Shown here: piece by piece, positions 1 to 64,000 of the stretch
Numbering within the stretch: position 1 is the first letter of the stretch
Layout: every line of letters starts with the position of its first letter
Assembly: GCF_000146185.1 (NCBI RefSeq)
Contig: NC_012778.1
Coordinates: 330,001 to 394,000, forward strand
DNA length: 64,000 bases
Reading direction: 5' to 3'
From: [Eubacterium] eligens ATCC 27750
GTDB taxonomy: Bacteria > Bacillota > Clostridia > Lachnospirales > Lachnospiraceae
The notes under the pieces: generated by a model
Database searches by the model: none
Seen by the model: the letters and a program-made list of their open reading frames with translations, nothing else
What the model was told of the DNA's origin: nothing
Translations under genes and position numbers: made by a program

Positions 1-1038
1 TTATTCGGAACGATACATGGAGTTGTAATCGGTGTTATTCTTTCATTCATTGCTGTTATTGTCAAAGCAGTTGAACCGCCAAGAGCATTTCTCGGAGTTA
101 TACCGGGACAGGAGGGGTTCTACAGCCTTAACAGATACCGTAATGTAAAGAAGATAAAAGGTGCGGTTATATACAGATTTAACGGTGCGCTTTTCTTTGC
201 AAATATTAATACATTTGTTGATGATATAGAAAAAAATCTTGATGATAATACTAAATGGGTAATTGTAGATGCCGGAGGCGTAGGTTCTATTGATGTGACG
301 GCAGTTGACAGACTTATGTCTTTATATAAGGCACTTGAAAAGAAAGGCATCAGATTCTATATTACAGAGCATGAACACACACTTAATGACCAGCTAAGAG
401 AGCTTGGCGCAGGTGAGTTTGTTGAAAAAGGTGTTGTTAGAAGAACGATTCCGCTTGCCCTAAGAGATGCAGGGCTTGACAGACCTTATCCTGTCGAGGA
501 GGGGGAAGAAGAGCAGGCTGTTTCTGGCGAGGCACATGAGGATAACGAAAGGCTTGCTGAGATTGAGTGGGCTTTTGGTGCGGATGCAGACGAATGGCTT
601 GAGAAGATGGCAGCAGAGATGGCTGATGAGATTGGCAGTGTCAAGAAAGATGAGAAGAATGTTATTGTTGATGCTGAAAAGCATGCTGCATGGGGAAGAA
701 TCGGACTCTTTGATGAGAATGAACTGCTTGAGCGACTTGAGATGCATTTGTTTGACGATAAGAAATATCCTAATCTTGATATTGATGATATTGAGAAAAG
801 AATTGATGAGCGCCGCGTTGTTGTTGAGAAGAAGCTGGCACAGATTAATCCTGACGCAATACAGATGCTTAAGGAACACAGAAAACAGATGCTTGACAGA
901 GTGAAGCTTCATAATCCATATGCGTATGAGCACACGATGGAGCAGAGGAGAAAGCATTATGAACATCTGCAGAAGAAAGACCCGGAGCTTGCACAGAAGC
1001 TTAAGAATTTTTATAATCTATCAGATGATGACAAATAA
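1..1038 (+). CDS. SulP-type anion transporter with STAS domain (5' truncated)
   Basis: The reading frame is open from base 1, so the gene begins before the window; 345 residues remain. The first 20 or so residues are a hydrophobic membrane segment, followed by a STAS domain at about residues 47-155 with a hydrophobic strand, the DAGGVGSIDVTAVDRL region that normally carries the anti-sigma-antagonist serine, and a final helix. This pairing is typical of the C-terminus of SulP (SLC26-like) sulfate/bicarbonate permeases of the cytoplasmic membrane. After the STAS domain there is an unusually long, highly charged extension of about 180 residues rich in Glu, Lys and Asp, probably helical, with no function I can name. 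The substrate cannot be told from this part. The ABC-F gene follows 20 bases downstream. Confidence 0.85.
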   Translation, partial: LFGTIHGVVIGVILSFIAVIVKAVEPPRAFLGVIPGQEGFYSLNRYRNVKKIKGAVIYRFNGALFFANINTFVDDIEKNLDDNTKWVIVDAGGVGSIDVTAVDRLMSLYKALEKKGIRFYITEHEHTLNDQLRELGAGEFVEKGVVRRTIPLALRDAGLDRPYPVEEGEEEQAVSGEAHEDNERLAEIEWAFGADADEWLEKMAAEMADEIGSVKKDEKNVIVDAEKHAAWGRIGLFDENELLERLEMHLFDDKKYPNLDIDDIEKRIDERRVVVEKKLAQINPDAIQMLKEHRKQMLDRVKLHNPYAYEHTMEQRRKHYEHLQKKDPELAQKLKNFYNLSDDDK

Positions 1039-1058
1039 TTTATATAACGGAGATAATA

Positions 1059-2879
1059 GTGAATATATTAAATGTTGAAAAGGTCAGCAAGACCTACGGA
1101 GAAAAGGAACTTTTTAATAATATAAGTCTGGGAATTAACAGTGGTGATAAGATTGGGCTTATAGGTGTGAATGGAACGGGTAAGTCTACTCTTTTAAAGA
1201 TTATTGCGGGCATTGAAGAGCCAGATGAAGGACAGGTTGTAAAGGGTAAGGGGATTGAGCTTGCATATCTTGCACAGACGCCTCTGTATTATGATAATGA
1301 AAATGTACTGGAATATGTTATGCGTGGAAAGCATGTAGACAGCCAGCCGAAAGCAAAAGAGATTCTTAACAAGCTTGGAATAACAAATCACGCTGCAATG
1401 ATGAATATTTTATCAGGCGGTCAGAAGAAAAGAGCAGCGCTTGCAAGAACTTTAGTTGAGCCGGCAAGGCTTCTTATTCTTGACGAACCTACTAACCATC
1501 TTGATAATGACATGGTACTCTGGCTGGAGCAGTTCATTAAGAATTTCAAGGGAGAACTTATTATGGTTACTCATGACAGGTATTTCCTTGATAATGTAAC
1601 TAACAGGATTGTTGAGCTTGATAAAGCTTCCCTGTACAGCTACGATACGAATTATTCAGGCTTTCTTGAGCTGAAGACTCAGCGTGAGGAGATGGAGAGG
1701 GCGACTGAAGCCAAGAGACAGAATATATTAAGGAAGGAACTCGCGTGGATAAGAAGAGGATGTCAGGCTCGTTCTACTAAGCAGCAGGCCCGGATTGATA
1801 GATTTGAGGATATGAAGGAAGCTTCAAAGCAGGCGAGAGCAAGATTTGACAAGCAGCTTATGGATATGAATTCAGTCAGCAGCAGGCTTGGAAGAAAGAC
1901 TGTTGAACTCCATAACATTTGTAAAAGCTTTGGAGAGCGGACAATAATTGACGATTTTACCTACATTTTTTTAAGAGATGACAGAATCGGTATTGTCGGT
2001 GATAACGGATGCGGCAAGTCTACGCTTATGAAGATTATAGCAGGCCAGCTTGAGCCGGACAGCGGCAGTGTTGAGGTTGGAGAGACTGTAAGAATCGGAT
2101 ATTTCATGCAGGAGAACGAACCACTTGACGACAGCCTTACTGTGTTAGAGTTCGTAAGAAGCATAGGCGAATATGTTACGACGGCAGATGGAAAGGCAAC
2201 AGCGTCACAGATGTGTGAGAAGTTTCTTTTTACACCGAAGCAGCAGTGGACGCCTATAAGCAAGCTGTCAGGTGGTGAGAAGAGAAGACTTTATCTGTTA
2301 AGTGTTCTTATGAGCGCGCCAAATGTACTTATTCTCGATGAGCCTACCAACGACCTTGATATTGAGACTCTTGAGATTCTTGAGGAGTATCTTGATGGAT
2401 TTGCAGGTATTGTAATCACAGTTTCACATGACAGATATTTCCTTGACAGAGTTGTTGACAGGATATTTGCATTTGAGGCAGGAGGCCACCTTACACAGTA
2501 CGAAGGCGGTTATACGGACTACAGGGATAAATGTGTTTCTTCTATATATAATATGGCATCAAATGGAATATCTGATACATCCAAATCAAAGGCAGCAGGG
2601 CAGCTGAAGAAAGCATATAACAGCCATGAGGATAAGATTAAGTTCACATATATGGAACAGAAAGAATATGAAACTATCGATGATGATATAGAGAAGCTTG
2701 AAACTAAAGTTTCTGAACTTGATGACGAGATTGTAAAGAATGCAACTTCTTATTCTAAGCTTGCAGAACTTACTAAGGAAAAGGAAGATGTGGAGAGAAA
2801 GCTTGAAGAAAAGATGGAGCGATGGGAATATCTTAATGATCTCGCAGAAAAAATAGAAAAACAGAAACAGCAGGGATAG
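1059..2879 (+). CDS. ABC-F family ATPase (Uup/YfmR-like)
   Basis: A 606-residue soluble protein with two ATP-binding cassettes and no membrane segment. Cassette 1 has Walker A GVNGTGKST (about residues 36-44), signature LSGGQKKR (118-125) and DEPTNHLD; cassette 2 has GDNGCGKST, LSGGEKRR and DEPTNDLD. The linker between them is long and basic, and residues 525-606 form a charged coiled coil like the C-terminal domain of Uup/YfmR. ABC-F proteins act on the ribosome (translation factors or antibiotic target protection); the coiled-coil tail favours the housekeeping Uup branch over a resistance factor, but this is inference. The start is GTG, chosen because AACGGAG lies just upstream. Confidence 0.92.
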   Translation: MNILNVEKVSKTYGEKELFNNISLGINSGDKIGLIGVNGTGKSTLLKIIAGIEEPDEGQVVKGKGIELAYLAQTPLYYDNENVLEYVMRGKHVDSQPKAKEILNKLGITNHAAMMNILSGGQKKRAALARTLVEPARLLILDEPTNHLDNDMVLWLEQFIKNFKGELIMVTHDRYFLDNVTNRIVELDKASLYSYDTNYSGFLELKTQREEMERATEAKRQNILRKELAWIRRGCQARSTKQQARIDRFEDMKEASKQARARFDKQLMDMNSVSSRLGRKTVELHNICKSFGERTIIDDFTYIFLRDDRIGIVGDNGCGKSTLMKIIAGQLEPDSGSVEVGETVRIGYFMQENEPLDDSLTVLEFVRSIGEYVTTADGKATASQMCEKFLFTPKQQWTPISKLSGGEKRRLYLLSVLMSAPNVLILDEPTNDLDIETLEILEEYLDGFAGIVITVSHDRYFLDRVVDRIFAFEAGGHLTQYEGGYTDYRDKCVSSIYNMASNGISDTSKSKAAGQLKKAYNSHEDKIKFTYMEQKEYETIDDDIEKLETKVSELDDEIVKNATSYSKLAELTKEKEDVERKLEEKMERWEYLNDLAEKIEKQKQQG

Positions 2880-2891
2880 CTATTATTTTAG

Positions 2892-2920
2892 TTGAAAGAA
2901 TCATTTAGATATGGTATGAT
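2892..2920 (+). promoter_or_regulatory. sigma-A type promoter for the zinc-ribbon gene
   Basis: TTGAAA (2892-2897) and TATGAT (2915-2920) are separated by 17 bases, 45 bases before the start codon at 2965. It follows the ABC-F stop closely, so the next gene can be transcribed on its own. Confidence 0.6.
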
Positions 2921-2964
2921 TTAAAATGATTTACTATATTAATCATATGAGGGAGGATTAATTT

Positions 2965-4287
2965 ATGTTTTGTCCTAATTGTGGAACAAGCAATGATGAA
3001 GGCGCATTATTTTGCGCAAATTGTGGAACACGTCTTGAATTTGAACCTGTTGTAACAGAGGGATCAGCAGCTTCAGATGATAATGCAGTTCCGCAGCAGC
3101 CAGAGGTGCAGACAGCACAGGTTACACCAATGTATGAGCAGCCACAGAATGACACAATGGGAAATTCTGCAAAGAAACCATTCAAGCTTTCTAAGAAGAT
3201 TGTAATTATTGGTGCAGTAGTGGTTGCGGTTATAGCAGCGGTTATTGTGTTTATATGTGTTGGTAACAGTCTTACTAATTATAAGAAGACAGCTGGCAGC
3301 TATGTTAAAGCGGTTGAGGAATGTGACTGGGCTAAGGCATATTCACTTGTCCAGATTCCAGATAGTGAATTCCTTACAAAGAATGCATTTATAACAGCTC
3401 ATTCAGAAGCAACAGGAAGTGCAGTAGGGAATATGAGGGTTATTGACAGTTTTTCTTCTAAGGGACGTCTTCCAGGTAACAAGGCCGTAAGTGTTATATA
3501 TACGACAGCTACGGGTGCTGATTCACAAGATTTACTTCTTACAGTTACTGATAAGCATTATATGTTATTCTTTAAAAAGTATAAAGTAAGTACCGAAGAT
3601 ACAGTAGTTTCAGACTGCACAATAAATGTTCCTAAGGGACTTACATTATTTATTAATGATGTTCTTGTTGGGGATCAGTATAAGAGCAAGGATTCTGGTA
3701 AGAACTCAAGCTATGATGTGTATAAGATTCCATATTTGTTCAATGGAACAACAATACTTAAGGCTACAAGTGAATTTACTGAGGATTATACAAAGGAAAT
3801 ATATCCATCATATGACGAGTATACAACATCAATCAGTTCATATGATATTAAGTTTGCAGAAGATAAGATTAACGGCCTTAAGGACCAGGCTAAGAAGGAT
3901 GTAACAGAGTTCTTTGATGCAGCACAGAAGAAGAGTGATTTTTCAACTGTAAGTGATAAATTCACATCAGATATGCAGTCATCTGCAAAGTCAACATACA
4001 ATGGCTATGTTGATACATTTAAATCAACATATAAACAGATATCTAATTTTAAGATTACAACATTAAATCCTTCAATGTCAGATACTACTTTCAGAGTTGA
4101 TTCAAATGATGGCTGTCCGACAATAAAGGTTGGATATAAGATTAGTTATTCATATACATATAAGTATTCTAGTGATACTAAGTCACATGAAAGAAATGAT
4201 TCAAAGAGCTCAGCATATGTGTATTACAAATATGCTGATGGACAGTGGAAAATCAGTTCTATGGGACTTGGAGTTTCTATTTACTAA
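2965..4287 (+). CDS. zinc-ribbon, single-pass membrane protein (TcaA/YvbJ-like)
   Basis: 440 residues. An N-terminal zinc ribbon with two CxxC pairs (CPNCG and CANCG, residues 3-21) faces the cytoplasm, followed by a Gln/Pro-rich linker, one membrane helix at about residues 74-96, and an outside region of about 340 residues rich in Ser, Thr, Lys and Tyr. This order is that of TcaA/YvbJ-like proteins of Firmicutes, envelope proteins of uncertain biochemical role, linked in Staphylococcus to teicoplanin sensitivity. AGGGAGGA precedes the ATG. It has its own promoter and a strong terminator, so it is probably monocistronic. Ligand and partner are unknown. Confidence 0.72.
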   Translation: MFCPNCGTSNDEGALFCANCGTRLEFEPVVTEGSAASDDNAVPQQPEVQTAQVTPMYEQPQNDTMGNSAKKPFKLSKKIVIIGAVVVAVIAAVIVFICVGNSLTNYKKTAGSYVKAVEECDWAKAYSLVQIPDSEFLTKNAFITAHSEATGSAVGNMRVIDSFSSKGRLPGNKAVSVIYTTATGADSQDLLLTVTDKHYMLFFKKYKVSTEDTVVSDCTINVPKGLTLFINDVLVGDQYKSKDSGKNSSYDVYKIPYLFNGTTILKATSEFTEDYTKEIYPSYDEYTTSISSYDIKFAEDKINGLKDQAKKDVTEFFDAAQKKSDFSTVSDKFTSDMQSSAKSTYNGYVDTFKSTYKQISNFKITTLNPSMSDTTFRVDSNDGCPTIKVGYKISYSYTYKYSSDTKSHERNDSKSSAYVYYKYADGQWKISSMGLGVSIY

Positions 4288-4296
4288 TTGGATTGT

Positions 4297-4329
4297 AAAG
4301 TCGGGGCAGGTTTAATGCCCTGACTTTTT
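4297..4329 (+). terminator. rho-independent terminator
   Basis: A 12-base-pair stem (4297-4308 with 4316-4327, one G.T pair) with a short loop runs straight into a T tract. It ends the zinc-ribbon gene and isolates the ribosomal superoperon. Confidence 0.85.
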
Positions 4330-4356
4330 GTTCTAAAAAAAATACAATTTTTCTTG

Positions 4357-4385
4357 TTGATTTTATATACAGAGTAGTGTATATT
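4357..4385 (+). promoter_or_regulatory. promoter of the ribosomal superoperon
   Basis: TTGATT (4357-4362), 17-base spacer, TATATT (4380-4385). The start site would lie near 4392, leaving a leader of about 255 bases before rpsJ. Confidence 0.65.
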
Positions 4386-4389
4386 AATA

Positions 4390-4648
4390 CTTGCTGTGAC
4401 ATTGATAGCTGTGAAGCGTGAGGTTGCTGCTTTAATAAAGCAGGTTTTCCGTGGAGCGAATGTCAATGCTGGAGATAATCTCCGGCGAAGAAACTGGCGA
4501 CAAGTCACTGTACCAAAATCATCTGCAATCCGCAGAAATGACGCGCGTGGGTCGAATTATGAATGAGACTATATGATACGCGTGGGAGTGTGTACAGTCA
4601 CCGCTTGTCGTACTTAAACAATAAAGTGCGAAGGAGGCGACTTTTTTT
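4390..4648 (+). promoter_or_regulatory. structured 5' leader of the S10 operon
   Basis: No gene lies in this 259-base stretch, but it folds densely by eye. GACATT (4398-4403) pairs with AATGTC (4459-4464) around a hairpin with 7-bp arms (4427-4443). A second hairpin is at 4471-4483 (GGAGA/TCTCC). A long-range helix joins CGACAAG plus ACTGTAC (4498-4513) to GTACAGT and CTTGTCG (4592-4610), enclosing a CTGC/GCAG hairpin (4523-4535) and a CGCGT/ACGCG helix. The closing strand lies about 20 bases before the Shine-Dalgarno AAGGAGG (4631-4637). This is the layout of a ribosomal-protein leader; S10-operon leaders are known in Clostridia, but I cannot confirm the family without a covariance model. 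Confidence 0.65.
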
Positions 4649-4963
4649 ATGGCAAATCAGGTAATCAGAATTACTCTGAAAGCTTACGATCATCAGTTGA
4701 TTGATCAGTCAGCTAAGAAAATCATCGAAACTGCTAAGAAGACAGGAGCACAGGTGAGTGGTCCGGTACCTCTTCCAACAAAGAAGGAAGTTGTTACTAT
4801 TCTTAGAGCTGTTCACAAGTACAAGGATTCAAGAGAGCAGTTCGAGCAGAGAACTCATAAGAGACTTATCGATGTATTATCACCATCTCAGAAGACTGTA
4901 GATGCATTATCTAAGTTAGAGATGCCAGCTGGTGTATTCATCAACCTTAAGGTAATGAACTAA
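4649..4963 (+). CDS. rpsJ: 30S ribosomal protein S10
   Basis: 104 residues, full length, with the S10 signature around residues 27-45 and the typical start [20 protein letters not shown]10 sits in the 30S head and, with NusB, also serves antitermination. First gene of the superoperon, preceded by AAGGAGG and a structured leader. A 166-base gap with further hairpins separates it from rplC, far wider than the other gaps in this operon. Confidence 0.98.
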
Positions 4964-5129
4964 TCATTATCTGGAATTTTTCATTATTAAAGCAATAATC
5001 CTAAGGGTTTAATATAGAAGTAACAAGCAGTGGTGCGGGTTCCACTTATATTAGCTGTTCTAGGATGACAGGATGCGCTGTGTATCACACATCATCTTGT
5101 CCGCTGTAGATTAAACAGGAGGAAAATCA
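4964..5129 (+). promoter_or_regulatory. structured spacer between rpsJ and rplC
   Basis: A 166-base non-coding stretch inside the operon. AATATA (5011-5016) can pair with TTATATT (5046-5052) around GTGG/CCAC (5030-5033 with 5042-5045). A second hairpin pairs GACAGGATG (5067-5075) with CATCTTGTC (5093-5101), capped by TGTG/CACA with a three-base loop. No T tract follows, so a regulatory or processing element ahead of L3/L4 is likelier than a terminator. I see no convincing promoter here. Confidence 0.5.
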
Positions 5130-5765
5130 ATGAAGAAGGCAATTTTAGCTACAAAAGTCGGAATGACTCAAATCTTCAACGAAGACGGTGTTTTAACACC
5201 TGTAACTGTTCTTCAGGCTGGTCCTTGTGTTGTTACACAAGTTAAGACAGTAGAAAACGACGGTTACGATGCAGTTCAGGTTGGTTTTGCTGACATTAGA
5301 GAAAAGTTAGTGAACAAGCCTGTTAAAGGACATTTTGATAAGGCAGAGGTTCCTTATAAGAGATTCTTAAGAGAGTTTAAGTTTGAGAACGCTTCAGAGT
5401 ACTCTGTAAAGGACGAAATCAAGGCTGATATCTTCGCTGCAGGCGATAAGGTTGATGCAACTGCTATTTCAAAGGGTAAAGGTTTCCAGGGCGCAATCAA
5501 GAGATTAGGCCAGTCAAGAGGACCTATGGCTCATGGTTCTAAGTTCCACAGACATCAGGGTTCAAACGGATCAGCAACAACACCTGGTAGAGTATTCAAG
5601 GGAAAAGGAATGCCTGGACATATGGGTTCTAAGAGAATCACAATCCAGAATCTTGAAGTAGTAAGAGTTGATGTTGAAAACAACGTAATCTTAGTTAAGG
5701 GTGCAGTACCTGGACCTAAGAAATCATTAGTAACACTGAAAGAAACAGTAAAAGCTGCTAAGTAG
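5130..5765 (+). CDS. rplC: 50S ribosomal protein L3
   Basis: 211 residues, normal bacterial L3 length. The start [16 protein letters not shown] and the conserved segments [11 protein letters not shown] and [10 protein letters not shown] mark L3, which binds 23S rRNA near the peptidyl transferase centre and starts 50S assembly. AGGAGG lies nine bases before the ATG. Second gene of the superoperon, 28 bases before rplD; the structured spacer upstream may tune L3 and the genes behind it separately from S10. Confidence 0.98.
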
Positions 5766-5793
5766 TTTTTGCTAAGGAAGGAGGACCACACAG

Positions 5794-6414
5794 ATGGCAA
5801 ACGTATCTGTTTACAATATTGAAGGCAAAGAAGTTGGTTCAATCGAATTAAATGATGCTGTATTTGGTGTTGAAGTTAACGAACATCTCGTACACATGGC
5901 AGTAGTTAACCAGCTTGCAAATAATCGTCAGGGAACACAGAGCGCAAAGACACGTTCAGAAGTTTCTGGTGGCGGAAGAAAACCTTGGAGACAGAAAGGA
6001 ACTGGTCATGCAAGACAGGGTTCTACAAGATCTCCACAGTGGACAGGCGGTGGTGTTGTATTTGCACCAAAGCCAAGAGATTATTCATTCAAGATGAATA
6101 AGAAGGAAAAGAGAATTGCTCTTCTTTCTGCATTATCATCAAAGGTTGCTGACAACAAGATCGTAGTTCTTGATGCATTTAACCTTGACGAGATTAAGAC
6201 AAAGAAGTTCGCAGAAGTTATGAGCAACTTAAAGGTTGATAAGGCTTTAGTAGTTATCGAAGGCGAGAACAAGAACGTAGTTCTTTCAGGAAGAAATATT
6301 CCTACAGTTAAGGTTTCAGCTACTAACGAAATCAACACATACGATGTATTAAAGTATGAAACATTAGTAGTTACTAAGGCTGCTGTTGAAAAATTAGAGG
6401 AGGTGTATGCATAA
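5794..6414 (+). CDS. rplD: 50S ribosomal protein L4
   Basis: 206 residues, full length. The central loop [19 protein letters not shown] is the part of L4 that reaches into the exit tunnel. In proteobacteria L4 represses its own operon by binding the leader; whether it does so here is unknown. The stop codon overlaps the rplW start in TAATG, which suggests translational coupling. Confidence 0.98.
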
Positions 6415-6713
6415 TGGCAAACGTACAGTATTATGATGTAATCCTCAAGCCTGTAATCACAGAGAAGTCTATGGCTGATATGGCAGATAAGAAGTATACA
6501 TTCTTAGTTCATACAGATGCTAACAAGACAATGATTAAGGATGCTGTTGAGAAGATGTTCGAAGGAACTAAGGTTGCTTCAGTTAACACAATGAATCTTG
6601 ATGGCAAGAAGAAGAGAAGAGGCAGAACAGCTGGTACAACTTCTAAGACTAAGAAAGCAATTGTACAGTTAACAGCTGACAGCAAGGAAATTGAAATCTT
6701 TGAAGGCCTTTAA
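6414..6713 (+). CDS. rplW: 50S ribosomal protein L23
   Basis: 99 residues, with the L23 pattern ([12 protein letters not shown] at the start and the basic [11 protein letters not shown] loop). L23 lies at the tunnel exit and docks trigger factor and SRP. It begins in a one-base overlap with rplD; AGAGGAGG just upstream inside rplD is its ribosome-binding site. A 56-base spacer then precedes rplB. Confidence 0.98.
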
Positions 6714-6769
6714 TTAGTAGCTTTAAAGTGTAGAAAACAATATTACACAGACTCGAAAGGAGAGAAATA

Positions 6770-7612
6770 ATGGGAATTAAGACATATAACCCATATACAC
6801 CTTCCAGAAGAAATATGACTGGATCTGATTTCTCAGAGATTACAAAGAGTACTCCAGAGAAGTCATTACTTGCTAAGAAGAGCAAGAATGCTGGTCGTAA
6901 CAACCAGGGTAAGATTACTGTAAGACACCACGGTGGTGGAAACAGACAGAAGTATAGAATGATTGATTTCAAGAGAAACAAGGAAGGCGTTCCAGCACAG
7001 GTTATCGGAATTGAGTACGATCCAAACAGAACAGCTAACATCGCTCTTATCTGCTACGCAGATGGTGAGAAAGCATATATCCTTGCTCCTCAGGGATTAA
7101 CAGATGGCATGACAGTACAGAATGGTGCTGGTGCAGAAGTCAGAGTAGGTAACTGCTTACCACTTTCAGAGATTCCAGTTGGTACTCAGGTACACAACAT
7201 TGAATTATATCCAGGTAAGGGTGGACAGCTTGTTCGTTCTGCTGGAAACTCAGCTCAGCTTATGGCTAAGGAAGGCAAGTATGCAACACTTAGATTACCA
7301 TCAGGCGAGATGAGAATGGTTCCAATTATCTGCCGCGCAACAATCGGTGTTGTAGGTAATGGAGATCACAACCTTATTAATCTTGGTAAGGCTGGACGTA
7401 AGAGACATATGGGTATCAGACCTACAGTTCGTGGTTCTGTTATGAACCCTAATGACCATCCACATGGTGGTGGTGAAGGTAGAGCACCAGTTGGTCGTCC
7501 AAGCCCAATGACACCTTGGGGCAAGCCAGCTATGGGTCTTAAGACTCGTAAGGCTAAGAAGGCTTCAAACAAGCTTATCGTAAGAAGAAGAAACGGAAAG
7601 GCTATTAAGTAA
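6770..7612 (+). CDS. rplB: 50S ribosomal protein L2
   Basis: 280 residues, full length. It ends in the basic tail with [14 protein letters not shown], which holds the conserved histidine of L2 near the peptidyl transferase centre and central protuberance. Preceded by AAAGGAGAG. L2 is needed for joining of the subunits and peptide-bond formation. Confidence 0.98.
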
Positions 7613-7668
7613 TTAGCCCACAATCGTAACTATTATTATTCACGAAGATTATAAGGAGGTTTCAACCT

Positions 7669-7944
7669 ATGGCTCGATCACTTAAAAAGGGAGCATTTGC
7701 AGACGAGAGCTTACTTAAGAAAGTTGACGCTTTAAATGCTGCAAACGACAAACAGGTTATTAAGACTTGGTCTCGTCGTTCAACAATTTATCCTCAGTTT
7801 GTAGGTCATACAATCGCTGTTCATGATGGTAGAAAGCATGTGCCTGTATATGTTACAGAGGATATGGTTGGTCATAAGCTCGGTGAGTTCGTTGCAACAA
7901 GAACTTACAGAGGACACGGCAAAGACGAAAAGAAGAGTAGATAA
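7669..7944 (+). CDS. rpsS: 30S ribosomal protein S19
   Basis: 91 residues, with [10 protein letters not shown] at the start and [14 protein letters not shown] near the end, as expected for S19, which lies in the 30S head beside S13 and contacts tRNA. Strong ribosome-binding site AAGGAGG. The 56-base gap to rplB is the usual one; rplV follows 28 bases later. Confidence 0.98.
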
Positions 7945-7972
7945 TTTGAATTTTTGAAAGGAGGTTTAATCC

Positions 7973-8359
7973 ATGGCTAACGGACATAGATCCCAGATTA
8001 AACGTGAAAGAAACGCTGTTAAGGATACAAGACCAAGCGCAAAGTTATCTTACGCTAGAGTATCTGTTCAGAAGGCTTGTTTCGTATTAGATGCTATCAG
8101 AGGCAAGAGCCTTGATGAAGCACTTGCAATTGTTATGTACAATCCAAGATATGCATCATCTATTATAGAGAAGTTATTAAAGTCAGCAGCTGCTAATGCT
8201 GAGAACAATAACGGTATGGACCCAAGTAAGTTATATGTAGAAGAGTGCTACGCTAACAAGGGACCAACAATGAAGAGAGTACATCCAAGAGCACAGGGTA
8301 GAGCTTACAGAATCGAAAAGAGAATGAGCCACATCACTGTTGTTTTAAATGAAAGATAA
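7973..8359 (+). CDS. rplV: 50S ribosomal protein L22
   Basis: 128 residues. The conserved KPSAKLSYARVS-type start and the long beta hairpin VKRVHPRAQGRAYRI-type segment (here beginning MKRVHPRAQG) identify L22, whose hairpin lines the exit tunnel and carries macrolide-resistance sites in other bacteria; I see no unusual insertion there. Ribosome-binding site AAAGGAGG. Confidence 0.98.
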   Translation: MANGHRSQIKRERNAVKDTRPSAKLSYARVSVQKACFVLDAIRGKSLDEALAIVMYNPRYASSIIEKLLKSAAANAENNNGMDPSKLYVEECYANKGPTMKRVHPRAQGRAYRIEKRMSHITVVLNER

Positions 8360-8389
8360 TTATTTTCTAAGAGATAGAAAGGAGTCTTT

Positions 8390-9067
8390 ATGGGACAGAA
8401 AGTTAATCCTCATGGTTTAAGAGTCGGCGTAATCAAAGACTGGGATGCAAAGTGGTATGCAGAAGACGATTTCGCTGATAACCTTGTAGAAGATTATAAC
8501 ATTAGAAAATTCCTCAAGAATAAGTTATATGCTGCAGGAATTTCAAAGATTGAAACAGAGAGAGCTTCAGACAGATTAAAGATCGTTATTCATACAGCTA
8601 AGCCTGGTATCGTAATCGGTAAGGGCGGTGCTGAAATCGAGAACTTAAAGAAGCAGGTAGAGAAGTTAACATCTGCTAAGAAGTTAAGCATTGATATCAA
8701 GGAAGTTAAGAGACCAGATAAGGATGCTCAGCTTGTTGCAGAGAACATCGCTCAGCAGTTAGAGAACCGTATCTCTTTCAGAAGAGCTATGAAGTCTTGC
8801 ATGGGCAGAACAATGAAGCAGGGAGCTAAGGGTATCAAGACATCTTGCTCAGGACGTCTCGGTGGAGCTGATATGGCTCGTACAGAGTTCTATAGCGAGG
8901 GTACAATTCCTCTTCAGACACTTCGTGCAGATATCGACTATGGATTTGCAGAAGCAGATACAACTTATGGCAAGGTTGGTGTTAAGGTTTGGATCTACGA
9001 AGGTGAGGTTCTTCCTACAAAGAATAATGCCAACGCTAACGTAGAAAAGGAAGGGAGCGATAAGTAA
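8390..9067 (+). CDS. rpsC: 30S ribosomal protein S3
   Basis: 225 residues. The KH domain motif [18 protein letters not shown] lies near residue 80, and the C-terminal domain is complete. S3 forms part of the mRNA entry site and helicase. The TAATG overlap with rplP indicates coupled translation. The tail ends in an Asn- and Glu-rich stretch, common among Firmicutes. Confidence 0.98.
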
Positions 9068-9504
9068 TGTTACTACCTAAGAGAGTTAAACATCGTAGAC
9101 AGTTCCGTGGTTCTATGGCTGGTAAGGCTACAAGAGGCAATAAGATCACTAATGGTGAATTCGGTATTGTTGCAACAGAACCTTGTTGGATCAAATCAAA
9201 TCAGATAGAAGCTGCCCGTGTCGCTATGACAAGATATATTAAGCGTGGTGGTAAAGTATTTATAAAGATTTTCCCAGATAAGCCGGTAACAGGTAAGCCT
9301 ATCGGTGTTCGTATGGGTAAAGGTAAAGGTAACTTGGAGTGCTGGGTAGCAGTAGTTAAACCTGGACGTGTAATGTTCGAGATTTCAGGCGTTGCTGAAG
9401 AAACAGCAAGAGAAGCTTTACGTCTCGCAACACATAAGCTTCCTTGCAAGTGCAAGATTGTTTCACGTGCAGACTTAGAAGGCGGTGATAACAGTGAAAA
9501 TTAA
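9067..9504 (+). CDS. rplP: 50S ribosomal protein L16
   Basis: 145 residues, full length, with [15 protein letters not shown] at the start and [18 protein letters not shown] in the core. L16 helps position tRNA in the A site and contacts 5S/23S rRNA. The start overlaps the rpsC stop by one base; its 3' end overlaps rpmC by 11 bases. Confidence 0.98.
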
Positions 9505-9694
9505 TAAGTATGTAGAAGATTTAAAGGCAAAATCAGCTGCAGAGTTAAATGAAGAATTAGTAGCTGCTAAGAAGGAACTTTTCAATTTAAGATTCCAGAA
9601 CGCAACAAATCAGCTGGACAACACAAGCAGAATTAAGGAAGTTCGTAAGAACATCGCTAGAATCCAGACTGTAATTGCACAGAAGAATGCTTAA
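9494..9694 (+). CDS. rpmC: 50S ribosomal protein L29
   Basis: 66 residues, two helices, with the L29 segment [35 protein letters not shown] pattern near the middle. L29 binds at the tunnel exit beside L23. Two in-frame GTG codons exist (9485 and 9494). I chose 9494 because AAGGCGG ends about nine bases before it, whereas it would touch the 9485 codon, and because [10 protein letters not shown] is the usual beginning. Overlaps rplP by 11 bases. Confidence 0.95.
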
Positions 9695-9737
9695 TTAAGG
9701 CATATAGACTTAGATATCCTAAGAAAGGAGAATAACT

Positions 9738-9995
9738 GTGGAAGAGAGAAATTTAAGAAAAACTCGTACAGGTAAGGTTATAAGCAATAAGATGGATAAG
9801 ACAATCGTTGTTGCAGTACAGGACAACGTTAAACATCCACTTTACAATAAGATCGTTAAAAGAACTTACAAGTTAAAGGCACACGATGAGAACAATGAAT
9901 GTTTAATCGGAGATGTTGTTAAGGTAATGGAGACTAGACCTTTATCTAAGGATAAGAGATGGAGATTAGTTGAGATTATCAGTAGAGCAAAATAA
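9738..9995 (+). CDS. rpsQ: 30S ribosomal protein S17
   Basis: 85 residues with a GTG start preceded by AAAGGAG. The oligonucleotide-binding fold signature ([17 protein letters not shown] and [11 protein letters not shown]) is plain. S17 is a primary binder of 16S rRNA helix 11. The 43-base gap behind rpmC holds only the ribosome-binding site. Confidence 0.97.
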
Positions 9996-10034
9996 TAAGA
10001 ATTTATTTGTGATATTACTGAAAGGAGTAGTATT

Positions 10035-10403
10035 ATGGTACAACAGGAAACCAGACTTAAGGTTGCTGATAATACTGGTGCTAAGGAAATTCTTTGTATC
10101 AGAGTTATGGGCGGATCTACAAGAAGATATGCAAATATCGGTGATGTAATTGTCGCTACTGTTAAAGAAGCAACACCAGGCGGCGTTGTTAAAAAGGGTG
10201 ACGTTGTTAAGGCCGTTGTCGTACGTTCAGTAAAGGGCGCACGTCGTAAGGACGGTTCATATATTAAATTTGATGAGAATGCTGCTGTTATAATTAAAGA
10301 TGATCAGACTCCTAAGGGAACTCGTATCTTTGGTCCAGTAGCCAGAGAGTTAAGAGATAAGAAGTTCATGAAAATCGTATCTCTTGCTCCAGAAGTATTA
10401 TAG
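10035..10403 (+). CDS. rplN: 50S ribosomal protein L14
   Basis: 122 residues, exactly the family length, with [18 protein letters not shown] at the start and the conserved [17 protein letters not shown] core. L14 lies on the subunit interface and is the docking site of RsfS. AAAGGAG precedes the ATG. rplX follows after 11 bases. Confidence 0.98.
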
Positions 10404-10414
10404 GAGGTACCACA

Positions 10415-10726
10415 ATGTCAGCTGTTAGAATTAAAAAGGGTGATACTGTTAAGGTTATCGCAGGAAAAGACAAAGGCAAAGAGGGCAAGGTATTGTCTGT
10501 AAATGCTAAGAATCATACAGCATTAGTTGAGGGCGTTAACATGGTTACAAAGCATGCTAAGCCAAGCGCAGCTAATCAGCAGGGTGGAATTCTCCACCAG
10601 GAAGCACCAATCGATATCTCAAATATCGCTTACTCATTAAAGGGTAAGGAAACAAAGATTGGTTATGACTTCAAGGACGGTAAGAAAGTTCGTGTTGCTA
10701 AGGCAACTGGCGAAGTTATCGATTAA
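10415..10726 (+). CDS. rplX: 50S ribosomal protein L24
   Basis: 103 residues, KOW domain at the N-terminus ([20 protein letters not shown]). L24 begins 50S assembly by binding the 5' region of 23S rRNA. Ribosome-binding site TAGGAGG overlaps the rplN stop, which implies coupling. Confidence 0.98.
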
Positions 10727-10747
10727 TAAAGGAAGGAGGCAATAATT

Positions 10748-11287
10748 TTGAGTAGACTTAGAGAATTATACGATAATGAAATTACTAAGAAGATGACTGA
10801 GAAATTCGGTTACAAGAACCCAATGATGGTTCCAAAGATCGACAAGATCGTAATTAACATGGGCGTTGGCGAAGCTAAGGAAAATTCAAAGCTTCTTGAC
10901 ATAGCTGTTAAAGAAATGGAAACAATTGCTGGTCAGAAGGCAGTTCTTACAAGAGCTAAGAATTCAATTGCTAACTTCAAGTTAAGAGAGGGTCAGGCAA
11001 TTGGTTGTAAGGTTACATTAAGAGGAGAGAAGATGTATGAATTCCTTGACAGATTAGTAAACCTTGCATTACCACGTGTACGTGACTTCCGTGGCGTTAG
11101 CGCTGATTCATTTGATGGAAGAGGTAACTATGCTTTAGGTATCAAAGAGCAGATTATCTTCCCAGAAATCGAATATGACAAGATTGATAAGGTTAGAGGT
11201 ATGGATGTAATCATTACAACTACAGCTAAGACTGATGAGGAAGCTCGTGAGTTATTAAGATTATTCAACATGCCATTTAAGAAATAA
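10748..11287 (+). CDS. rplE: 50S ribosomal protein L5
   Basis: 179 residues with a TTG start preceded by GGAAGGAGG. The pattern [20 protein letters not shown] and RVRDFRGV marks L5, which binds 5S rRNA and the P-site tRNA. TTG is the only plausible initiation codon before the conserved RELYDNEI start, and rare starts recur in this operon. Confidence 0.97.
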
Positions 11288-11304
11288 TTAAGGAGGGAAA
11301 TTCA

Positions 11305-11490
11305 ATGGCTAAGACTTCTATGAAGGTTAAGCAGCAGAGAGCACCTAAGTTCTCTACAAGAGCGTATACACGTTGTACAATATGTGGTCGTCCACATTCT
11401 GTTTTAAGAAAATACGGAATCTGCAGAATTTGCTTCCGTGAATTAGCTTACAAGGGACAGATTCCTGGAGTTAAGAAAGCATCTTGGTAA
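11305..11490 (+). CDS. rpsZ: 30S ribosomal protein S14, zinc type
   Basis: 61 residues with four cysteines in CTICG and CRICF, the zinc-binding S14 form (also called rpsN1 or type Z). It binds 16S rRNA in the 30S head. Many Firmicutes keep a zinc-free paralogue elsewhere for zinc starvation; none is in this window. AGGAGGG precedes the ATG. Confidence 0.97.
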
Positions 11491-11505
11491 AATCAATTAA
11501 CGTAG

Positions 11506-11525
11506 TCCTGGTAACAGGAAACCAG
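11506..11525 (+). repeat. hairpin before rpsH
   Basis: TCCTG (11506-11510) pairs with CAGGA (11515-11519) around a GTAA loop of the stable GNRA type; CTGG (11508-11511) could instead pair with CCAG (11522-11525). It lies 24 bases before the rpsH start and could influence L5/S8-region translation. S8 regulates this segment in other bacteria. Confidence 0.35.
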
Positions 11526-11548
11526 TTAAAATAAGGAGGAAAATTTCA

Positions 11549-11944
11549 ATGACAGATCCAATTGCAGATATGCTTACAAGAATTCGTAATGCAAATACAG
11601 CAAAGCACGACACAGTTGATGTTCCATCATCTAAGATGAAGCTTGCAATCGCTAAGATTCTTTTAGACGAGGGTTATATTAAGTCTTATGAGCTCGTTGA
11701 GAACGGTAAGTTCAACGATATCCGTATTACATTAAAGTACGGTGCTTCTAAGAATGAGAAGATCATTTCAGGTCTTCAGAGAATCTCTAAGCCAGGTCTT
11801 AGAGTATATGCAAACAAGGAAGAACTTCCAAAAGTTCTCGGTGGTCTTGGTGTAGCTATTATATCTACAAACAAGGGCGTTATTACTGACAAGGAAGCTA
11901 GAAAGCTCGGCGTTGGTGGAGAAGTTCTTTGCTTCGTTTGGTAA
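11549..11944 (+). CDS. rpsH: 30S ribosomal protein S8
   Basis: 131 residues, full length, beginning [15 protein letters not shown] and ending in the conserved [10 protein letters not shown]8 is a primary assembly protein of the 30S platform and a translational repressor of the spc operon in E. coli. Ribosome-binding site AAGGAGG. A 96-base spacer with paired arms separates it from rplF. Confidence 0.98.
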
Positions 11945-11963
11945 TTATTGAACACTTACACAC

Positions 11964-12016
11964 AGGGAAACGGGAATCCTATCCCATCGTAGTTCAGCGT
12001 ATATGAATGTTTCCCT
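11964..12016 (+). repeat. stem-loop in the rpsH-rplF spacer
   Basis: AGGGAAAC (11964-11971) is perfectly complementary to GTTTCCCT (12009-12016); inside it GGGA (11972-11975) pairs with TCCC (11982-11985). The closing strand ends ten bases before the rplF ribosome-binding site TAGGAGG, and no T tract follows. A regulatory or mRNA-processing hairpin is likelier than a terminator. Confidence 0.45.
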
Positions 12017-12040
12017 CATTATAATTAGGAGGTGCACGGC

Positions 12041-12583
12041 ATGTCACGTATAGGAAGAATGCCTATCGCTATCCCAGCAGGAGTTACTGTTGAGATTGCA
12101 GAAAATAATAAAGTGACTGTAAAGGGTCCAAAGGGAACTCTTGAGAGAGTTTTACCAGCAGAGATGGACATTAAGCAGGAAGGTTCTGAAATCGTTGTTT
12201 CAAGACCAAATGACTTAAAGAAGATGAAGTCATTACATGGACTTACAAGAACACTTATTCATAACATGATTATTGGTGTTACAGAAGGCTATGAGAAGAA
12301 GCTTGAAGTTAACGGTGTTGGTTATAGAGCACAGAAGCAGGGTAAGAAGTTAGTTCTTTCATTAGGCTACTCTCATCCAGTTGAGATGGAAGATCCAGAA
12401 GGAATTGAAACAGTTCTTGATGGAACAAACATCATCATTGTTAAAGGTATCAGTAAAGAAGCAGTTGGCCAGTACGCAGCTGAAATCAGAGCAAAGAGAG
12501 CTCCAGAGCCATATAAGGGCAAGGGTATCAAGTATGCTGATGAAGTTATCAGACGTAAAGTTGGTAAGACTGGTAAGAAATAA
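12041..12583 (+). CDS. rplF: 50S ribosomal protein L6
   Basis: 180 residues in two similar domains; [15 protein letters not shown] at the start and [18 protein letters not shown] near the end are diagnostic. L6 binds the sarcin-ricin region near the factor-binding site. The ATG at 12041 is preferred over an in-frame GTG at 12032, because that GTG lies within the Shine-Dalgarno TAGGAGG. Confidence 0.97.
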
Positions 12584-12600
12584 TTAAAGGAGAAAACATA

Positions 12601-12969
12601 ATGGTTAGTAAGAAATCAAGAACAGTAGTTCGCGAACAGAAGCATAGAAGATTACGTAATCGTTTCAGTGGTACTGCAGAAAGACCACGTTTAGCTGTGT
12701 TCAGAAGCAATAATCATATGTATGCTCAGATTATTGACGACACAGTTGGAAAGACACTTGTATCAGCATCAACTCTTGATAAGGAAGTTAAGGCAGAGCT
12801 TGAGAAGACAAATAATGTTGAAGCAGCAGCTGCTGTTGGTACAGTCGTAGCAAAGAGAGCATTAGAAAAGGGAATCAAGACTGTTGTTTATGACAGAGGC
12901 GGTTTCATTTATGCAGGTAAAATTAAGGCATTAGCAGAGGCAGCTCGTGAAGCTGGCCTTGAATTCTAA
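12601..12969 (+). CDS. rplR: 50S ribosomal protein L18
   Basis: 122 residues, basic N-terminus then the conserved [20 protein letters not shown] strand and the C-terminal AGLEF. L18 binds 5S rRNA with L5 and L25-type proteins. AAAGGAG precedes the ATG. The next gene starts 19 bases after its stop. Confidence 0.98.
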
Positions 12970-12988
12970 GCGGAAGGGAGATTACAGT

Positions 12989-13498
12989 ATGAAACGTACA
13001 ATAATTGATGCTAGTCAGTTAGAATTAAATGATAATGTAGTATCAATCAAGCGTGTAACAAAGGTTGTAAAGGGTGGACGTAACATGCGTTTTGCAGCAT
13101 TAGTAGTTGTTGGTGACGGCAACGGACACGTAGGTGCAGGTGTTGGTAAGGCAGCTGAAATTCCAGAAGCTATCCGCAAGGGAAAAGAAGATGCTATCAA
13201 ACATTTAGTAGAAGTTCCAATCGATGAGAACGGTTCAGTTCCACATGATTTTCTTGGAAAGTTCGGAGGAGCTACAGTATTATTAAAGAGAGCTCCAGAA
13301 GGTACTGGTATCATCGCTGGTGGTCCAGCACGTTCAATCCTTGAGCTTGCAGGTATCAAGAATATCCGTACAAAGTCACTTGGATCAAACAACAAGCAGA
13401 ATGTTGTATTAGCAACAATCGAAGGACTTAAGTCTATGAAGACTCCAGAAGAAGTTGCAAGACTTCGTGGAAAGTCAGTTAGCGAGATCCTTGGTTAA
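12989..13498 (+). CDS. rpsE: 30S ribosomal protein S5
   Basis: 169 residues: a double-stranded RNA-binding-like domain ([19 protein letters not shown]) and the typical C-terminal domain. S5 acts in translational fidelity and mRNA entry. The frame is open further upstream, but the ATG at 12989 is preceded by GGAAGGGAG and gives the usual protein beginning [13 protein letters not shown]. Confidence 0.97.
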
Positions 13499-13510
13499 TT
13501 AAATTGTGAT

Positions 13511-13525
13511 TCCTGCTAAGCAGGA
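13511..13525 (+). repeat. hairpin before rpmD
   Basis: TCCTGC and GCAGGA form a perfect 6-bp stem with a TAA loop immediately before the rpmD ribosome-binding site ATGGAGG. Position suggests an effect on L30 translation or on mRNA stability; nothing else supports a function. Confidence 0.35.
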
Positions 13526-13538
13526 GATGGAGGTTAAA

Positions 13539-13721
13539 ATGGCTGAGAAGTTAAGAATAACTTTAGTTAAGTCTCCAATCGGCGCTGTTCCTAAGCATAG
13601 AAAAACTGTTGAAGCTATGGGTCTTACAAAGATGCATAAGACAGTTGAACTTCCAGATAATGCTGCTACAAGAGGACAGATTCAGCAGATTGGTTATATG
13701 TTAAAGGTAGAAGAAATCTAA
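13539..13721 (+). CDS. rpmD: 50S ribosomal protein L30
   Basis: 60 residues, the normal size, with LRITLVKSPIGAVPKHRKTV and a C-terminal DNAATRGQIQQIGYML. An in-frame GTG at 13506 would add 11 residues, but the ATG at 13539 has the Shine-Dalgarno GGAGG and the correct length. Confidence 0.96.
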   Translation: MAEKLRITLVKSPIGAVPKHRKTVEAMGLTKMHKTVELPDNAATRGQIQQIGYMLKVEEI

Positions 13722-13743
13722 TTACAGATAAGGAGGTGCAATG

Positions 13744-14184
13744 ATGGATTTATCTAATTTGAGACCTGCAGAAGGTTCAGTATTAAGCGATAATTTCAGA
13801 AGAGGTCGTGGACATGGCTCAGGTAACGGCAAGACAGCTGGTAAGGGTCATAAAGGACAGAAAGCTCGTTCAGGAGCACCAAGACCAGGTTTTGAAGGTG
13901 GCCAGATGCCATTATATAGAAGAATTCCTAAGAGAGGATTCACTAACAGAAACCGTAAGGAATTCGTTGCTATTAATGTTAATGTATTAGATCGTTTTGA
14001 TAACGGTGCAGAGGTTACTGTTGATACATTAATTGAGTCAGGAATCGTTAAAGATCCTAAGGACGGAATCAAGATTCTTGCAAACGGCGAGCTTACAAAG
14101 AAGCTTACTGTTAAGGCTAACGCATTCAGTGCTGCAGCTAAGGAGAAGATCGAGGCTCTCGGCGGAACCTGCGAGGTGATCTAA
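13744..14184 (+). CDS. rplO: 50S ribosomal protein L15
   Basis: 146 residues. The Gly/Arg/Lys-rich start [20 protein letters not shown] and the globular C-terminus mark L15, a 23S rRNA-binding assembly protein. Two ATG codons stand in tandem (13741 and 13744); the second has the better distance (seven bases) from AGGAGG and gives [12 protein letters not shown]. One base separates its stop from secY, so L15 and SecY are probably coupled. Confidence 0.96.
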
Positions 14185-14185
14185 T

Positions 14186-15505
14186 ATGTTTAAAACACTT
14201 GTAGGCGCTTTTAAGAACAAAGATATAAGAAAAAAGATAATATATACATTATTAATTCTTGTTGTTGTCAGAGTTGGAAGTTTACTTCCAATCCCTGGTG
14301 TAGACACCAATTATTTTAGTAGCTTACTTAGTGGAATTAATACTGGTGATTTAAGTTATCTCAGTGCTTTTACAGGAGGTTCATTCGAAAGAATGTCCCT
14401 CTTTGCGCTGAGCATAACACCATATATCACATCTTCAATCATTATGCAGCTTCTCACAATTGCAATTCCTAAATTAGAGGAAATGCAGAAAGAGGGAGAA
14501 GATGGTAGAAAGAAGATTGCATCGATTACAAGATACGTAACAATTGGTCTTTCTTTAATAGAAAGTATCGCTATGGCGGTTGGCTTTGGTAGAACAGGTC
14601 TTATCAAAGATTCAGCACAGCTTAGCACATTACATTATGTAGTATGTATAATCGTAGTTGTAGCTGCACTTACAGCTGGTTCAGCAGTATTAATGTGGCT
14701 TGGTGAGCGAATCACTGAAAAGGGTGTTGGAAATGGTATTTCAATTGTACTTTTAATTAATATCATATCAGGTATGCCTAGTGATTTTGCTACATTATAT
14801 AGCACATTTGTTGCACCAAAGACACCTGCAAAGGGTGTTTTAGCAGCAGTAATAATATTAGCAATTCTTATTGTTATGGTAGTTCTTGTATGCTTCCTTC
14901 AGGATGGAGAGAGAAGAATTCCTGTTCAGTACTCTCAGAAGGTCAGCGGTAGAAGAACAGTTGGCGGACAGTCAACAAACATTCCATTAAAGGTTAATAC
15001 TGCAGGTGTTATGCCAATTATTTTCGCATCATCACTTATGCAGTTTCCAGTTATAATTGCACAGTTATTTGGTAAATCATATGAGTGGACCAGATATCTC
15101 AGCTCATCATACTGGTGCAGAGTTGAAGCTCCAAAGTATTCAATTGGTTTATTAGTATACATAGTACTGCTTATAATATTTGCATACTTCTATACATCAA
15201 TAACATTTAACCCAATTGAGGTAGCTGATAACTTAAAGAAGGCTGGTGGAGTTATCCCAGGAATAACACCTGGTAAGTCTACAAGCGAATATCTTAACAA
15301 AATACTTAATTATATCGTATTTATTGGAGCTGTCGGACTTTTAATAATTGCCCTCATTCCAATAATGTGTACAGGATTCTTTAATGCTTCTGTTTCATTC
15401 GGTGGAACATCAATTATCATTATTGTTGGTGTTGTACTTGAGACATTAAAGCAGATTGAGTCTCAGATGTGCAATCGTTACTATAAGGGATTCCTCAGTG
15501 AGTAA
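14186..15505 (+). CDS. secY: protein translocase subunit SecY
   Basis: 439 residues with ten hydrophobic segments, as in all SecY channels. The plug region follows LPIPGVDTNYF, and the conserved cytoplasmic loops (EKGVGNGISIVLLINI; GERRIPVQYS before TM7) are intact. SecY with SecE/SecG forms the translocation pore served by SecA, whose gene begins at 62905 in this same window. The lack of a good ribosome-binding site of its own and the one-base gap suggest coupling to rplO. Confidence 0.98.
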   Translation: MFKTLVGAFKNKDIRKKIIYTLLILVVVRVGSLLPIPGVDTNYFSSLLSGINTGDLSYLSAFTGGSFERMSLFALSITPYITSSIIMQLLTIAIPKLEEMQKEGEDGRKKIASITRYVTIGLSLIESIAMAVGFGRTGLIKDSAQLSTLHYVVCIIVVVAALTAGSAVLMWLGERITEKGVGNGISIVLLINIISGMPSDFATLYSTFVAPKTPAKGVLAAVIILAILIVMVVLVCFLQDGERRIPVQYSQKVSGRRTVGGQSTNIPLKVNTAGVMPIIFASSLMQFPVIIAQLFGKSYEWTRYLSSSYWCRVEAPKYSIGLLVYIVLLIIFAYFYTSITFNPIEVADNLKKAGGVIPGITPGKSTSEYLNKILNYIVFIGAVGLLIIALIPIMCTGFFNASVSFGGTSIIIIVGVVLETLKQIESQMCNRYYKGFLSE

Positions 15506-15541
15506 TTCTTTATATCACGGATGATATTAGTATAAAATATT

Positions 15542-15575
15542 GACTTGCCCGGTTTATGCCGGGTAAGTCCTTTGT
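15542..15575 (+). terminator. hairpin between secY and adk, probable partial terminator
   Basis: An 11-bp stem (15542-15552 with 15559-15569, one G.T pair) and six-base loop, followed by CTTTGTGT rather than a full T tract. It probably attenuates transcription between secY and adk instead of ending it. Confidence 0.5.
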
Positions 15576-15625
15576 GTATTATGATTTATTACGAATATTT
15601 ATGATTTTGGAATGGAGAAAATATT

Positions 15626-16267
15626 ATGAAGATAATTATGTTAGGTGCTCCAGGAGCAGGTAAAGGTACACAGGCTAAGAAGATAGCAGCAAAATATGCT
15701 ATACCACATATCTCTACAGGAGATATTTTCAGAGCTAATATTAAGAACAATACAGAGCTTGGACAGAAGGCAAAGACATACATGGATAAGGGAGAGCTCG
15801 TACCTGATGAATTAGTAGTAGATCTTATCATGGACAGATTCAAGGAAGCGGATTGTGCTAACGGATATGTACTTGATGGATTCCCAAGAACAATTCCTCA
15901 GGCAGAGGCACTTGATAAGGCTCTTAGTGCTAATGGAGAGTCAGTTGACTATGCAATCAATGTCGAAGTTCCTGATGAAAATATAATAAACAGAATGTCT
16001 GGAAGAAGAGCATGTGTAGGTTGTGGAGCAACATACCATATCCAGTTCAATCCAACAAAGGTTGAAGGAATATGTGATGCATGTGGCGAGAAGCTTATCT
16101 TAAGAGATGACGATAAGCCAGAGACAGTAAAGAACAGACTTTCAGTATATCATGAGCAGACACAGCCATTGATTGAATACTATTCAGGAAAGGGTGTACT
16201 TAAGGAAGTTGATGGTACACAGCCTATGGATGATGTATTTGCTGCAATAGTTAAGATCTTAGGTTAA
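15626..16267 (+). CDS. adk: adenylate kinase
   Basis: 213 residues. P-loop GAPGAGKGT at residues 7-15, DGFPRT at 84-89, and a long-form LID with four cysteines (C130, C133, C150, C153) that bind zinc, typical of Gram-positive Adk. It interconverts AMP plus ATP and two ADP. In most Firmicutes map (methionine aminopeptidase) follows adk; here the next gene is a small KOW protein six bases on, and map is missing. Confidence 0.98.
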
Positions 16268-16273
16268 TCATCT

Positions 16274-16543
16274 ATGAGTGATATAAAGGGATATTTTGCA
16301 AGTTCTAAAGCAGGCCATGACAAAGGTACTGTGTATATGATTCTCGAATCTGATGATGTATATGTTTATCTGTCGGACGGTAAATTAAGACCGACAGATA
16401 AACTTAAAAAGAAAAAGCTGAAACATGTTCAGCTCATAAAACAAAAAGATAGTGATCTTGCAGAAAAGATAGAGAAAAACCTGTTTATAAGTAATGAAGA
16501 AATAAAATATGCGATTAAGCAGATTAAAACCAGTGCCAAATAA
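16274..16543 (+). CDS. small KOW-domain RNA-binding protein
   Basis: 89 residues. The N-terminal part (GYFASSKAGHDKGTVYMI) is a KOW motif like that of the L14e/L27e-related proteins found between adk/map and infA in many Clostridia; the rest is Lys-rich. Its place in a ribosomal operon suggests a ribosome- or RNA-associated role, but none is established that I know of. It has no clear ribosome-binding site and starts six bases after adk, so it likely depends on translational coupling. Confidence 0.8.
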   Translation: MSDIKGYFASSKAGHDKGTVYMILESDDVYVYLSDGKLRPTDKLKKKKLKHVQLIKQKDSDLAEKIEKNLFISNEEIKYAIKQIKTSAK

Positions 16544-16559
16544 TAGGAGGTAAACTTAT

Positions 16560-16778
16560 ATGTCAAAGGCAGATGTAATTGAAATTGAAGGAAAGGTAGT
16601 TGAGAAATTACCTAATGCATTTTTTAAAGTAGAACTTGAGAATGGACATCAGATACTTGCTACAATCAGTGGTAAGTTAAGAATGAACTTCATCAGAATT
16701 CTTCCTGGTGATAAGGTAACAATTGAGTTATCACCATACGATTTAACAAAGGGAAGAATCATTTGGAGAGATAAATAA
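16560..16778 (+). CDS. infA: translation initiation factor IF-1
   Basis: 72 residues, exactly the family size, a single OB fold with [21 protein letters not shown] and the conserved GRIIWR near the end. IF-1 binds the 30S A site during initiation. Ribosome-binding site ATAGGAGG. A promoter for the next genes lies in the 118-base gap behind it. Confidence 0.98.
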
Positions 16779-16832
16779 AAACAATAGGAATATATGTACA
16801 AAATATTCTTTATAAATTTTGTAAAATTTTCC

Positions 16833-16862
16833 TTGCGTTGATAGAAAAGGTTGTGCTATAAT
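16833..16862 (+). promoter_or_regulatory. internal promoter upstream of rpmJ
   Basis: TTGCGT (16833-16838), an 18-base spacer and a perfect TATAAT (16857-16862). The -10 lies inside a near-palindrome GGTTG...TGCTA-TAA-TAGCA...CAACC (16849-16869). It would allow rpmJ-rpsM-rpsK-rpsD-rpoA-rplQ to be expressed apart from the upstream genes. Confidence 0.6.
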
Positions 16863-16896
16863 AGCAACCGAACTTGTCTGAAAGGAGGCTTTTGCA

Positions 16897-17010
16897 GTGA
16901 AGGTTAGATCATCAGTTAAACCAATTTGTGAAAAATGCAAAGTCATTAAAAGAAAGGGCAGCATCAGAATTATCTGTGAAAACCCTAAGCACAAGCAGAG
17001 ACAGGGCTAA
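16897..17010 (+). CDS. rpmJ: 50S ribosomal protein L36
   Basis: 37 residues from a GTG start, with the Shine-Dalgarno AAAGGAGG seven bases upstream. It begins [19 protein letters not shown] and holds the C-C-C-H zinc site (C11, C14, C27, H32) of the zinc-binding L36. L36 is the smallest 50S protein and stabilises 23S rRNA near the factor-binding region. Confidence 0.96.
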
Positions 17011-17325
17011 TTACCCTGAAGCAGAGAAGTAGAAGTACTTCTCATATTTCTGCGTTATAGTATCAATGTCACTAGTTGGTATTATAACTAATTCTGTCTT
17101 TAATATAATGGACAGAGAACAGTTTTGCGGCTGCAGCGATGACACATCCGGATAAGTTGACGGTGTTCATTGCTATCAAATATAGTAGACTGAAGGTGAC
17201 GCACACATTTCAGGCGTTCAAAGCGGGGGATAGAGCTTAGAACGAGCTGCGTAGGAATCGGACTACATTTTTCTATCTTTATTATTAATATTAATTTAAT
17301 TGATCAAACGGAGGTTAAAGAACAC
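17011..17325 (+). promoter_or_regulatory. structured leader before rpsM (alpha-operon leader candidate)
   Basis: 315 bases without a gene, filled with paired arms: GAGAAGTA/TACTTCTC (17024-17031 with 17036-17043); CTGTC/GACAG; AGCGATGACAC (17135-17145) with GTGTTCATTGCT (17163-17174); CTGAA/TTCAG (17190-17194 with 17209-17213); CGTTC with GAACG; and GTAG/CTAC before a T-rich run. It is AT-rich just before AACGGAGG at rpsM. In E. coli S4 represses the alpha operon at this same place, and S4-type leaders are known in Clostridia, so a ribosomal-protein leader for S4 is the best guess. Confidence 0.6.
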
Positions 17326-17700
17326 ATGGCTCGTATTTCAGGTGTAGACTTACCAAGAGAAAAGCGTATTGAAATAGGACTTACTTATGTTTACGGTATT
17401 GGCCGAGTAAGAGCATCTAAGATTCTTGAAGAGGCTGGCGTTAATCCAGATACACGTGTTAAGGATCTTACAGATGAAGAAGTTGCAAAGATTGCTAAGG
17501 TTATCGATGCTGATCCAGAACATTTAGTAGAAGGTGACTTAAGAAGAGAAGTTGCCATGAACATTAAGAGATTAAAGGAAATCGGATGCTACAGAGGAAT
17601 CCGTCATAGAAAGGGACTTCCATGCAGAGGTCAGAAGACAAAGACTAATGCAAGAACATGTAAGGGTCCTAAGAAGACTGTAGCTAATAAGAAGAAATAA
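17326..17700 (+). CDS. rpsM: 30S ribosomal protein S13
   Basis: 124 residues with [20 protein letters not shown] and a basic C-terminal tail ([18 protein letters not shown]). S13 lies in the 30S head, bridging to L5 and touching P-site tRNA. Ribosome-binding site GGAGG nine bases before the ATG. First gene behind the alpha-type leader. Confidence 0.98.
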
Positions 17701-17733
17701 TTGAATTGTTAAACTCACAGGAGGTTAGTTATC

Positions 17734-18129
17734 ATGGCTCAGAAAGTTACAAAAAAAGTGACAAAGAAGCGTGTTAAGAAGAACGTTGAAAGAGGACAGG
17801 CACATATTCAGTCATCTTTCAATAATACAATAGTTACATTAACAGATGCAGAAGGAAATGCTTTATCATGGGCATCTGCAGGTGGACTCGGATTCAGAGG
17901 ATCTAAGAAGTCTACTCCTTATGCAGCACAGATGGCAGCTGAGACAGCAACAAAGGCTGCATTAATCCATGGATTAAAGTCTGTAGACGTTATGGTTAAG
18001 GGACCAGGTTCAGGTAGAGAAGCAGCTATCAGAGCACTTTCAGCAGCTGGTCTTGAAGTTACAAGTATCAAGGATGTTACTCCAGTTCCACATAATGGAT
18101 GCCGTCCACCAAAGCGTAGAAGAGTTTAA
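17734..18129 (+). CDS. rpsK: 30S ribosomal protein S11
   Basis: 131 residues with the conserved [16 protein letters not shown] and [13 protein letters not shown] segments and the C-terminal [14 protein letters not shown]11 lines the mRNA exit path on the platform. CAGGAGG precedes the ATG. rpsD follows after 20 bases. Confidence 0.98.
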
Positions 18130-18149
18130 TTTAGGGAGGTAAGATTACA

Positions 18150-18743
18150 ATGGCAGTTAATAGAACACCTGTCCTCAAGAGATGTAGATCTCTTGAAATG
18201 GATCCTGTATATTTAGGAATAGATAAGAAATCTAGAAGAAAGGCAAAGAACGCTGGTAGAAAGGTTAGCGAGTATGGAATGCAGCTTCGTGAGAAGCAGA
18301 AGGCTAAGTTCATCTATGGTGTATTAGAGAAGCCTTTCAGAAATTACTATAAGAAGGCTGAGAGACAGAAGGGTATGACTGGTGAGAACCTTATGATCAT
18401 GCTCGAGCTCAGACTTGACAATGTTCTTTTCAGATTAGGATTCGCTAGAACAAGAAAAGAAGCAAGACAGATCGTTGATCACAAGCATGTATTAGTTAAT
18501 GGTAAGTGCGTAAACATCCCTTCATACCTTGTAAAGGCTGGAGATGTTATCGAAATCAGAGAGAAGTCTAAGTCATCAGCAAGATACAAGGAAATCCTTG
18601 AGTCTACTAACGGAAGACTTGTTCCAGAGTGGTTAGAGGCAGATGCAGACGCTCTTAAGGGATCAGTTAAGTCAATCCCTACAAGAGAAGTTATTGACGT
18701 TCCTGTAAACGAGATGCTTATCGTCGAGTTATATTCTAAGTAA
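18150..18743 (+). CDS. rpsD: 30S ribosomal protein S4
   Basis: 197 residues: N-terminal extended part and a C-terminal S4 RNA-binding domain ([20 protein letters not shown]). S4 nucleates assembly of the 30S body. The N-terminus lacks the four-cysteine zinc knuckle of some Firmicute S4 proteins. S4 is the usual autogenous repressor of alpha-type operons, and the structured region before rpsM is its probable target (inference). Confidence 0.97.
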
Positions 18744-18800
18744 TCCGTACCGGAAATATAGAATAAAACTTATAAAACCCATAAAAAGGAGGGACTATAC

Positions 18801-19769
18801 ATGGTTGATGCAGATTTTAATTTCAAGATGCCAAAGATTGAGATGACAGAAAAATCAGAAGATGGCAAGTATGGAAAATTTGTTGTTGAGCCACTCGAAA
18901 GAGGATATGGTTTAACATTAGGTAATTCTTTAAGAAGAATTATGCTCTCTTCATTAGTTGGTACAGCTGTAAGCAGTATCAAGATTGAAGGTGTACTTCA
19001 TGAATTCAGCTCAATTCCAGGTGTTAAGGAAGATGTTACTGAGATCGTCATGAACATCAAGCAGTTATCAATCAAGAACAACGGAAATTCTGTTGAGCCT
19101 AAAGAAGCACATATTGACTTCGTAGGCGAAGGTGTAGTTAGAGCATCAGATATTCAGGTTGATCCTGATATTGAAATAATCAATCCGGATCTTGTTATTG
19201 CACATCTTAATGGTGCAGACAGCAAGCTCACAATGGAACTTACAATCACTAATGGTCGTGGTTATGTAAGCTCTGAGAAGAATAAGAGAGATGATCAGCC
19301 AGCAGGCGTTATCGCTATTGATTCAATTTACACACCAGTAGAGAGAGTTAATATGGCAGTTCAGAATACTCGTGTAGGTCAGGATACAGATTTTGATAAG
19401 CTTACACTTGATATTTTCACTAATGGAACAATAGAACCAGATGAGGCTTTAAGTCTCGCAGCTAAGGTTTTAAGTGAACATTTAAAGGGATTCATCAATC
19501 TTTCAGAGAACGCTCAGAAAGTGGAAATCATGGTTGAGCAGGAAGAGGATGAGACTACTAAGGTCCTTTCAATGAGCATTGAAGATCTTGAATTATCTGT
19601 TCGTTCATCTAATTGTCTTAGAAGAGCTGGTATCAACACAGTTGAAGAGCTTTGCAATAAGACATCAGATGATATGATGAAGGTAAGAAACTTAGGTAAG
19701 AAGTCTTTAGATGAAGTTCTCCTTAAGCTTAAGGAAATGGGCTTACATCTTAGACCTAACGAAGATTAA
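18801..19769 (+). CDS. rpoA: DNA-directed RNA polymerase subunit alpha
   Basis: 322 residues. The N-terminal dimerisation domain (residues 1-230) includes the [15 protein letters not shown] helix, and after an acidic linker the C-terminal domain (about 255-318) holds the DNA/UP-element-binding helices ([28 protein letters not shown]). Alpha assembles the polymerase core. AAAGGAGG precedes the ATG; placed between rpsD and rplQ as is usual. Confidence 0.98.
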
Positions 19770-19838
19770 TTTGTAGATACGGCGGCTATACAGTAAGTCC
19801 ATAAGCGCATGTGTAGCTGTTACAAATGGAGGTAAATC

Positions 19839-20375
19839 ATGGCAAAATATAGAAAGCTCGGCAGAACATCTAGCCAGAGAAAGGCTTTATTAAGAAGTCA
19901 GGTAACAGCATTAATCGAGAATGGCAAGATTGTTACTACAGAGGCAAGAGCCAAGGAAGTAAAGAAGATGGCTGAAAAGCTCATCACACTTGCAGTTAAA
20001 GAGAAAGACAACTTCGAGACAGTTAAGGTTTCAGCAAAGGTTCCTAAGAAGGATGCTGAAGGCAAGAGAGTTAAGGAAGTTGTTGATGGCAAGAAGGTTA
20101 CTGTATATGAGACAGTAGAGAAGGAAATCAAGAAGGATCTTCCTTCAAGACTTCATGCTAGAAAGCAGATGGATAAGGTTCTTTACACAGTTACAGAAGT
20201 TCCTACAGCAGCTGCTGGAAAGAAGAAGAATACTAAGACTGTTGATCTTACAAACAAGTTATTTGATGAGATCGCACCTAAGTATGCTGGTCGTCAGGGC
20301 GGTTATACAAGAATCGTTAAGATCGGTTTAAGAAAAGGTGATGCAGCAATGGAAGTTCTTCTTGAATTAGTTTAA
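19839..20375 (+). CDS. rplQ: 50S ribosomal protein L17 (enlarged)
   Basis: 178 residues, against about 115-130 for most bacterial L17. The N-terminal 70 residues ([20 protein letters not shown] and following) and the C-terminal [26 protein letters not shown] are ordinary, but about 55 Lys/Glu/Val-rich residues are inserted between, at roughly residues 66-120. The insertion keeps codon use and frame, so it is not an error. L17 sits at the tunnel exit side of 23S rRNA. Last gene of the superoperon, closed by a strong terminator. Confidence 0.95.
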
Positions 20376-20390
20376 TTTCAATTGCAATTT

Positions 20391-20421
20391 AAGCGGGTAA
20401 GGAAACTTATCCGCTTTTTTT
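20391..20421 (+). terminator. terminator of the ribosomal superoperon
   Basis: An 11-bp stem (20391-20401 with 20406-20416) closed by a GAAA loop and followed by a run of T. It begins 15 bases after rplQ. The ECF genes start 38 bases further, so read-through may feed them. Confidence 0.9.
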
Positions 20422-20458
20422 GGAATCTGCGGTAAGACTTAAAAGGGCAGGAGGTCAT

Positions 20459-21340
20459 ATGGGAATAGTTAAAGCAAAAAACCTCACATTTGAATATATA
20501 AGACGAGATGAAGATGGTAATGTTGAGGGAATAACTAAGGCTGTTGATAATGTGAGTATTGACATTAAGCAGGGCGATTTTGTTGCCGTGTTAGGTCATA
20601 ATGGCTCCGGTAAATCAACATTTGCAAAACATCTGAATGCGCTCGTTATGCCGACAGAGGGAACTGTGTGGGTTGATGGTATGGACACAAGGGAAGAGGA
20701 GAATACTTTAAAGGTAAGACAGACTGCCGGAATGGTATTTCAGAACCCTGATAACCAGATAGTTGGAACTCTTGTTGATGAAGAGGTTGGATTCGGACCA
20801 GAGAATATTGGTGTTCCAACGGAAGAAATATGGGAACGAGTTGAAAAAAGCCTGAAAGCAGTAGGAATGTATGCTTTCAGAAACCAGTCGCCAAACAAGC
20901 TATCTGGAGGACAGAAGCAGAGGATAGCGATTGCTGGAATTGTAGCAATGAAGCCAAAATGTATTGTCTTAGATGAACCAACGGCAATGCTTGATCCGTT
21001 GGGACGAAAGGATGTACTTAATGTGCTCCATGAATTGAACAGGCAGGAAAATGTAACGGTTATACTTATCACTCATTACATGGAAGAAGTAATTGATATA
21101 GACAAGCTTTATGTAATGGATGATGGAAAGCTGGTAATGTCAGGAACACCAAGAGAAATATTCTCACAGGTAGAGAAATTAAAGGAATTGAGACTTGATG
21201 TGCCACATGTTACAGAATTAGCCTATGAACTTCAGAAGGAAGGAGTTCCATTAAAGAATGGAATATTGACTTCAGAAGAATTTACAGAGGAACTCATTAG
21301 AGTTAGAAATGAGGGTTTCAATGTCAATAATAGTAGATAA
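20459..21340 (+). CDS. ecfA1: energy-coupling factor transporter ATPase EcfA1
   Basis: 293 residues, one ABC cassette: Walker A GHNGSGKST near residue 50, Q-loop FQNPDNQIVG, signature LSGGQKQR, Walker B IVLDEPTAMLDPLGR. These are hallmarks of the CbiO/EcfA1 subunit of ECF vitamin transporters. The ATG at 20459 has GCAGGAGG upstream; an in-frame TTG at 20420 lies inside the terminator and is rejected. It overlaps ecfA2 by 20 bases. Place behind rplQ is conserved in Firmicutes. No substrate-binding S subunit is in the window, so this is the shared energising module. Confidence 0.95.
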   Translation: MGIVKAKNLTFEYIRRDEDGNVEGITKAVDNVSIDIKQGDFVAVLGHNGSGKSTFAKHLNALVMPTEGTVWVDGMDTREEENTLKVRQTAGMVFQNPDNQIVGTLVDEEVGFGPENIGVPTEEIWERVEKSLKAVGMYAFRNQSPNKLSGGQKQRIAIAGIVAMKPKCIVLDEPTAMLDPLGRKDVLNVLHELNRQENVTVILITHYMEEVIDIDKLYVMDDGKLVMSGTPREIFSQVEKLKELRLDVPHVTELAYELQKEGVPLKNGILTSEEFTEELIRVRNEGFNVNNSR

Positions 21341-22166
21341 TATCAGCTATATTTATGAAAAAGGCACTGGCTTTGAGAGGCAGGCTTTGAAAAATGTGAG
21401 CTGTGCAATAGAAGATGGTGAATTTATCGGGCTTATTGGTCATACAGGTTCGGGTAAATCCACATTTATACAGCATCTTAATGGACTTGTTAAACCGACT
21501 GAAGGTCATATATATTACAATGGCAGAGATATATATGAGCAGGGCTTCAATATGAAAGAATTAAGAAGCAGGGTAGGACTGGTTTTTCAGTATCCGGAAC
21601 ACCAGCTTTTTGAGACTGAGATATTCAAAGATGTATGTTTTGGTCCTAAGAACCTTGGCCTTTCACAGAAGGAGGTTGAAATCAGAGCATTTGAGTCGTT
21701 AAGACTGGTTGGAATAGATGATAATATGTTTTATCAGTCGCCATTTGATTTGTCAGGTGGACAGAAGAGAAGGGTTGCGATTGCAGGTGTACTTGCGATG
21801 AAACCTGATGTTCTTATTCTGGATGAACCAACGGCTGGCCTTGACCCTAAGGGAAGAGATGATATTCTTAATTGTCTTAAGTATTTAAGGGAAGAGACAG
21901 GAATGACTATTATTCTTGTGTCACACAGCATGGATGATGTTGCTAACTATGTGAGCAGAATTATGGTAATGAATGATGGTGTGCTGACATATGATGACAC
22001 TCCAAGAAATGTATTCAGGCATTATAAGGAGCTGGAGGCAATAGGACTAGCAGCACCACAGGTAACTTATTTGATGAATGATTTAAAACAGGCAGGCTTT
22101 GATGTTAATACAGATGCTATCACAATAGATGAAGCGAAGGAAAGCATTTTGTCAGCACTGGGATAA
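21321..22166 (+). CDS. ecfA2: energy-coupling factor transporter ATPase EcfA2
   Basis: 281 residues with Walker A GHTGSGKST, Q-loop FQYPEHQLFE, signature LSGGQKRR and LILDEPTAGLDPKGR. The FQYPEHQLF motif is characteristic of EcfA2. Start at 21321 is preferred over ATG 21309, because GAGGG lies between them at the right distance. It forms the heterodimeric ATPase with EcfA1 and docks on EcfT. Confidence 0.95.
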   Translation: MSIIVDNISYIYEKGTGFERQALKNVSCAIEDGEFIGLIGHTGSGKSTFIQHLNGLVKPTEGHIYYNGRDIYEQGFNMKELRSRVGLVFQYPEHQLFETEIFKDVCFGPKNLGLSQKEVEIRAFESLRLVGIDDNMFYQSPFDLSGGQKRRVAIAGVLAMKPDVLILDEPTAGLDPKGRDDILNCLKYLREETGMTIILVSHSMDDVANYVSRIMVMNDGVLTYDDTPRNVFRHYKELEAIGLAAPQVTYLMNDLKQAGFDVNTDAITIDEAKESILSALG

Positions 22167-22176
22167 AGGAAGTAAT

Positions 22177-22986
22177 ATGATTCGAGATATAACAATAGGA
22201 CAGTATTATCAGGCAGATTCGGTAATACACAGACTGGACCCGAGAGTTAAGCTTATGGGTACCTTAATATTCGTAATATCCCTGTTTCTGGGAAGTAATA
22301 TATGGCTGTATCTGGTTGTAGCAGCATTTTTGGCGATAGTAATTGCACTGTCAAAGATACCTCTTAAATTCATTCTTAAAGGTCTTAAGGCAATTGTAAT
22401 ATTAATTGTAATCAGTGCGGCATTTAATCTGTTTCTGACACCAGGAACGCCTCTTATTAAGATATGGAAGCTGACGATAACGCATGAAGGCCTTAATACG
22501 GCTGTATTCATGGTTATAAGGCTTATTTTTCTTATTATGGGTTCATCCCTTATGACACTTACAACAACGCCTAATAACCTTACAGACGGGCTTGAAAAGG
22601 GACTTGGTTTTCTTAAATATATTAAAGTTCCGGTTCATGAAATTGCAATGATGATGTCTATTGCATTGAGGTTTATCCCGATTCTTATTGAGGAAACAGA
22701 TAAGATAATGAAGGCACAGATGGCGCGAGGTGCAGACTTTGAGTCAGGTAATATTATTAAGAAGGCAAAAGCTATGATACCTATTCTTGTACCTTTATTC
22801 ATATCAGCGTTCAGAAGAGCAAATGAACTTGCAATGGCTATGGAGGCGAGATGTTATCACGGTTCTGAGGGAAGAACCAAGATGAAGCCGCTGAAATACT
22901 CCAGAAGAGATATTAATGCATATCTTATTATCGCATTGTATCTTGCATGCATTATTGTGGTTAAGGTTACGCTTAAGTTAATATAA
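22177..22986 (+). CDS. ecfT: energy-coupling factor transporter transmembrane subunit EcfT
   Basis: 269 residues with about five to six hydrophobic segments and the coupling helices bearing the Ala-Arg-Gly motifs (AQMARGADF and the later AMEARCYHG variant). In the second motif the usual Arg-Gly is Arg-Cys. EcfT is the membrane scaffold joining EcfA1/A2 to exchangeable S components. ATG at 22177 has AAAGGAAG upstream; the frame opens further up inside ecfA2. truA follows after 63 bases. Confidence 0.94.
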   Translation: MIRDITIGQYYQADSVIHRLDPRVKLMGTLIFVISLFLGSNIWLYLVVAAFLAIVIALSKIPLKFILKGLKAIVILIVISAAFNLFLTPGTPLIKIWKLTITHEGLNTAVFMVIRLIFLIMGSSLMTLTTTPNNLTDGLEKGLGFLKYIKVPVHEIAMMMSIALRFIPILIEETDKIMKAQMARGADFESGNIIKKAKAMIPILVPLFISAFRRANELAMAMEARCYHGSEGRTKMKPLKYSRRDINAYLIIALYLACIIVVKVTLKLI

Positions 22987-23049
22987 TCAGTGTGTATACA
23001 GATATGACATTTATAATAGGCTGATTCTGGCTGAATAAGGAGGAACGCC

Positions 23050-23811
23050 ATGCGAAGAATAAAGCTTATCGTAGCTTATGATGGAACAGAATATTCCGGC
23101 TGGCAGATTCAGCCGGAAGCACCAACTATAGAAATGTGTCTTGACAAGGCAATTCGCGAGCTTACAGGTGAAAATGTGCATGTGACCGGAGCAAGCCGTA
23201 CAGACGCAGGTGTGCATGCATATGGAAATGTAGCTGTATTTGATACGGAATCGACAATACCTGGAGACAGATTCACATTTGCACTAAACAGATTCCTGCC
23301 GGATTCAATTGTTATTCAGGATTCATGGGAAGTGTCTGGAGATTTTCACCCAAGGCACTGTAACACAAGAAAGACTTACGAATACCGCATACTTAATACT
23401 GTTGTTCCGTTGCCTCAGAAGCGCAATTTCACATGGCATGTTACTGGAAGTATTGATATTGAAAAGATGAAAGAAGCTGCCGCATATATTGTTGGTGAAC
23501 ATGATTTCAAAAGCTTCTGCTGTGTGAGAACTCAGGCAGAATCGACTGTCAGGACTATATATTCACTTGAGGTTCTGCAGGAAGGCAGTGAGATAATAAT
23601 CCGTATTAAAGGAAATGGATTCTTATACAACATGGTAAGAATTATTACAGGCACGCTTATTCAGGTAGGAAAAGGAAGATTCAAGCCTGAATATGTGAAG
23701 CAGATGTTAGAGGCAAAGGACAGGACTGTTGCAGGGCAGACTGCTCCTCCACAGGGACTTACACTTGTTGGCATTGAATATGTGGATAATGATGACGCAA
23801 GGGTTGTCTGA
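23050..23811 (+). CDS. truA: tRNA pseudouridine(38-40) synthase TruA
   Basis: 253 residues. The catalytic aspartate is D52 in ASRTDAGVHA, and the start RIKLIVAYDGTEYSGWQIQP is typical. TruA modifies U38-U40 of tRNA anticodon arms. AAGGAGG lies just upstream. Two perfect DnaA-box sequences on the minus strand fall at its 3' end (23781-23789 and 23812-23820), just ahead of the rplM promoter. Confidence 0.96.
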   Translation: MRRIKLIVAYDGTEYSGWQIQPEAPTIEMCLDKAIRELTGENVHVTGASRTDAGVHAYGNVAVFDTESTIPGDRFTFALNRFLPDSIVIQDSWEVSGDFHPRHCNTRKTYEYRILNTVVPLPQKRNFTWHVTGSIDIEKMKEAAAYIVGEHDFKSFCCVRTQAESTVRTIYSLEVLQEGSEIIIRIKGNGFLYNMVRIITGTLIQVGKGRFKPEYVKQMLEAKDRTVAGQTAPPQGLTLVGIEYVDNDDARVV

Positions 23812-23851
23812 TGTGGATAACTTTTTTGGATAAAACATTTGCAAAAGTATA

Positions 23852-23880
23852 TTGACACACGTGGTTATGTGTTATATAAT
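23852..23880 (+). promoter_or_regulatory. promoter of rplM-rpsI
   Basis: A full consensus TTGACA (23852-23857), 17-base spacer and TATAAT (23875-23880); among the strongest promoters in the window, as expected for ribosomal protein genes. Confidence 0.88.
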
Positions 23881-23884
23881 TCAG

Positions 23885-24003
23885 AAATGTGGCGTGATAA
23901 GTGCGCCCATAATTAAGGTTTTAAGTGTTTCACCAATGCCCCGGAGAGACATTTATATACATTAATAATTAAGCATTATAGCAATATTTCAGGAGGAAAA
24001 CTA
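23885..24003 (+). promoter_or_regulatory. L13-type ribosomal protein leader
   Basis: Right after the promoter AAATGT (23885-23890) pairs with ACATTT (23949-23954), enclosing GGCG/CGCC (23891-23894 with 23904-23907) and an unpaired, purine-rich segment before AGGAGG. L13 leaders are known ahead of rplM in Firmicutes, where L13 represses its own operon. Assignment rests on position and pairing; a covariance search would settle it. Confidence 0.6.
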
Positions 24004-24432
24004 ATGAAAACTTATATGGCTAGTGCATCTACAATCGAGAGAAAATGGTATGTAGTAGATGCTGCAGATTATACATTAGGTCGTTTAGCATCACAGGTTG
24101 CTGCTGTGTTAAGAGGAAAGAATAAGCCAACTTACACACCATTCCTTGACTGTGGTGACAACGTTATCGTAATTAACGCTGATAAGGTTAAGGTTACAGG
24201 AAAGAAGCTTGACCAGAAGGTTTATTACAGCCACTCAGACTATGTTGGTGGTTTAAAGGAAACAACACTTAAGGAAATGATGGAAAAGAAGCCTGAGAAG
24301 GTTATCGAGCTTGCTGTTAAGGGAATGCTTCCAAAGGGACCTTTAGGACGTCAGATGTTCACAAAGCTTCATGTTTATGCTGGTCCAGATCATGAGCAGG
24401 CAGCTCAGAAGCCAGAAGTATTAAAGTTTTAA
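24004..24432 (+). CDS. rplM: 50S ribosomal protein L13
   Basis: 142 residues, full length, with [20 protein letters not shown] and [21 protein letters not shown]13 is an early 50S assembly protein. Preceded by CAGGAGG and a likely autoregulatory leader. Cotranscribed with rpsI 30 bases downstream. Confidence 0.98.
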
Positions 24433-24462
24433 TATAAGGACACATATAAGGAGGAATTAACA

Positions 24463-24867
24463 GTGGCTAAGAAAGCAAACGGAAAGTTCTACGGAACAGG
24501 TAGAAGAAAAAGCAGTATTGCTAGAGTATATTTAGTACCAGGTACAGGTAATATCACAATAAATAAGAGATCACTTGATGAGTATTTCGGTCTTGAGACA
24601 CTTAAGGTTGTTGTAAAGCAGCCATTAGCTCTCACAGAGACAGCTGACAAGTTCGATGTAATCGTTAACGTACACGGTGGCGGATACACAGGTCAGGCTG
24701 GTGCTATCAGACATGGTATCTCTAGAGCACTTCTTCAGGTTGATTCAGACGAGTACCGTCCATCACTTAAGAAGGCTGGTTTCTTAACAAGAGATCCAAG
24801 AATGAAGGAAAGAAAGAAGTACGGTCTCAAGGCTGCACGTCGTGCTCCACAGTTCTCAAAGAGATAA
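24463..24867 (+). CDS. rpsI: 30S ribosomal protein S9
   Basis: 134 residues from a GTG start with AAGGAGG upstream. [17 protein letters not shown] near the start and the basic end [17 protein letters not shown] identify S9, whose C-terminal tail touches the P-site tRNA. Final Lys-Arg is conserved. Closed by a terminator 46 bases downstream. Confidence 0.98.
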
Positions 24868-24912
24868 TATTTACAATCCAAAGCGTCTTATGGCGTTTCA
24901 GAAAAGTATATT

Positions 24913-24947
24913 ACACCTCGGAATTCCGGTTCCGGGGTGTTTTTTTA
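24913..24947 (+). terminator. terminator after rpsI
   Basis: ACACC-T-CGGAA (24913-24923) pairs with TTCCG-G-GGTGT (24930-24940), followed by seven T. A complete rho-independent terminator. Confidence 0.92.
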
Positions 24948-24949
24948 GT

Positions 24950-24979
24950 TTGTGAACTGTGGTATTATTATAATATAAT
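24950..24979 (+). promoter_or_regulatory. promoter of the HAD phosphatase gene
   Basis: TTGTGA (24950-24955), 18-base spacer, TATAAT (24974-24979), starting directly after the rpsI terminator. Confidence 0.55.
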
Positions 24980-25069
24980 GATTTTTCAAAAGGTAAAGCG
25001 AGTAATATGAGATTTGATAAGAGAACGTTTTAATAATGTATTATATCAAACAGTATTGGAGAGCCATAT

Positions 25070-25846
25070 ATGATTAAAATAGCATTTTTCGATATAGATG
25101 GAACATTGTTGAAAATGGGATGTAAAGAACCGACAGATAAAACAGTTAAAGCGTTAAATTCTCTTCACCAGAATGGAATATTGCTTTGTATGGCAACTGG
25201 CAGAGGCTATCTTTCAATCCCTGAATTCAAAGATATTACATTTGATGTGCTGCTTACATTTAATGGTTCATATGTAATGGCTGGAGAAAAGATTATTTTC
25301 AGAAATCCCCTGAATAATAATGATAAACATCAAATAATTCAAAATCTTAATAAAATGAACAGAGCAGCTGCAATCAGCAATGAGCATTTTATTGTTACTA
25401 ATGGCACAGATGAGCATCTGGAAGAGTACTTTAAATTTGGAAATGAAACATTGACAATTGCAGATAATTTCGATGAGTTATGTAAAGAAGATATTTATCA
25501 GATTATGTGTGCGTGCAGAAAAGAAGAATACGCCCAGATACTGCAAGGAACTGAAAATACCCAGATAACTGCATGGTGGGATAAAGCAGCAGATATAATT
25601 CCATTAAATTGTGGTAAGGGAAATGCTGTAAATGCAGTGCTTAATTATTATGGATTATCGAAAGATGAGGCGATTGCTTTTGGTGATGGTAGAAATGATA
25701 TTGAAATGTTAGAAGCTGTTGGTACAGGAGTGGCCATGGGGAATGCCATTGATGAAGTCAAAGCAAGAGCAGATGTCATATGTAAATCCGTTGAAGAAGA
25801 CGGAGTGTATCATTACTGTCTGGAGAAAAAACTCATTAAATGCTGA
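25070..25846 (+). CDS. Cof-type HAD-IIB phosphatase
   Basis: 258 residues. Motif I is FFDIDGTLL (catalytic D8 and D10), motif II ATGRG, and the acidic motif GDGRNDIEML near residue 206. The type IIB cap lies between. These cytoplasmic enzymes dephosphorylate sugar phosphates, flavin or pyridoxal phosphates; substrate cannot be told. The gene stands alone between its promoter and a strong hairpin facing the converging beta-propeller gene. Confidence 0.88.
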   Translation: MIKIAFFDIDGTLLKMGCKEPTDKTVKALNSLHQNGILLCMATGRGYLSIPEFKDITFDVLLTFNGSYVMAGEKIIFRNPLNNNDKHQIIQNLNKMNRAAAISNEHFIVTNGTDEHLEEYFKFGNETLTIADNFDELCKEDIYQIMCACRKEEYAQILQGTENTQITAWWDKAADIIPLNCGKGNAVNAVLNYYGLSKDEAIAFGDGRNDIEMLEAVGTGVAMGNAIDEVKARADVICKSVEEDGVYHYCLEKKLIKC

Positions 25847-25862
25847 TGGACTTATTATACAG

Positions 25863-25897
25863 CAGGGTTGCAGAGTGTTATATACTCTGCAACCCTG
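25863..25897. terminator. hairpin between convergent genes
   Basis: A perfect 14-bp stem (25863-25876 with 25884-25897) with a seven-base loop lies between the ends of two converging genes. Neither side has a clear T tract, yet the stem is strong enough to act as a bidirectional barrier. Confidence 0.6.
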
Positions 25898-25919
25898 TTA
25901 GTCATTTATAGTCTTAATT

Positions 25920-27938
25920 TTACCACCACTTCTCACGGTAAGAGTATTCACCGCGGTAATTAGAAGCATTATAATCAGGATACTTGAAAGGTGCATATAC
26001 ATCATCCTTAGGTGCATCATCCTGTGTATATATGTACATTGAATCATAATCCCATGTGACAATCTCATCACGCGCATCGCCGTAGAGGTTTACAGCTTCA
26101 GCACACATGGTAGGATGACCATCATCAGGGAATTTAACAACCTGGATACCATTGCCATCAATCATTCCACCGCGCTCTACATCAGCATTAAGAAGGATGA
26201 AGTCCTGACCGTCACCAGTCCAGTTTACAGGAGTTAAGAGATTACCATTAAGCTCATTCTCCATTTCCCATAACTGATTACCCTCGCTGTCATAGAAATA
26301 TATAATTCCCTGGTGTCCCCAGAAATTAACAACAACCATTTCATAGCCTGGGCGGTTAGGAAGATAATTAGCAAGACTTACACGCTGTGCATGACCTATG
26401 CCGTCCTTCTTAAGAAGCTTTCCGTTAAAATCAGATATCAGGAAGCCTTCCTTTCCTGCAACACAGGCAAAGAATTTAGTACCTTTGTGTGGTCCTGACT
26501 CAAATCTGCCTGGAACAATCTCATCAATATGGTCTTCATTAACAGGCATAGTCCACATTTTATTACCGTGGCAGTCAAGCATGTTATAACCAACTAAAAG
26601 TTCATCATGTCCATCCCCGTTAATATCAATTGCAAAAGGAAAATGTCCGGTATTCTTATCACTTTGGAAATGCCACATAACCTCAAGGTCATCGTTAAGT
26701 GCATATACTCTGCAATAACGGTCCTTAATGAGAATATCGCGTGGCTTTTCAAGTCCACGGAAATTACATATACGCATACCATCAGGATTAATTCTGTCAA
26801 ATGCGTAGATTTTATCAGGAACACCGATAATAGTTCCGTCCTCTTCTGGTGTAGAGAAAGGTGTTTTGGCACGTTTCTTCACTTCACCTGTTTTGCCATC
26901 AAGAATCAGCACTTCAAAATTCTTGGCTGTAATAACCTCATCAAAGCCATCACCGTCAATATCATATATCTGCATAGGCATATCTGCTGATATAGTTCCA
27001 ATGTCGTGATTATCAGTAGGTTCACCATGCTGCCATAATATATTGCCATCAAGGTCAAATGCGGTGAGACAGCTGATTGTTCCATAAGCATCACGGTTTA
27101 CTCTTTTCTGGCACTGAGCCATAACCATCTGATACTCGCCATTGCCAAGAAGATGACCGAAACGAAGTTGTCTTCCGGTGCCGCAGCCTTTAAGGTCAAT
27201 TTTCTTAAGAAGCTTCATCTTAGGATAATGTGCCTGTGCATCTTCGCATTCAGCTTTATAAGCATTTCTTGCAGCATCAATAGAAGCAGCAGTACTTTCA
27301 GAAGTAGTAACATTTACAAAACCAAACTGTGTTGGGATAGTTGCAGTAATGGCAACCTTGCCACCCTGCCTTGCATATTCAGTGTCAAGGTCAAAATAAA
27401 CCTTATCATCAACACTGCATATAACATGGCTGCCTTTAATCTCAGCCTTAAGTACATAAGTATCATCACAGTTGTAATCAAAAGGTACAGAATCGAGTAC
27501 AGTAACATCCTCCTTATGACGATACTCAAGTCTTAACTCATGCTCTTCAAAAACAAGGACAAGAAGATTAGCAGAGTTCTGACAACAAAAACCAATGCCG
27601 GCATTGCCCCATTTGGTAGTAAACATACGCACACTTGCAGTTATAGTATAATCGCGCCAGAATCTGTCACCGCTTGTGAGCATAGGAAATGTGCGGTGTG
27701 GCTTGTCATTGCGGATACGCATCTGCTCCATAAAATGTTTTCCATTATATTCAGAAATAATCCAGGAAGCCCCCTGACCGTTATAAACGTGGTTGCATAC
27801 CGGGTCATACCATTTACCATAATATCCAGGATAATGGATAAAATGATACTCACCCATTGCCGAATGATTCTTATCATAAGGAAATTCACCAATAGGAAAA
27901 TCAGAGAAATCTTCATCAAGTAAAATAAAATCTGCCAT
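25920..27938 (-). CDS. cytoplasmic beta-propeller protein, possible rhamnogalacturonan lyase-like
   Basis: 672 residues, no signal peptide. Residues about 1-215 look like a concanavalin-type beta-sandwich (DYTITASVRMFTTKWGNAGI, aromatic-rich). The rest shows repeated blades with calcium-type loops such as YDIDGDGFDEVI and IDINGDGHDELLVG, as in FG-GAP-like propellers and in the propeller of rhamnogalacturonan lyases; the C-terminal DARDEIVTWDYDSMYIYTQ region is like the ends of such lyases. Activity on pectin fragments is inference. An in-frame ATG 12 bases upstream is rejected because its bases form the GGAGG binding site. It follows the AraC gene on the same strand. Confidence 0.55.
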   Translation of the reverse strand: MADFILLDEDFSDFPIGEFPYDKNHSAMGEYHFIHYPGYYGKWYDPVCNHVYNGQGASWIISEYNGKHFMEQMRIRNDKPHRTFPMLTSGDRFWRDYTITASVRMFTTKWGNAGIGFCCQNSANLLVLVFEEHELRLEYRHKEDVTVLDSVPFDYNCDDTYVLKAEIKGSHVICSVDDKVYFDLDTEYARQGGKVAITATIPTQFGFVNVTTSESTAASIDAARNAYKAECEDAQAHYPKMKLLKKIDLKGCGTGRQLRFGHLLGNGEYQMVMAQCQKRVNRDAYGTISCLTAFDLDGNILWQHGEPTDNHDIGTISADMPMQIYDIDGDGFDEVITAKNFEVLILDGKTGEVKKRAKTPFSTPEEDGTIIGVPDKIYAFDRINPDGMRICNFRGLEKPRDILIKDRYCRVYALNDDLEVMWHFQSDKNTGHFPFAIDINGDGHDELLVGYNMLDCHGNKMWTMPVNEDHIDEIVPGRFESGPHKGTKFFACVAGKEGFLISDFNGKLLKKDGIGHAQRVSLANYLPNRPGYEMVVVNFWGHQGIIYFYDSEGNQLWEMENELNGNLLTPVNWTGDGQDFILLNADVERGGMIDGNGIQVVKFPDDGHPTMCAEAVNLYGDARDEIVTWDYDSMYIYTQDDAPKDDVYAPFKYPDYNASNYRGEYSYREKWW

Positions 27939-27968
27939 AATAACCTCCATTCTAAAATAAAAAAATAA

Positions 27969-28790
27969 TTAGTGGCTCTTTCTGTAGCTTCCGGGCGCTT
28001 CGCCCATGATTTTTTTAAATGTTCCGCCCATAGTATTACTGTCGGCGAAACCGCATTTGTCAGCAATCTCAGTAATAGAGAGGCTGGTGTTGACTAAAAG
28101 GTCTGCTGCTGCGTGCGTTCTTACATTAATAAGATACTCTCTGAACCTGAAGCCTGTAAAAGCCTTAAATTTCTTGGAAAGGCTCGATTCACTCATATTA
28201 AAAAGTTCGGCGGTAGCAGCCATAGTTATGTCATTATGATAATTCTCGATAATATATTCAATAACCTTCTGGATAAGTTCATTACCTGTATCCATTTTCG
28301 TAATAACATTATCTTCGTACATCTGACAACGCAGAATAAAAAGTATAAGTTCATGAAAATAAGAATGTATGAAAGATAAAGACAGACTATCTACACCATT
28401 GTGTTCATAAGAAATCTTCTGGATAATTGATGATATATAATCAAGTCGTCTTTCTGGTATATGGATAACAGGATGTTCATGAAAAATGCTTTCTATATCC
28501 AGAGAAGAATCATCAGCAATCCACTTTAATTCATCATTATTAAAATATAGCACATATCTTGTATGGTCACTTCCTGCAAGGTAAGTAGTCATATGGGCTG
28601 TATCTGGTGAAATAAGAGCAAGTCCGCCCGGATTTAACATATATATTTCATCACCTACATAAAGGGTGCAGGAACCAGAATATATAAACATCAACTCCCA
28701 TTTGTTATGTTCATGAAAATGTTTCATCTTATAAGATGGTGGCACAGTAGCAATATCCGTGAGGAAATTGTCATTAATAAAATGGTACAT
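27969..28790 (-). CDS. AraC-family transcriptional regulator
   Basis: 273 residues: an N-terminal cupin (HFHEHNKWELMFIYSGS, then SPDTAH) for ligand sensing, and a C-terminal pair of helix-turn-helices (about 170-270; MSESSLSKKFKAFTGF, ITEIADKCGFADSNTMGGTFKKIMG). The typical GYSD/FSR consensus is varied (GFADSNTMGGTF). Its place ahead of the beta-propeller gene and divergent from the surface beta-helix gene suggests sugar-responsive control of both. AGGAGA precedes the ATG. Confidence 0.92.
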   Translation of the reverse strand: MYHFINDNFLTDIATVPPSYKMKHFHEHNKWELMFIYSGSCTLYVGDEIYMLNPGGLALISPDTAHMTTYLAGSDHTRYVLYFNNDELKWIADDSSLDIESIFHEHPVIHIPERRLDYISSIIQKISYEHNGVDSLSLSFIHSYFHELILFILRCQMYEDNVITKMDTGNELIQKVIEYIIENYHNDITMAATAELFNMSESSLSKKFKAFTGFRFREYLINVRTHAAADLLVNTSLSITEIADKCGFADSNTMGGTFKKIMGEAPGSYRKSH

Positions 28791-28999
28791 TGCCGTCTCC
28801 TAGGTATATAAATAATATCTTACGAAGCAAAATCATATACTGATTATAGGTTGTTTATAGAGAAAATGTTACTGATTTTTTACATATTTTTTTGATTTTA
28901 GAAGATTTCGTGCTGTTTTTTTGTATATATAAAAATACAATGTGAATATAATGGAAGCATCTTAAGAAGCAGAAACAATTTAATATAAGGAGGAATAAT
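28791..28999. promoter_or_regulatory. divergent control region of the pectin-like locus
   Basis: 209 AT-rich bases between divergent genes. TATAAT (28947-28952) is a good -10 for the plus-strand gene but has no fitting -35, the arrangement expected of an activator-dependent promoter. A perfect inverted repeat TTGTAT-N8-ATACAA (28921-28940) covers the place of the -35 and could be the AraC-type regulator's site. Confidence 0.45.
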
Positions 29000-31882
29000 A
29001 TGATACGAAGAAACAAAATTATTGCTTCTGTTGCCGTCAGTGTTATGACCGGCGTTCTTGTTGCAGGTAACTTAGTTCCATTACAGGGATATTATGCATT
29101 TGCACAGGAAACAGGAGTAACAGCTATGAGATATTCAGCAGTAAAAGACATTAACAAAACATTAGAAGGTTACACACCAATCGACAGTTCTGATCCGGTT
29201 GAATTCGGTGGAACTTACATTAAGTATCAGGGTGAGACAATCCAGTTGTCGGAGACAGCCATATATCTTGATGGTTCGTTATCAGACGAGCTTGCTGCCC
29301 AGTACCCATATGTATATAACGACATTACTAAGGCATTGTCAGCAGACGCATTAAAAAATGGAACAGCAGATAATCCAATGACAGTATATGTTGCACCATA
29401 TGTATACTGGATAGATGATCCGGCAGCAACAGATACAGTACAAAAGACAGAAGGATATTCAGTACCTTATGGAATGGTTGTTAATTCAGATTATCTTACT
29501 ATCAAAGGTCTTACAGGAAATCCTGATAATGTTGTATTAGCTGGAAACAGAGGACAGTCACATGCCTCTAACGGTAACTATACCATGTTCAGATTCAACT
29601 GCAGTGGCGCACTCACAGTTAAGAATATAACAATAGGTAATTATTGTAGTGTTGACCTTGATTATCCACTTATGAGTGAACTTAATCAGGCAAAGAGAAC
29701 AGATACAATCACTCAGGCACAGCTTGCTGATATGTCTGGTGACAAAATGTTTGCAGATAATTGTAACTTTATAAGCAGACTTAACCTTGTTCCAATCAGT
29801 GGTGCTTTAAGAAATCTTTACAATAACTGTCATTTTGAAAGTACCGATGATGCTCTTAATGGAAATGCTGTATATGTAGGATGTGATTTTGATTTCTATG
29901 GAAACAGACCATTATATTCATCTTATAATACTGGTTCAACATTCTTAGGCTGTACATTTAATTGTAAGATATTAAATGTAGAAGCAGAACCAACACAGTT
30001 CTTTACTAAGGAAGGCGGTACAATAACTGCAGTAGACTGTGTATATAACAGTAATTTAAGTGTGCCTATAACAATGGGATGGACAAAATTCCCATCTGAT
30101 TCATTAAAATGTTACCAGAGTAACATCATACATAATGGAAAGAATATCACAATAGGCGGAGAAGGTGCTAAAGAAACCGTTGATATGACAGGAAAATCAG
30201 TGCTTAATGCCTACAAGGTAGTATCAGGTGGTAAAACATATTACAATACATATAATCTTTTAAAGGGCAGTGACGACTGGGATCCATTAGGAGTTAAAGA
30301 TGTAATAGCTGCAGCAGGGCAGGAAGCAATTGCAACACAGCTTACAATAAAATCAGATGTTTCAGAGATTGAATCTGGAAAAGAAACAGCTTCAGTTGGA
30401 GGAACAGTTAACTATTTCTATGGAACTAATGATACAACACAGAAGATAACATACAGCGTATCAGACGAAGATAAGGCATATGTGAAGTTAACAGATAATG
30501 GTGACGGAACATGCAAAGTAGAAGGTACTAATAATGATGATGCAGCTAAGAAGGTTATTATAAATGCATCTACAGAGTCAGGTCTTGAAGCAGCAGTTGG
30601 AATTACTGTAAAGCCAAGCAAACTTGATGCACCAGAGTATATCAAGACACCAGTTATTACTAATGATGGACAGGGTAGTCTTAAAGTAGATTACTCACTT
30701 GATTTAGGAAGCAGAGAAGACATGTCTGCAATCTCATGGTACAGATGTACAGATGCAGAGGGAAGTAATAAGGTACTTGTAGCAGTAACGAGAAACGATT
30801 CACCAGAATATACATATAAGTTAACAGCAGGTGATGTTGGATATTACATCATGGCTAAGGTAGAATCTAAGAACATCAGAAGTGATTATGGAACACCAGT
30901 AAATACAGTATATGACAAGGCAATCGGAGTGAAAGATGTAAGAAGCAAGAACCTTTCTACAGATTTCTCTAACTTCCCTAATATAAAGCAGTCAGAAATC
31001 AAAGCTGGCTTCTGGACAGTAGATTATAACCGTCCGGCAGATACAGAAAGCTTTGGAAAATGGCAGGGAGCAGATACAGAAGAGCCATGGGTATACGGAG
31101 TAACAGGTAATGGCTGTGTAGGAGCAGGATTATATCAGGGAACACAGGGTTCAAGACTTATGTATACACCAGTAGAAGGAACATATGGTGATATGTCACT
31201 TAAGCTTGTAGTTGACCCGGCTAAGACAGCAGGTCAGGGATTTGGTAGTGCAGGACAGTATATGGATGTACTTCTTAAGTTCGATACATCAACACTTACA
31301 GGATACGGATTAAGAATAATAAGAACTAAAGCGTCATCTAATGCTGTAACATTTGTACTTGTAAAATATGACAATGGAGCAGTAACAGAAATCTCTGATG
31401 AAGTAATTGCAAGCTGCTATGTAACAGGATGTACAATTAGTTTAAAGACTGAAGGTAATAAGCTCACTGCTCATGTTGAGACACCAACAGAACAGCTCGC
31501 AGATCAGGCAGCTAAGGGATATCCTCATGTAGTTGACCTTACAGCAGATATCGCAGCTAACAGCTTTGGTGGTGTTGCAATACAGCATACAGGAACAACA
31601 GGAACTGGTGGATGGCAGAATACAACAATGCTTCATAATTTAGATATTACATGGGAAGGTGAGAACAACCAGAACCCAGAATATGTTGAAGAAAATCCAT
31701 CAGATAACGAGAATCCTGCCGAGACACCAGATGATTCAACAGGAACTTCAACAGGAGCAGATACAACAGTTAATACAGGCGATATGAGCCATGCAGGAAT
31801 GTATGCCGCATTAACTACAGCAAGCCTTTGTGCATTGCTTGGAATGGCAGCAGTATACATGAGAAGAAGAAAAGATATCTAA
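29000..31882 (+). CDS. surface right-handed beta-helix protein (pectinesterase/lyase-like)
   Basis: 960 residues. Signal peptide at 1-36. Residues about 90-430 are rich in short Asn/Cys/Gly turns of a parallel beta-helix (LTVKNITIGNYCSV, NLYNNCHFESTDDALNGN, YVGCDFDFYGN), laid out like carbohydrate esterase family 8 pectinesterases, though I do not see the full catalytic Gln/Asp/Asp/Arg set. Immunoglobulin-like domains and a lectin-like beta-sandwich (about 655-890) follow. The C-terminus (residues 925-960) has NTGD, a hydrophobic helix and Arg-Arg-Arg-Lys: a variant sorting signal or simple membrane anchor. AAGGAGG precedes the ATG. A pectin-directed surface function is inferred from fold and neighbours. 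Confidence 0.6.
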   Translation: MIRRNKIIASVAVSVMTGVLVAGNLVPLQGYYAFAQETGVTAMRYSAVKDINKTLEGYTPIDSSDPVEFGGTYIKYQGETIQLSETAIYLDGSLSDELAAQYPYVYNDITKALSADALKNGTADNPMTVYVAPYVYWIDDPAATDTVQKTEGYSVPYGMVVNSDYLTIKGLTGNPDNVVLAGNRGQSHASNGNYTMFRFNCSGALTVKNITIGNYCSVDLDYPLMSELNQAKRTDTITQAQLADMSGDKMFADNCNFISRLNLVPISGALRNLYNNCHFESTDDALNGNAVYVGCDFDFYGNRPLYSSYNTGSTFLGCTFNCKILNVEAEPTQFFTKEGGTITAVDCVYNSNLSVPITMGWTKFPSDSLKCYQSNIIHNGKNITIGGEGAKETVDMTGKSVLNAYKVVSGGKTYYNTYNLLKGSDDWDPLGVKDVIAAAGQEAIATQLTIKSDVSEIESGKETASVGGTVNYFYGTNDTTQKITYSVSDEDKAYVKLTDNGDGTCKVEGTNNDDAAKKVIINASTESGLEAAVGITVKPSKLDAPEYIKTPVITNDGQGSLKVDYSLDLGSREDMSAISWYRCTDAEGSNKVLVAVTRNDSPEYTYKLTAGDVGYYIMAKVESKNIRSDYGTPVNTVYDKAIGVKDVRSKNLSTDFSNFPNIKQSEIKAGFWTVDYNRPADTESFGKWQGADTEEPWVYGVTGNGCVGAGLYQGTQGSRLMYTPVEGTYGDMSLKLVVDPAKTAGQGFGSAGQYMDVLLKFDTSTLTGYGLRIIRTKASSNAVTFVLVKYDNGAVTEISDEVIASCYVTGCTISLKTEGNKLTAHVETPTEQLADQAAKGYPHVVDLTADIAANSFGGVAIQHTGTTGTGGWQNTTMLHNLDITWEGENNQNPEYVEENPSDNENPAETPDDSTGTSTGADTTVNTGDMSHAGMYAALTTASLCALLGMAAVYMRRRKDI

Positions 31883-31908
31883 TTTCATAAGAATTTTCTT
31901 TACAGGAG

Positions 31909-31936
31909 CACCCGCAATTATATTGCGGGTGTTTTT
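31909..31936 (+). terminator. terminator after the beta-helix gene
   Basis: CACCCGCAAT (31909-31918) pairs perfectly with ATTGCGGGTG (31922-31931), with a three-base loop and five T behind. Confidence 0.92.
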
Positions 31937-31963
31937 GCGTGGTGAATGTGTGACCGTATGTGA

Positions 31964-31990
31964 TTGACATTTTAATTATTATGCTATAAA
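31964..31990 (+). promoter_or_regulatory. probable promoter of the ApbE gene
   Basis: Perfect TTGACA (31964-31969) and TATAAA (31985-31990), but with a short spacer of 15 bases, so weak or regulated. Confidence 0.4.
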
Positions 31991-32037
31991 GTTTTATAGA
32001 ACTAACCAGTATAAGATGGAGGATAAAACTTAAAAGC

Positions 32038-33078
32038 ATGAAATATAATATCAGAAAATATATATTGGCAGGAATTACAGCAATTCTTGCAGCGGCTGTT
32101 TTGACGGCATGTGGTGGCAGTAAGCCAGAGAAGGACGATACAGTCCAGAGTACACAGGAAATATTTGCAATGGATACATATATGTCGCTTACTGCATATG
32201 GCAGCAATTCAGAGGAAGCAGTAAGTAAAGCAGTTCAGGAGATTAACCGGCTTGATGCAATGTTTTCGGTAGGAAATGAGGACAGTGATGTTACTAAGAT
32301 AAATGAAAATGGAAGCGGTGAAGTATTGGAAGAAACCGCATTTATAATGAACAGGGCAATGCAGGTATCTAAAGAAACTAAAGGTGCTTTCGATATTACG
32401 ATATACCAGGTTATGGAGCTGTGGGGATTTACCACCAAGAATTACAGAGTGCCTGAAAGCAGCGAGATTGCGGATGTACTTAAGCATGTTTCTTATACAA
32501 ATGTGGAGGTTAACGGGCAGCAGGTGACATTGTCAGATGGTGCAAGCATTGACCTTGGAGGAATTGCCAAAGGTTATACTTCTTCAAGGGTGATTCAGAT
32601 TATGAAGGACTGCGGCATAGAGCACGCAATCATTAATCTTGGAGGCAATGTGCAGGTGCTTGGAACTAAGACTGATGGCTCAGACTGGAGGATTGCCATA
32701 CAGAATCCTGACAGTGAAAGCAGTTATCTTGGTGTATTAAGCACTGCTGATAAGGCAGTTATAACATCAGGTGGATATGAGAGATATTTTGAGCAGGACG
32801 GACAGGTATACCATCATATTATAGACCCACAGACAGGTTATCCATCAGAGAGCGACCTGACCTCGGTTACAATTGTATGCTCTGACGGAACAACAGCAGA
32901 TGCATTATCAACTGCGCTTTTTGTAATGGGGCTTGATGGTGCGAAAGAGCTGTATAGAAGTGGCTCACTTGATTTTGAGATGATACTTTATGATGGAAGC
33001 AAAGTATATATGTCAGAGGGAATAGCTGACAGTTTTTCAACCAATATGAACACGGAAATAATTACCAGACAGCCTTGA
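32038..33078 (+). CDS. apbE: FAD:protein FMN transferase, lipoprotein (ApbE family)
   Basis: 346 residues. A lipoprotein signal ends in LTAC (C25 as lipidated residue), so it works outside the membrane. The ApbE core shows MDTYMSLTAYG, IDLGGIAKGY (about residues 178-187), the INLGGNVQVLG strand and TTADALSTALFVMG near the C-terminus. It attaches FMN from FAD to a Thr in proteins such as FMN-binding domains; the next gene encodes a protein with exactly such a target. GGAGGA lies 14 bases before the ATG, a longer gap than usual, and no alternative start codon fits better. Confidence 0.95.
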   Translation: MKYNIRKYILAGITAILAAAVLTACGGSKPEKDDTVQSTQEIFAMDTYMSLTAYGSNSEEAVSKAVQEINRLDAMFSVGNEDSDVTKINENGSGEVLEETAFIMNRAMQVSKETKGAFDITIYQVMELWGFTTKNYRVPESSEIADVLKHVSYTNVEVNGQQVTLSDGASIDLGGIAKGYTSSRVIQIMKDCGIEHAIINLGGNVQVLGTKTDGSDWRIAIQNPDSESSYLGVLSTADKAVITSGGYERYFEQDGQVYHHIIDPQTGYPSESDLTSVTIVCSDGTTADALSTALFVMGLDGAKELYRSGSLDFEMILYDGSKVYMSEGIADSFSTNMNTEIITRQP

Positions 33079-33103
33079 TGAGAATTATTATTAACAGTCT
33101 GTA

Positions 33104-33131
33104 TTGACAAATGCAGGGCCTAAAATATATT
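33104..33131 (+). promoter_or_regulatory. promoter before the FMN-binding membrane protein
   Basis: TTGACA (33104-33109), 16-base spacer, TATATT (33126-33131), about 95 bases before the start codon. It allows expression apart from apbE. Confidence 0.55.
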
Positions 33132-33225
33132 CTATAGAACAGTTAGTAAAAACTAATCGAAGATAGATGAAATTACTTTTGTTTATGAAAACTAACCTTG
33201 AATATAAAGACTAGAAGGAGCAGAC

Positions 33226-34638
33226 ATGTTATTAATAATATCACTTATAATCGTATCTTTATTCATATATTTTCTTAAAGGTTCACTAAAAAAACACGCG
33301 GGTATCTACTATATAGGGGCAGCGGTAATCTCTATTGCAGTATTCCTGCTTGAGTTTCTGTCAATGCCTTTGTTTGTAAAGAACAATATATTAGGAATAT
33401 TTGCAAAAGGCTCTCTTGGAACGGCAATGTTTGTTGTGGTAATGTACACTGGCGCATTACCTAAGGGCAACAAGCTGATTGCACCGCTTATGAAGATAAG
33501 AGGCGAATTGTCAATTACAGCGGCAATACTCGTCCTGTGTCATAATTTCACATATGGAATGACATATTTTAAAATGCTTTTTATTAAGCCGGAGGCATTA
33601 TCAGCAACACAGCTTACAGCAGCAATAATAAGCCTTGTGCTTATCATAATAATGATTGTGCTTACAGTAACTTCATTTCAGGCTGTAAGAAAGAAGATGA
33701 AGGCTAAGAAGTGGAAACAGTTACAGCGCACAGCATACGTATTCTACGGTCTTATGTATGTACATATAATGCTTATCAATATTCCATATGCAAGACTTGG
33801 ACTTGGTACTTATATTGCAAATGTTGTTATCTACAGCATAGTCTTCTTAGGATATGCAGCTATGAGAATAGCAAAGGCTGTATCAGTAAAGGCAGCAAGA
33901 GCCGGAAAGACATACGGTAAGAAACCAGAGACGGTTCTGTATGGACTGGCATTGGTTATATGTGCAATGATGACGGTGTCGTGCTTTGCAGGAAGACAGA
34001 CAGTGTCGGCATCGGAAGACAATGAGGAATGGAACGATTTCTTTAACGAAGAGACAGTTGCAGCAATGGTCAAAGAGATTGAGAGCAGTACGGCTAAGAC
34101 AGATGCCGAAGGAACAACACAAGAGAGTCTGGAAGAATCAGTTTCATCGGATGGACAGTCAGACTCACAGGCTGGTGGTGTAGGAAATGAAGTGTCGGGA
34201 AATAGCAATAATTCCGGTTCGGATAATGTTTCTGGTAATTCATCAGGTAATAGTTCTGACAGTGGTAATCAGTCAGCTCAGCCGGATAATGGTTCTGACA
34301 ATAGTGGAGAGCTGAGCGGCGGTTCAGGCAGTGACGCACCGGCTAATACAAAATTTAAAGCAGATGGAACTTATACAGGTTCCGCTGTGTGTGAGACTTA
34401 TAACTACAATGTAACGGTTACAATAGTCATATCAGGAGATACGATTACATCGGTTACTGCTGAATCAGAAGCGGGTGCGCAGGATGTACAGTATTTTAAT
34501 ATGGCAAATGCAAAGATTCCTGCACAGCTTCTTGCAAACCAGAGTACATCAGGTGTTGATGCAGTATCTGGTGCAACCAAATCAAGCAATGCCATCAAGA
34601 AGGCATTTTACTATGCTTATAAATCGGCTAAGAAGTAG
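33226..34638 (+). CDS. ferric-reductase-like membrane protein fused to an FMN-binding domain
   Basis: 470 residues. Six or so hydrophobic segments fill residues 1-215, with histidines H106 and H180 placed as heme b ligands in a ferric-reductase-like (YedZ/MsrQ-type) domain; a further segment at 236-255 leads outside. A long Ser/Asn/Gly-rich linker (about 260-370) ends in an FMN-binding domain (about 375-470) with DAVSGAT at 445-451, the exact Dxx(S/T)GAT motif flavinylated by ApbE, T451 being the expected FMN site. It probably passes electrons from the membrane to an outside acceptor. Acceptor and electron donor are unknown. Confidence 0.82.
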   Translation: MLLIISLIIVSLFIYFLKGSLKKHAGIYYIGAAVISIAVFLLEFLSMPLFVKNNILGIFAKGSLGTAMFVVVMYTGALPKGNKLIAPLMKIRGELSITAAILVLCHNFTYGMTYFKMLFIKPEALSATQLTAAIISLVLIIIMIVLTVTSFQAVRKKMKAKKWKQLQRTAYVFYGLMYVHIMLINIPYARLGLGTYIANVVIYSIVFLGYAAMRIAKAVSVKAARAGKTYGKKPETVLYGLALVICAMMTVSCFAGRQTVSASEDNEEWNDFFNEETVAAMVKEIESSTAKTDAEGTTQESLEESVSSDGQSDSQAGGVGNEVSGNSNNSGSDNVSGNSSGNSSDSGNQSAQPDNGSDNSGELSGGSGSDAPANTKFKADGTYTGSAVCETYNYNVTVTIVISGDTITSVTAESEAGAQDVQYFNMANAKIPAQLLANQSTSGVDAVSGATKSSNAIKKAFYYAYKSAKK

Positions 34639-34660
34639 GCGGATTTGTAATAGAAAAATT

Positions 34661-34727
34661 ATAAGGAGGCAAAATTCCTCTCCTCACCAATGGGTTCGGA
34701 TTTTGCTTCGCAAAACAAGGAGGAATT
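34661..34727 (+). promoter_or_regulatory. leader with two Shine-Dalgarno copies and a hairpin
   Basis: AAGGAGG occurs twice (about 34662 and 34717). The first can pair with the following CCTCTCC. TTTTGC/GCAAAA (34701-34706 with 34710-34715) forms a hairpin touching the second. A 13-codon frame (34690-34731) ends in a TGA that overlaps the next gene's ATG. Possibly a translation-control leader; there is no direct evidence of function. Confidence 0.35.
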
Positions 34728-36185
34728 ATGAGAAAGAACATTTTTACTAAGATTGCTGCGGTTGCAGCTGCTACTGTTCTTGCTGTAACAGCACTTCCAG
34801 CACTTGTGTCAGATACACATGCAGCAGATGATGAGTATTCATATGTATATGCTGGTCTTACATGGCAGGAATACTGGGCTAACGAGGGCGTATATAACGC
34901 AGGGGATGTAACATCATCTAATGAGAAGGATACACATGGTGAATATGATAAGGGTGCTTTTGATACAGTAACAAGAGCTACAACTAACCATGGTCTTCAC
35001 AGAGGAAGCTACCAGTGCATGGCAACAATTGATACAGAAGATGGTAACAAATATGAGCTTGCCGGCTGGAGCAGTGATGGAAAGCAGATGATACTTACAG
35101 ATGGTACACAGCTTTCATACAACAGAGGCACAATTACTAATGCAGATGGTTCAACATCTAAAGTTTCTTCTTATGAAGTAACTGGTATTAAGTATGTTCC
35201 GGTTAAGGTTAAGACATCTGATCTTGCTGATTTTGAGCAGCATTACAGAGTTGTCAAGAATGGCGAAAAGTTATACGGTGGATTTGGTGAGAACAAGCTT
35301 AGCTCATATGAGTATACAGCAGCAGTTAATGCAGATACTAACGGACTTAAGACAGCAGTTAAGAATGCAGATGGAACATATTCATTCTCTGCAAGACAGA
35401 CGGGAAGTGGAAAATCATTTGCAGAGCAGGATATAAGTGTGGCTGCTAACATTACATCTACAGTAAAAGATGCTACAGGTTCATACGGTGAATTCTTAAG
35501 AGTTGATATTAATGGTGATGGTTATGGCGCATTAGGTGCTATGATGCAGGCTGTTAAGTGGACATATTATGGAAATGATGCAACAAGAACAAATGCTGTT
35601 GCTACATATGGTACTAAATTCGCAGCAGATAACTGGATGCACAAATCAATGGGAATCCAGCTTGGACTTACTGATTCAGCACGCTGCCAGTTACCAGCAG
35701 GATATGATGGAACAGGTTACTGGTCACTTACTGTATATGCATTAGGATATACTGATACTACAATTGATTTTGAAGCTACTGATGCTAATATCGTTAAGAT
35801 TAAAGCACCTGTAAGTGATACATCAAAGCTTTCAGCAGCTATTGCAGCAGCAGATGCACTTAACGAAGCTGATTACACAGCCGAGTCTTGGGCAGCTATG
35901 AAGCTTGAGTATGAGGAAGCAGTCGATGCACTTGCAGTTGCAGAATATCAGGCAGATGTTGATGAGGCAACAGAGCATCTTACAGCAGCAATCAATGCAT
36001 TAGTAAAGGTTGATGCAGGTACACCTTCTGATTCAGAAGAACCGGATAATACAGATGACTCATCTGTAGAAGATGTTCCAACGGGTGATGCAAATAACAT
36101 GATGGCTTATCTTGCAGCAGCTTTACTTGCTTTAACAGCAGGTGCTGCAGTAACATGCAGACGTAAGATTAAGAATGTAAGATAA
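34728..36185 (+). CDS. surface protein resembling treponemal Tp47, with FIVAR domain and variant sorting signal
   Basis: 485 residues. Signal peptide 1-33. Residues 36-350 match the pattern I recall of the Treponema pallidum 47-kDa penicillin-binding lipoprotein: YVYAGLTWQEYWANEGV (39-55), FDTVTRATTNHGLHR (78-92), KYVPVKV, DTNGLKTAV, TYSFSARQ (218-224), YYGNDATRTNAVATYGTK (280-297) and GYWSLTVYALGYTD. A helical FIVAR domain (about 366-428) and an acidic linker follow, then VPTGD (450-454), a hydrophobic helix and basic end, like a variant sortase signal. Its place behind ApbE and the FMN protein suggests part of an outside redox system; beta-lactam binding has not been shown for such gut homologues as far as I know. 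Confidence 0.72.
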   Translation: MRKNIFTKIAAVAAATVLAVTALPALVSDTHAADDEYSYVYAGLTWQEYWANEGVYNAGDVTSSNEKDTHGEYDKGAFDTVTRATTNHGLHRGSYQCMATIDTEDGNKYELAGWSSDGKQMILTDGTQLSYNRGTITNADGSTSKVSSYEVTGIKYVPVKVKTSDLADFEQHYRVVKNGEKLYGGFGENKLSSYEYTAAVNADTNGLKTAVKNADGTYSFSARQTGSGKSFAEQDISVAANITSTVKDATGSYGEFLRVDINGDGYGALGAMMQAVKWTYYGNDATRTNAVATYGTKFAADNWMHKSMGIQLGLTDSARCQLPAGYDGTGYWSLTVYALGYTDTTIDFEATDANIVKIKAPVSDTSKLSAAIAAADALNEADYTAESWAAMKLEYEEAVDALAVAEYQADVDEATEHLTAAINALVKVDAGTPSDSEEPDNTDDSSVEDVPTGDANNMMAYLAAALLALTAGAAVTCRRKIKNVR

Positions 36186-36224
36186 TTGATACGCTAAAAT
36201 CTAATAAAACTATAAACAAGCCAG

Positions 36225-36279
36225 AGAACCGGGGCGGAGAGAATCCTTTGTGGGATTCACTTCCGCTCCGGTTCTTTAT
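36225..36279. terminator. bidirectional terminator between convergent genes
   Basis: A long imperfect stem, with AGAACCGG...GCGGA on the left arm and TCCGC...CCGGTTCT on the right, and an inner GAATCC/GGGATTC pair, lies between the Tp47-like gene and the converging DUF4097 gene. Confidence 0.7.
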
Positions 36280-37028
36280 TACCTGTTAATCTTAATATCA
36301 CCCATATTAACATCAGCGTTTATACTTTTACCGCTGCCGGCATTATTAGTATAGCTGTGAGAATAAGTAGAATCATTAACCTTAATGTCGCCTAAGTCTA
36401 CAGAGAGATTAGCACGGTATTTATCAATATCCATACCGCTTATTTTCAGTGAGCCCATATCAACGGAAAGGTTAAGAGCATCACTGCCGCAATTGGTAAG
36501 CTTAATATCGCCCATATTGTTATCAGCAGTTAAATTCTTAACGGCAGAATCAACGATCTTAAGAGAACCCATATCAACAGAGAAATCAGCAGAAGAAGCA
36601 TGTATATTGTTAACATCCATATCACCCATATTAAGGTCAGCCTGAATAGAATTAAGACAGATATTGTCAGGAATAGTAATTGTAAGTGTGCAGTCTGAGT
36701 TTTTGATATTAGTCATAAGATGTACTTTTACATGCTGTTCAATATTTAATGAAGTTCCAGAAACAGATACAGCAGGTTTAAACTTTTCAGCACCTGTATA
36801 GATAACTTCAAGCTTGCTGCCTTTCTTAATCTCAACACTGCCAAGATTCATATCAACAGATATGTCTGACACATTATCATAAATAGAAGAATTTTCAATA
36901 TATTTGCCACTGGATGCCATAGTCATGCGTGTAAAAGGAGAAATGTTAAATACATTACCAAGAACGCCAATAATTATGCATATAAGTGTAATAAAATATA
37001 TAATTGACAGATAAATTCGTTTCTTCAT
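36279..37028 (-). CDS. DUF4097-type beta-repeat membrane-anchored protein
   Basis: 249 residues. One N-terminal membrane helix (about 5-26) and then an outside part built of short repeats such as VDMGSLKI, NMGDIKL and VDLGDIKV, the parallel beta structure of the DUF4097/LiaG-like family. Such proteins often sit with a PadR regulator and a permease-prefix protein in envelope-stress loci, exactly as here. Two bases separate it from the upstream gene, so it is the last gene of a three-gene operon. Molecular function unknown. Confidence 0.8.
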   Translation of the reverse strand: MKKRIYLSIIYFITLICIIIGVLGNVFNISPFTRMTMASSGKYIENSSIYDNVSDISVDMNLGSVEIKKGSKLEVIYTGAEKFKPAVSVSGTSLNIEQHVKVHLMTNIKNSDCTLTITIPDNICLNSIQADLNMGDMDVNNIHASSADFSVDMGSLKIVDSAVKNLTADNNMGDIKLTNCGSDALNLSVDMGSLKISGMDIDKYRANLSVDLGDIKVNDSTYSHSYTNNAGSGKSINADVNMGDIKINR

Positions 37029-37030
37029 AA

Positions 37031-38011
37031 TTACACCTCCCTGGAATCGTCTTTAAGTATACTCTTAAATATAGCATGTATTACAGCCGCAACAGGCCAT
37101 ATAACCCATGTTAAAGCCCATGCAAATGTGATGAAACTGACTGACAGATATATACATGTAACTGTAGGCCAGAAAACAGACATAATAGTTGTTGCAGTAT
37201 TGTTAATATATCTGACTTCTTTATTCTCCTTCTTAACATAGCTGCCTGCTACATTGTCACCATTAAGAGCAAGTAAAGTCTTACATGAAGTCTCAACCAT
37301 TGAACCGAAAACAATAAGGAATACGCCGACACTTACTATACAGATCATTGCTGCACCGCCGATATCGTCAAGTCCCTGTACTGGGATTGCATCAAAAACA
37401 GCGGCAGGGACAAAGCTAATGATACACATTATAATTCCCAGGGTGCGGCACACAATAGAAATGTTACGAAGCTGATCCTTCTTATCCTGCACATATCCGA
37501 CAGTGGCATAATCGATGATACATTCATGTTTCTTAATATAGTTGTATTTACTCATTAAAGAATTGGTTATTATAAATATGCCAACACCGCAGGCTGCTAT
37601 AATAAACAGAGCAACTGTGCCCATTGTCTCAATAAAATTATTATGAATTGCACTGCAGGCTGCCACTGGAACTACTGAGAAAATACATAAGAAAACTCCT
37701 AATGCAGTCAGAAATGCATGTCGGCTGCCGGCACTTACAAAGCTTCTGGCTTCCTCCTGTGTTAAAGTGCGTCTGTTATCAACAGGAGCAGAAGACTGTC
37801 TGTTAAGTCCGAGAGTTTCTGCGAGTTCGTCAAGATTGCCGAATTCTGAGATAACAGTACCTACAGCCTCATTCTCGCTTTTACCTTCACTGATAAGTTC
37901 ATTATATTTGTCCTCCATCATGCCCCACAGTTCATCTTTAGCCTTTAAAACTTCTGCTGTTGCGGGGAGATTGGCAAACATAGTTTCAAGATAACTTTTA
38001 ATAGTATCCAT
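37031..38011 (-). CDS. permease-prefix-domain membrane protein
   Basis: 326 residues. Residues 1-70 are the helical permease prefix domain (ELWGMMEDKYNELISEGKSENEAV and GNLDELAETLG), the rest holds about six hydrophobic segments in pairs. Family members (DUF1700-like) are cotranscribed with PadR regulators and bind or modulate membrane partners; no transport activity has been proven to my knowledge. Starts three bases after the padR stop. Confidence 0.8.
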   Translation of the reverse strand: MDTIKSYLETMFANLPATAEVLKAKDELWGMMEDKYNELISEGKSENEAVGTVISEFGNLDELAETLGLNRQSSAPVDNRRTLTQEEARSFVSAGSRHAFLTALGVFLCIFSVVPVAACSAIHNNFIETMGTVALFIIAACGVGIFIITNSLMSKYNYIKKHECIIDYATVGYVQDKKDQLRNISIVCRTLGIIMCIISFVPAAVFDAIPVQGLDDIGGAAMICIVSVGVFLIVFGSMVETSCKTLLALNGDNVAGSYVKKENKEVRYINNTATTIMSVFWPTVTCIYLSVSFITFAWALTWVIWPVAAVIHAIFKSILKDDSREV

Positions 38012-38014
38012 ACA

Positions 38015-38353
38015 TTAATTCTCCTTCACAATAAATTTTTCGATAACTTCTTTAGTAAGAGCCCACTCTTCACATTTTGACTGATAATACAGCCGTCCTT
38101 CGTCAGTAATCTGATAATAGGTGCGCTTTTTTCCACCATTCTCGCCTACTCCAGGGAAAGAAGTAATATATCCGTTCTTTTCCATTCGTGTAAATGCAGA
38201 GTAAAGAGTAGTTTCTTTAACAATATATTTCTCATTGGTCATGGCTTTAATCTGCTTAGAAATCTCGTAACCATAAGACGGCTTATCAAGCAGAAGATAC
38301 AGGATAATTGTATCGTTGTAGCCTCGTATAATGTCGCTGCTGATGCCAGCCAT
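38015..38353 (-). CDS. PadR-family transcriptional regulator
   Basis: 112 residues with the PadR winged helix (ILYLLLDKPSYGYEISKQI, then TLYSAFTRMEKNGYI and KKRTYYQITDEGRLYY). It probably represses its own operon: repeated TACTACG half-sites lie between the operon's -10 element and the start codon. ATG preceded by GGGAGGAG. Confidence 0.93.
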   Translation of the reverse strand: MAGISSDIIRGYNDTIILYLLLDKPSYGYEISKQIKAMTNEKYIVKETTLYSAFTRMEKNGYITSFPGVGENGGKKRTYYQITDEGRLYYQSKCEEWALTKEVIEKFIVKEN

Positions 38354-38423
38354 GCATACTCCTCCCTTCGAATTAATTGAAGGTGATGATTCACCTGATA
38401 ATAAATATTAAATAAATGATAAT

Positions 38424-38500
38424 TACTACGACAGGCGATACTACGACAGCCGTAGTACATCTGTCGTAGTATATATAACATGATATGCATAATATGTCAA
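38424..38500 (-). promoter_or_regulatory. promoter and multi-site operator of the padR operon
   Basis: Reading the minus strand, TTGACA (38495-38500), a 17-base spacer and TATATA (38472-38477) make an excellent promoter. Directly downstream lie four copies of TACTACG/CGTAGTA: plus-sense at 38424 and 38439, minus-sense at 38451-38457 and 38465-38471. They form a palindrome TACTACG-N5-CGTAGTA nested in a larger one with CTGTCGTAGTA at 38461-38471. The array covers the transcription start, as an autorepressor site would. Confidence 0.75.
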
Positions 38501-38511
38501 CAGGAGAATAT

Positions 38512-38552
38512 AAAAATCCCTCAAAAGCAGGTAAATAGTGCTTTTGAGGGAT
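38512..38552 (-). terminator. terminator of the sstT-amidohydrolase operon
   Basis: A perfect 14-bp stem (38516-38529 with 38539-38552); on the minus strand it is followed by a short T run. It lies 17 bases after the amidohydrolase stop. Confidence 0.85.
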
Positions 38553-38568
38553 ATATTAAAAATGTGGA

Positions 38569-39483
38569 TTATTTGAAATATACTTTAGCTGCAGTAGCAG
38601 CCATGATATTTTCCTTGTCGGGTGTTGATATTTCATTGCTTAAGACAATGTAATCAATAAGGTGTCTGTAGCTGTCCTTGCACAGATTCATAGGCAGGTC
38701 ACTTCCCCACATAAGTCGGTCGCTTCCGACAAGTTCGATGGCGCGTTTAATATAATGGATTGCGTCAGGATAAGGGTATGTGGCGTCTTTACCCTGATTA
38801 GAAGGAAGGCTTGCAAGGTCGAATACAACATTGTCAAGCGTGAGTGCCTCCATTCCTTTAAGCCAGACATTTTCCTGAACAAGACCTCTTGGGGCAAGTA
38901 GATGGCACACAACAAACTGCGTGTCAGGGTGTCTCTTAATTGCGCGGGCGAGGGCTTCCGGCTGCCAGCACTCGGCAGGGTAGCGTCCAATATCGAACAC
39001 AACAGTATTATTATGCATTTCAGCATATGACAGCATTTCCTCAATAACATCACCATCAAGGGGAATAGTAGGATGGTAACTCATAAGACCGCTTCCGGTA
39101 CTTACTTCGAATTTTACAATCTTAATTCCGAGGTCTTCAAACAAATGCTTCCGTATAGAATCAACATTTCTGCAGAATGGGTCATAAGTGGCTGCTGCAG
39201 CAAGACGGTCAGGATATTTCTTTGCAGCCTCATAAGTGTAGAGATTCTGCGGTCCTAAGAAATTGCCCTGAAGCATAACAGCCTTGGAAACACCAGCTTC
39301 ATCCATAACCTTAAGAACCGCTTCCGGAGTTACATCATATTCACCGAGACACTCTGGTATCATCTGGAATATAGTTCCATCAGCGTAGCTTGCGTAACCT
39401 CCGCCTATAGCCTGCATTTCTCCGCTGTTTCCAAATCCATTGATGCAGCGGCATATATGAATGTGTGAGTCAATTATGTTCAT
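38569..39483 (-). CDS. amidohydrolase-2 family metal-dependent hydrolase
   Basis: 304 residues with a TIM-barrel amidohydrolase pattern: DSHIHI at residues 4-9 for metal binding, HLLAPRG in the middle and MWGSDLPMN near the end, where the Asp is the usual catalytic one. Related enzymes are decarboxylases or lactonases; the substrate is unknown. The frame is open further upstream but runs into sstT; the ATG at 39483 has AAGGAGG. It follows sstT by 25 bases and shares its operon. Confidence 0.8.
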   Translation of the reverse strand: MNIIDSHIHICRCINGFGNSGEMQAIGGGYASYADGTIFQMIPECLGEYDVTPEAVLKVMDEAGVSKAVMLQGNFLGPQNLYTYEAAKKYPDRLAAAATYDPFCRNVDSIRKHLFEDLGIKIVKFEVSTGSGLMSYHPTIPLDGDVIEEMLSYAEMHNNTVVFDIGRYPAECWQPEALARAIKRHPDTQFVVCHLLAPRGLVQENVWLKGMEALTLDNVVFDLASLPSNQGKDATYPYPDAIHYIKRAIELVGSDRLMWGSDLPMNLCKDSYRHLIDYIVLSNEISTPDKENIMAATAAKVYFK

Positions 39484-39508
39484 AGTTAAGCCTCCTTGTT
39501 GCCGGATG

Positions 39509-40732
39509 TTAATATGTAATCTCCCTGCCTTCTTTTCTCCACTGTCTGAATTCAGCAGAAGCAGAAAGTAAAAGGTCAGATGATGAGTTAAGTGCAGTTT
39601 CAACAGAATCCTGAATAACACCGATGATGAAGCCAATTCCGACAACCTGCATTGCAACATCATTAGGAATACCAAATAATGAGCATGCCATAGGTATAAG
39701 CAGGAGTGAACCACCGGCAACACCAGAAGCACCACAGGCAGAAAGCGCTGCAAGAATACTTAAAAGAATTGCGCTTGGAATATCAACAGTAATACCTAAA
39801 GTATTGGCTGCGGCAAGTGTCATAACAGTGATAGTTATTGCAGCACCATCCATGTTAATAGTTGCACCGAGCGGAATAGTTACAGAGTAAGTATCCCTGT
39901 CGAGTCCCATATCCTCACATTCCTTCATATTAATAGGAATATTGGCAGCGGAGCTTCTTGTGAAAAATGCAGTGAGTGCGCTCTTTTTTAAACATCTGAA
40001 TACAAGTGGATAGGGATTCTTGTGTGTACACCAGAAAACAAGAATCGGGTTGGTAACGAAATAGATAAAAAGCATAGTACCAACGAGAAGCATAAGAAGC
40101 TTTCCATATTCCTTAAATACTGACATACCATTGTTTGACACAGTATCAAATACAAGTCCCATAATACCAAATGGAGCAAAATTAATAATCCAGGTAACAA
40201 CCTTGGAAAGACCATTAGAGATATCTACAAGCATATCTTTAGTAGATTCCTTGGCATGTCTACATGCAATACCGATAACAACAGCCCATGCAAGAATACC
40301 TACATAGTTAGCTTTAGTAAGAGAAGTAATAGGATTCTCAACAATATTCATGAGCAGGGAGTTAAATACATCACCAATACTTCCCGGTGATGACATTTCT
40401 TCAAAGCCCTCTGTCAGAGTGAGTGTAACCGGAAATAATTTGCTTGTAAATACTGCGATTACAGAGGCAAGAATAGTACTGAACATGTACAGAATAATTA
40501 CGGTTTTAATAACGCCGCCATGACTTTTTCCTGAATGACATAAAGAACTTATGACAAGCACGAAAACAAGAAGCGGTGCGATAGCCTTAAGTGCGCCAAC
40601 GAAAACGCTTCCGAAAAGAGCAATGCCGGAAGCCTTTGGAACGAGCAGGCCAAGAATAATACCAAGTGCCAGTCCTCCAATAATTCTTTTAATGAGACTA
40701 ATACTAATCCATTTGTCTAATAATTTTTTCAT
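39509..40732 (-). CDS. sstT: serine/threonine:sodium symporter SstT-like
   Basis: 407 residues with eight hydrophobic spans and the re-entrant hairpins of the dicarboxylate/amino-acid:cation symporter family: TRSSAANIP (serine-rich hairpin 1), NMDGAA in TM7, and CGASGVAGGSLLLIP in hairpin 2. These variants are those of SstT rather than GltP/DctA. Imports serine/threonine with sodium. A divergent promoter region of 132 bases separates it from the next permease gene. Confidence 0.88.
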   Translation of the reverse strand: MKKLLDKWISISLIKRIIGGLALGIILGLLVPKASGIALFGSVFVGALKAIAPLLVFVLVISSLCHSGKSHGGVIKTVIILYMFSTILASVIAVFTSKLFPVTLTLTEGFEEMSSPGSIGDVFNSLLMNIVENPITSLTKANYVGILAWAVVIGIACRHAKESTKDMLVDISNGLSKVVTWIINFAPFGIMGLVFDTVSNNGMSVFKEYGKLLMLLVGTMLFIYFVTNPILVFWCTHKNPYPLVFRCLKKSALTAFFTRSSAANIPINMKECEDMGLDRDTYSVTIPLGATINMDGAAITITVMTLAAANTLGITVDIPSAILLSILAALSACGASGVAGGSLLLIPMACSLFGIPNDVAMQVVGIGFIIGVIQDSVETALNSSSDLLLSASAEFRQWRKEGREITY

Positions 40733-40864
40733 ATCTAACAGATTCTCCTATGCAAAACTTTTTCTATTATAAACTTACAGAATTTATTTGACAACTAATA
40801 CTGTAAAGGATAAAAAATATATTGTAAAATATAAAGCAATTACTATATTAAGAGAGAAAATGTC

Positions 40865-41983
40865 ATGGAGAGAATCTATAATTATTTAAAGAAAGATGCA
40901 GTACTTACAATAAGCTGGGTGCTTGCAATCGTTTCAATGTTTTTTATAAAACCAGACAAAGCATATGCCGGTTACATAGACTGGCGTTCACTTGGAATAT
41001 TGTGGAGTTTGATGATAATAACGAAAGGCTATATGCAGAACGGCATTTTTGAAAAAATCGGACATGCCCTTCTTACAAGAACACGAAAAATGTGGCAGCT
41101 TATTGCAGTTCTTGTAGGACTGAATTTCTTTAGCAGCATGATTATAACAAATGATGTGTCGCTTATAACATTTGTCCCATTTGCAATAATGATGCTTAAG
41201 CAGTGTGGCAGGCAGGAGCTTATGATACCAGTAGTTGTATTGCAGACGATAGCTGCGAATCTTGGAAGTATGCTGACACCGATTGGTAATCCGCAGAATC
41301 TGTATCTGTATGGGCTGGCTGGAACAGGAATCGGAGAATTCATAATGTGGCTGCTGCCATACACAATAGTTTCAGCCCTGCTTCTGGTTATATCAATTCT
41401 TCTTATAAAGAATAAGAACGAAATAATATGTATAGAAGATACAGACAGCGAAGCTGCACATAATACATCAGTGCCACGAGTCATGGCCTACAGTGTATTA
41501 TTTATTCTTGCACTTTTAGTTGTCGCAAGAGTGCTGACATGGTATATACTTGCAGCAGCCGTTCTCATAACGGTATTACTGCTGGAGAAAAATGTGCTTG
41601 CGAAGGCAGATTATGCACTGCTATTAACATTTATCGGATTCTTCATATTCACAGGCAATATGGGAAGGGTTGAACCTGTGGCACATTTTCTTGCAGGAAT
41701 CGTGAATGGCCGGGAGCTGGAAGCCGGAATAATAACAAGCCAGTGCATAAGCAATGTTCCGGCGGCACTGTTATTATCAGAATTTACAGACAATATAAAG
41801 AACCTCGCAATAGGGGTGAACATCGGAGGTCTTGGTACGCTTATAGCGTCAATGGCGAGCCTCATATCGTACAAGCTGTATGCCAATGAAGTGCCAGAGA
41901 AAAAGGGAAAATATTTTGCCGTATTTACAGTTTACAATATAATATTTCTAGTGGTGCTGTATGTGTTTACGAAATTGATATAA
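40865..41983 (+). CDS. SLC13/citrate-transporter-type permease
   Basis: 372 residues, about ten hydrophobic segments. NDVSLITFVPFAIMML, the GNPQNLYLYG hairpin and a second SQCISNVPAALLLSEF mark the ion transporter superfamily (CitMHS/ArsB/SLC13). It is shorter than typical SLC13 members (450 or more). Substrate may be an organic anion, but this cannot be decided. Thirty-seven bases before the zinc-ribbon gene. Confidence 0.75.
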   Translation: MERIYNYLKKDAVLTISWVLAIVSMFFIKPDKAYAGYIDWRSLGILWSLMIITKGYMQNGIFEKIGHALLTRTRKMWQLIAVLVGLNFFSSMIITNDVSLITFVPFAIMMLKQCGRQELMIPVVVLQTIAANLGSMLTPIGNPQNLYLYGLAGTGIGEFIMWLLPYTIVSALLLVISILLIKNKNEIICIEDTDSEAAHNTSVPRVMAYSVLFILALLVVARVLTWYILAAAVLITVLLLEKNVLAKADYALLLTFIGFFIFTGNMGRVEPVAHFLAGIVNGRELEAGIITSQCISNVPAALLLSEFTDNIKNLAIGVNIGGLGTLIASMASLISYKLYANEVPEKKGKYFAVFTVYNIIFLVVLYVFTKLI

Positions 41984-42020
41984 CATATGGAAAATCTTAC
42001 ATAAAACAGGAGGGGAAGAA

Positions 42021-43583
42021 ATGTATGGATGTCCAGGTTGTGGAGCCGAGTTAAAATACGATATAAAAACAGGTAAATTGCGGTGTTCACGATGCGGTAA
42101 TAAATATGATGTACAGGCAATAAAAAAGGACAAAGATGCTGAAAGTTCTCTATATGAAATAAATGAATATGTATGTCCGTCCTGTGGCGGAAGAATATAT
42201 ACGGCAGATAATACAATAGCGGGATTTTGCAGCTATTGTGGTGCATCTGCAATTTTACAGCAGAGAACGGAAACAATAGATGCGCCGAAATCAATAGTCC
42301 CTTTTAAAGTTGAAAAGCGTGTATGTAAGACAAAATTCAAGAATTTTGCAAAAAAGAATATGTATGTACCTGATGAATATAAGACAGCGGACGGAATCAA
42401 TGAATTCAGAGGAATATATCTGCCATATCATAGTTATGATGCGGAGGTTGCCGGTGTTTATGATGCATATGGCAGTACAGAGACAACCAAAAAGAAAAAG
42501 AAGAAAATATATACAACAAAAAAATACTGGAAAATACACGCGCCAGTTCATGGTTATGTAAAAGGTATTACACATGATGCCTCGGGATTATTCCGGGATG
42601 ATTTAAGCGAGGCGGTAAATGATGCAACTGATTCAAAGGCAGTAGTGGATTTCAGACCAGGTTATCTGTGCGGATTTTACGCAGATATGTCGGATGTGCC
42701 AGCTTCAGAATATGAGAATTATGCATATGTCAATTCGAAAGAATACATAAATAATCAGATTAAATGCAAAGTCGGAAGCAACATGTACATAAATAAGACA
42801 GAACAGGAGCCACAGATTAAGATATCCTGTAAAGAGGACATTTTAAAACCGGTATGGTTTATGTCTTATCAGAACAGAAACAGGGTAGCATATGCTGTTA
42901 TTAATGGACATACAGGGAAAATGAATTGTGATCTGCCGGTAGATTTAAAGAAGTTTTTTGGTGTGTCAGCAATCATATCAGCCATTTTATTTATAATTCT
43001 TATGTGCTTTCAGAGTGTCATGTTTACAGCAAAGACAATGATAGGAATAGCAGCAGTATTTAATCTTATAGCAGGTTTATTTTACGATGCCAACATAAGA
43101 AAAATGTATGACAGGGAAATAAAAAGAACTTATAAATTGAAAAAATCGGACATATCAAAATTAGTTGCAATTACAGTTGGAGCATTTATGCTCATGTACT
43201 TTATTATAAGTTTTGTCATAACAATTAATTCCGAATACAGGGAAAGCAGCAAATGGGTTAAAGCTGTAATATGTGCAGTAACATTTGTAATGCAGGTGAT
43301 TATGATTATTAAGAACTATCATAAATATGAGGCACTTAAGAAGAATAATACAGTGCCATCACCGGTTTTTGTGCTTTCAGTTATAATTAACATAATCATT
43401 ATGGCAGTCGCAGTTATTAATCCTGTGCATGATATATGGTATTATGTCGCGACAGCCATGGCATTGGCATCAGAAGTAATTGTGGTGATTGGAATTATAA
43501 GAGATTATAATTACAGCTGTACAAGACCATTGCCGCAGTTTAAAGAATACAAAGGAGGACAGGAAAACATTGAGATATCTTAA
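42021..43583 (+). CDS. TFIIB-type double zinc-ribbon membrane protein
   Basis: 520 residues. Two zinc ribbons at the N-terminus (CPGCG/CSRCG at residues 4-26 and CPSCGG/CSYCG at about 53-75), a central soluble domain of about 200 residues (LPYHSYDAEV), and from about 315 on five or six hydrophobic segments in pairs. Such proteins often sit beside TPM-domain genes, as here; their job is unknown. Ribosome-binding site AGGAGGGG. The 3' end overlaps the TPM gene by 14 bases. Confidence 0.75.
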   Translation: MYGCPGCGAELKYDIKTGKLRCSRCGNKYDVQAIKKDKDAESSLYEINEYVCPSCGGRIYTADNTIAGFCSYCGASAILQQRTETIDAPKSIVPFKVEKRVCKTKFKNFAKKNMYVPDEYKTADGINEFRGIYLPYHSYDAEVAGVYDAYGSTETTKKKKKKIYTTKKYWKIHAPVHGYVKGITHDASGLFRDDLSEAVNDATDSKAVVDFRPGYLCGFYADMSDVPASEYENYAYVNSKEYINNQIKCKVGSNMYINKTEQEPQIKISCKEDILKPVWFMSYQNRNRVAYAVINGHTGKMNCDLPVDLKKFFGVSAIISAILFIILMCFQSVMFTAKTMIGIAAVFNLIAGLFYDANIRKMYDREIKRTYKLKKSDISKLVAITVGAFMLMYFIISFVITINSEYRESSKWVKAVICAVTFVMQVIMIIKNYHKYEALKKNNTVPSPVFVLSVIINIIIMAVAVINPVHDIWYYVATAMALASEVIVVIGIIRDYNYSCTRPLPQFKEYKGGQENIEIS

Positions 43584-44382
43584 AAAATTTCTGACAGTAA
43601 TTATAATTTTCTGTTCCTTTATTATATGCGGCATATCTGGCACACAGCAGGTAAGCGCCAGTGAAAGTGGTAAAACTGACACCAGTTATACAATAATATA
43701 TGATGATAGTGCTTATCTGATAAAAGATACTGATAAGCCGCAGTTGTATGATGTTATGGAAAGCATATCCAAGGATACAAATGTTATATTTTATACAACA
43801 GATTCAACAGAATATGGAAGGAACACAGCTGATATCTGTCAGAATTATTGTGCAGAACATTTTGGCAGTTCAAAGACTGCACCAGTAATAATGTTTACAA
43901 TAGACATGTATAACAGAGAAATATATATGTACTGTACAGGTAGTACGCGTAAAATAATCCGGAATGCAGAAGCTAATTCAATAACAGATAATGTCTATAA
44001 AAGTGCTACAGCAGGAGATTATGGCAAATGCGCAATAAATGCATTTACACAGGCAGAAAATTGCCTTGCAGGTGGTAAAGTCAAAAGACCAATGCAGATT
44101 ATTAATAATGTGTTACTGGCTATGCTGCTCGGAGTAACTGCTAATTTTACAGTTCTTAAAATATCAAGAGCAAGCAGAAAATCAGCAGATAGATGTGGAG
44201 AAATGGTTGGAATAGCAAACAATTCATTTGTTAGTGTAAAGGTCAGCAAGGAACTGATAAAGGAACATACTACGGTAAGGAGGGAGTCATCTGATTACAG
44301 TGGTGGCTCTGGCGATTATTCGGGTTCTGGAGGGGGTTCGTCTGACGGAGGTGGAAGTTCCGGCGGAGGACATAGCTTTTAA
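43570..44382 (+). CDS. TPM-domain secreted/membrane protein
   Basis: 270 residues from a TTG start (AAAGGAGGA upstream). Signal peptide about 1-31 ending VSAS, TPM (TLP18.3/Psb32/MOLO-1) domain at about 35-170, a membrane helix at about 178-200, and a Gly/Ser-rich tail ending GGHSF. Such tails are common in bacterial TPM proteins, which have been proposed as envelope chaperones or phosphatases. Start in an overlap with the zinc-ribbon gene implies a shared function. Confidence 0.8.
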   Translation: MRYLKKFLTVIIIFCSFIICGISGTQQVSASESGKTDTSYTIIYDDSAYLIKDTDKPQLYDVMESISKDTNVIFYTTDSTEYGRNTADICQNYCAEHFGSSKTAPVIMFTIDMYNREIYMYCTGSTRKIIRNAEANSITDNVYKSATAGDYGKCAINAFTQAENCLAGGKVKRPMQIINNVLLAMLLGVTANFTVLKISRASRKSADRCGEMVGIANNSFVSVKVSKELIKEHTTVRRESSDYSGGSGDYSGSGGGSSDGGGSSGGGHSF

Positions 44383-44413
44383 ATGACTCTATAAAAATAA
44401 TGGGGAGATAAAT

Positions 44414-45766
44414 ATGGATTCAATTAATATGTGCTACGAAATGTGTGATTATATAGAGCAGAATGGCATTGTGAAGCTGGTAGGAAATACAAGGCTCCGC
44501 GACAATCTTAAGAAGGAGTTTCTGCATTTTCTAATATATATATCAATGATAGATGAAAGGTACGGCGAGCAGGAAAAAGCATTTATAAAGAAGAAGCTGG
44601 GGTTTGAGGTCAGTGCCTTAATGGCGGCTGATATTAAGAACCGCAACATGCTTGGAGCAGGCTATATTACAAAAATGCCAGAGACATTTAAGTATTTTAT
44701 ACTTGCCAATGCAGGCCACAAGATTAAGAACGACAGATACGACAACAAAGAGGCGCGGACGCTGGCAGAAAGCTACAGGAAGCTCGGACAGGAATATCTG
44801 GCTGCGAATACTGAAAGCACCGAGGTCGAGATAAATGTTTTATCATCATACTGTGTGATGCTGGACGAGAATCTTAAATCATACGGTCTGCTGCGTCCTG
44901 ATTACAAGAGTGTGACAATACAGGCAGAGACAGAAGATGACGAAAAGCCGGACGCTGATGAACTAATTGCAGAACTTAATTCACTGACGGGACTTACTGC
45001 AGTTAAAGAAGATGTCAATGCACTTATTAATCTTCTTAAAGTTCAGAAAATGCGTGAGCAGATGGGAATGAAGCAGACAAGCGTCAACAAACACCTTGTA
45101 TTCATGGGAAATCCAGGAACAGGAAAGACGACAGTTGCAAGACTGCTTGCCAGAATATATAAGGCAATAGGGGCAATCTCAAAAGGACATCTTGTGGAAG
45201 TAGACCGTTCAGGACTTGTGTGTGGTTACATAGGTCAGACAGTGACGAAGACTGCAGAGGTAATAGAATCAGCACTTGGAGGAGTCCTGTTCATAGACGA
45301 AGCATATACACTTACTAATGGAAAAGGTCAGGGCGATTTCGGACAGGAAGCTGTAGACACATTATTAAAAGGAATGGAAGACCACAGAGATGATTTAGTT
45401 GTAATAGTGGCAGGTTATACAGAACTGATGGAGGAATTCTTAGATTCCAATCCGGGACTGCGTTCAAGATTTAATAAATTCATTAACTTCGAGGATTATA
45501 CAGCCGAGGAAGAGGTTGAGATACTTATAAACAACTGCAAGAAACAGGAATACATGCTTTCCCGTGATGCGCTTGAGGAAGCAAGAAGATTCTTTACAGA
45601 CCGGGTAGCCGATAAGCCAGAAGGCTATGCTAACGCAAGAGATGTAAGAAACTATCTCGAAAAAGCCATATCCAATCAGGCAACAAGGATAGTTGGACTT
45701 AAGGATGTGGATAAGAATATACTGGCGATGCTGGAGAAAGAGGATCTGGTAGGGATTGAGTTGTGA
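44414..45766 (+). CDS. CbxX/CfqX (SpoVK)-type AAA+ ATPase with TerB-like N-terminus
   Basis: 450 residues. Residues 1-160 are helical; FLHFLIYISMIDERYGEQE (37-55) recalls TerB-like domains. The AAA module (185-450) has Walker A GNPGTGKT (232-239), Walker B VLFIDEA (291-297), sensor VIVAGYT and arginine finger PGLRSRF, as in CbxX, SpoVK and EccA-like ATPases. Probably a hexameric remodelling motor. It follows the TPM gene by 31 bases, so zinc-ribbon, TPM and ATPase genes look like one operon. Its client is unknown. Confidence 0.82.
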   Translation: MDSINMCYEMCDYIEQNGIVKLVGNTRLRDNLKKEFLHFLIYISMIDERYGEQEKAFIKKKLGFEVSALMAADIKNRNMLGAGYITKMPETFKYFILANAGHKIKNDRYDNKEARTLAESYRKLGQEYLAANTESTEVEINVLSSYCVMLDENLKSYGLLRPDYKSVTIQAETEDDEKPDADELIAELNSLTGLTAVKEDVNALINLLKVQKMREQMGMKQTSVNKHLVFMGNPGTGKTTVARLLARIYKAIGAISKGHLVEVDRSGLVCGYIGQTVTKTAEVIESALGGVLFIDEAYTLTNGKGQGDFGQEAVDTLLKGMEDHRDDLVVIVAGYTELMEEFLDSNPGLRSRFNKFINFEDYTAEEEVEILINNCKKQEYMLSRDALEEARRFFTDRVADKPEGYANARDVRNYLEKAISNQATRIVGLKDVDKNILAMLEKEDLVGIEL

Positions 45767-45771
45767 CATAC

Positions 45772-45997
45772 GGGAGGTTGTGGCAGACGGACGCGGCAGG
45801 CGGGTGGATAGTGTCATTTTCAGACACGCTCTCGCTCGGTGAAAAACGCAGCTGTACTAAATTCACTGGTTTGCCGCATAAAATGCGGCTCCCAGCTCAT
45901 TAAGTGCAGGCGTTTTTCAACGGTCTGAAACTAACACTATCCACCCGACCGCCGCTCACTTCGCCAGCGCCTCCAGATGTCGCAAGCTCATCTGGAG
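45772..45997 (-). repeat. structured repeat element, copy 1
   Basis: 226 bases in the gap behind the ATPase gene. A 107-base core (45821-45927) lies between inverted repeats (GGTGGATAGTGT 45803-45814 with ACACTATCCACC 45934-45945, extendable outward by GC-rich arms). Read on the minus strand the core has a 9-bp helix GAAAAACGC/GCGTTTTTC, a hairpin with GCCGCAT/ATGCGGC arms, and conserved CACTTAATGAGC and TTTAGTAC loops. A side hairpin CTCCAGATG/CATCTGGAG ends it (45971-45997). The rest of the gap, to 46126, has two direct repeats TGATGAAGTC(C/T)AAAA (46029 and 46091) and no gene. Confidence 0.8.
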
Positions 45998-46126
45998 GGG
46001 GAGTGGATTTTAGCGTGTAGGGAAGGTTTGATGAAGTCCAAAAGGGAAGCTGAAGCGTGGCGGATTGGACGTTGAAGCGGGGAGAGGGCATGATGAAGTC
46101 TAAAAAGGCAAGAGAGGAGAAACACG

Positions 46127-46663
46127 ATGGGAATAGTGTATTTTACAAGGCATGGTCAGACTGTCTGGAATGTTGAGAATAAGATATGTGGGGCGACGGA
46201 TTCGCCGCTCACAGAGTTGGGGCATGAACAGGCTGTAGAATTGGGGAAAAGAATTCTGTCAGAGGGAATACATATAGATGAAATCCTGTATTCGCCACTT
46301 ATAAGAGCGAAAGCTACAGCACTTCATGTATCTGAGATTACAGGAATACCAGCGCGCGAAGAGATAAGACTTAAGGAACAGAATTTCGGTAAATACGAAT
46401 CAACTCCAAGAGATGGAGAAGAATTTGCTAAAGCCAAATGTAACTTTATATGCAGCTTTGATGGAGGAGAGACAATGCTTCATCTTGCACAGCGCATTTA
46501 TAATCTGATTGACGATATAAAGGCGCAGCCTGATAAAACATATCTTTTAGTTGCACATAATGGAATTGCACGAATGGTAAAGTCATATTTTGAGGATATG
46601 GGAAATGAGGAGTTTTCGGCTTTTAAGATAAAGAATTGCGAGATATTGAAGTTTGAGTTTTAA
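46127..46663 (+). CDS. histidine phosphatase (phosphoglycerate mutase family)
   Basis: 178 residues with the catalytic RHG motif (FTRHGQTVWN, H9), the central SPLIRAKATA segment and a late VAHNGIARM histidine. It is like the cofactor-dependent mutase/phosphatase family (CobC, GpmB-type); substrate unknown. AGAGGAG precedes the ATG. The gene is bracketed by two same-orientation copies of a roughly 227-base repeat, an arrangement through which recombination could delete it. Confidence 0.85.
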   Translation: MGIVYFTRHGQTVWNVENKICGATDSPLTELGHEQAVELGKRILSEGIHIDEILYSPLIRAKATALHVSEITGIPAREEIRLKEQNFGKYESTPRDGEEFAKAKCNFICSFDGGETMLHLAQRIYNLIDDIKAQPDKTYLLVAHNGIARMVKSYFEDMGNEEFSAFKIKNCEILKFEF

Positions 46664-46672
46664 GATTGACGT

Positions 46673-46899
46673 CTGGGAGGTGGTGGCGGACGGACGCGGC
46701 GGGCAGGTGGATAGTGTCATTTTCAGACACGCTCCCGCTCGGTGAAAAACGCAGCTGTACTAAATTCGTTGGTTTGCCGCATAAAATGCGGCTCCCAGCT
46801 CATTAAGTGCAGGCGTTTTTCAACGGTATGAAACCAACACTATCCACCCGCCCGCCGCTTACTTCGCCCCCTCCCAGATGTCACAGGCTTATTTGGGAG
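46673..46899 (-). repeat. structured repeat element, copy 2
   Basis: 227 bases, same orientation as copy 1 and nearly identical to it in the core (46724-46830). The outer arms CTGGGAGG (46673-46680) and CCTCCCAG (46869-46876), plus the GCGGCGGGC...GGTGGATAGTGT inverted repeat, enclose it. The side hairpin (46871-46899) has an extra C.G pair relative to copy 1, a paired insertion. Begins ten bases after the phosphatase stop. Confidence 0.8.
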
Positions 46900-46950
46900 G
46901 AGATGTGATGCCGGCAGGTTTACGACACCGTGCAGTGCTGAGAAAGCCAG

Positions 46951-47117
46951 CCGTGTTAATTATGTATATTCCCCGACACAGACCGTTGGAAAACGTCGGC
47001 ACTTAACGAGCCTGAGAAGCCGCGTAAAGCGGCGCACGACAAGGCGAGTTTAGTACCGTTACGTTTTCCACCGAGCGGGAGCGTGTCTGGGGAGGGAAAT
47101 ATACATAATTAACGCGG
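46951..47117 (+). repeat. structured repeat element, copy 3 (inverted, different arms)
   Basis: Core at 46979-47089 on the plus strand, opposite to copies 1 and 2. Conserved with them: CAGACCGTTG start, CACTTAA(C)GAGC, GTTTAGTAC, and CACCGAGCGGGAGCGTGTCTG-type end. The helix is GGAAAACGT/ACGTTTTCC here (two compensated changes). The flanking inverted repeat is quite different: CCG(T)GTTAATTATGTATATT at 46951-46970 with its complement at 47098-47117. Downstream to 47223 I see only AT-rich sequence with a TATAAT at 47173-47178 before the next gene. Confidence 0.75.
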
Positions 47118-47223
47118 AGTCCGTCTCTCACAATTTACAAAAACAAAACTAGACCGAAATATTACTTTGCGTTATAATCAGACAGCGAAAGATGCAAATA
47201 TATCAGAAGAAAGAGGCATAAAA

Positions 47224-48651
47224 ATGTTTAATAAATCAATTATAAAAAAGGCAGCGGCGATAGCAGCAGTAATACTTGCAGTGACAGCACTTCCGACTAA
47301 TATGACGAAGGCAGATACACAAACATCAGGAAGTACCGTAAGCCAGACAACATCAGAATACACAGAAATCCGAACAGCGTCAGAACTTGTGGAAGCAGCT
47401 AAGAGTGCGTCAGGAAATTATAAACTGATGACAGATATAGATATGACAGGAGTTGAGTGGACGCCATGGGATTTTTCGGGAACATTTGACGGTAACGGAC
47501 ACAGCATACTTAACCTGTCAGTAAAGACAGTAAGCAAGAAGACAATGAAGACCTATGACGGCAACAGAAAAGAGTACAAAACATACGGCGCAGGCTTCTT
47601 TGGGGTGCTTACAGGTGCGAAAGTAACAGGACTGGATATATATGGAGCAAGAATTGAGATTACTACAACGGAACCATGTTTTGCGGCACCAATAGCAGGG
47701 CTTGCAGACGACAGCGACATATCAGACTGTATAATTAAGGATACATATGTGTCACTCACAGATTCAGCTAAAATGTGGGGAACAGGCGGAATCGCTGGAT
47801 TTGGAAGCGGCAATCTTGATAATATTACTACAGATGTGACACTTGTATGTGTAGATACAGACGCAGCGGTCAGGGACGAGCAGTTCATGGGAGGCGCGTA
47901 TGCAGCAGGTTTCCTTAATATAAGGAATTGTTCTATAACAATAGATGGATATGATTCAGACCACGGATATGTGCATGATGGCGGACTTGTCGGCATGTAT
48001 ATGGTATATCCATTGGAACTGTCAAAGACATATCAGGGCGAAGTGCTTAACAACAAAGTTAAGGGAATGATAACATTTTTCGAAGACAATACAGACCGCC
48101 GTGCATACTGTCAGGCAAATATGGGTGAGGTCATGAACTGGACATATGCATATTCAGGCTTCACATCAGATTTTAAGAGAAATGAGACATATGATTATTC
48201 AGTGACACTGCTTCCGGAAATGTGCAGCAATCCTTCATACACAGATGTAGTGACAGAAGCAACAGCATCAGACTTTGGATACACAACACACACCTGCAGT
48301 ACATGTGGCTACACATATTCAGACACTTACACAATACATGAGCATAAGGTCGACAGTTACAGCGTGGTAAAGGAAGCAGCCAGCACAGACAAGAAAGACG
48401 GAATAGAGGCAGGAACATGCAGCCTGTGCAATCAGACAGTTTACAGGGAATATGCTGCAAATGTAGTAACAGACGATAATACACAGGCAACAGACAATAA
48501 AGCATCAGGCACGGCTGTCAAAAAAGGAATGAAAGAAAGTACAGCAGTATTTGCAGTAATATTGGTGGTAATAGTTATTGTAATAATTATAACAGTAGTC
48601 ATGATGGTACAGAATAATAAAAGAAAAAGAAGATATAACAGACGCAGATAG
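47224..48651 (+). CDS. surface protein with GLUG-like repeats and C-terminal membrane anchor
   Basis: 475 residues. Signal peptide about 1-27 (LAVTALPTNMTKA). The FDGNGHSILNLSV motif with following short strands (ITGLDIYGARI-like, GGIAGFGSG) recalls GLUG-type beta-helical repeats of adhesins. A CxxC-rich HTCSTCGYTYSDTYTIHEH segment near residue 360 may bind metal. The end holds a membrane helix (about 440-463) and an Arg/Lys tail without a sorting motif. ATG at 47224 is chosen over an upstream TTG because it has AAAGAGG and a signal peptide directly after it. Likely cell-surface, function unknown. Confidence 0.65.
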   Translation: MFNKSIIKKAAAIAAVILAVTALPTNMTKADTQTSGSTVSQTTSEYTEIRTASELVEAAKSASGNYKLMTDIDMTGVEWTPWDFSGTFDGNGHSILNLSVKTVSKKTMKTYDGNRKEYKTYGAGFFGVLTGAKVTGLDIYGARIEITTTEPCFAAPIAGLADDSDISDCIIKDTYVSLTDSAKMWGTGGIAGFGSGNLDNITTDVTLVCVDTDAAVRDEQFMGGAYAAGFLNIRNCSITIDGYDSDHGYVHDGGLVGMYMVYPLELSKTYQGEVLNNKVKGMITFFEDNTDRRAYCQANMGEVMNWTYAYSGFTSDFKRNETYDYSVTLLPEMCSNPSYTDVVTEATASDFGYTTHTCSTCGYTYSDTYTIHEHKVDSYSVVKEAASTDKKDGIEAGTCSLCNQTVYREYAANVVTDDNTQATDNKASGTAVKKGMKESTAVFAVILVVIVIVIIITVVMMVQNNKRKRRYNRRR

Positions 48652-48663
48652 AAGGGAGCAGTT

Positions 48664-49995
48664 ATGGAAGAGAACACATTTATAAATGTATCAAAAGATA
48701 TGATGTCGTTCATAGAAAAAAGTCCTACAGCATTTCATGTAACGGCGAATTTTATGGATTTGCTGGACGATGCCGGATTTGTGCGCCTTAACGAAAGGGA
48801 CAGATGGCATCTTATATCTGGCGGCAAATACTACGCTACAAGAAACGATTCTTCCATAATAGCATTCAGGATGCCTGCCACAGAGGGTTTTGCTAATTAC
48901 CAGATTGCAGCCGCACACAGTGATTCACCGTCATTTAAGGTAAAAGAGAATCCTGAGCTGACACCGGACAAGAATTACGTTTCGTTAAATGTGGAAAAAT
49001 ACGGCGGCATGCTTATGGCACCGTGGTTTGACCGGCCTCTTTCGGTTGCTGGAAGGGCAATAGTAAGAGAAGGTGCAGTATTAAAGCCTGTCCTTGTAAA
49101 TGTAGACAGGGATTTATGCATAATACCAAATCTTGCAATTCACATGAACAGGGAAGCCAACACAGGGCTTAATTATAATGCACAGAAGGATATGATACCG
49201 CTTATAGGAGAGGCAGAATCCAAAGGGCTTTTTGACAGCATAATAGCAGACGCTGCACAGACAGATAAAGAGTCAGTGATAAGCAGTGATCTGTTTCTGT
49301 ATAACAGACAGGCAGGAACTATATGGGGTGCGGATAATGAATTTATATCAGCACCAAGACTTGATGATGTGATGTGTGCATATTCATGCATGAACGCGCT
49401 TATAGACAGTGATGAGAGCAACCAGGAAAGCGTTGCGGTATGTGCGGTATTTGACAATGAAGAGGTTGGCAGCAGCACCAAGCAGGGAGCAGATTCAACA
49501 TTTTTATCAGATGTGCTTATGCGTATAGCTGCGTGTGCCGGCAAGGATAATGAGGATTATATAAGGGCGTGTGCAGGTTCTTTCATGCTTTCAGCGGACA
49601 ATGCGCATGCGGTTCATCCTAATTATCAGGAGAAAGCTGATCCGACTAACAGACCTCATATGAACAAAGGTATAGTCATCAAATACAATGCCAACCAGAA
49701 ATACACAACAGATGCGGTTTCTGCGGCAATATTTAAAGAAATATGTACAAGAGCGGGAGTTCCGACACAGGAATTTGCTAACCGTTCAGATATTCCGGGT
49801 GGTTCAACACTTGGAAATATAGCTAACTGCCATGTGTCAATGAACACAGTAGATATCGGGCTTGCGCAGCTTGCAATGCACTCACCTTACGAGACAGCAG
49901 GAATTATGGACACAGAATACATGATAAAGGCAGTAAAAGAATTTTTCGAGACAGCCATTGTGACTAACAGCAACGGCACATTTACATTAGAATAA
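48664..49995 (+). CDS. M18 family aminopeptidase
   Basis: 443 residues, the length of bacterial M18 enzymes. Metal ligands appear in AAAHSDSPSFKVK (H85, D87), DDVMCAYSCM, VFDNEEVGSSTKQGA and HPNYQEKADPTNRPHMNKG. These di-zinc aminopeptidases form large tetrahedral oligomers in the cytoplasm and remove acidic or neutral N-terminal residues. GAAGGGAG precedes the ATG, 12 bases behind the surface protein gene. Confidence 0.92.
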   Translation: MEENTFINVSKDMMSFIEKSPTAFHVTANFMDLLDDAGFVRLNERDRWHLISGGKYYATRNDSSIIAFRMPATEGFANYQIAAAHSDSPSFKVKENPELTPDKNYVSLNVEKYGGMLMAPWFDRPLSVAGRAIVREGAVLKPVLVNVDRDLCIIPNLAIHMNREANTGLNYNAQKDMIPLIGEAESKGLFDSIIADAAQTDKESVISSDLFLYNRQAGTIWGADNEFISAPRLDDVMCAYSCMNALIDSDESNQESVAVCAVFDNEEVGSSTKQGADSTFLSDVLMRIAACAGKDNEDYIRACAGSFMLSADNAHAVHPNYQEKADPTNRPHMNKGIVIKYNANQKYTTDAVSAAIFKEICTRAGVPTQEFANRSDIPGGSTLGNIANCHVSMNTVDIGLAQLAMHSPYETAGIMDTEYMIKAVKEFFETAIVTNSNGTFTLE

Positions 49996-50011
49996 CAGAA
50001 AGATACAGTAT

Positions 50012-51031
50012 ATGAGCAATACTATATATATGGCCCCAATGGAGGGGCTTACAGATTTTACATACCGTAACGCCTACGAGAAAACATTTGGAAAAGGCAG
50101 AATTACAAAATATTTTACACCGTTTATCTCACCTAATAAGTCAGAGAATTTTCTTGCAAGAGAGATAAGGGACATAGACCGCGGGCATAATAAGGATACA
50201 TATACGGTTGTACAGGTCATGACTAATGAAGCTAAGGATTTTATATGGACAGCAAAAATGCTTTATGAAAAATACGGCTACAGCGAGATTAATCTTAATG
50301 CCGGCTGTCCGTCAGGCACAGTTGTTTCAAAGGATAAAGGCTCAGGAATGCTTCGCGACACAGAAAAGCTCGACCGTTTTCTTGATGAGGTGTTTGAGGA
50401 TGCATTTATAAGAGAGAATATTAAGGTTTCGGTCAAGACACGAATCGGTGTTGAAGATGATGACAGTTTTCCACAGATAATGGAGGTGTATAATTCTTAT
50501 CCTCTTGAGGAACTTATTGTTCATCCGAGAGTGCGTACAGATTATTACAGAAATGAGCTGCATCTTGACGCTTTCCGTTATGCTGTTGATAACAGCAGGA
50601 ATAAATTAGTGCTTAACGGAGATATATTTACAAGGAAGAATTTCCTTGAAATGAAGGAGATGTTTCCGGAGGTTGATACATTTATGCTTGGAAGAGGGCT
50701 TATCGCGGACCCCGGACTGATTAATGTATTAACAGATGATAATCCTCAGGCGATGGTGCGGGACCTTAATGCAGACAAGAAGCTGATGAAAGAGCTTCAC
50801 GACCTTGTATACGCAGCCCGCACAGCCATAATGCCGGGAGATACACATGCCATACACAGAATGAAAGAAATGTGGTGTTATATGGAATATGTGTTTGATG
50901 ACTGCAAAAAAGAAATCAAGGCAATCAAGAAATCCCAGAGAATGGCTGATTACAAGGCTGCAGTTGATGTGTTCTTCAACAAGGCAATGCTTGTTGAAAG
51001 AAAGAATATTATATTTTCAAAAAAATTCTAA
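50012..51031 (+). CDS. tRNA-dihydrouridine synthase family protein
   Basis: 339 residues. FMN-binding TIM barrel with YMAPMEGLTDFTYRN at the start, catalytic cysteine C99 in NLNAGCPSGTVVSKDKGSGML, and the phosphate-binding MLGRGLIADP. It reduces uridine in tRNA D-loops. Which Dus subfamily cannot be told. Starts 16 bases after the aminopeptidase with only a weak ribosome-binding site, so probably cotranscribed. Confidence 0.93.
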   Translation: MSNTIYMAPMEGLTDFTYRNAYEKTFGKGRITKYFTPFISPNKSENFLAREIRDIDRGHNKDTYTVVQVMTNEAKDFIWTAKMLYEKYGYSEINLNAGCPSGTVVSKDKGSGMLRDTEKLDRFLDEVFEDAFIRENIKVSVKTRIGVEDDDSFPQIMEVYNSYPLEELIVHPRVRTDYYRNELHLDAFRYAVDNSRNKLVLNGDIFTRKNFLEMKEMFPEVDTFMLGRGLIADPGLINVLTDDNPQAMVRDLNADKKLMKELHDLVYAARTAIMPGDTHAIHRMKEMWCYMEYVFDDCKKEIKAIKKSQRMADYKAAVDVFFNKAMLVERKNIIFSKKF

Positions 51032-51037
51032 ATCAGT

Positions 51038-51069
51038 GACAGGCAGTATCATATCAGATATTGTCTGTC
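51038..51069. terminator. hairpin at the Dus/SDR convergence
   Basis: GACAGGCA (51038-51045) pairs with TTGTCTGTC (51061-51069, one G.T), followed by a T-rich run on the plus strand. It overlaps the end of the converging dehydrogenase gene. Confidence 0.5.
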
Positions 51070-51818
51070 TTCTTTTTCTGCTGGTGACCTGTCATAAAGG
51101 CAAGCACCTGTCTTGGCAGGAATCTGCTGCCAAAAACTCCGGCTTTCATTGTAAATGTCGGAATAATGGTAAGTTTGCCTGTAAACATTTTACAAAGTGC
51201 ATAATAGGCGCAGTAATCAGCAGGAATTCCGGATAATGCGAACTTTACATTGGCAACATTGTTGAAGTTGGTATCAACAGGACCTGGACAGAGCATGCTT
51301 ATGTGAACGTTACTCTTTAAGTCGCGCAGTTCCCCGTGGATTGCAGTGGTAAGGCTTGTCACATATGCTTTGGTTGCATAATAGGTAGACATATAAGGTC
51401 CACCCGGAAGCAGTCCGGCACTTGATGCAACATTCATGATGTAGCCCCTGTCACGCTGTATAAAGCCTGGAAGTACGGCCTTTGTAAGTATATGCACAGC
51501 TTTAATATTGACATTAATCATGTTAATGTCATTCTTAAGCTTAGTTTCTGTGAATTCACCAAGTTCTCCGAACCCGGCATTATTAATCATAATATCAAGT
51601 GGATACTGACGAAGCTTCCTTCCAAGCTTTACGCACGATTTCTCATCAGACAAGTCACATGTGATACATTTGCATCTGACAGCAACATTGTTAGCAATTT
51701 CGTGAAGCGCGTCTGTGTTTCTTCCGACCAGAATCAGGTCATATTCAAGGTCTGAAAGCAGATATGCAAATTCTTTTCCAATGCCGGAAGATGCTCCGGT
51801 AATACAAGCAAGTTTCAT
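51054..51818 (-). CDS. short-chain dehydrogenase/reductase
   Basis: 254 residues. Classical SDR: TGASSGIGKE nucleotide-binding motif at residues 7-16, NNAGFG near 81, catalytic Ser in NVASSAG and YATKAY. The C-terminal third is basic and membrane-friendly, as in DltE-like/YqjQ-like SDRs of Firmicutes. Substrate unknown. AAAGGAG precedes the ATG. Confidence 0.85.
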   Translation of the reverse strand: MKLACITGASSGIGKEFAYLLSDLEYDLILVGRNTDALHEIANNVAVRCKCITCDLSDEKSCVKLGRKLRQYPLDIMINNAGFGELGEFTETKLKNDINMINVNIKAVHILTKAVLPGFIQRDRGYIMNVASSAGLLPGGPYMSTYYATKAYVTSLTTAIHGELRDLKSNVHISMLCPGPVDTNFNNVANVKFALSGIPADYCAYYALCKMFTGKLTIIPTFTMKAGVFGSRFLPRQVLAFMTGHQQKKKTDNI

Positions 51819-51931
51819 AAGAAGACTCCTTTCTTTTCGCTAGGCTATCCATACATTTTTCTGTTTTCTGATTTCACAGACATTTATCTGTGAAATACTT
51901 GCGCAGTATTGTCAGAGAATATTGAGAAAAA

Positions 51932-52227
51932 CCTATAAGAAGATATTATTTCTTTTGTTTATAGGCAGAAATAGTATGATTCCTGCTCATAAAGCGCAGA
52001 TTTCACTGTAAATACCTATAGATGACATAAAACTGTGTTGTTTATAGGTGGTTTTCAGCTTTCTGGCAAGGATAATGTTTGGTGAGATAGAAAAAAGTGC
52101 AGGGAGTACCTATAAGCTGTCAGAATATACGACTACCTATAGGTATCACGACAAAAAAATCATACCATACAACTCTTCATCAATAATAATATGCCTATAA
52201 ATTTTGAAACATAGATATCCTTATAGG
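51932..52227. repeat. array of four CCTATA-N22/23-TATAGG dyads
   Basis: In the 636-base gap between divergent genes, CCTATA is followed by its inverted complement TATAGG four times: 51932/51960, 52015/52043, 52109/52138 and 52194/52222 (start positions of the two half-sites). Inner spacers are 22, 22, 23 and 22 bases and differ in sequence; units start 83, 94 and 85 bases apart. Nothing protein-coding fits. Possible binding array for a multimeric regulator or a set of small RNA stem-loops; not a CRISPR. Confidence 0.75.
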
Positions 52228-52362
52228 AAATGTATAACAGCATTATAGCAGATTCATCCAATATATGCTACAAAACCAGAGCCGGCACCAAGTCAGGCAC
52301 ACGACTGTCAGCCAGCCACTCGGCATCCAGCCGCACAAGCCCACCGCCCTCGCAATATAACA

Positions 52363-52391
52363 TTGACACACCTCCCCGCCGGGCTTAAAAT
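52363..52391 (+). promoter_or_regulatory. promoter before the YcxB-like gene
   Basis: TTGACA (52363-52368), 17-base spacer, TAAAAT (52386-52391). The spacer and the 100 bases before it (52262-52385) are notably GC-rich compared with the AT-rich array just upstream. Confidence 0.6.
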
Positions 52392-52454
52392 TATTCTTTA
52401 GATAAAGCCTGCTAAAGAGGCGTTCATAATGTAGTGTTATACAGGGAGGAATTG

Positions 52455-53006
52455 ATGACAATTAAGAATGAAACAGCATTCACAAAGGAATGTATGGAAG
52501 GTGCCATGCGTGCCAGTAATTTTGATAACAGTAGATATAAGACTTTTAAGCTGATTTATAATATGTTTGGACTTATATTCGGAATGATGATGATAAGAGA
52601 GCTTGTTCTTAAGATGACAGGTAATGAGCAGGCGGACACATTTATGATAGTACTGTTCGGGCTTGTTGCAGTGGTATTCTTATACATTGGAATGGTTGGA
52701 ATGGATAAGAGCAATAAAAAGAAATTTTATAATATATATGGAAAGATGGTAGGAATTAAATTCTCATATGAGATAGATGCAGAGAATATTATTATTACAG
52801 ATGAAGAAAACGACAGTGATACATTCAGTTGGAATGATATTGTGAAATGGAATCAGGATCCTGATAATATATATCTGTTTGTTGGGGATGATAATTGTCT
52901 GGTTGTAGGCAAGAAAGGGTTTACCCAGGGAAGTGCAGATGATCTGAGGCAGCTTGCTGATGCTGTAATCGGGATGAGAAATGAGACAGAAAACAGCCAG
53001 CAGTAA
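52455..53006 (+). CDS. YcxB-like membrane protein
   Basis: 183 residues: two membrane helices (about 38-58 and 70-90), then a small cytoplasmic domain (YEIDAENIIITDEENDSDTFSWNDIVKWNQDPDNIYLF) like the YcxB C-terminal domain. No known function. ATG at 52455 has AGGGAGG upstream; the frame extends slightly further without a better start. Confidence 0.7.
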   Translation: MTIKNETAFTKECMEGAMRASNFDNSRYKTFKLIYNMFGLIFGMMMIRELVLKMTGNEQADTFMIVLFGLVAVVFLYIGMVGMDKSNKKKFYNIYGKMVGIKFSYEIDAENIIITDEENDSDTFSWNDIVKWNQDPDNIYLFVGDDNCLVVGKKGFTQGSADDLRQLADAVIGMRNETENSQQ

Positions 53007-53007
53007 A

Positions 53008-53037
53008 TTGACAAACACTATTAGTAGCAGATATAAT
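53008..53037 (+). promoter_or_regulatory. promoter of the citrate synthase gene
   Basis: Perfect TTGACA (53008-53013), 18-base spacer, perfect TATAAT (53032-53037). It starts right after the YcxB stop. Confidence 0.8.
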
Positions 53038-53087
53038 ATCTTCATCTGCGTTTAGCTATGCGGGAAATAATCAGGAGGAGGAAAGCC

Positions 53088-54461
53088 ATGAACAATCAGG
53101 AAATGATGGAACTTTCAACAGTAGATAAGAGCGATTTTGAGGAACTTGTAAAAGAATGTACAGCCTCAGGTATAATCGATCAGAATCTGTATACAGAGTA
53201 TGATGTAAAGAGAGGTCTTCGTGACAGCAATGGTAACGGCGTACTTACAGGTCTCACAGAGATATCAGATGTATTAGGTAACCAGAGTGTTCACGGAAGA
53301 AAGATACCTGTAGATGGAGAATTATATTTTCAGGGATATAATGTTGAGGAGCTTATCAAGAGAAGCAGCCTTGATAGATTCAGATTTGAAGAAGCGACAT
53401 ATCTTCTGTTATTCGGAGTACTTCCAGACAAGGATCAGTTAGACAGATTTATAAGAATCTTAACAGACCTTCAGGAACTTTCAGGGGCATTCATCAGAGA
53501 TGTTATTATGAAAGCTACAAGTACTAATCTTATGAATTCGCTTATGAAGAGTATCTTAAGTCTTTATTCATATGATGAGAAACCGGATGATATTTCAATT
53601 CCTAATGTATTAAGACAGAGTCTTCAGCTTATAGCCAAGATGCCTCTTCTTTCAGTATATGCTTATCAGTCATACAGACATTTTAAGCTTGATGGAACAC
53701 TTATGATAAAGAATCCTAAGAAGGGTTATTCAACAGCCGAGAATATCCTCTATATGTTAAGAGATGACGGAGACTTTACAGAACTTGAAGCAAAGGTACT
53801 TGATATTTGTCTTGTTCTTCATGCAGAGCATGGTGGTGGTAATAACTCAACATTTACAACTCATGTTGTTACTTCATCAGGAACAGATACATATTCAGCA
53901 ATTGCTTCATCAATCGCATCCCTTAAAGGACCTAAGCATGGTGGTGCTAACTTAAAGGTTCAGGAAATGTTTACAGATATTAAGGCACATTGCAGCGATT
54001 GGGACAATAAAGATGAGATATGTACATATCTTAACAAGATCCTTGACAAAGAAGCATTTGACCATGCAGGACTTATCTATGGTATGGGTCATGCGGTATA
54101 TACTAACTCAGATCCTAGAGCAGTTATTCTTAAGAAATTTGCGAAACAGCTTTCAGAAGAGAAGGGAATGCAGAAAGAATTTGCATTATATGAGCTTGTT
54201 GAAAGCGAGGCAGGACAGCTTATCATGAACAAGAGAAAGATGTTTAAGCCAGTCTGTGCCAATGTCGATTTCTATAGTGGATTTGTATACACAATGCTTG
54301 GTATTCCAGAAGAAATGTTTACACCAATGTTTGCAACTTCTAGAATTTCAGGCTGGTGTGCACACAGACTTGAGGAACTTGTTAATGCAGGAAAGATTAT
54401 CCGTCCTGCATACAAATATGTTGGACATCACAGACCATATGTTGATATGGACGAGAGATAA
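53088..54461 (+). CDS. gltA: citrate synthase
   Basis: 457 residues. Active-site segments are ILHAEHGGGNNSTFTTHV-like (LHAEHGGGNNSTF), the GPKHGGAN histidine motif and GMGHAVYTNSDPRA; FATSRISGWCAHRLEEL is near the end. It condenses oxaloacetate and acetyl-CoA. The length and the N-terminal extension are typical of clostridial citrate/2-methylcitrate synthases; methylcitrate activity cannot be excluded. ATG at 53088 follows AGGAGGAGG. Confidence 0.93.
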   Translation: MNNQEMMELSTVDKSDFEELVKECTASGIIDQNLYTEYDVKRGLRDSNGNGVLTGLTEISDVLGNQSVHGRKIPVDGELYFQGYNVEELIKRSSLDRFRFEEATYLLLFGVLPDKDQLDRFIRILTDLQELSGAFIRDVIMKATSTNLMNSLMKSILSLYSYDEKPDDISIPNVLRQSLQLIAKMPLLSVYAYQSYRHFKLDGTLMIKNPKKGYSTAENILYMLRDDGDFTELEAKVLDICLVLHAEHGGGNNSTFTTHVVTSSGTDTYSAIASSIASLKGPKHGGANLKVQEMFTDIKAHCSDWDNKDEICTYLNKILDKEAFDHAGLIYGMGHAVYTNSDPRAVILKKFAKQLSEEKGMQKEFALYELVESEAGQLIMNKRKMFKPVCANVDFYSGFVYTMLGIPEEMFTPMFATSRISGWCAHRLEELVNAGKIIRPAYKYVGHHRPYVDMDER

Positions 54462-54486
54462 TTACGTTTAATGGAGTAGTAAAATT

Positions 54487-55782
54487 ATGTCACAGTACAA
54501 GGTTAAGAAGCTGGACCACCCGATTCACTGTACAGTTGAAGTGCCTGGTTCAAAGAGTATTACTAACAGAGCGCTGCTTATGGCAGCTTTATCACAGGGT
54601 GAATGTACCCTTAAAGGAGTTTTGTTCAGTGACGATTCGAGACATTTTCTTTTAAGTCTTATCGCACTTGGATATATTATCGAAGTAAACGAAGTTGAAC
54701 GATATGTTATCATTCATGGACATGGAAGAGATATTCCAAAGAAGAGAGCAACAATCAATGTAGGAAGTGCCGGAACAGCGGCAAGATTCCTTACAGCCAT
54801 GCTTGCGTTATCAGATGGTGAGTACACAATTGAAGCTTCTGAACAGATGAAGAAAAGACCTATGCTTCCGCTTTTTGAAGCATTACAGAGTATGGGAGCA
54901 GAGATTGAGTTTCTAGAGAAAGACGGACATCTTCCGGTTAATGTAAAAGGTGCAGCGTATGGTGGGAAGAAGCCACAGAATCATGTTTCAATAAGTATAA
55001 GTGAAAGCACACAATTCTTAAGCGCGCTTATGATGACATCTCCGATGCTTGAAGAAGGAATACATGTTCATATTACAAGTAATAAAACAGAAGGATCATA
55101 TGTGCGTATAACAGCTAAGATGATGGAACAGTTTGGATGTGTGGTAGACCATAAAGGGGCAGAATATGTAGTCCCTGCGGGTTCGGGTTACTATCCACAG
55201 ACATATTATATTGAACCGGATGTTTCAGCAGCCTGCTATTTTTATGCAGCAGCAGCTCTTATAGGCGGAACAGCTATTGTCAAAGGTGTACATTCAAATT
55301 CAATGCAGGGTGACCTTAAGTTCATAGATGTGCTTAAGCAGATGGGTTGTGCTGTGACAGAGGAACGCGAGGGTATATGCGTCAGCGGACCTAAGGATGG
55401 AGAATATTGCGGTGTGGATGTTGATATGAATGATTTCTCAGACCAGTCAATGACACTTGCAGCTATTGCTCCATTTGCAAAGACTACTACAGTTATCAAG
55501 AATATTGAACATATACGATTACAGGAGTCAGACAGAATTGAGGCTATGGTCAACGAGCTTAACAATCTTGGTGTTGATGTCAAAGAGGGAAGAGACCGTA
55601 TAGAGATATCTCCAGCCAATGTTAAGCCAGGTGTAGTTGACACATATAATGACCATAGAATGGCAATGTCTTTCGCACTAATCGGCCTGCGTGTTGATGG
55701 AATAATAATTGATAATTATGAATGCTGTTGTAAAACATTTGAGAACTATTTTGAAGTACTTGAAAAGGCATGTGCACAATGA
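54487..55782 (+). CDS. aroA: 3-phosphoshikimate 1-carboxyvinyltransferase (EPSP synthase)
   Basis: 431 residues, full length. Conserved PGSKSITNRALLMAAL near residue 20, GSAGTAARFLTAMLAL (about 93-108), SVSISES-type S-rich loop, and QESDRIEAM with NDHRMAMSFAL in the C-terminal half. It joins shikimate-3-phosphate and PEP in aromatic amino acid synthesis. No other shikimate gene is in the window. Stop codon overlaps the next gene's ATG (ATGA). Confidence 0.95.
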   Translation: MSQYKVKKLDHPIHCTVEVPGSKSITNRALLMAALSQGECTLKGVLFSDDSRHFLLSLIALGYIIEVNEVERYVIIHGHGRDIPKKRATINVGSAGTAARFLTAMLALSDGEYTIEASEQMKKRPMLPLFEALQSMGAEIEFLEKDGHLPVNVKGAAYGGKKPQNHVSISISESTQFLSALMMTSPMLEEGIHVHITSNKTEGSYVRITAKMMEQFGCVVDHKGAEYVVPAGSGYYPQTYYIEPDVSAACYFYAAAALIGGTAIVKGVHSNSMQGDLKFIDVLKQMGCAVTEEREGICVSGPKDGEYCGVDVDMNDFSDQSMTLAAIAPFAKTTTVIKNIEHIRLQESDRIEAMVNELNNLGVDVKEGRDRIEISPANVKPGVVDTYNDHRMAMSFALIGLRVDGIIIDNYECCCKTFENYFEVLEKACAQ

Positions 55783-56960
55783 GAATACTTTTATACAGAT
55801 GGAAGGTGTTCAATCAGGATGATGTAAAGTCTGCGATTGAATATTTCGGACATGAAGTACATGATTACACAGAAACAGTAATAGACAAGGATGATGAGAC
55901 CGGCTTTAAGCTCCGCGATTATGAGGAGCTTAGGCAGGTCTTTTCTGCATACGATTGTATTTTTTCACTTAATTATTTTCCACATGTATCGGATTTATGT
56001 GAAGAGCTTGGAAAAAAATATATCGCATGGACGGTAGATAGTCCGCTTATATCACTGTATCATCAGTCATTATTTAATAAATGTAACTATATATTTATAT
56101 TTGACAGATTTTATTGTGAGGAACTAAAAAATCTTGGAGCAGAACATGTGTGGTATCTTCCACTTGCTGTAAACTGTTCCCGTGTTGGTAAGATAACAGG
56201 TTCACTTACTGCTGATGAACGGAACAAATGGCACAGTGAAGTATCATTTGTTGGAGGAATGTATCACAGGAATTCTTATGATGAAATAAAAGATAGGCTG
56301 CCGGAATATTTAAGAGGGTATTTTGATGCGGCAATGGCAGCACAGATGGAAATCTATGGTGACAGCATATTCGATAAGGTGCTTACAGTTGATATACTTG
56401 AAAAGTTATGTGAGCTTATAGATTTTAAGCAGGATGAAAGAGCATTTTCAGATATTGCACTTGTGTTTTCATCAACATTTTTAGGTTTCAAACTTGCTAA
56501 TATAGAGAGGGTGCAGATACTTAACAAGCTTGCAAAGCATTTTCCGACAGACCTCTATACGGATGATCCGGATAAAGAGCTTATAGGGGTTAATCTTAAG
56601 GGTGCAGTTAATTATATGACAGATATGCCGAAGGTGTTTAATTGCAGCAGGATTAATATTAATCCTGTAATGCGTAATATCCGTACGGGAATTCCGCTTC
56701 GGGCGTGGGATATTGTCGGTGCAGGTGGATTTCTTATGACCAGCTTCCAGCTTGAATATATGGATTTTTTCGAGAATGGAAAAGACTATGTGTATTACGA
56801 AAGCCATGATGACTTGTTAAGAAAGACAGAGTATTATCTTAATCATGAGGATGAGCGTGCACAGATTGCAAGAAACGGACATGAAAAAGCAGAGAAGTTT
56901 CATTCATATGAAAAGAGAATGGAGTTCATACTTGATAAATGTGGTATGTTAAAGCATTAA
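55779..56960 (+). CDS. CgeB-like glycosyltransferase (DUF3880 / GT1-type C-terminus)
   Basis: 393 residues. N-terminal half (MRILLYRWKVFNQDDVKSA, YIAWTVDSPLISLY) resembles DUF3880; C-terminal third has NCSRININPVMRNIRTGIPLRAWDIVGAGGFLM, the sugar-nucleotide-binding end of CgeB/GT1-like enzymes. It may add sugars to flagellin or surface proteins, or to spore-coat proteins; nothing nearby decides. An ATG at 55770 in frame would add three residues; 55779 in the ATGA overlap is simplest. Confidence 0.78.
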   Translation: MRILLYRWKVFNQDDVKSAIEYFGHEVHDYTETVIDKDDETGFKLRDYEELRQVFSAYDCIFSLNYFPHVSDLCEELGKKYIAWTVDSPLISLYHQSLFNKCNYIFIFDRFYCEELKNLGAEHVWYLPLAVNCSRVGKITGSLTADERNKWHSEVSFVGGMYHRNSYDEIKDRLPEYLRGYFDAAMAAQMEIYGDSIFDKVLTVDILEKLCELIDFKQDERAFSDIALVFSSTFLGFKLANIERVQILNKLAKHFPTDLYTDDPDKELIGVNLKGAVNYMTDMPKVFNCSRININPVMRNIRTGIPLRAWDIVGAGGFLMTSFQLEYMDFFENGKDYVYYESHDDLLRKTEYYLNHEDERAQIARNGHEKAEKFHSYEKRMEFILDKCGMLKH

Positions 56961-57097
56961 AGTTCAATTTATAACAGTTTACTATATTGAAATGTGCATA
57001 TATGACCATTGTTTACAATAAATATATATGGTATTATAAAAAAGGTTGAGACAACAGCCATACAATATTATAACTTTTACTTTAAGGAGGGAAAAAA

Positions 57098-57991
57098 ATG
57101 AGTTTTTGTAAGTATTGTGGAAGACAGTTACAGGATGGAGAAGTCTGTACATGTCAGCAGGCACAGCAGCCAGCCGGAGCGGCACAGCCACAGCAGGAAT
57201 TTAACCAGCAGGCAGCACAGCAGCCAGCCGGAGCAGCACAGCAGACATTCCAACAGGGAGCAGGTCAGCAGACATATCAGCAGGCACAGCAGGGATTTAA
57301 TCAGCAGCAGGCTTCACAGCAGATGGACGCTGTTAAGAAGGCGGGAGCTAATGCAGCCCTTGATTATGTTAATGTATTGAAGGGATTGTTTACATCACCG
57401 GTAGAAACGGTATCAGCATTTGTTGCTAAAGCTAATGTTATTATGATTGCAATACTTATTGGTGGTCAGGCAATTATTAACATGCTTACAAGATTATTTG
57501 ATATGTTAATTGCTAACAGTAAGGCAAAGGTTACAACAGGAAGTAAAGAGCTTGACAGCTTACTTTCATCTTACTACAGCTCATATACTAATACCAAGCC
57601 ATATCCAGCAGGCTCAATATTCAAGAACATGCTTCTTGAGATTCTTCTGGTAGCAGTAGCGGCAGCTGTAATTGCACTTGTAGTTATGCTTCTTGCAAAG
57701 GCATTTAACAAGGCTAATGTTACATATATGCAGGGCCTTGCAGTATATGCCATTACAGCAGTACTTGGTATACCAGCAGAGTTACTCAGCTGGGTAACAG
57801 GTCTTACATCAGTAGGATTCATTGACAGAATATCTTCATGCGTAACAGTATTTTCTAATGTAGCAGGATATGCATTTGTATACATAGCAATCCGTGCATT
57901 ATGCAAGGATGAGAAGAAGATACCTCTTATAATGGCAATCTCATATGTTGCAGTTAATTTCCTTACATGGGTATTAAGACTTATGTTCTAA
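57098..57991 (+). CDS. zinc-ribbon, Gln-rich Yip1-like membrane protein
   Basis: 297 residues. A small zinc ribbon (CKYCGR...CTC, residues 4-20), a Gln/Ala/Pro-rich linker of about 65 residues made of repeats, then five hydrophobic segments from residue 105 on, like Yip1/YIPF-type membrane proteins. Function unknown. AAGGAGG precedes the ATG. It is transcribed alone and ends 31 bases before a strong hairpin. Confidence 0.7.
   Translation: MSFCKYCGRQLQDGEVCTCQQAQQPAGAAQPQQEFNQQAAQQPAGAAQQTFQQGAGQQTYQQAQQGFNQQQASQQMDAVKKAGANAALDYVNVLKGLFTSPVETVSAFVAKANVIMIAILIGGQAIINMLTRLFDMLIANSKAKVTTGSKELDSLLSSYYSSYTNTKPYPAGSIFKNMLLEILLVAVAAAVIALVVMLLAKAFNKANVTYMQGLAVYAITAVLGIPAELLSWVTGLTSVGFIDRISSCVTVFSNVAGYAFVYIAIRALCKDEKKIPLIMAISYVAVNFLTWVLRLMF
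57161..57234 (+). repeat. in-frame 54-base direct repeat in the Gln-rich linker
   Basis: A 20-base segment at 57161-57180 recurs exactly at 57215-57234, 54 bases (18 codons) apart, inside a run of CAG-rich codons. This looks like a slippage-prone linker whose length could vary between strains. Confidence 0.7.
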
Positions 57992-58022
57992 TTAACAATT
58001 TGATAATTGGTTATAATTAATG

Positions 58023-58073
58023 ATTCCCGGCAGACCGGAAGTGTGAATACACAATGGTCTGCCGGGAATTTTT
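58023..58073. terminator. terminator between convergent genes
   Basis: ATTCCCGGCAGACC (58023-58036) pairs perfectly with GGTCTGCCGGGAAT (58056-58069) and is followed by T. It serves the zinc-ribbon/Yip1-like gene and lies at the end of the converging serine hydrolase gene. Confidence 0.9.
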
Positions 58074-59505
58074 AGTTTTTAAGCTTTCCACTGAACACAC
58101 CATCGTATTCATTAAAATAACTCTCTTCAAGCTTTCTCATCATAACTGTAACATAATCATCAATATAGCTTAATGATATATACATATTGCCGACGGAACT
58201 ATCAATAATCTGCACTTTGATAAGAAGATTATTGTCTGCTCTGAAAGCTGCGCTTGCACCACATTTGAAATTATAATCAGGGAAGTTCTGGAAAACATTC
58301 TTTCCGAGTCCGAAATGCAGCTCGTGATTTCCTGTTGCATTAGTATAGAAAAATGTTCCTTCATCTCCGTTAAATGTAAGCTTTATGTCTGTTACACCAC
58401 ATGGATTAGTGCCAAATTCGTAGTTTTGTCCGTTGATTTTGCTTACAAGGTCTGAACTATATTCGCCCGGCTGCACAAGAAGCTGGCGTGAATTCTCGAA
58501 CTTCTGGAATTCTTCATAATCACTATTATCAGTACATGTATCAATATGGCTGTATACTTCTTCGTAAAATGTATCATATATCAGCTGTACTCCACCCTGA
58601 CGACCCTGTGCATCAGCAGTGGTAACAAGAATAACATCTTTATCTGGGTAATATACGGCAAGCTGTCCGCCCATGCCAAAAAATGCATAACCATTGTGAG
58701 TTGTCATCCATATCTGGTAGCCATAGCCCTGCATTTCTTCCCATGAACCTGATTTTCCATAAGGGTCACTATGCTTAACAGTTGCCTCCTTAAGATATCC
58801 GGAAGGCAGCAACTGCTTTCCATCAAGTTTACCATTCTGAGATACAATATACATAACCTTAAGAATATCCTGTGGTGTTGCACACATTCCTGAACCGCCC
58901 ATGCTTACTTTGCCATCAGGAGATTTTAATATAAATGCTTCTTTAGAAAACCCTAATTCATCTAAGAATTTCGTTCTCAGATAATCAAGCAGTTCCATAC
59001 CCGTGAGCTTTTCAACAAGTGCACCCAATGTATGTGTTGAAGCTGTATCATAAGAGAAATTAGTTCCAGGAACATGGTCGGGTGTAACAGTGAAGAAAGA
59101 ACCTACCCAGTCAGGGGAACCTCCGATTTTGTATGCATTCACATCATGACATGTTCTCATTGTGAGCATCTGCCTTATTGTGAGCATCTGCATATATGGG
59201 TGCACACCTGTTTCGGGCTGCTTTTCAGGGAAATAATCTGCAATATGGTCATCAAGTGATATTCTGCCTTCATCAGCAAGTAGCCCTATGGCAAGTGAAA
59301 CAAATGATTTAGTGACAGAAAACATTCTGTGAAGAGTGTCTTTCGTGTATGGTGCATAGTAGCTTTCCATACATATCTTACCATGTCGCATAACAATTAT
59401 GCTGTGCATCGGAAGGTTGTTACATTCAAGCTTTCTGGCAAAGCTGATAAGTCCTGTGGAAGATATTCCTACCTCCTCTGGTATTACTTTTTCAAAGTCT
59501 AACAT
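58072..59505 (-). CDS. serine hydrolase (beta-lactamase class C/PBP4-like)
   Basis: 477 residues without a signal peptide. The nucleophile motif is S63-V-T-K66 (MFSVTKSF), the second Tyr-containing motif is FSYDTAST, and a Gly-rich FFGMGGQLAVYY stands in for KTG. A C-terminal beta domain of about 150 residues follows. This is the class C beta-lactamase/esterase superfamily; in a cytosolic form an esterase or D-aminopeptidase role is likelier than drug resistance. TTGGAGG precedes the ATG. Confidence 0.82.
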   Translation of the reverse strand: MLDFEKVIPEEVGISSTGLISFARKLECNNLPMHSIIVMRHGKICMESYYAPYTKDTLHRMFSVTKSFVSLAIGLLADEGRISLDDHIADYFPEKQPETGVHPYMQMLTIRQMLTMRTCHDVNAYKIGGSPDWVGSFFTVTPDHVPGTNFSYDTASTHTLGALVEKLTGMELLDYLRTKFLDELGFSKEAFILKSPDGKVSMGGSGMCATPQDILKVMYIVSQNGKLDGKQLLPSGYLKEATVKHSDPYGKSGSWEEMQGYGYQIWMTTHNGYAFFGMGGQLAVYYPDKDVILVTTADAQGRQGGVQLIYDTFYEEVYSHIDTCTDNSDYEEFQKFENSRQLLVQPGEYSSDLVSKINGQNYEFGTNPCGVTDIKLTFNGDEGTFFYTNATGNHELHFGLGKNVFQNFPDYNFKCGASAAFRADNNLLIKVQIIDSSVGNMYISLSYIDDYVTVMMRKLEESYFNEYDGVFSGKLKN

Positions 59506-59665
59506 TGTTGTCCTCCAAGATAGTTGTAATGATTAAACACAATAATTATTTTTATTATAATCCTTTTTGGTATATACTGTAAATCAAAAAATATGAATCT
59601 TTAAATTAAGTCCAATATAGTATATACTTAATGTAAATATGCCAGAGAGCATGAAGGAGAAGGAA

Positions 59666-60835
59666 ATGATAGATTTATTACTTAAGAGGTTCGTAAAAGA
59701 TTATGATAAGACGAAGAACCCCGAAGTCCGTACAAGATACGGTGTGTTTGCCGGGATTGTGGGAATAATCTGTAATCTTATACTGTTTTTAGCAAAGATA
59801 CTTGCAGGAGTGCTTACGGCATCAGTTTCAATAATGGCGGATGCGGTCAATAATTTATCGGATGCAGGATCTTCAATTGTTACACTTATAGGCTTTAAGC
59901 TTGCTGGAAAGCCGGCTGATTATGAACATCCGTATGGTCATGGAAGAATCGAATATATATCAGGCTTCATAGTATCAGGAGCAATTATAATTATGGGCTT
60001 TGAACTGATGACAACATCATTCAGAAAAATACTTCATCCTACGCCGCTTGAGGTATCCGTACCATCTATTATTATACTTGTGTTATCAATCCTTATGAAA
60101 ATGTGGATGGCTAAATTCAACAAATATCTTGGCAATAAGGTGGATTCTGCTGCAATGAAGGCAACGGCTACAGACAGCCTGTCAGACTGCGTTGCAACAT
60201 CAGTAGTCCTTATAGGAGTGCTTCTTACCCTGTTTTCGGATATTAATATAGATGGAATAGCAGGAGTTGTTGTTGCAGTATTTGTAATATTAGCTGGTTT
60301 TGGTGCGGCAAAAGATACATTGCAGCCACTTCTTGGTCAGCCACCAACGAAAGAATTTGTACAGGAACTTGAGAATATTGTTCTTCAGGATAAGCATATA
60401 ATAGGAGTTCACGACCTGATTGTGCATAATTACGGTCCGGGCAGAGTATATGCATCGCTTCATGCAGAGGTTCCGGCTAATATGGACATGATGGAGGCAC
60501 ATGATTATATAGATATGGCCGAAAGAAGAGTTGAAAAGCGCATGAAATGCTTTATAAGCATACATATGGATCCGGTAGTTACAGATGATGAGGTGATAAA
60601 TCATTTGCGAAAGATGACTATTGCGGTTGTAAAGTCAGTAGGTGAGGAACTGGATATACATGATTTCAGGACTGTTAAAGGTCCATATATAACGAATCTT
60701 ATATTTGATGTGCTTGTTCCTTATAATTATCATCTTTCAGATGACGAGATAAAGAAACAGATTCAGAAAAAAATCACGGAGAAGCAGAGCGAGTGCCACG
60801 CCGTGATTAATATTGATAAAAGTTATACAGGCTGA
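59666..60835 (+). CDS. cation diffusion facilitator family transporter
   Basis: 389 residues: six membrane helices with the metal site motifs DAVNNLSDAGSS and HPYGHGRIEY, then a cytoplasmic C-terminal domain of about 190 residues, longer than the usual 90. It exports divalent cations (zinc, iron, manganese). Starts at 59639 and 59651 are also possible; 59666 is preferred because AAGGAGAAGG lies just before it and it gives MIDLLLKRFVKDY, the usual beginning. It ends one base before the converging reductase gene. Confidence 0.87.
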   Translation: MIDLLLKRFVKDYDKTKNPEVRTRYGVFAGIVGIICNLILFLAKILAGVLTASVSIMADAVNNLSDAGSSIVTLIGFKLAGKPADYEHPYGHGRIEYISGFIVSGAIIIMGFELMTTSFRKILHPTPLEVSVPSIIILVLSILMKMWMAKFNKYLGNKVDSAAMKATATDSLSDCVATSVVLIGVLLTLFSDINIDGIAGVVVAVFVILAGFGAAKDTLQPLLGQPPTKEFVQELENIVLQDKHIIGVHDLIVHNYGPGRVYASLHAEVPANMDMMEAHDYIDMAERRVEKRMKCFISIHMDPVVTDDEVINHLRKMTIAVVKSVGEELDIHDFRTVKGPYITNLIFDVLVPYNYHLSDDEIKKQIQKKITEKQSECHAVINIDKSYTG

Positions 60836-61564
60836 TTAAATCCAGCCGCCATCAAGAGTTATTATCTGACCAGTAAGGTAGTTGTTAATTCCGGAAAGAG
60901 ATTTAACAAGTTCAGCGACTTCCTGCGGGGCTCCAAACCGGCCTGCAGGAATCTCTTCGGCAAGTTCTGCCTTGTCATCATCTGAGAGATGACCGTTCAT
61001 CTCTGTGTCAATAGCTCCGCAGGCAACAGCGTTGACTTGAATACCACTAGGAGCAAGTTCTTTTGCAAGTGCCCTTGTAAATGAATTGACTGCCCCCTTG
61101 GTTGCTGAATATGCAACCTCACAGCTTGCACCATATAATCCCCACACAGAAGATATATTAATAATCTTACCACAGTGCCTTTTCATCATATCTTTAACGG
61201 CAAAATGGCAGCAGTTAAAGACAGAATCTATATTAGTGTTACATATCCTGTGCCACTCATCTTCGCTCATATCCTGAAAAAGCCCGACAACAGATATTCC
61301 GGCATTGTTGATAAGCACATCAACCTGGCCGAAACGCTGAAGGCACATGTCAAACATTTTCTGTACATCACTGTAATTTCCCATATCGCCTGCAAATGTT
61401 TCACATTCACTTCCTTTTTCCTCAATAATGGATTTTACTTCATTTAGTTTATCCACATTATTCACACAGTTAATAACAATATTAGTATCTTTTCCAGCGA
61501 GTTCTATTGCAATGGCTCTTCCGATTCCTCGGGATGCTCCTGTTATAACTATAGTTTTTTTCAT
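60836..61564 (-). CDS. SDR reductase, YmfI-like (EF-P 5-aminopentanone reductase candidate)
   Basis: 242 residues. TGASRGIGRAIA at residues 7-18, NNAGIS, catalytic Ser in NISSVWG and YSATKGAV. The end (GRFGAPQEVAELV, YLTGQIITLDGGWI) fits the FabG-like YmfI group that reduces the 5-aminopentanone modification of EF-P in Firmicutes; a FabG-type ketoreductase remains possible. No fatty-acid genes are nearby, which mildly favours YmfI. AGAGAGG precedes the ATG. Its 5' part holds two DnaA-box sequences. Confidence 0.65.
   Translation of the reverse strand: MKKTIVITGASRGIGRAIAIELAGKDTNIVINCVNNVDKLNEVKSIIEEKGSECETFAGDMGNYSDVQKMFDMCLQRFGQVDVLINNAGISVVGLFQDMSEDEWHRICNTNIDSVFNCCHFAVKDMMKRHCGKIINISSVWGLYGASCEVAYSATKGAVNSFTRALAKELAPSGIQVNAVACGAIDTEMNGHLSDDDKAELAEEIPAGRFGAPQEVAELVKSLSGINNYLTGQIITLDGGWI
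61449..61466. promoter_or_regulatory. tandem DnaA-box sequences inside the reductase gene
   Basis: TTATCCACA (61449-61457) is followed directly by TTATTCACA (61458-61466), both fitting TTATNCACA. They are about 300 bases from a larger cluster in the next gap. Confidence 0.55.
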
Positions 61565-61758
61565 GATAATATGCCTCTCTTAAAACGATTTGATTTTAAT
61601 AATATCGTTATTATAATACAGGAAAACACTGGATATTTCCATATAAAAATTAAAAACATATATTGACAAAAACTGCCTTGTGCATACTTACCAAAAAGAA
61701 ATTCAGATTGTATTTATTTCAATAATTGCTTGACATTAATTTTGAATATTAAAAAAAG

Positions 61759-61839
61759 TTATCCACAATAAAAAATGCCAATTTTATCTAAAAAAACACT
61801 TATCAACTAAGTTATCCACATTATCCACAGAAATCCACA
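61759..61839 (+). promoter_or_regulatory. DnaA-box cluster
   Basis: Three perfect TTATCCACA boxes (61759-61767, 61812-61820, 61821-61829), all one orientation, with near matches TTATCAACT (61800-61808) and AAATCCACA (61831-61839), in very AT-rich sequence. No dnaA or dnaN gene is in the window. The 61565-61758 part holds only AT-rich sequence with scattered TTGACA-like hexamers lacking a good -10. Confidence 0.65.
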
Positions 61840-61960
61840 AAAAGTTAATCATGTTTAACTGCAGGTAAAAAAGAATAAATGTTTTGTTAAATATTGCAAA
61901 AAATCAAAAAACTTTAATATGATACTTGACATATATGCATAAAATAATTAAAGGACATAC

Positions 61961-61988
61961 TTGTTAATTTACAAATATATGATATAAT
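61961..61988 (+). promoter_or_regulatory. promoter of hpf
   Basis: TTGTTA (61961-61966), 16-base spacer, TATAAT (61983-61988). It lies about 120 bases beyond the DnaA-box cluster. Confidence 0.6.
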
Positions 61989-61989
61989 A

Positions 61990-62182
61990 CTTACATAAAA
62001 TAAGCATACAGAAATGTATCTTAGGTCGTGTTAGCTGCATGTGTATATATTCTTTCGACACATGCGGTGATTTAAGAAGGAAGAATGTCTGATAGATTTT
62101 ATAAAGAGAAGGTTGGAAAGGAATTACGATCAGATTCTTACCTCTGCCCACGATTATAAAACACGTAAAGGAGTTGGACATC
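61990..62182 (+). promoter_or_regulatory. structured hpf leader (raiA-motif candidate)
   Basis: About 190 transcribed bases before hpf. GCATGTGT (62037-62044) pairs perfectly with ACACATGC (62058-62065); the purine-rich 62070-62160 follows. A conserved RNA called the raiA motif is known upstream of raiA/hpf genes in Firmicutes, so position suggests it, but I cannot confirm the match. It ends with AAAGGAG. Confidence 0.4.
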
Positions 62183-62710
62183 ATGAGATTTATAATTACA
62201 GGAAGAAATATTGATATAACAGAGGGATTAAAGTCAGCAGTAGAGGAGAAGCTTGGAAAGCTTGACCGATTCTTTGCACCAGAGACAGAAGTTAATGTGA
62301 CTTTAAGTGTGGAAAAAGAAAGACAGAAGATTGAGGTAACTATTCCGGTTAAGGGTAACATCATAAGAAGCGAGCAGGTAAGCAGCGATATGTATGTTTC
62401 AATTGATCTTGTAGAAGAGGTTATCGAGCGTCAGTTAAAGAAGTATAAGAATAAGATTGTTGACAAGCAGCAGAATGCAGCAGCATTTGCACAGGAATTC
62501 GTAGAGAAAGATTATGATGATGATGAGGTTAAGATTATCAGAACCAAGAGATTTGGAATCAAGCCAATGGATCCTGAAGAAGCATGCGTTCAGATGGAGC
62601 TTCTTGGACATAATTTCTATGTATTCTTTAATTCAGAGACAGAGGAAGTTAATGTTGTGTATAAGAGAAAAGGCAACACATATGGTTTGATTGAACCAGA
62701 ATTAGATTAA
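62183..62710 (+). CDS. hpf: ribosome hibernation promoting factor, long form
   Basis: 175 residues. N-terminal ribosome-binding domain (MRFIITGRNIDITEGLKSAVEEKL, about 1-100), linker, and a C-terminal dimerisation domain (about 120-175; MDPEEACVQMELLGHNFYVFFN) that makes 100S ribosomes in stationary phase. An in-frame TTG at 62174 is rejected, as the ATG at 62183 has AAAGGAG at the right distance. The pair hpf-secA is conserved in Firmicutes. Confidence 0.95.
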   Translation: MRFIITGRNIDITEGLKSAVEEKLGKLDRFFAPETEVNVTLSVEKERQKIEVTIPVKGNIIRSEQVSSDMYVSIDLVEEVIERQLKKYKNKIVDKQQNAAAFAQEFVEKDYDDDEVKIIRTKRFGIKPMDPEEACVQMELLGHNFYVFFNSETEEVNVVYKRKGNTYGLIEPELD

Positions 62711-62748
62711 TTAGTTTAGTATTTTTTTCATATTACCACTTTCTGAAG

Positions 62749-62787
62749 ATACCGTCTGTTGATTTAATACCAGCAGGCGGTATTTTT
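62749..62787 (+). terminator. terminator after hpf
   Basis: ATACCGTCTG (62749-62758) pairs with CAG-G-CGGTAT (62774-62783, with wobble) and a T run follows. Confidence 0.8.
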
Positions 62788-62835
62788 GCCATGGAATTGT
62801 TTTTAATTAATAAAATTTTAATGGTTTAACTTTAC

Positions 62836-62864
62836 TTGATAGAATGTCTAAATAGTGATACAAT
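62836..62864 (+). promoter_or_regulatory. promoter of secA
   Basis: TTGATA (62836-62841), 17-base spacer, TACAAT (62859-62864), 40 bases before the start codon. Confidence 0.6.
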
Positions 62865-62904
62865 TACAACACAAATAGGCTTTTATAAGGAGAAGTATAA
62901 AGTA

Positions 62905-64000
62905 ATGGGATTAGCTCAGAAATTATTTGGAACACATAGTGAACATGAATTAAAAAGAATATATCCAATTGCAGATAAGATTGAAAGTTATAAAGAATCT
63001 TATGGCAAGTTAAGCGATGAAGAGCTTAAAGCAAAGACTAAAGAATTCAAGGACAGATTAGCAAAGGGAGAGACTCTTGATGATATTCTTCCAGAAGCAT
63101 TTGCGACAGTAAGAGAGGCTGGTAAGAGAGTTCTTGGCATGGAACATTATCATGTTCAGCTTATTGGAGGTATTATTCTTCATCAGGGAAGAATTGCAGA
63201 GATGAAAACTGGTGAAGGTAAGACACTTGTGTGTACACTTCCTGCATATCTTAATGCACTTACAGAAGAGGGCGTAATCGTAGTTACTGTTAATGACTAC
63301 CTTGCTAAGCGAGATGCTGAGCAGATGGGTATGATACATGAGTTTTTGGGTCTTAAGGTTGGCGTCGTATTACATGACTCAACAAGAGAAGAAAGACAGG
63401 CTGCATATGCGTGTGATATTACATATGTAACGAATAACGAGCTTGGATTTGATTATCTTCGTGATAATATGGCTATATATAAGAATGAACTTGTATTACG
63501 AAATCTTAAGTACTGTATTATAGATGAGGTCGATTCTGTTCTTATTGATGAGGCACGTACACCTCTTATTATCTCAGGACAGAGCGGAAAATCTACTAAA
63601 TTATATGAACTCTGTGATATACTTGCAAGGCAATTACAGCGAGGCGAATATAAGGGTGAGAGAACTAAGATGCAGGCAATCATGAACGAGGAAGTTGAAG
63701 AAGATGGAGACTTCATCGTTAATGAGAAGGATAAGGTAGTTAACCTTACTGAACAGGGTATTCACAAGGTTGAGCAGTTCTTCCATATAGATAATTATGC
63801 AGATCCTGAGAATCTTGAAATTCAGCATAATGTTACACTTGCACTTCGCGCTCATAATCTTATGTTCAGGGATAAGGATTATGTTGTTAAAGATGATGAG
63901 GTACTTATAGTAGATGAATTTACAGGCCGTATTATGCCAGGACGTCGTTATTCAGATGGCCTTCATCAGGCTATTGAAGCTAAAGAGCATGTTAAGGTTA
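62905..64000 (+). CDS. secA: protein translocase motor SecA (3' truncated)
   Basis: The frame is open to the window end; 365 codons are present of about 840-860. Beginning [19 protein letters not shown], Walker A MKTGEGKT at 100-107, VNDYLAKRD and the Walker B region [18 protein letters not shown], then the start of the preprotein cross-linking domain. SecA drives Sec export through SecY, encoded at 14186. AAGGAG lies 13 bases before the ATG. Truncated by the window edge only. Confidence 0.97.

Follow-up and report, generated by a model that had tools for sequence, protein, structure and literature searches.

An apparently unnamed family of dispersed palindromic elements with a conserved, folded core in Lachnospiraceae

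The window, by which we mean the whole 64,000-nucleotide stretch of the Lachnospira eligens genome analysed here, contains three copies of a palindromic element. Copy 1 is flanked by genes for an AAA+ ATPase and a histidine phosphatase, and the phosphatase gene is followed by copies 2 and 3, arranged as an inverted doublet (Table 1). A first-pass annotation had located the three cores, and sequence comparison confirmed their positions and strands as well as the helix changes that it quoted between copies 1 and 2 and copy 3. That annotation described a core of about 107 to 111 bases. The core is real but the feature is larger: an outer stem of ~31 bp, self-complementary in each copy, extends the core in all three, and weaker complementarity beyond the stem reaches about 215 bp in copies 1 and 2. 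Copies 1 and 2 share 93% identity over 202 nt. The outer stem of copy 3 is unrelated to theirs in sequence, yet it is 85% self-complementary over 33 nt.

Table 1. Positions of the three palindromes and their parts in the window
Feature	Position	Strand	Description
Copy 1, whole palindrome	45766..45980	-	Outer helix, ~31-bp variable stem, core and variable apical hairpin; arms 58/60 nt
Copy 1, conserved core	45821..45927	-	From sequence comparison of cores
Copy 1, mini-hairpin GC-GAGA-GC	45828..45835	-	GNRA-type loop, 3' half of core
Copy 2, whole palindrome	46669..46881	-	Arms 56/60
Copy 2, conserved core	46724..46830	-	From sequence comparison of cores
Copy 2, mini-hairpin GC-GGGA-GC	46731..46738	-	Read from sequence
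Copy 3, whole palindrome	46951..47117	+	Arms 33/33
Copy 3, conserved core	46979..47089	+	From sequence comparison of cores
Copy 3, mini-hairpin GC-GGGA-GC	47075..47082	+	Read from sequence
Copies 2 and 3, inverted <- -> doublet	46713..47100	.	119 bp apart

The compound pattern CACTTAAYGAGC-N20-50-TTTAGTAC occurs three times in the window and in none of 100 dinucleotide-preserving shuffles. Compared with 200 shuffles, the folding z-scores on the two strands were -9.8 and -11.1 for copy 1 and -7.2 and -8.0 for copy 3. The covariance-model match of copy 1 (45810-45942, 153 bits) arises by construction, since copy 1 is in the model. When copies 1 and 2 were compared with the copies at L006 in genome G013, both G013 sites were found to carry one and the same apical hairpin, different from that in the window; another apical hairpin is common to both sites in the window's own genome and in G007. 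That apical hairpins are alike at both sites within a genome suggests conversion between neighbouring copies. Elsewhere in the window, positions 4403-4503 of the plus strand hold an ordinary known leader, RF03136 (S10-Clostridia ribosomal protein leader), matched at 77.3 bits.

A first covariance model was built from 9 copies and a broader one from 111. The 9-copy model found matches in 15 of the 22 genomes of the same genus and, at E <= 0.01, in 132 of 397 Lachnospiraceae genomes, representing 117 of 334 genera; 26 of the 132 positive genomes had at least 8 copies, 8 being the most that were scored in any one genome. By the 111-copy model, L. eligens has 21 copies, of which the chromosome carries 16 and the megaplasmid 5. 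A locus on this megaplasmid matches NZ_CP085937.1 over 6000 bases with 100% identity. The count of 21 is used in place of the 23 matches to the 9-copy model, some of which may be copies read a second time on the antisense strand. The element measures roughly 170-220 bp, and insertions compared between sister species measure 168-220 bp. Applied to 391 genomes across the class, the 111-copy model matched 12, of which 11 belong to the same family and 1 to another. The lone match outside the family (G705:C1:14343-14455; 27.7 bits, E 4e-4) is borderline and could be due to chance or to a distant relative. A pattern scan of contigs from named species matched at least 118 stretches; among the 80 matches listed, most carried Lachnospiraceae titles, and the others bore labels such as Clostridiales, Eubacteriaceae and, in the case of three contigs of one metagenome assembly, Muribaculaceae. 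Neither a search of phage sequences nor a viral pattern scan gave a match to the element. As far as seen, the family is restricted to Lachnospiraceae.

Rfam, searched at gathering and at permissive thresholds, returned no fitting family over the element; the sole match, to MIR2084, scored 22.7 bits, compared with a gathering threshold of 100. This agrees with the first-pass annotation, which recognised no known family. The covariance search of Lachnospiraceae and Rfam that it had proposed as a check yielded many matches, covariation and varied neighbours, and no Rfam family. Searches of open-licence PMC full text brought up no description of the palindrome family, and the family is apparently unnamed. 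Present in so many of the sampled Lachnospiraceae genomes, it is nevertheless without an Rfam model.

In an alignment of 110 distinct copies, pairing is seen in 93.8% of cells, two-sided changes occur in 42 of the 43 pairs, and the covariation score is 0.722, compared with at most 0.127 for slid structures. The massive covariation, the many further copies and their varied neighbours bear out the earlier proposal of a structured element rather than a decayed gene. The two stretches CACTTAAYGAGC and TTTAGTAC, previously described as single-stranded, are mostly paired with each other (ACT/AGT and AAY/RTT on the two sides of a T.T mismatch, then tandem G.A). On the CACTTAAYGAGC strand, each T of the inner-helix T.T is kept in 108 of 109 copies, the tandem G.A at 82-91% per position, and the A preceding the two-pair mini-hairpin in 110/110. 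The loop is of the GNRA type in 109 of 110 copies (GAGA 39, GAAA 24, GGGA 24, GCAA 10, GGAA 9, GCGA 2 and GTAA 1), the sole exception being GCGC. Both the length and the sequence of the apical hairpin differ between copies. At L083:3359-3448, an ortholog of L074:2675, the inner core hairpin has been lost and the ~31-bp outer stem is still complementary, with clustered change on both arms.

GNRA loops are best known from RNA. Sheared GA pairs and GNRA-like loops are stable in single-stranded DNA as well as in RNA and, because such loops are stable in both, the conserved unpaired letters point to a recognised one-strand fold without deciding the polymer. Since the GNRA loop, the tandem GA and the T.T are kept on one strand, the fold of that strand is probably recognised by something.

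With paired bases that change in concert, the elements resemble RNA genes, and the first-pass annotation had read the compensatory changes as selection on RNA or hairpin-DNA structure. Under the RNA alternative, the element would be a structured RNA, regulatory or located in 3' untranslated regions, whose one-strand fold is selected and whose dispersal is incidental. The covariation and the letters kept on one strand agree with it, as does the rarity of matches between divergent ORFs (8 of the 100 matches with both neighbours called). However, very strong covariation need not mean RNA, and the kinds of mismatch tell another story. In the outer arms (symmetric alignments, 98 distinct matches), we counted 200 G-T and 185 A-C mismatches, along with 624 others, many of them in distal parts. 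These matches remained after 4 antisense matches among 108 had been dropped before the placement and arm counts, leaving 104, of which 98 are distinct. Single changes of a Watson-Crick pair between orthologs led 130 times to G-T and 126 times to A-C (27 pairs, each taken in both directions and some of them not independent). SRP RNA from 28 genomes of the family, used as a control, gave 584 G-T and only 14 A-C (28 of 30 loci, taken from among 56 genomes with a match, two contig-end loci being dropped). Thus, a simple count of G-T against A-C separates the element from SRP RNA, and the near 1:1 ratio argues against an RNA. So does the symmetry of folding: the two strands of the element fold equally well (-48.9 versus -48.2 kcal/mol), whereas SRP RNA folds at -92 kcal/mol in sense and -48 kcal/mol in antisense orientation.

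With the structure fitted to the GNRA strand, the ratio of G-T to A-C was 170:80 in the model alignment and 169:66 with RNAalifold, and a further alignment fitted to the same strand gave 122:45 (98 distinct; last five of 108 rows left out). Fitted to the other strand, the structure gave 161:126. Because an excess of G-T is also seen on the opposite-strand fit, it stems partly from fitting; a weak strand-specific component behind the ~2:1 excess is possible. The 27 ortholog pairs contained 133 two-sided changes, 99 of them from one Watson-Crick pair to another, as opposed to about 34 expected by arithmetic from the same counts if the two sides were independent.

How the arms evolve was compared in 39 copies from G106, G417 and G418, three genomes of one genus in which near-identical cores lie at different loci. 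Among these copies, 206 pairs had cores sharing at least 97% identity. In such pairs, the mean identity of the left arms was 0.673, whereas the value for an arm and its own partner was 0.751 and that for shuffled arms 0.555. In the same three genomes, the core was reversed between conserved flanks at 5 of 13 orthologous loci (L098 and L175 versus L163; L153/L183; L155 and L170 versus L178; L156 and L186 versus L172; L166/L177). These loci come from draft genomes and G106 is apparently a metagenome-assembled genome, so that assembly error is possible for the inversions. In Lachnospira, none of 14 loci was inverted (ortholog pairs with both flanks matched), the 13 "MIX" rows and 1 "FLIP" row of the same comparison being read as neighbouring non-orthologous copies that share one flank. 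Arm homogenisation together with spacer inversion is described in PMC8604942 as the signature of polymerase template switching between inverted repeats, and PMC8794818 puts forward the same process as one origin of compensatory hairpin changes. Both parts of this signature are seen here, the inversion in one genus only.

Selection on RNA structure, one of the options in the first-pass annotation, is not supported by the compensatory changes: the arms have about as many G-T as A-C, unlike SRP RNA, and the core is inverted between species at some loci. The inversions within that genus, the several loci that are empty in sister species (see below) and a scan of positions 45600-47300 of the window, in which no terminator-like site was found, likewise count against a structured RNA, which we consider unlikely.

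Filled and empty sites were compared between sister species. The element is present at one site of G106 (G106:C8), and G418 is empty there; its allele is 181 bp shorter, with TGT repeated and with flanks 97% identical. In alignments, G404, G416, G419, G421 and G422 are broken near this site, with no element match; in G417 the query aligned with the left side alone, and in G420 it found no match. At eight more sites, an element-free sister allele was found at five (L096, L151, L164, L167 and L168); sisters have truncated, altered or diverged alleles at L154 and L165, and no orthologous flank was found for L091. Presence/absence polymorphism is thus seen at 6 of 9 sites. Outgroups support insertion over loss at a single site, G106:C8, which also has the only clear short repeated junction (3 bp, TGT). 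We claim no fixed target duplication because the junctions at the other sites are ragged in the alignments.

Other readings were rejected. Insertion into pre-existing terminators and copying of the arms from the target are both contradicted by the comparison of G106 with the empty site of G418, where the arms come in together with the element; the scan of positions 45600-47300, with no terminator-like site, agrees with this. The absence of the L072 copy from G007 was considered as a further empty site and is read as a deletion because arm remnants persist. The first-pass annotation had offered an RNA gene and a mobile hairpin as its two options; the insertion polymorphisms, the near-identical cores at different loci and the presence of copies on both chromosome and megaplasmid favour the second.

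A hairpin that moves could be a conventional MITE, that is, an internally deleted relative of an insertion sequence (IS) with long terminal inverted repeats. A palindromic, non-coding and dispersed element of 100-250 bp with empty sites would fit. In a MITE, however, the ends are expected to be conserved, whereas in this family conservation lies in the middle and the outer arms are variable, and no clearly consistent target duplication was seen, the repeat being 3 bp at one site and unclear at the others. The search for an autonomous relative yielded six partial copies in G106, G417 and G418, which have no gene between their halves and look decayed; neither an autonomous copy nor a mobilising enzyme came to light. 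A conventional MITE therefore appears distinctly improbable. ORFs lying between distant pairs in L017 and L031 were considered as element-borne genes and rejected; judged by their sequence, they look like a gene for a GatC-like subunit next to one of tRNA synthetase type.

Sorted by their flanking ORFs, the 104 matches fell into 28 convergent, 64 tandem, 8 divergent and 4 undetermined gaps, a tally based on crude ORF calls with orthologs counted separately. Close pairs were inverted (<- ->) in 22 of 23 cases; the sole head-to-tail pair lies at L060:1372-1611, its members being 20 bp apart. On the right side, CGTC occurs 29-34 nt beyond the core in 31 of the 104 matches, as opposed to 4 of 104 anywhere in the corresponding stretch on the left. 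It was found at the right-hand foot of 0/39 copies of the G106 group.

PF01797, the Y1/RAYT domain, showed no association with the element: 20 of the 39 genomes that carry the element have it, as do 27 of the 41 taken to be free of the element (80 genomes in all, absence of the element being judged from the 9-copy-model search and one G106 query). It was not found in G106 or G418, and G106 has many near-identical copies. The megaplasmid of L. eligens carries a Y1 transposase reading frame with an in-frame stop (G000:C2:120969-121328), presumably of an IS200-like element, and no copy of the palindrome lies within the 3.4 kb examined there. These observations bear on the reading of the element as a REP/REPIN family that a RAYT or Y1 (HUH) transposase would move, GTCC/CGTC at the outer foot serving as the tag. 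We regard this reading as very doubtful: the inverted doublets, the placement and the CGTC tag do resemble REPs as portrayed in PMC3733652, but the element greatly exceeds 20-40 bp, only a minority of copies have the foot motif, which is missing from the G106 group, PF01797 does not follow the distribution of the element, and the Y1 gene of the L. eligens genome is interrupted.

We conclude that these elements probably constitute a non-autonomous, dispersed palindromic DNA family whose core is recognised as a fold and whose complementarity is kept mainly by copying at the DNA level. As a folded single strand (DNA in replication or transfer, or possibly RNA), the core would be the target of a trans-acting enzyme, by analogy with REP and IS200-type elements. 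At a stalled fork, one arm may be copied from the other, by template switching or arm conversion. Such copying would rewrite both arms together and now and then invert the core, and stem complementarity would be kept mainly by the DNA itself. Because arm copying would rewrite both arms together, the RNA-like covariation may largely be a by-product of replication. Against this reading, the conserved letters of one strand show selection on a one-strand fold; the lack of inversion at the 14 Lachnospira loci and the ~2:1 excess of G-T on the fit to one strand also count against it.

A bolder proposal is that the family is a new kind of element: a hairpin with a folded core (GNRA loop, tandem and probably sheared GA, three-way junction), read by a putative fold-reading enzyme, perhaps through an RNA or single-stranded DNA intermediate, with a stem whose sequence is free to change because replication recopies one arm from the other, and a core inverted in place by the same process. 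We put this forward tentatively and think it somewhat unlikely. If true, bacteria would have a mobile element of a categorically new kind, read by its fold rather than by terminal repeats. The enzyme that moves the family should be findable.

Our best reading remains a palindromic DNA family with DNA-level copying of its arms, new and REP/MITE-like, with a larger conserved core. Bacterial MITEs are non-coding and palindromic and are mobilised in trans. The present family differs from them in that conservation is central rather than terminal, and no parent IS was found for it. With REPs and REPINs, as characterised in PMC3733652 (Di Nocera et al. 2013), it shares dispersed intergenic palindromes located mostly near gene 3' ends, inverted doublets and, in some of its members, a tag beside the stem. 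REPs are 20-40 bp long with a short conserved stem and a GTAG or CGTC tag, whereas the elements reported here have a conserved internal core, a mini-hairpin and a variable ~31-bp stem in a unit ~170-220 bp long. The CGTC-tagged class of REPs is likewise without a known transposase in that account, the main text of which has no occurrence of Firmicutes or Clostridi-. The bcr1-bcr18 repeats of the Bacillus cereus group (PMC3446304) are also dispersed, intergenic and MITE-like in a Gram-positive host, and conserved RNA structure is predicted for some of them. They occur in another host group, and the passages of that paper on these repeats make no mention of core inversion or arm rewriting.

In how its arms change, the family parallels template-switched inverted repeats (PMC8604942, PMC8794818), for which arm homogenisation, compensatory multi-base changes and spacer inversion are likewise reported. 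The cases presented there are short inverted repeats in genes, or RNA genes, and the inverted spacers of the yeast study comprise 2-5 substitutions, whereas here a core of ~110 bp is inverted in a dispersed family. The palindrome family thus offers a natural system for the study of template-switch evolution in bacteria, with changes visible between sister species.
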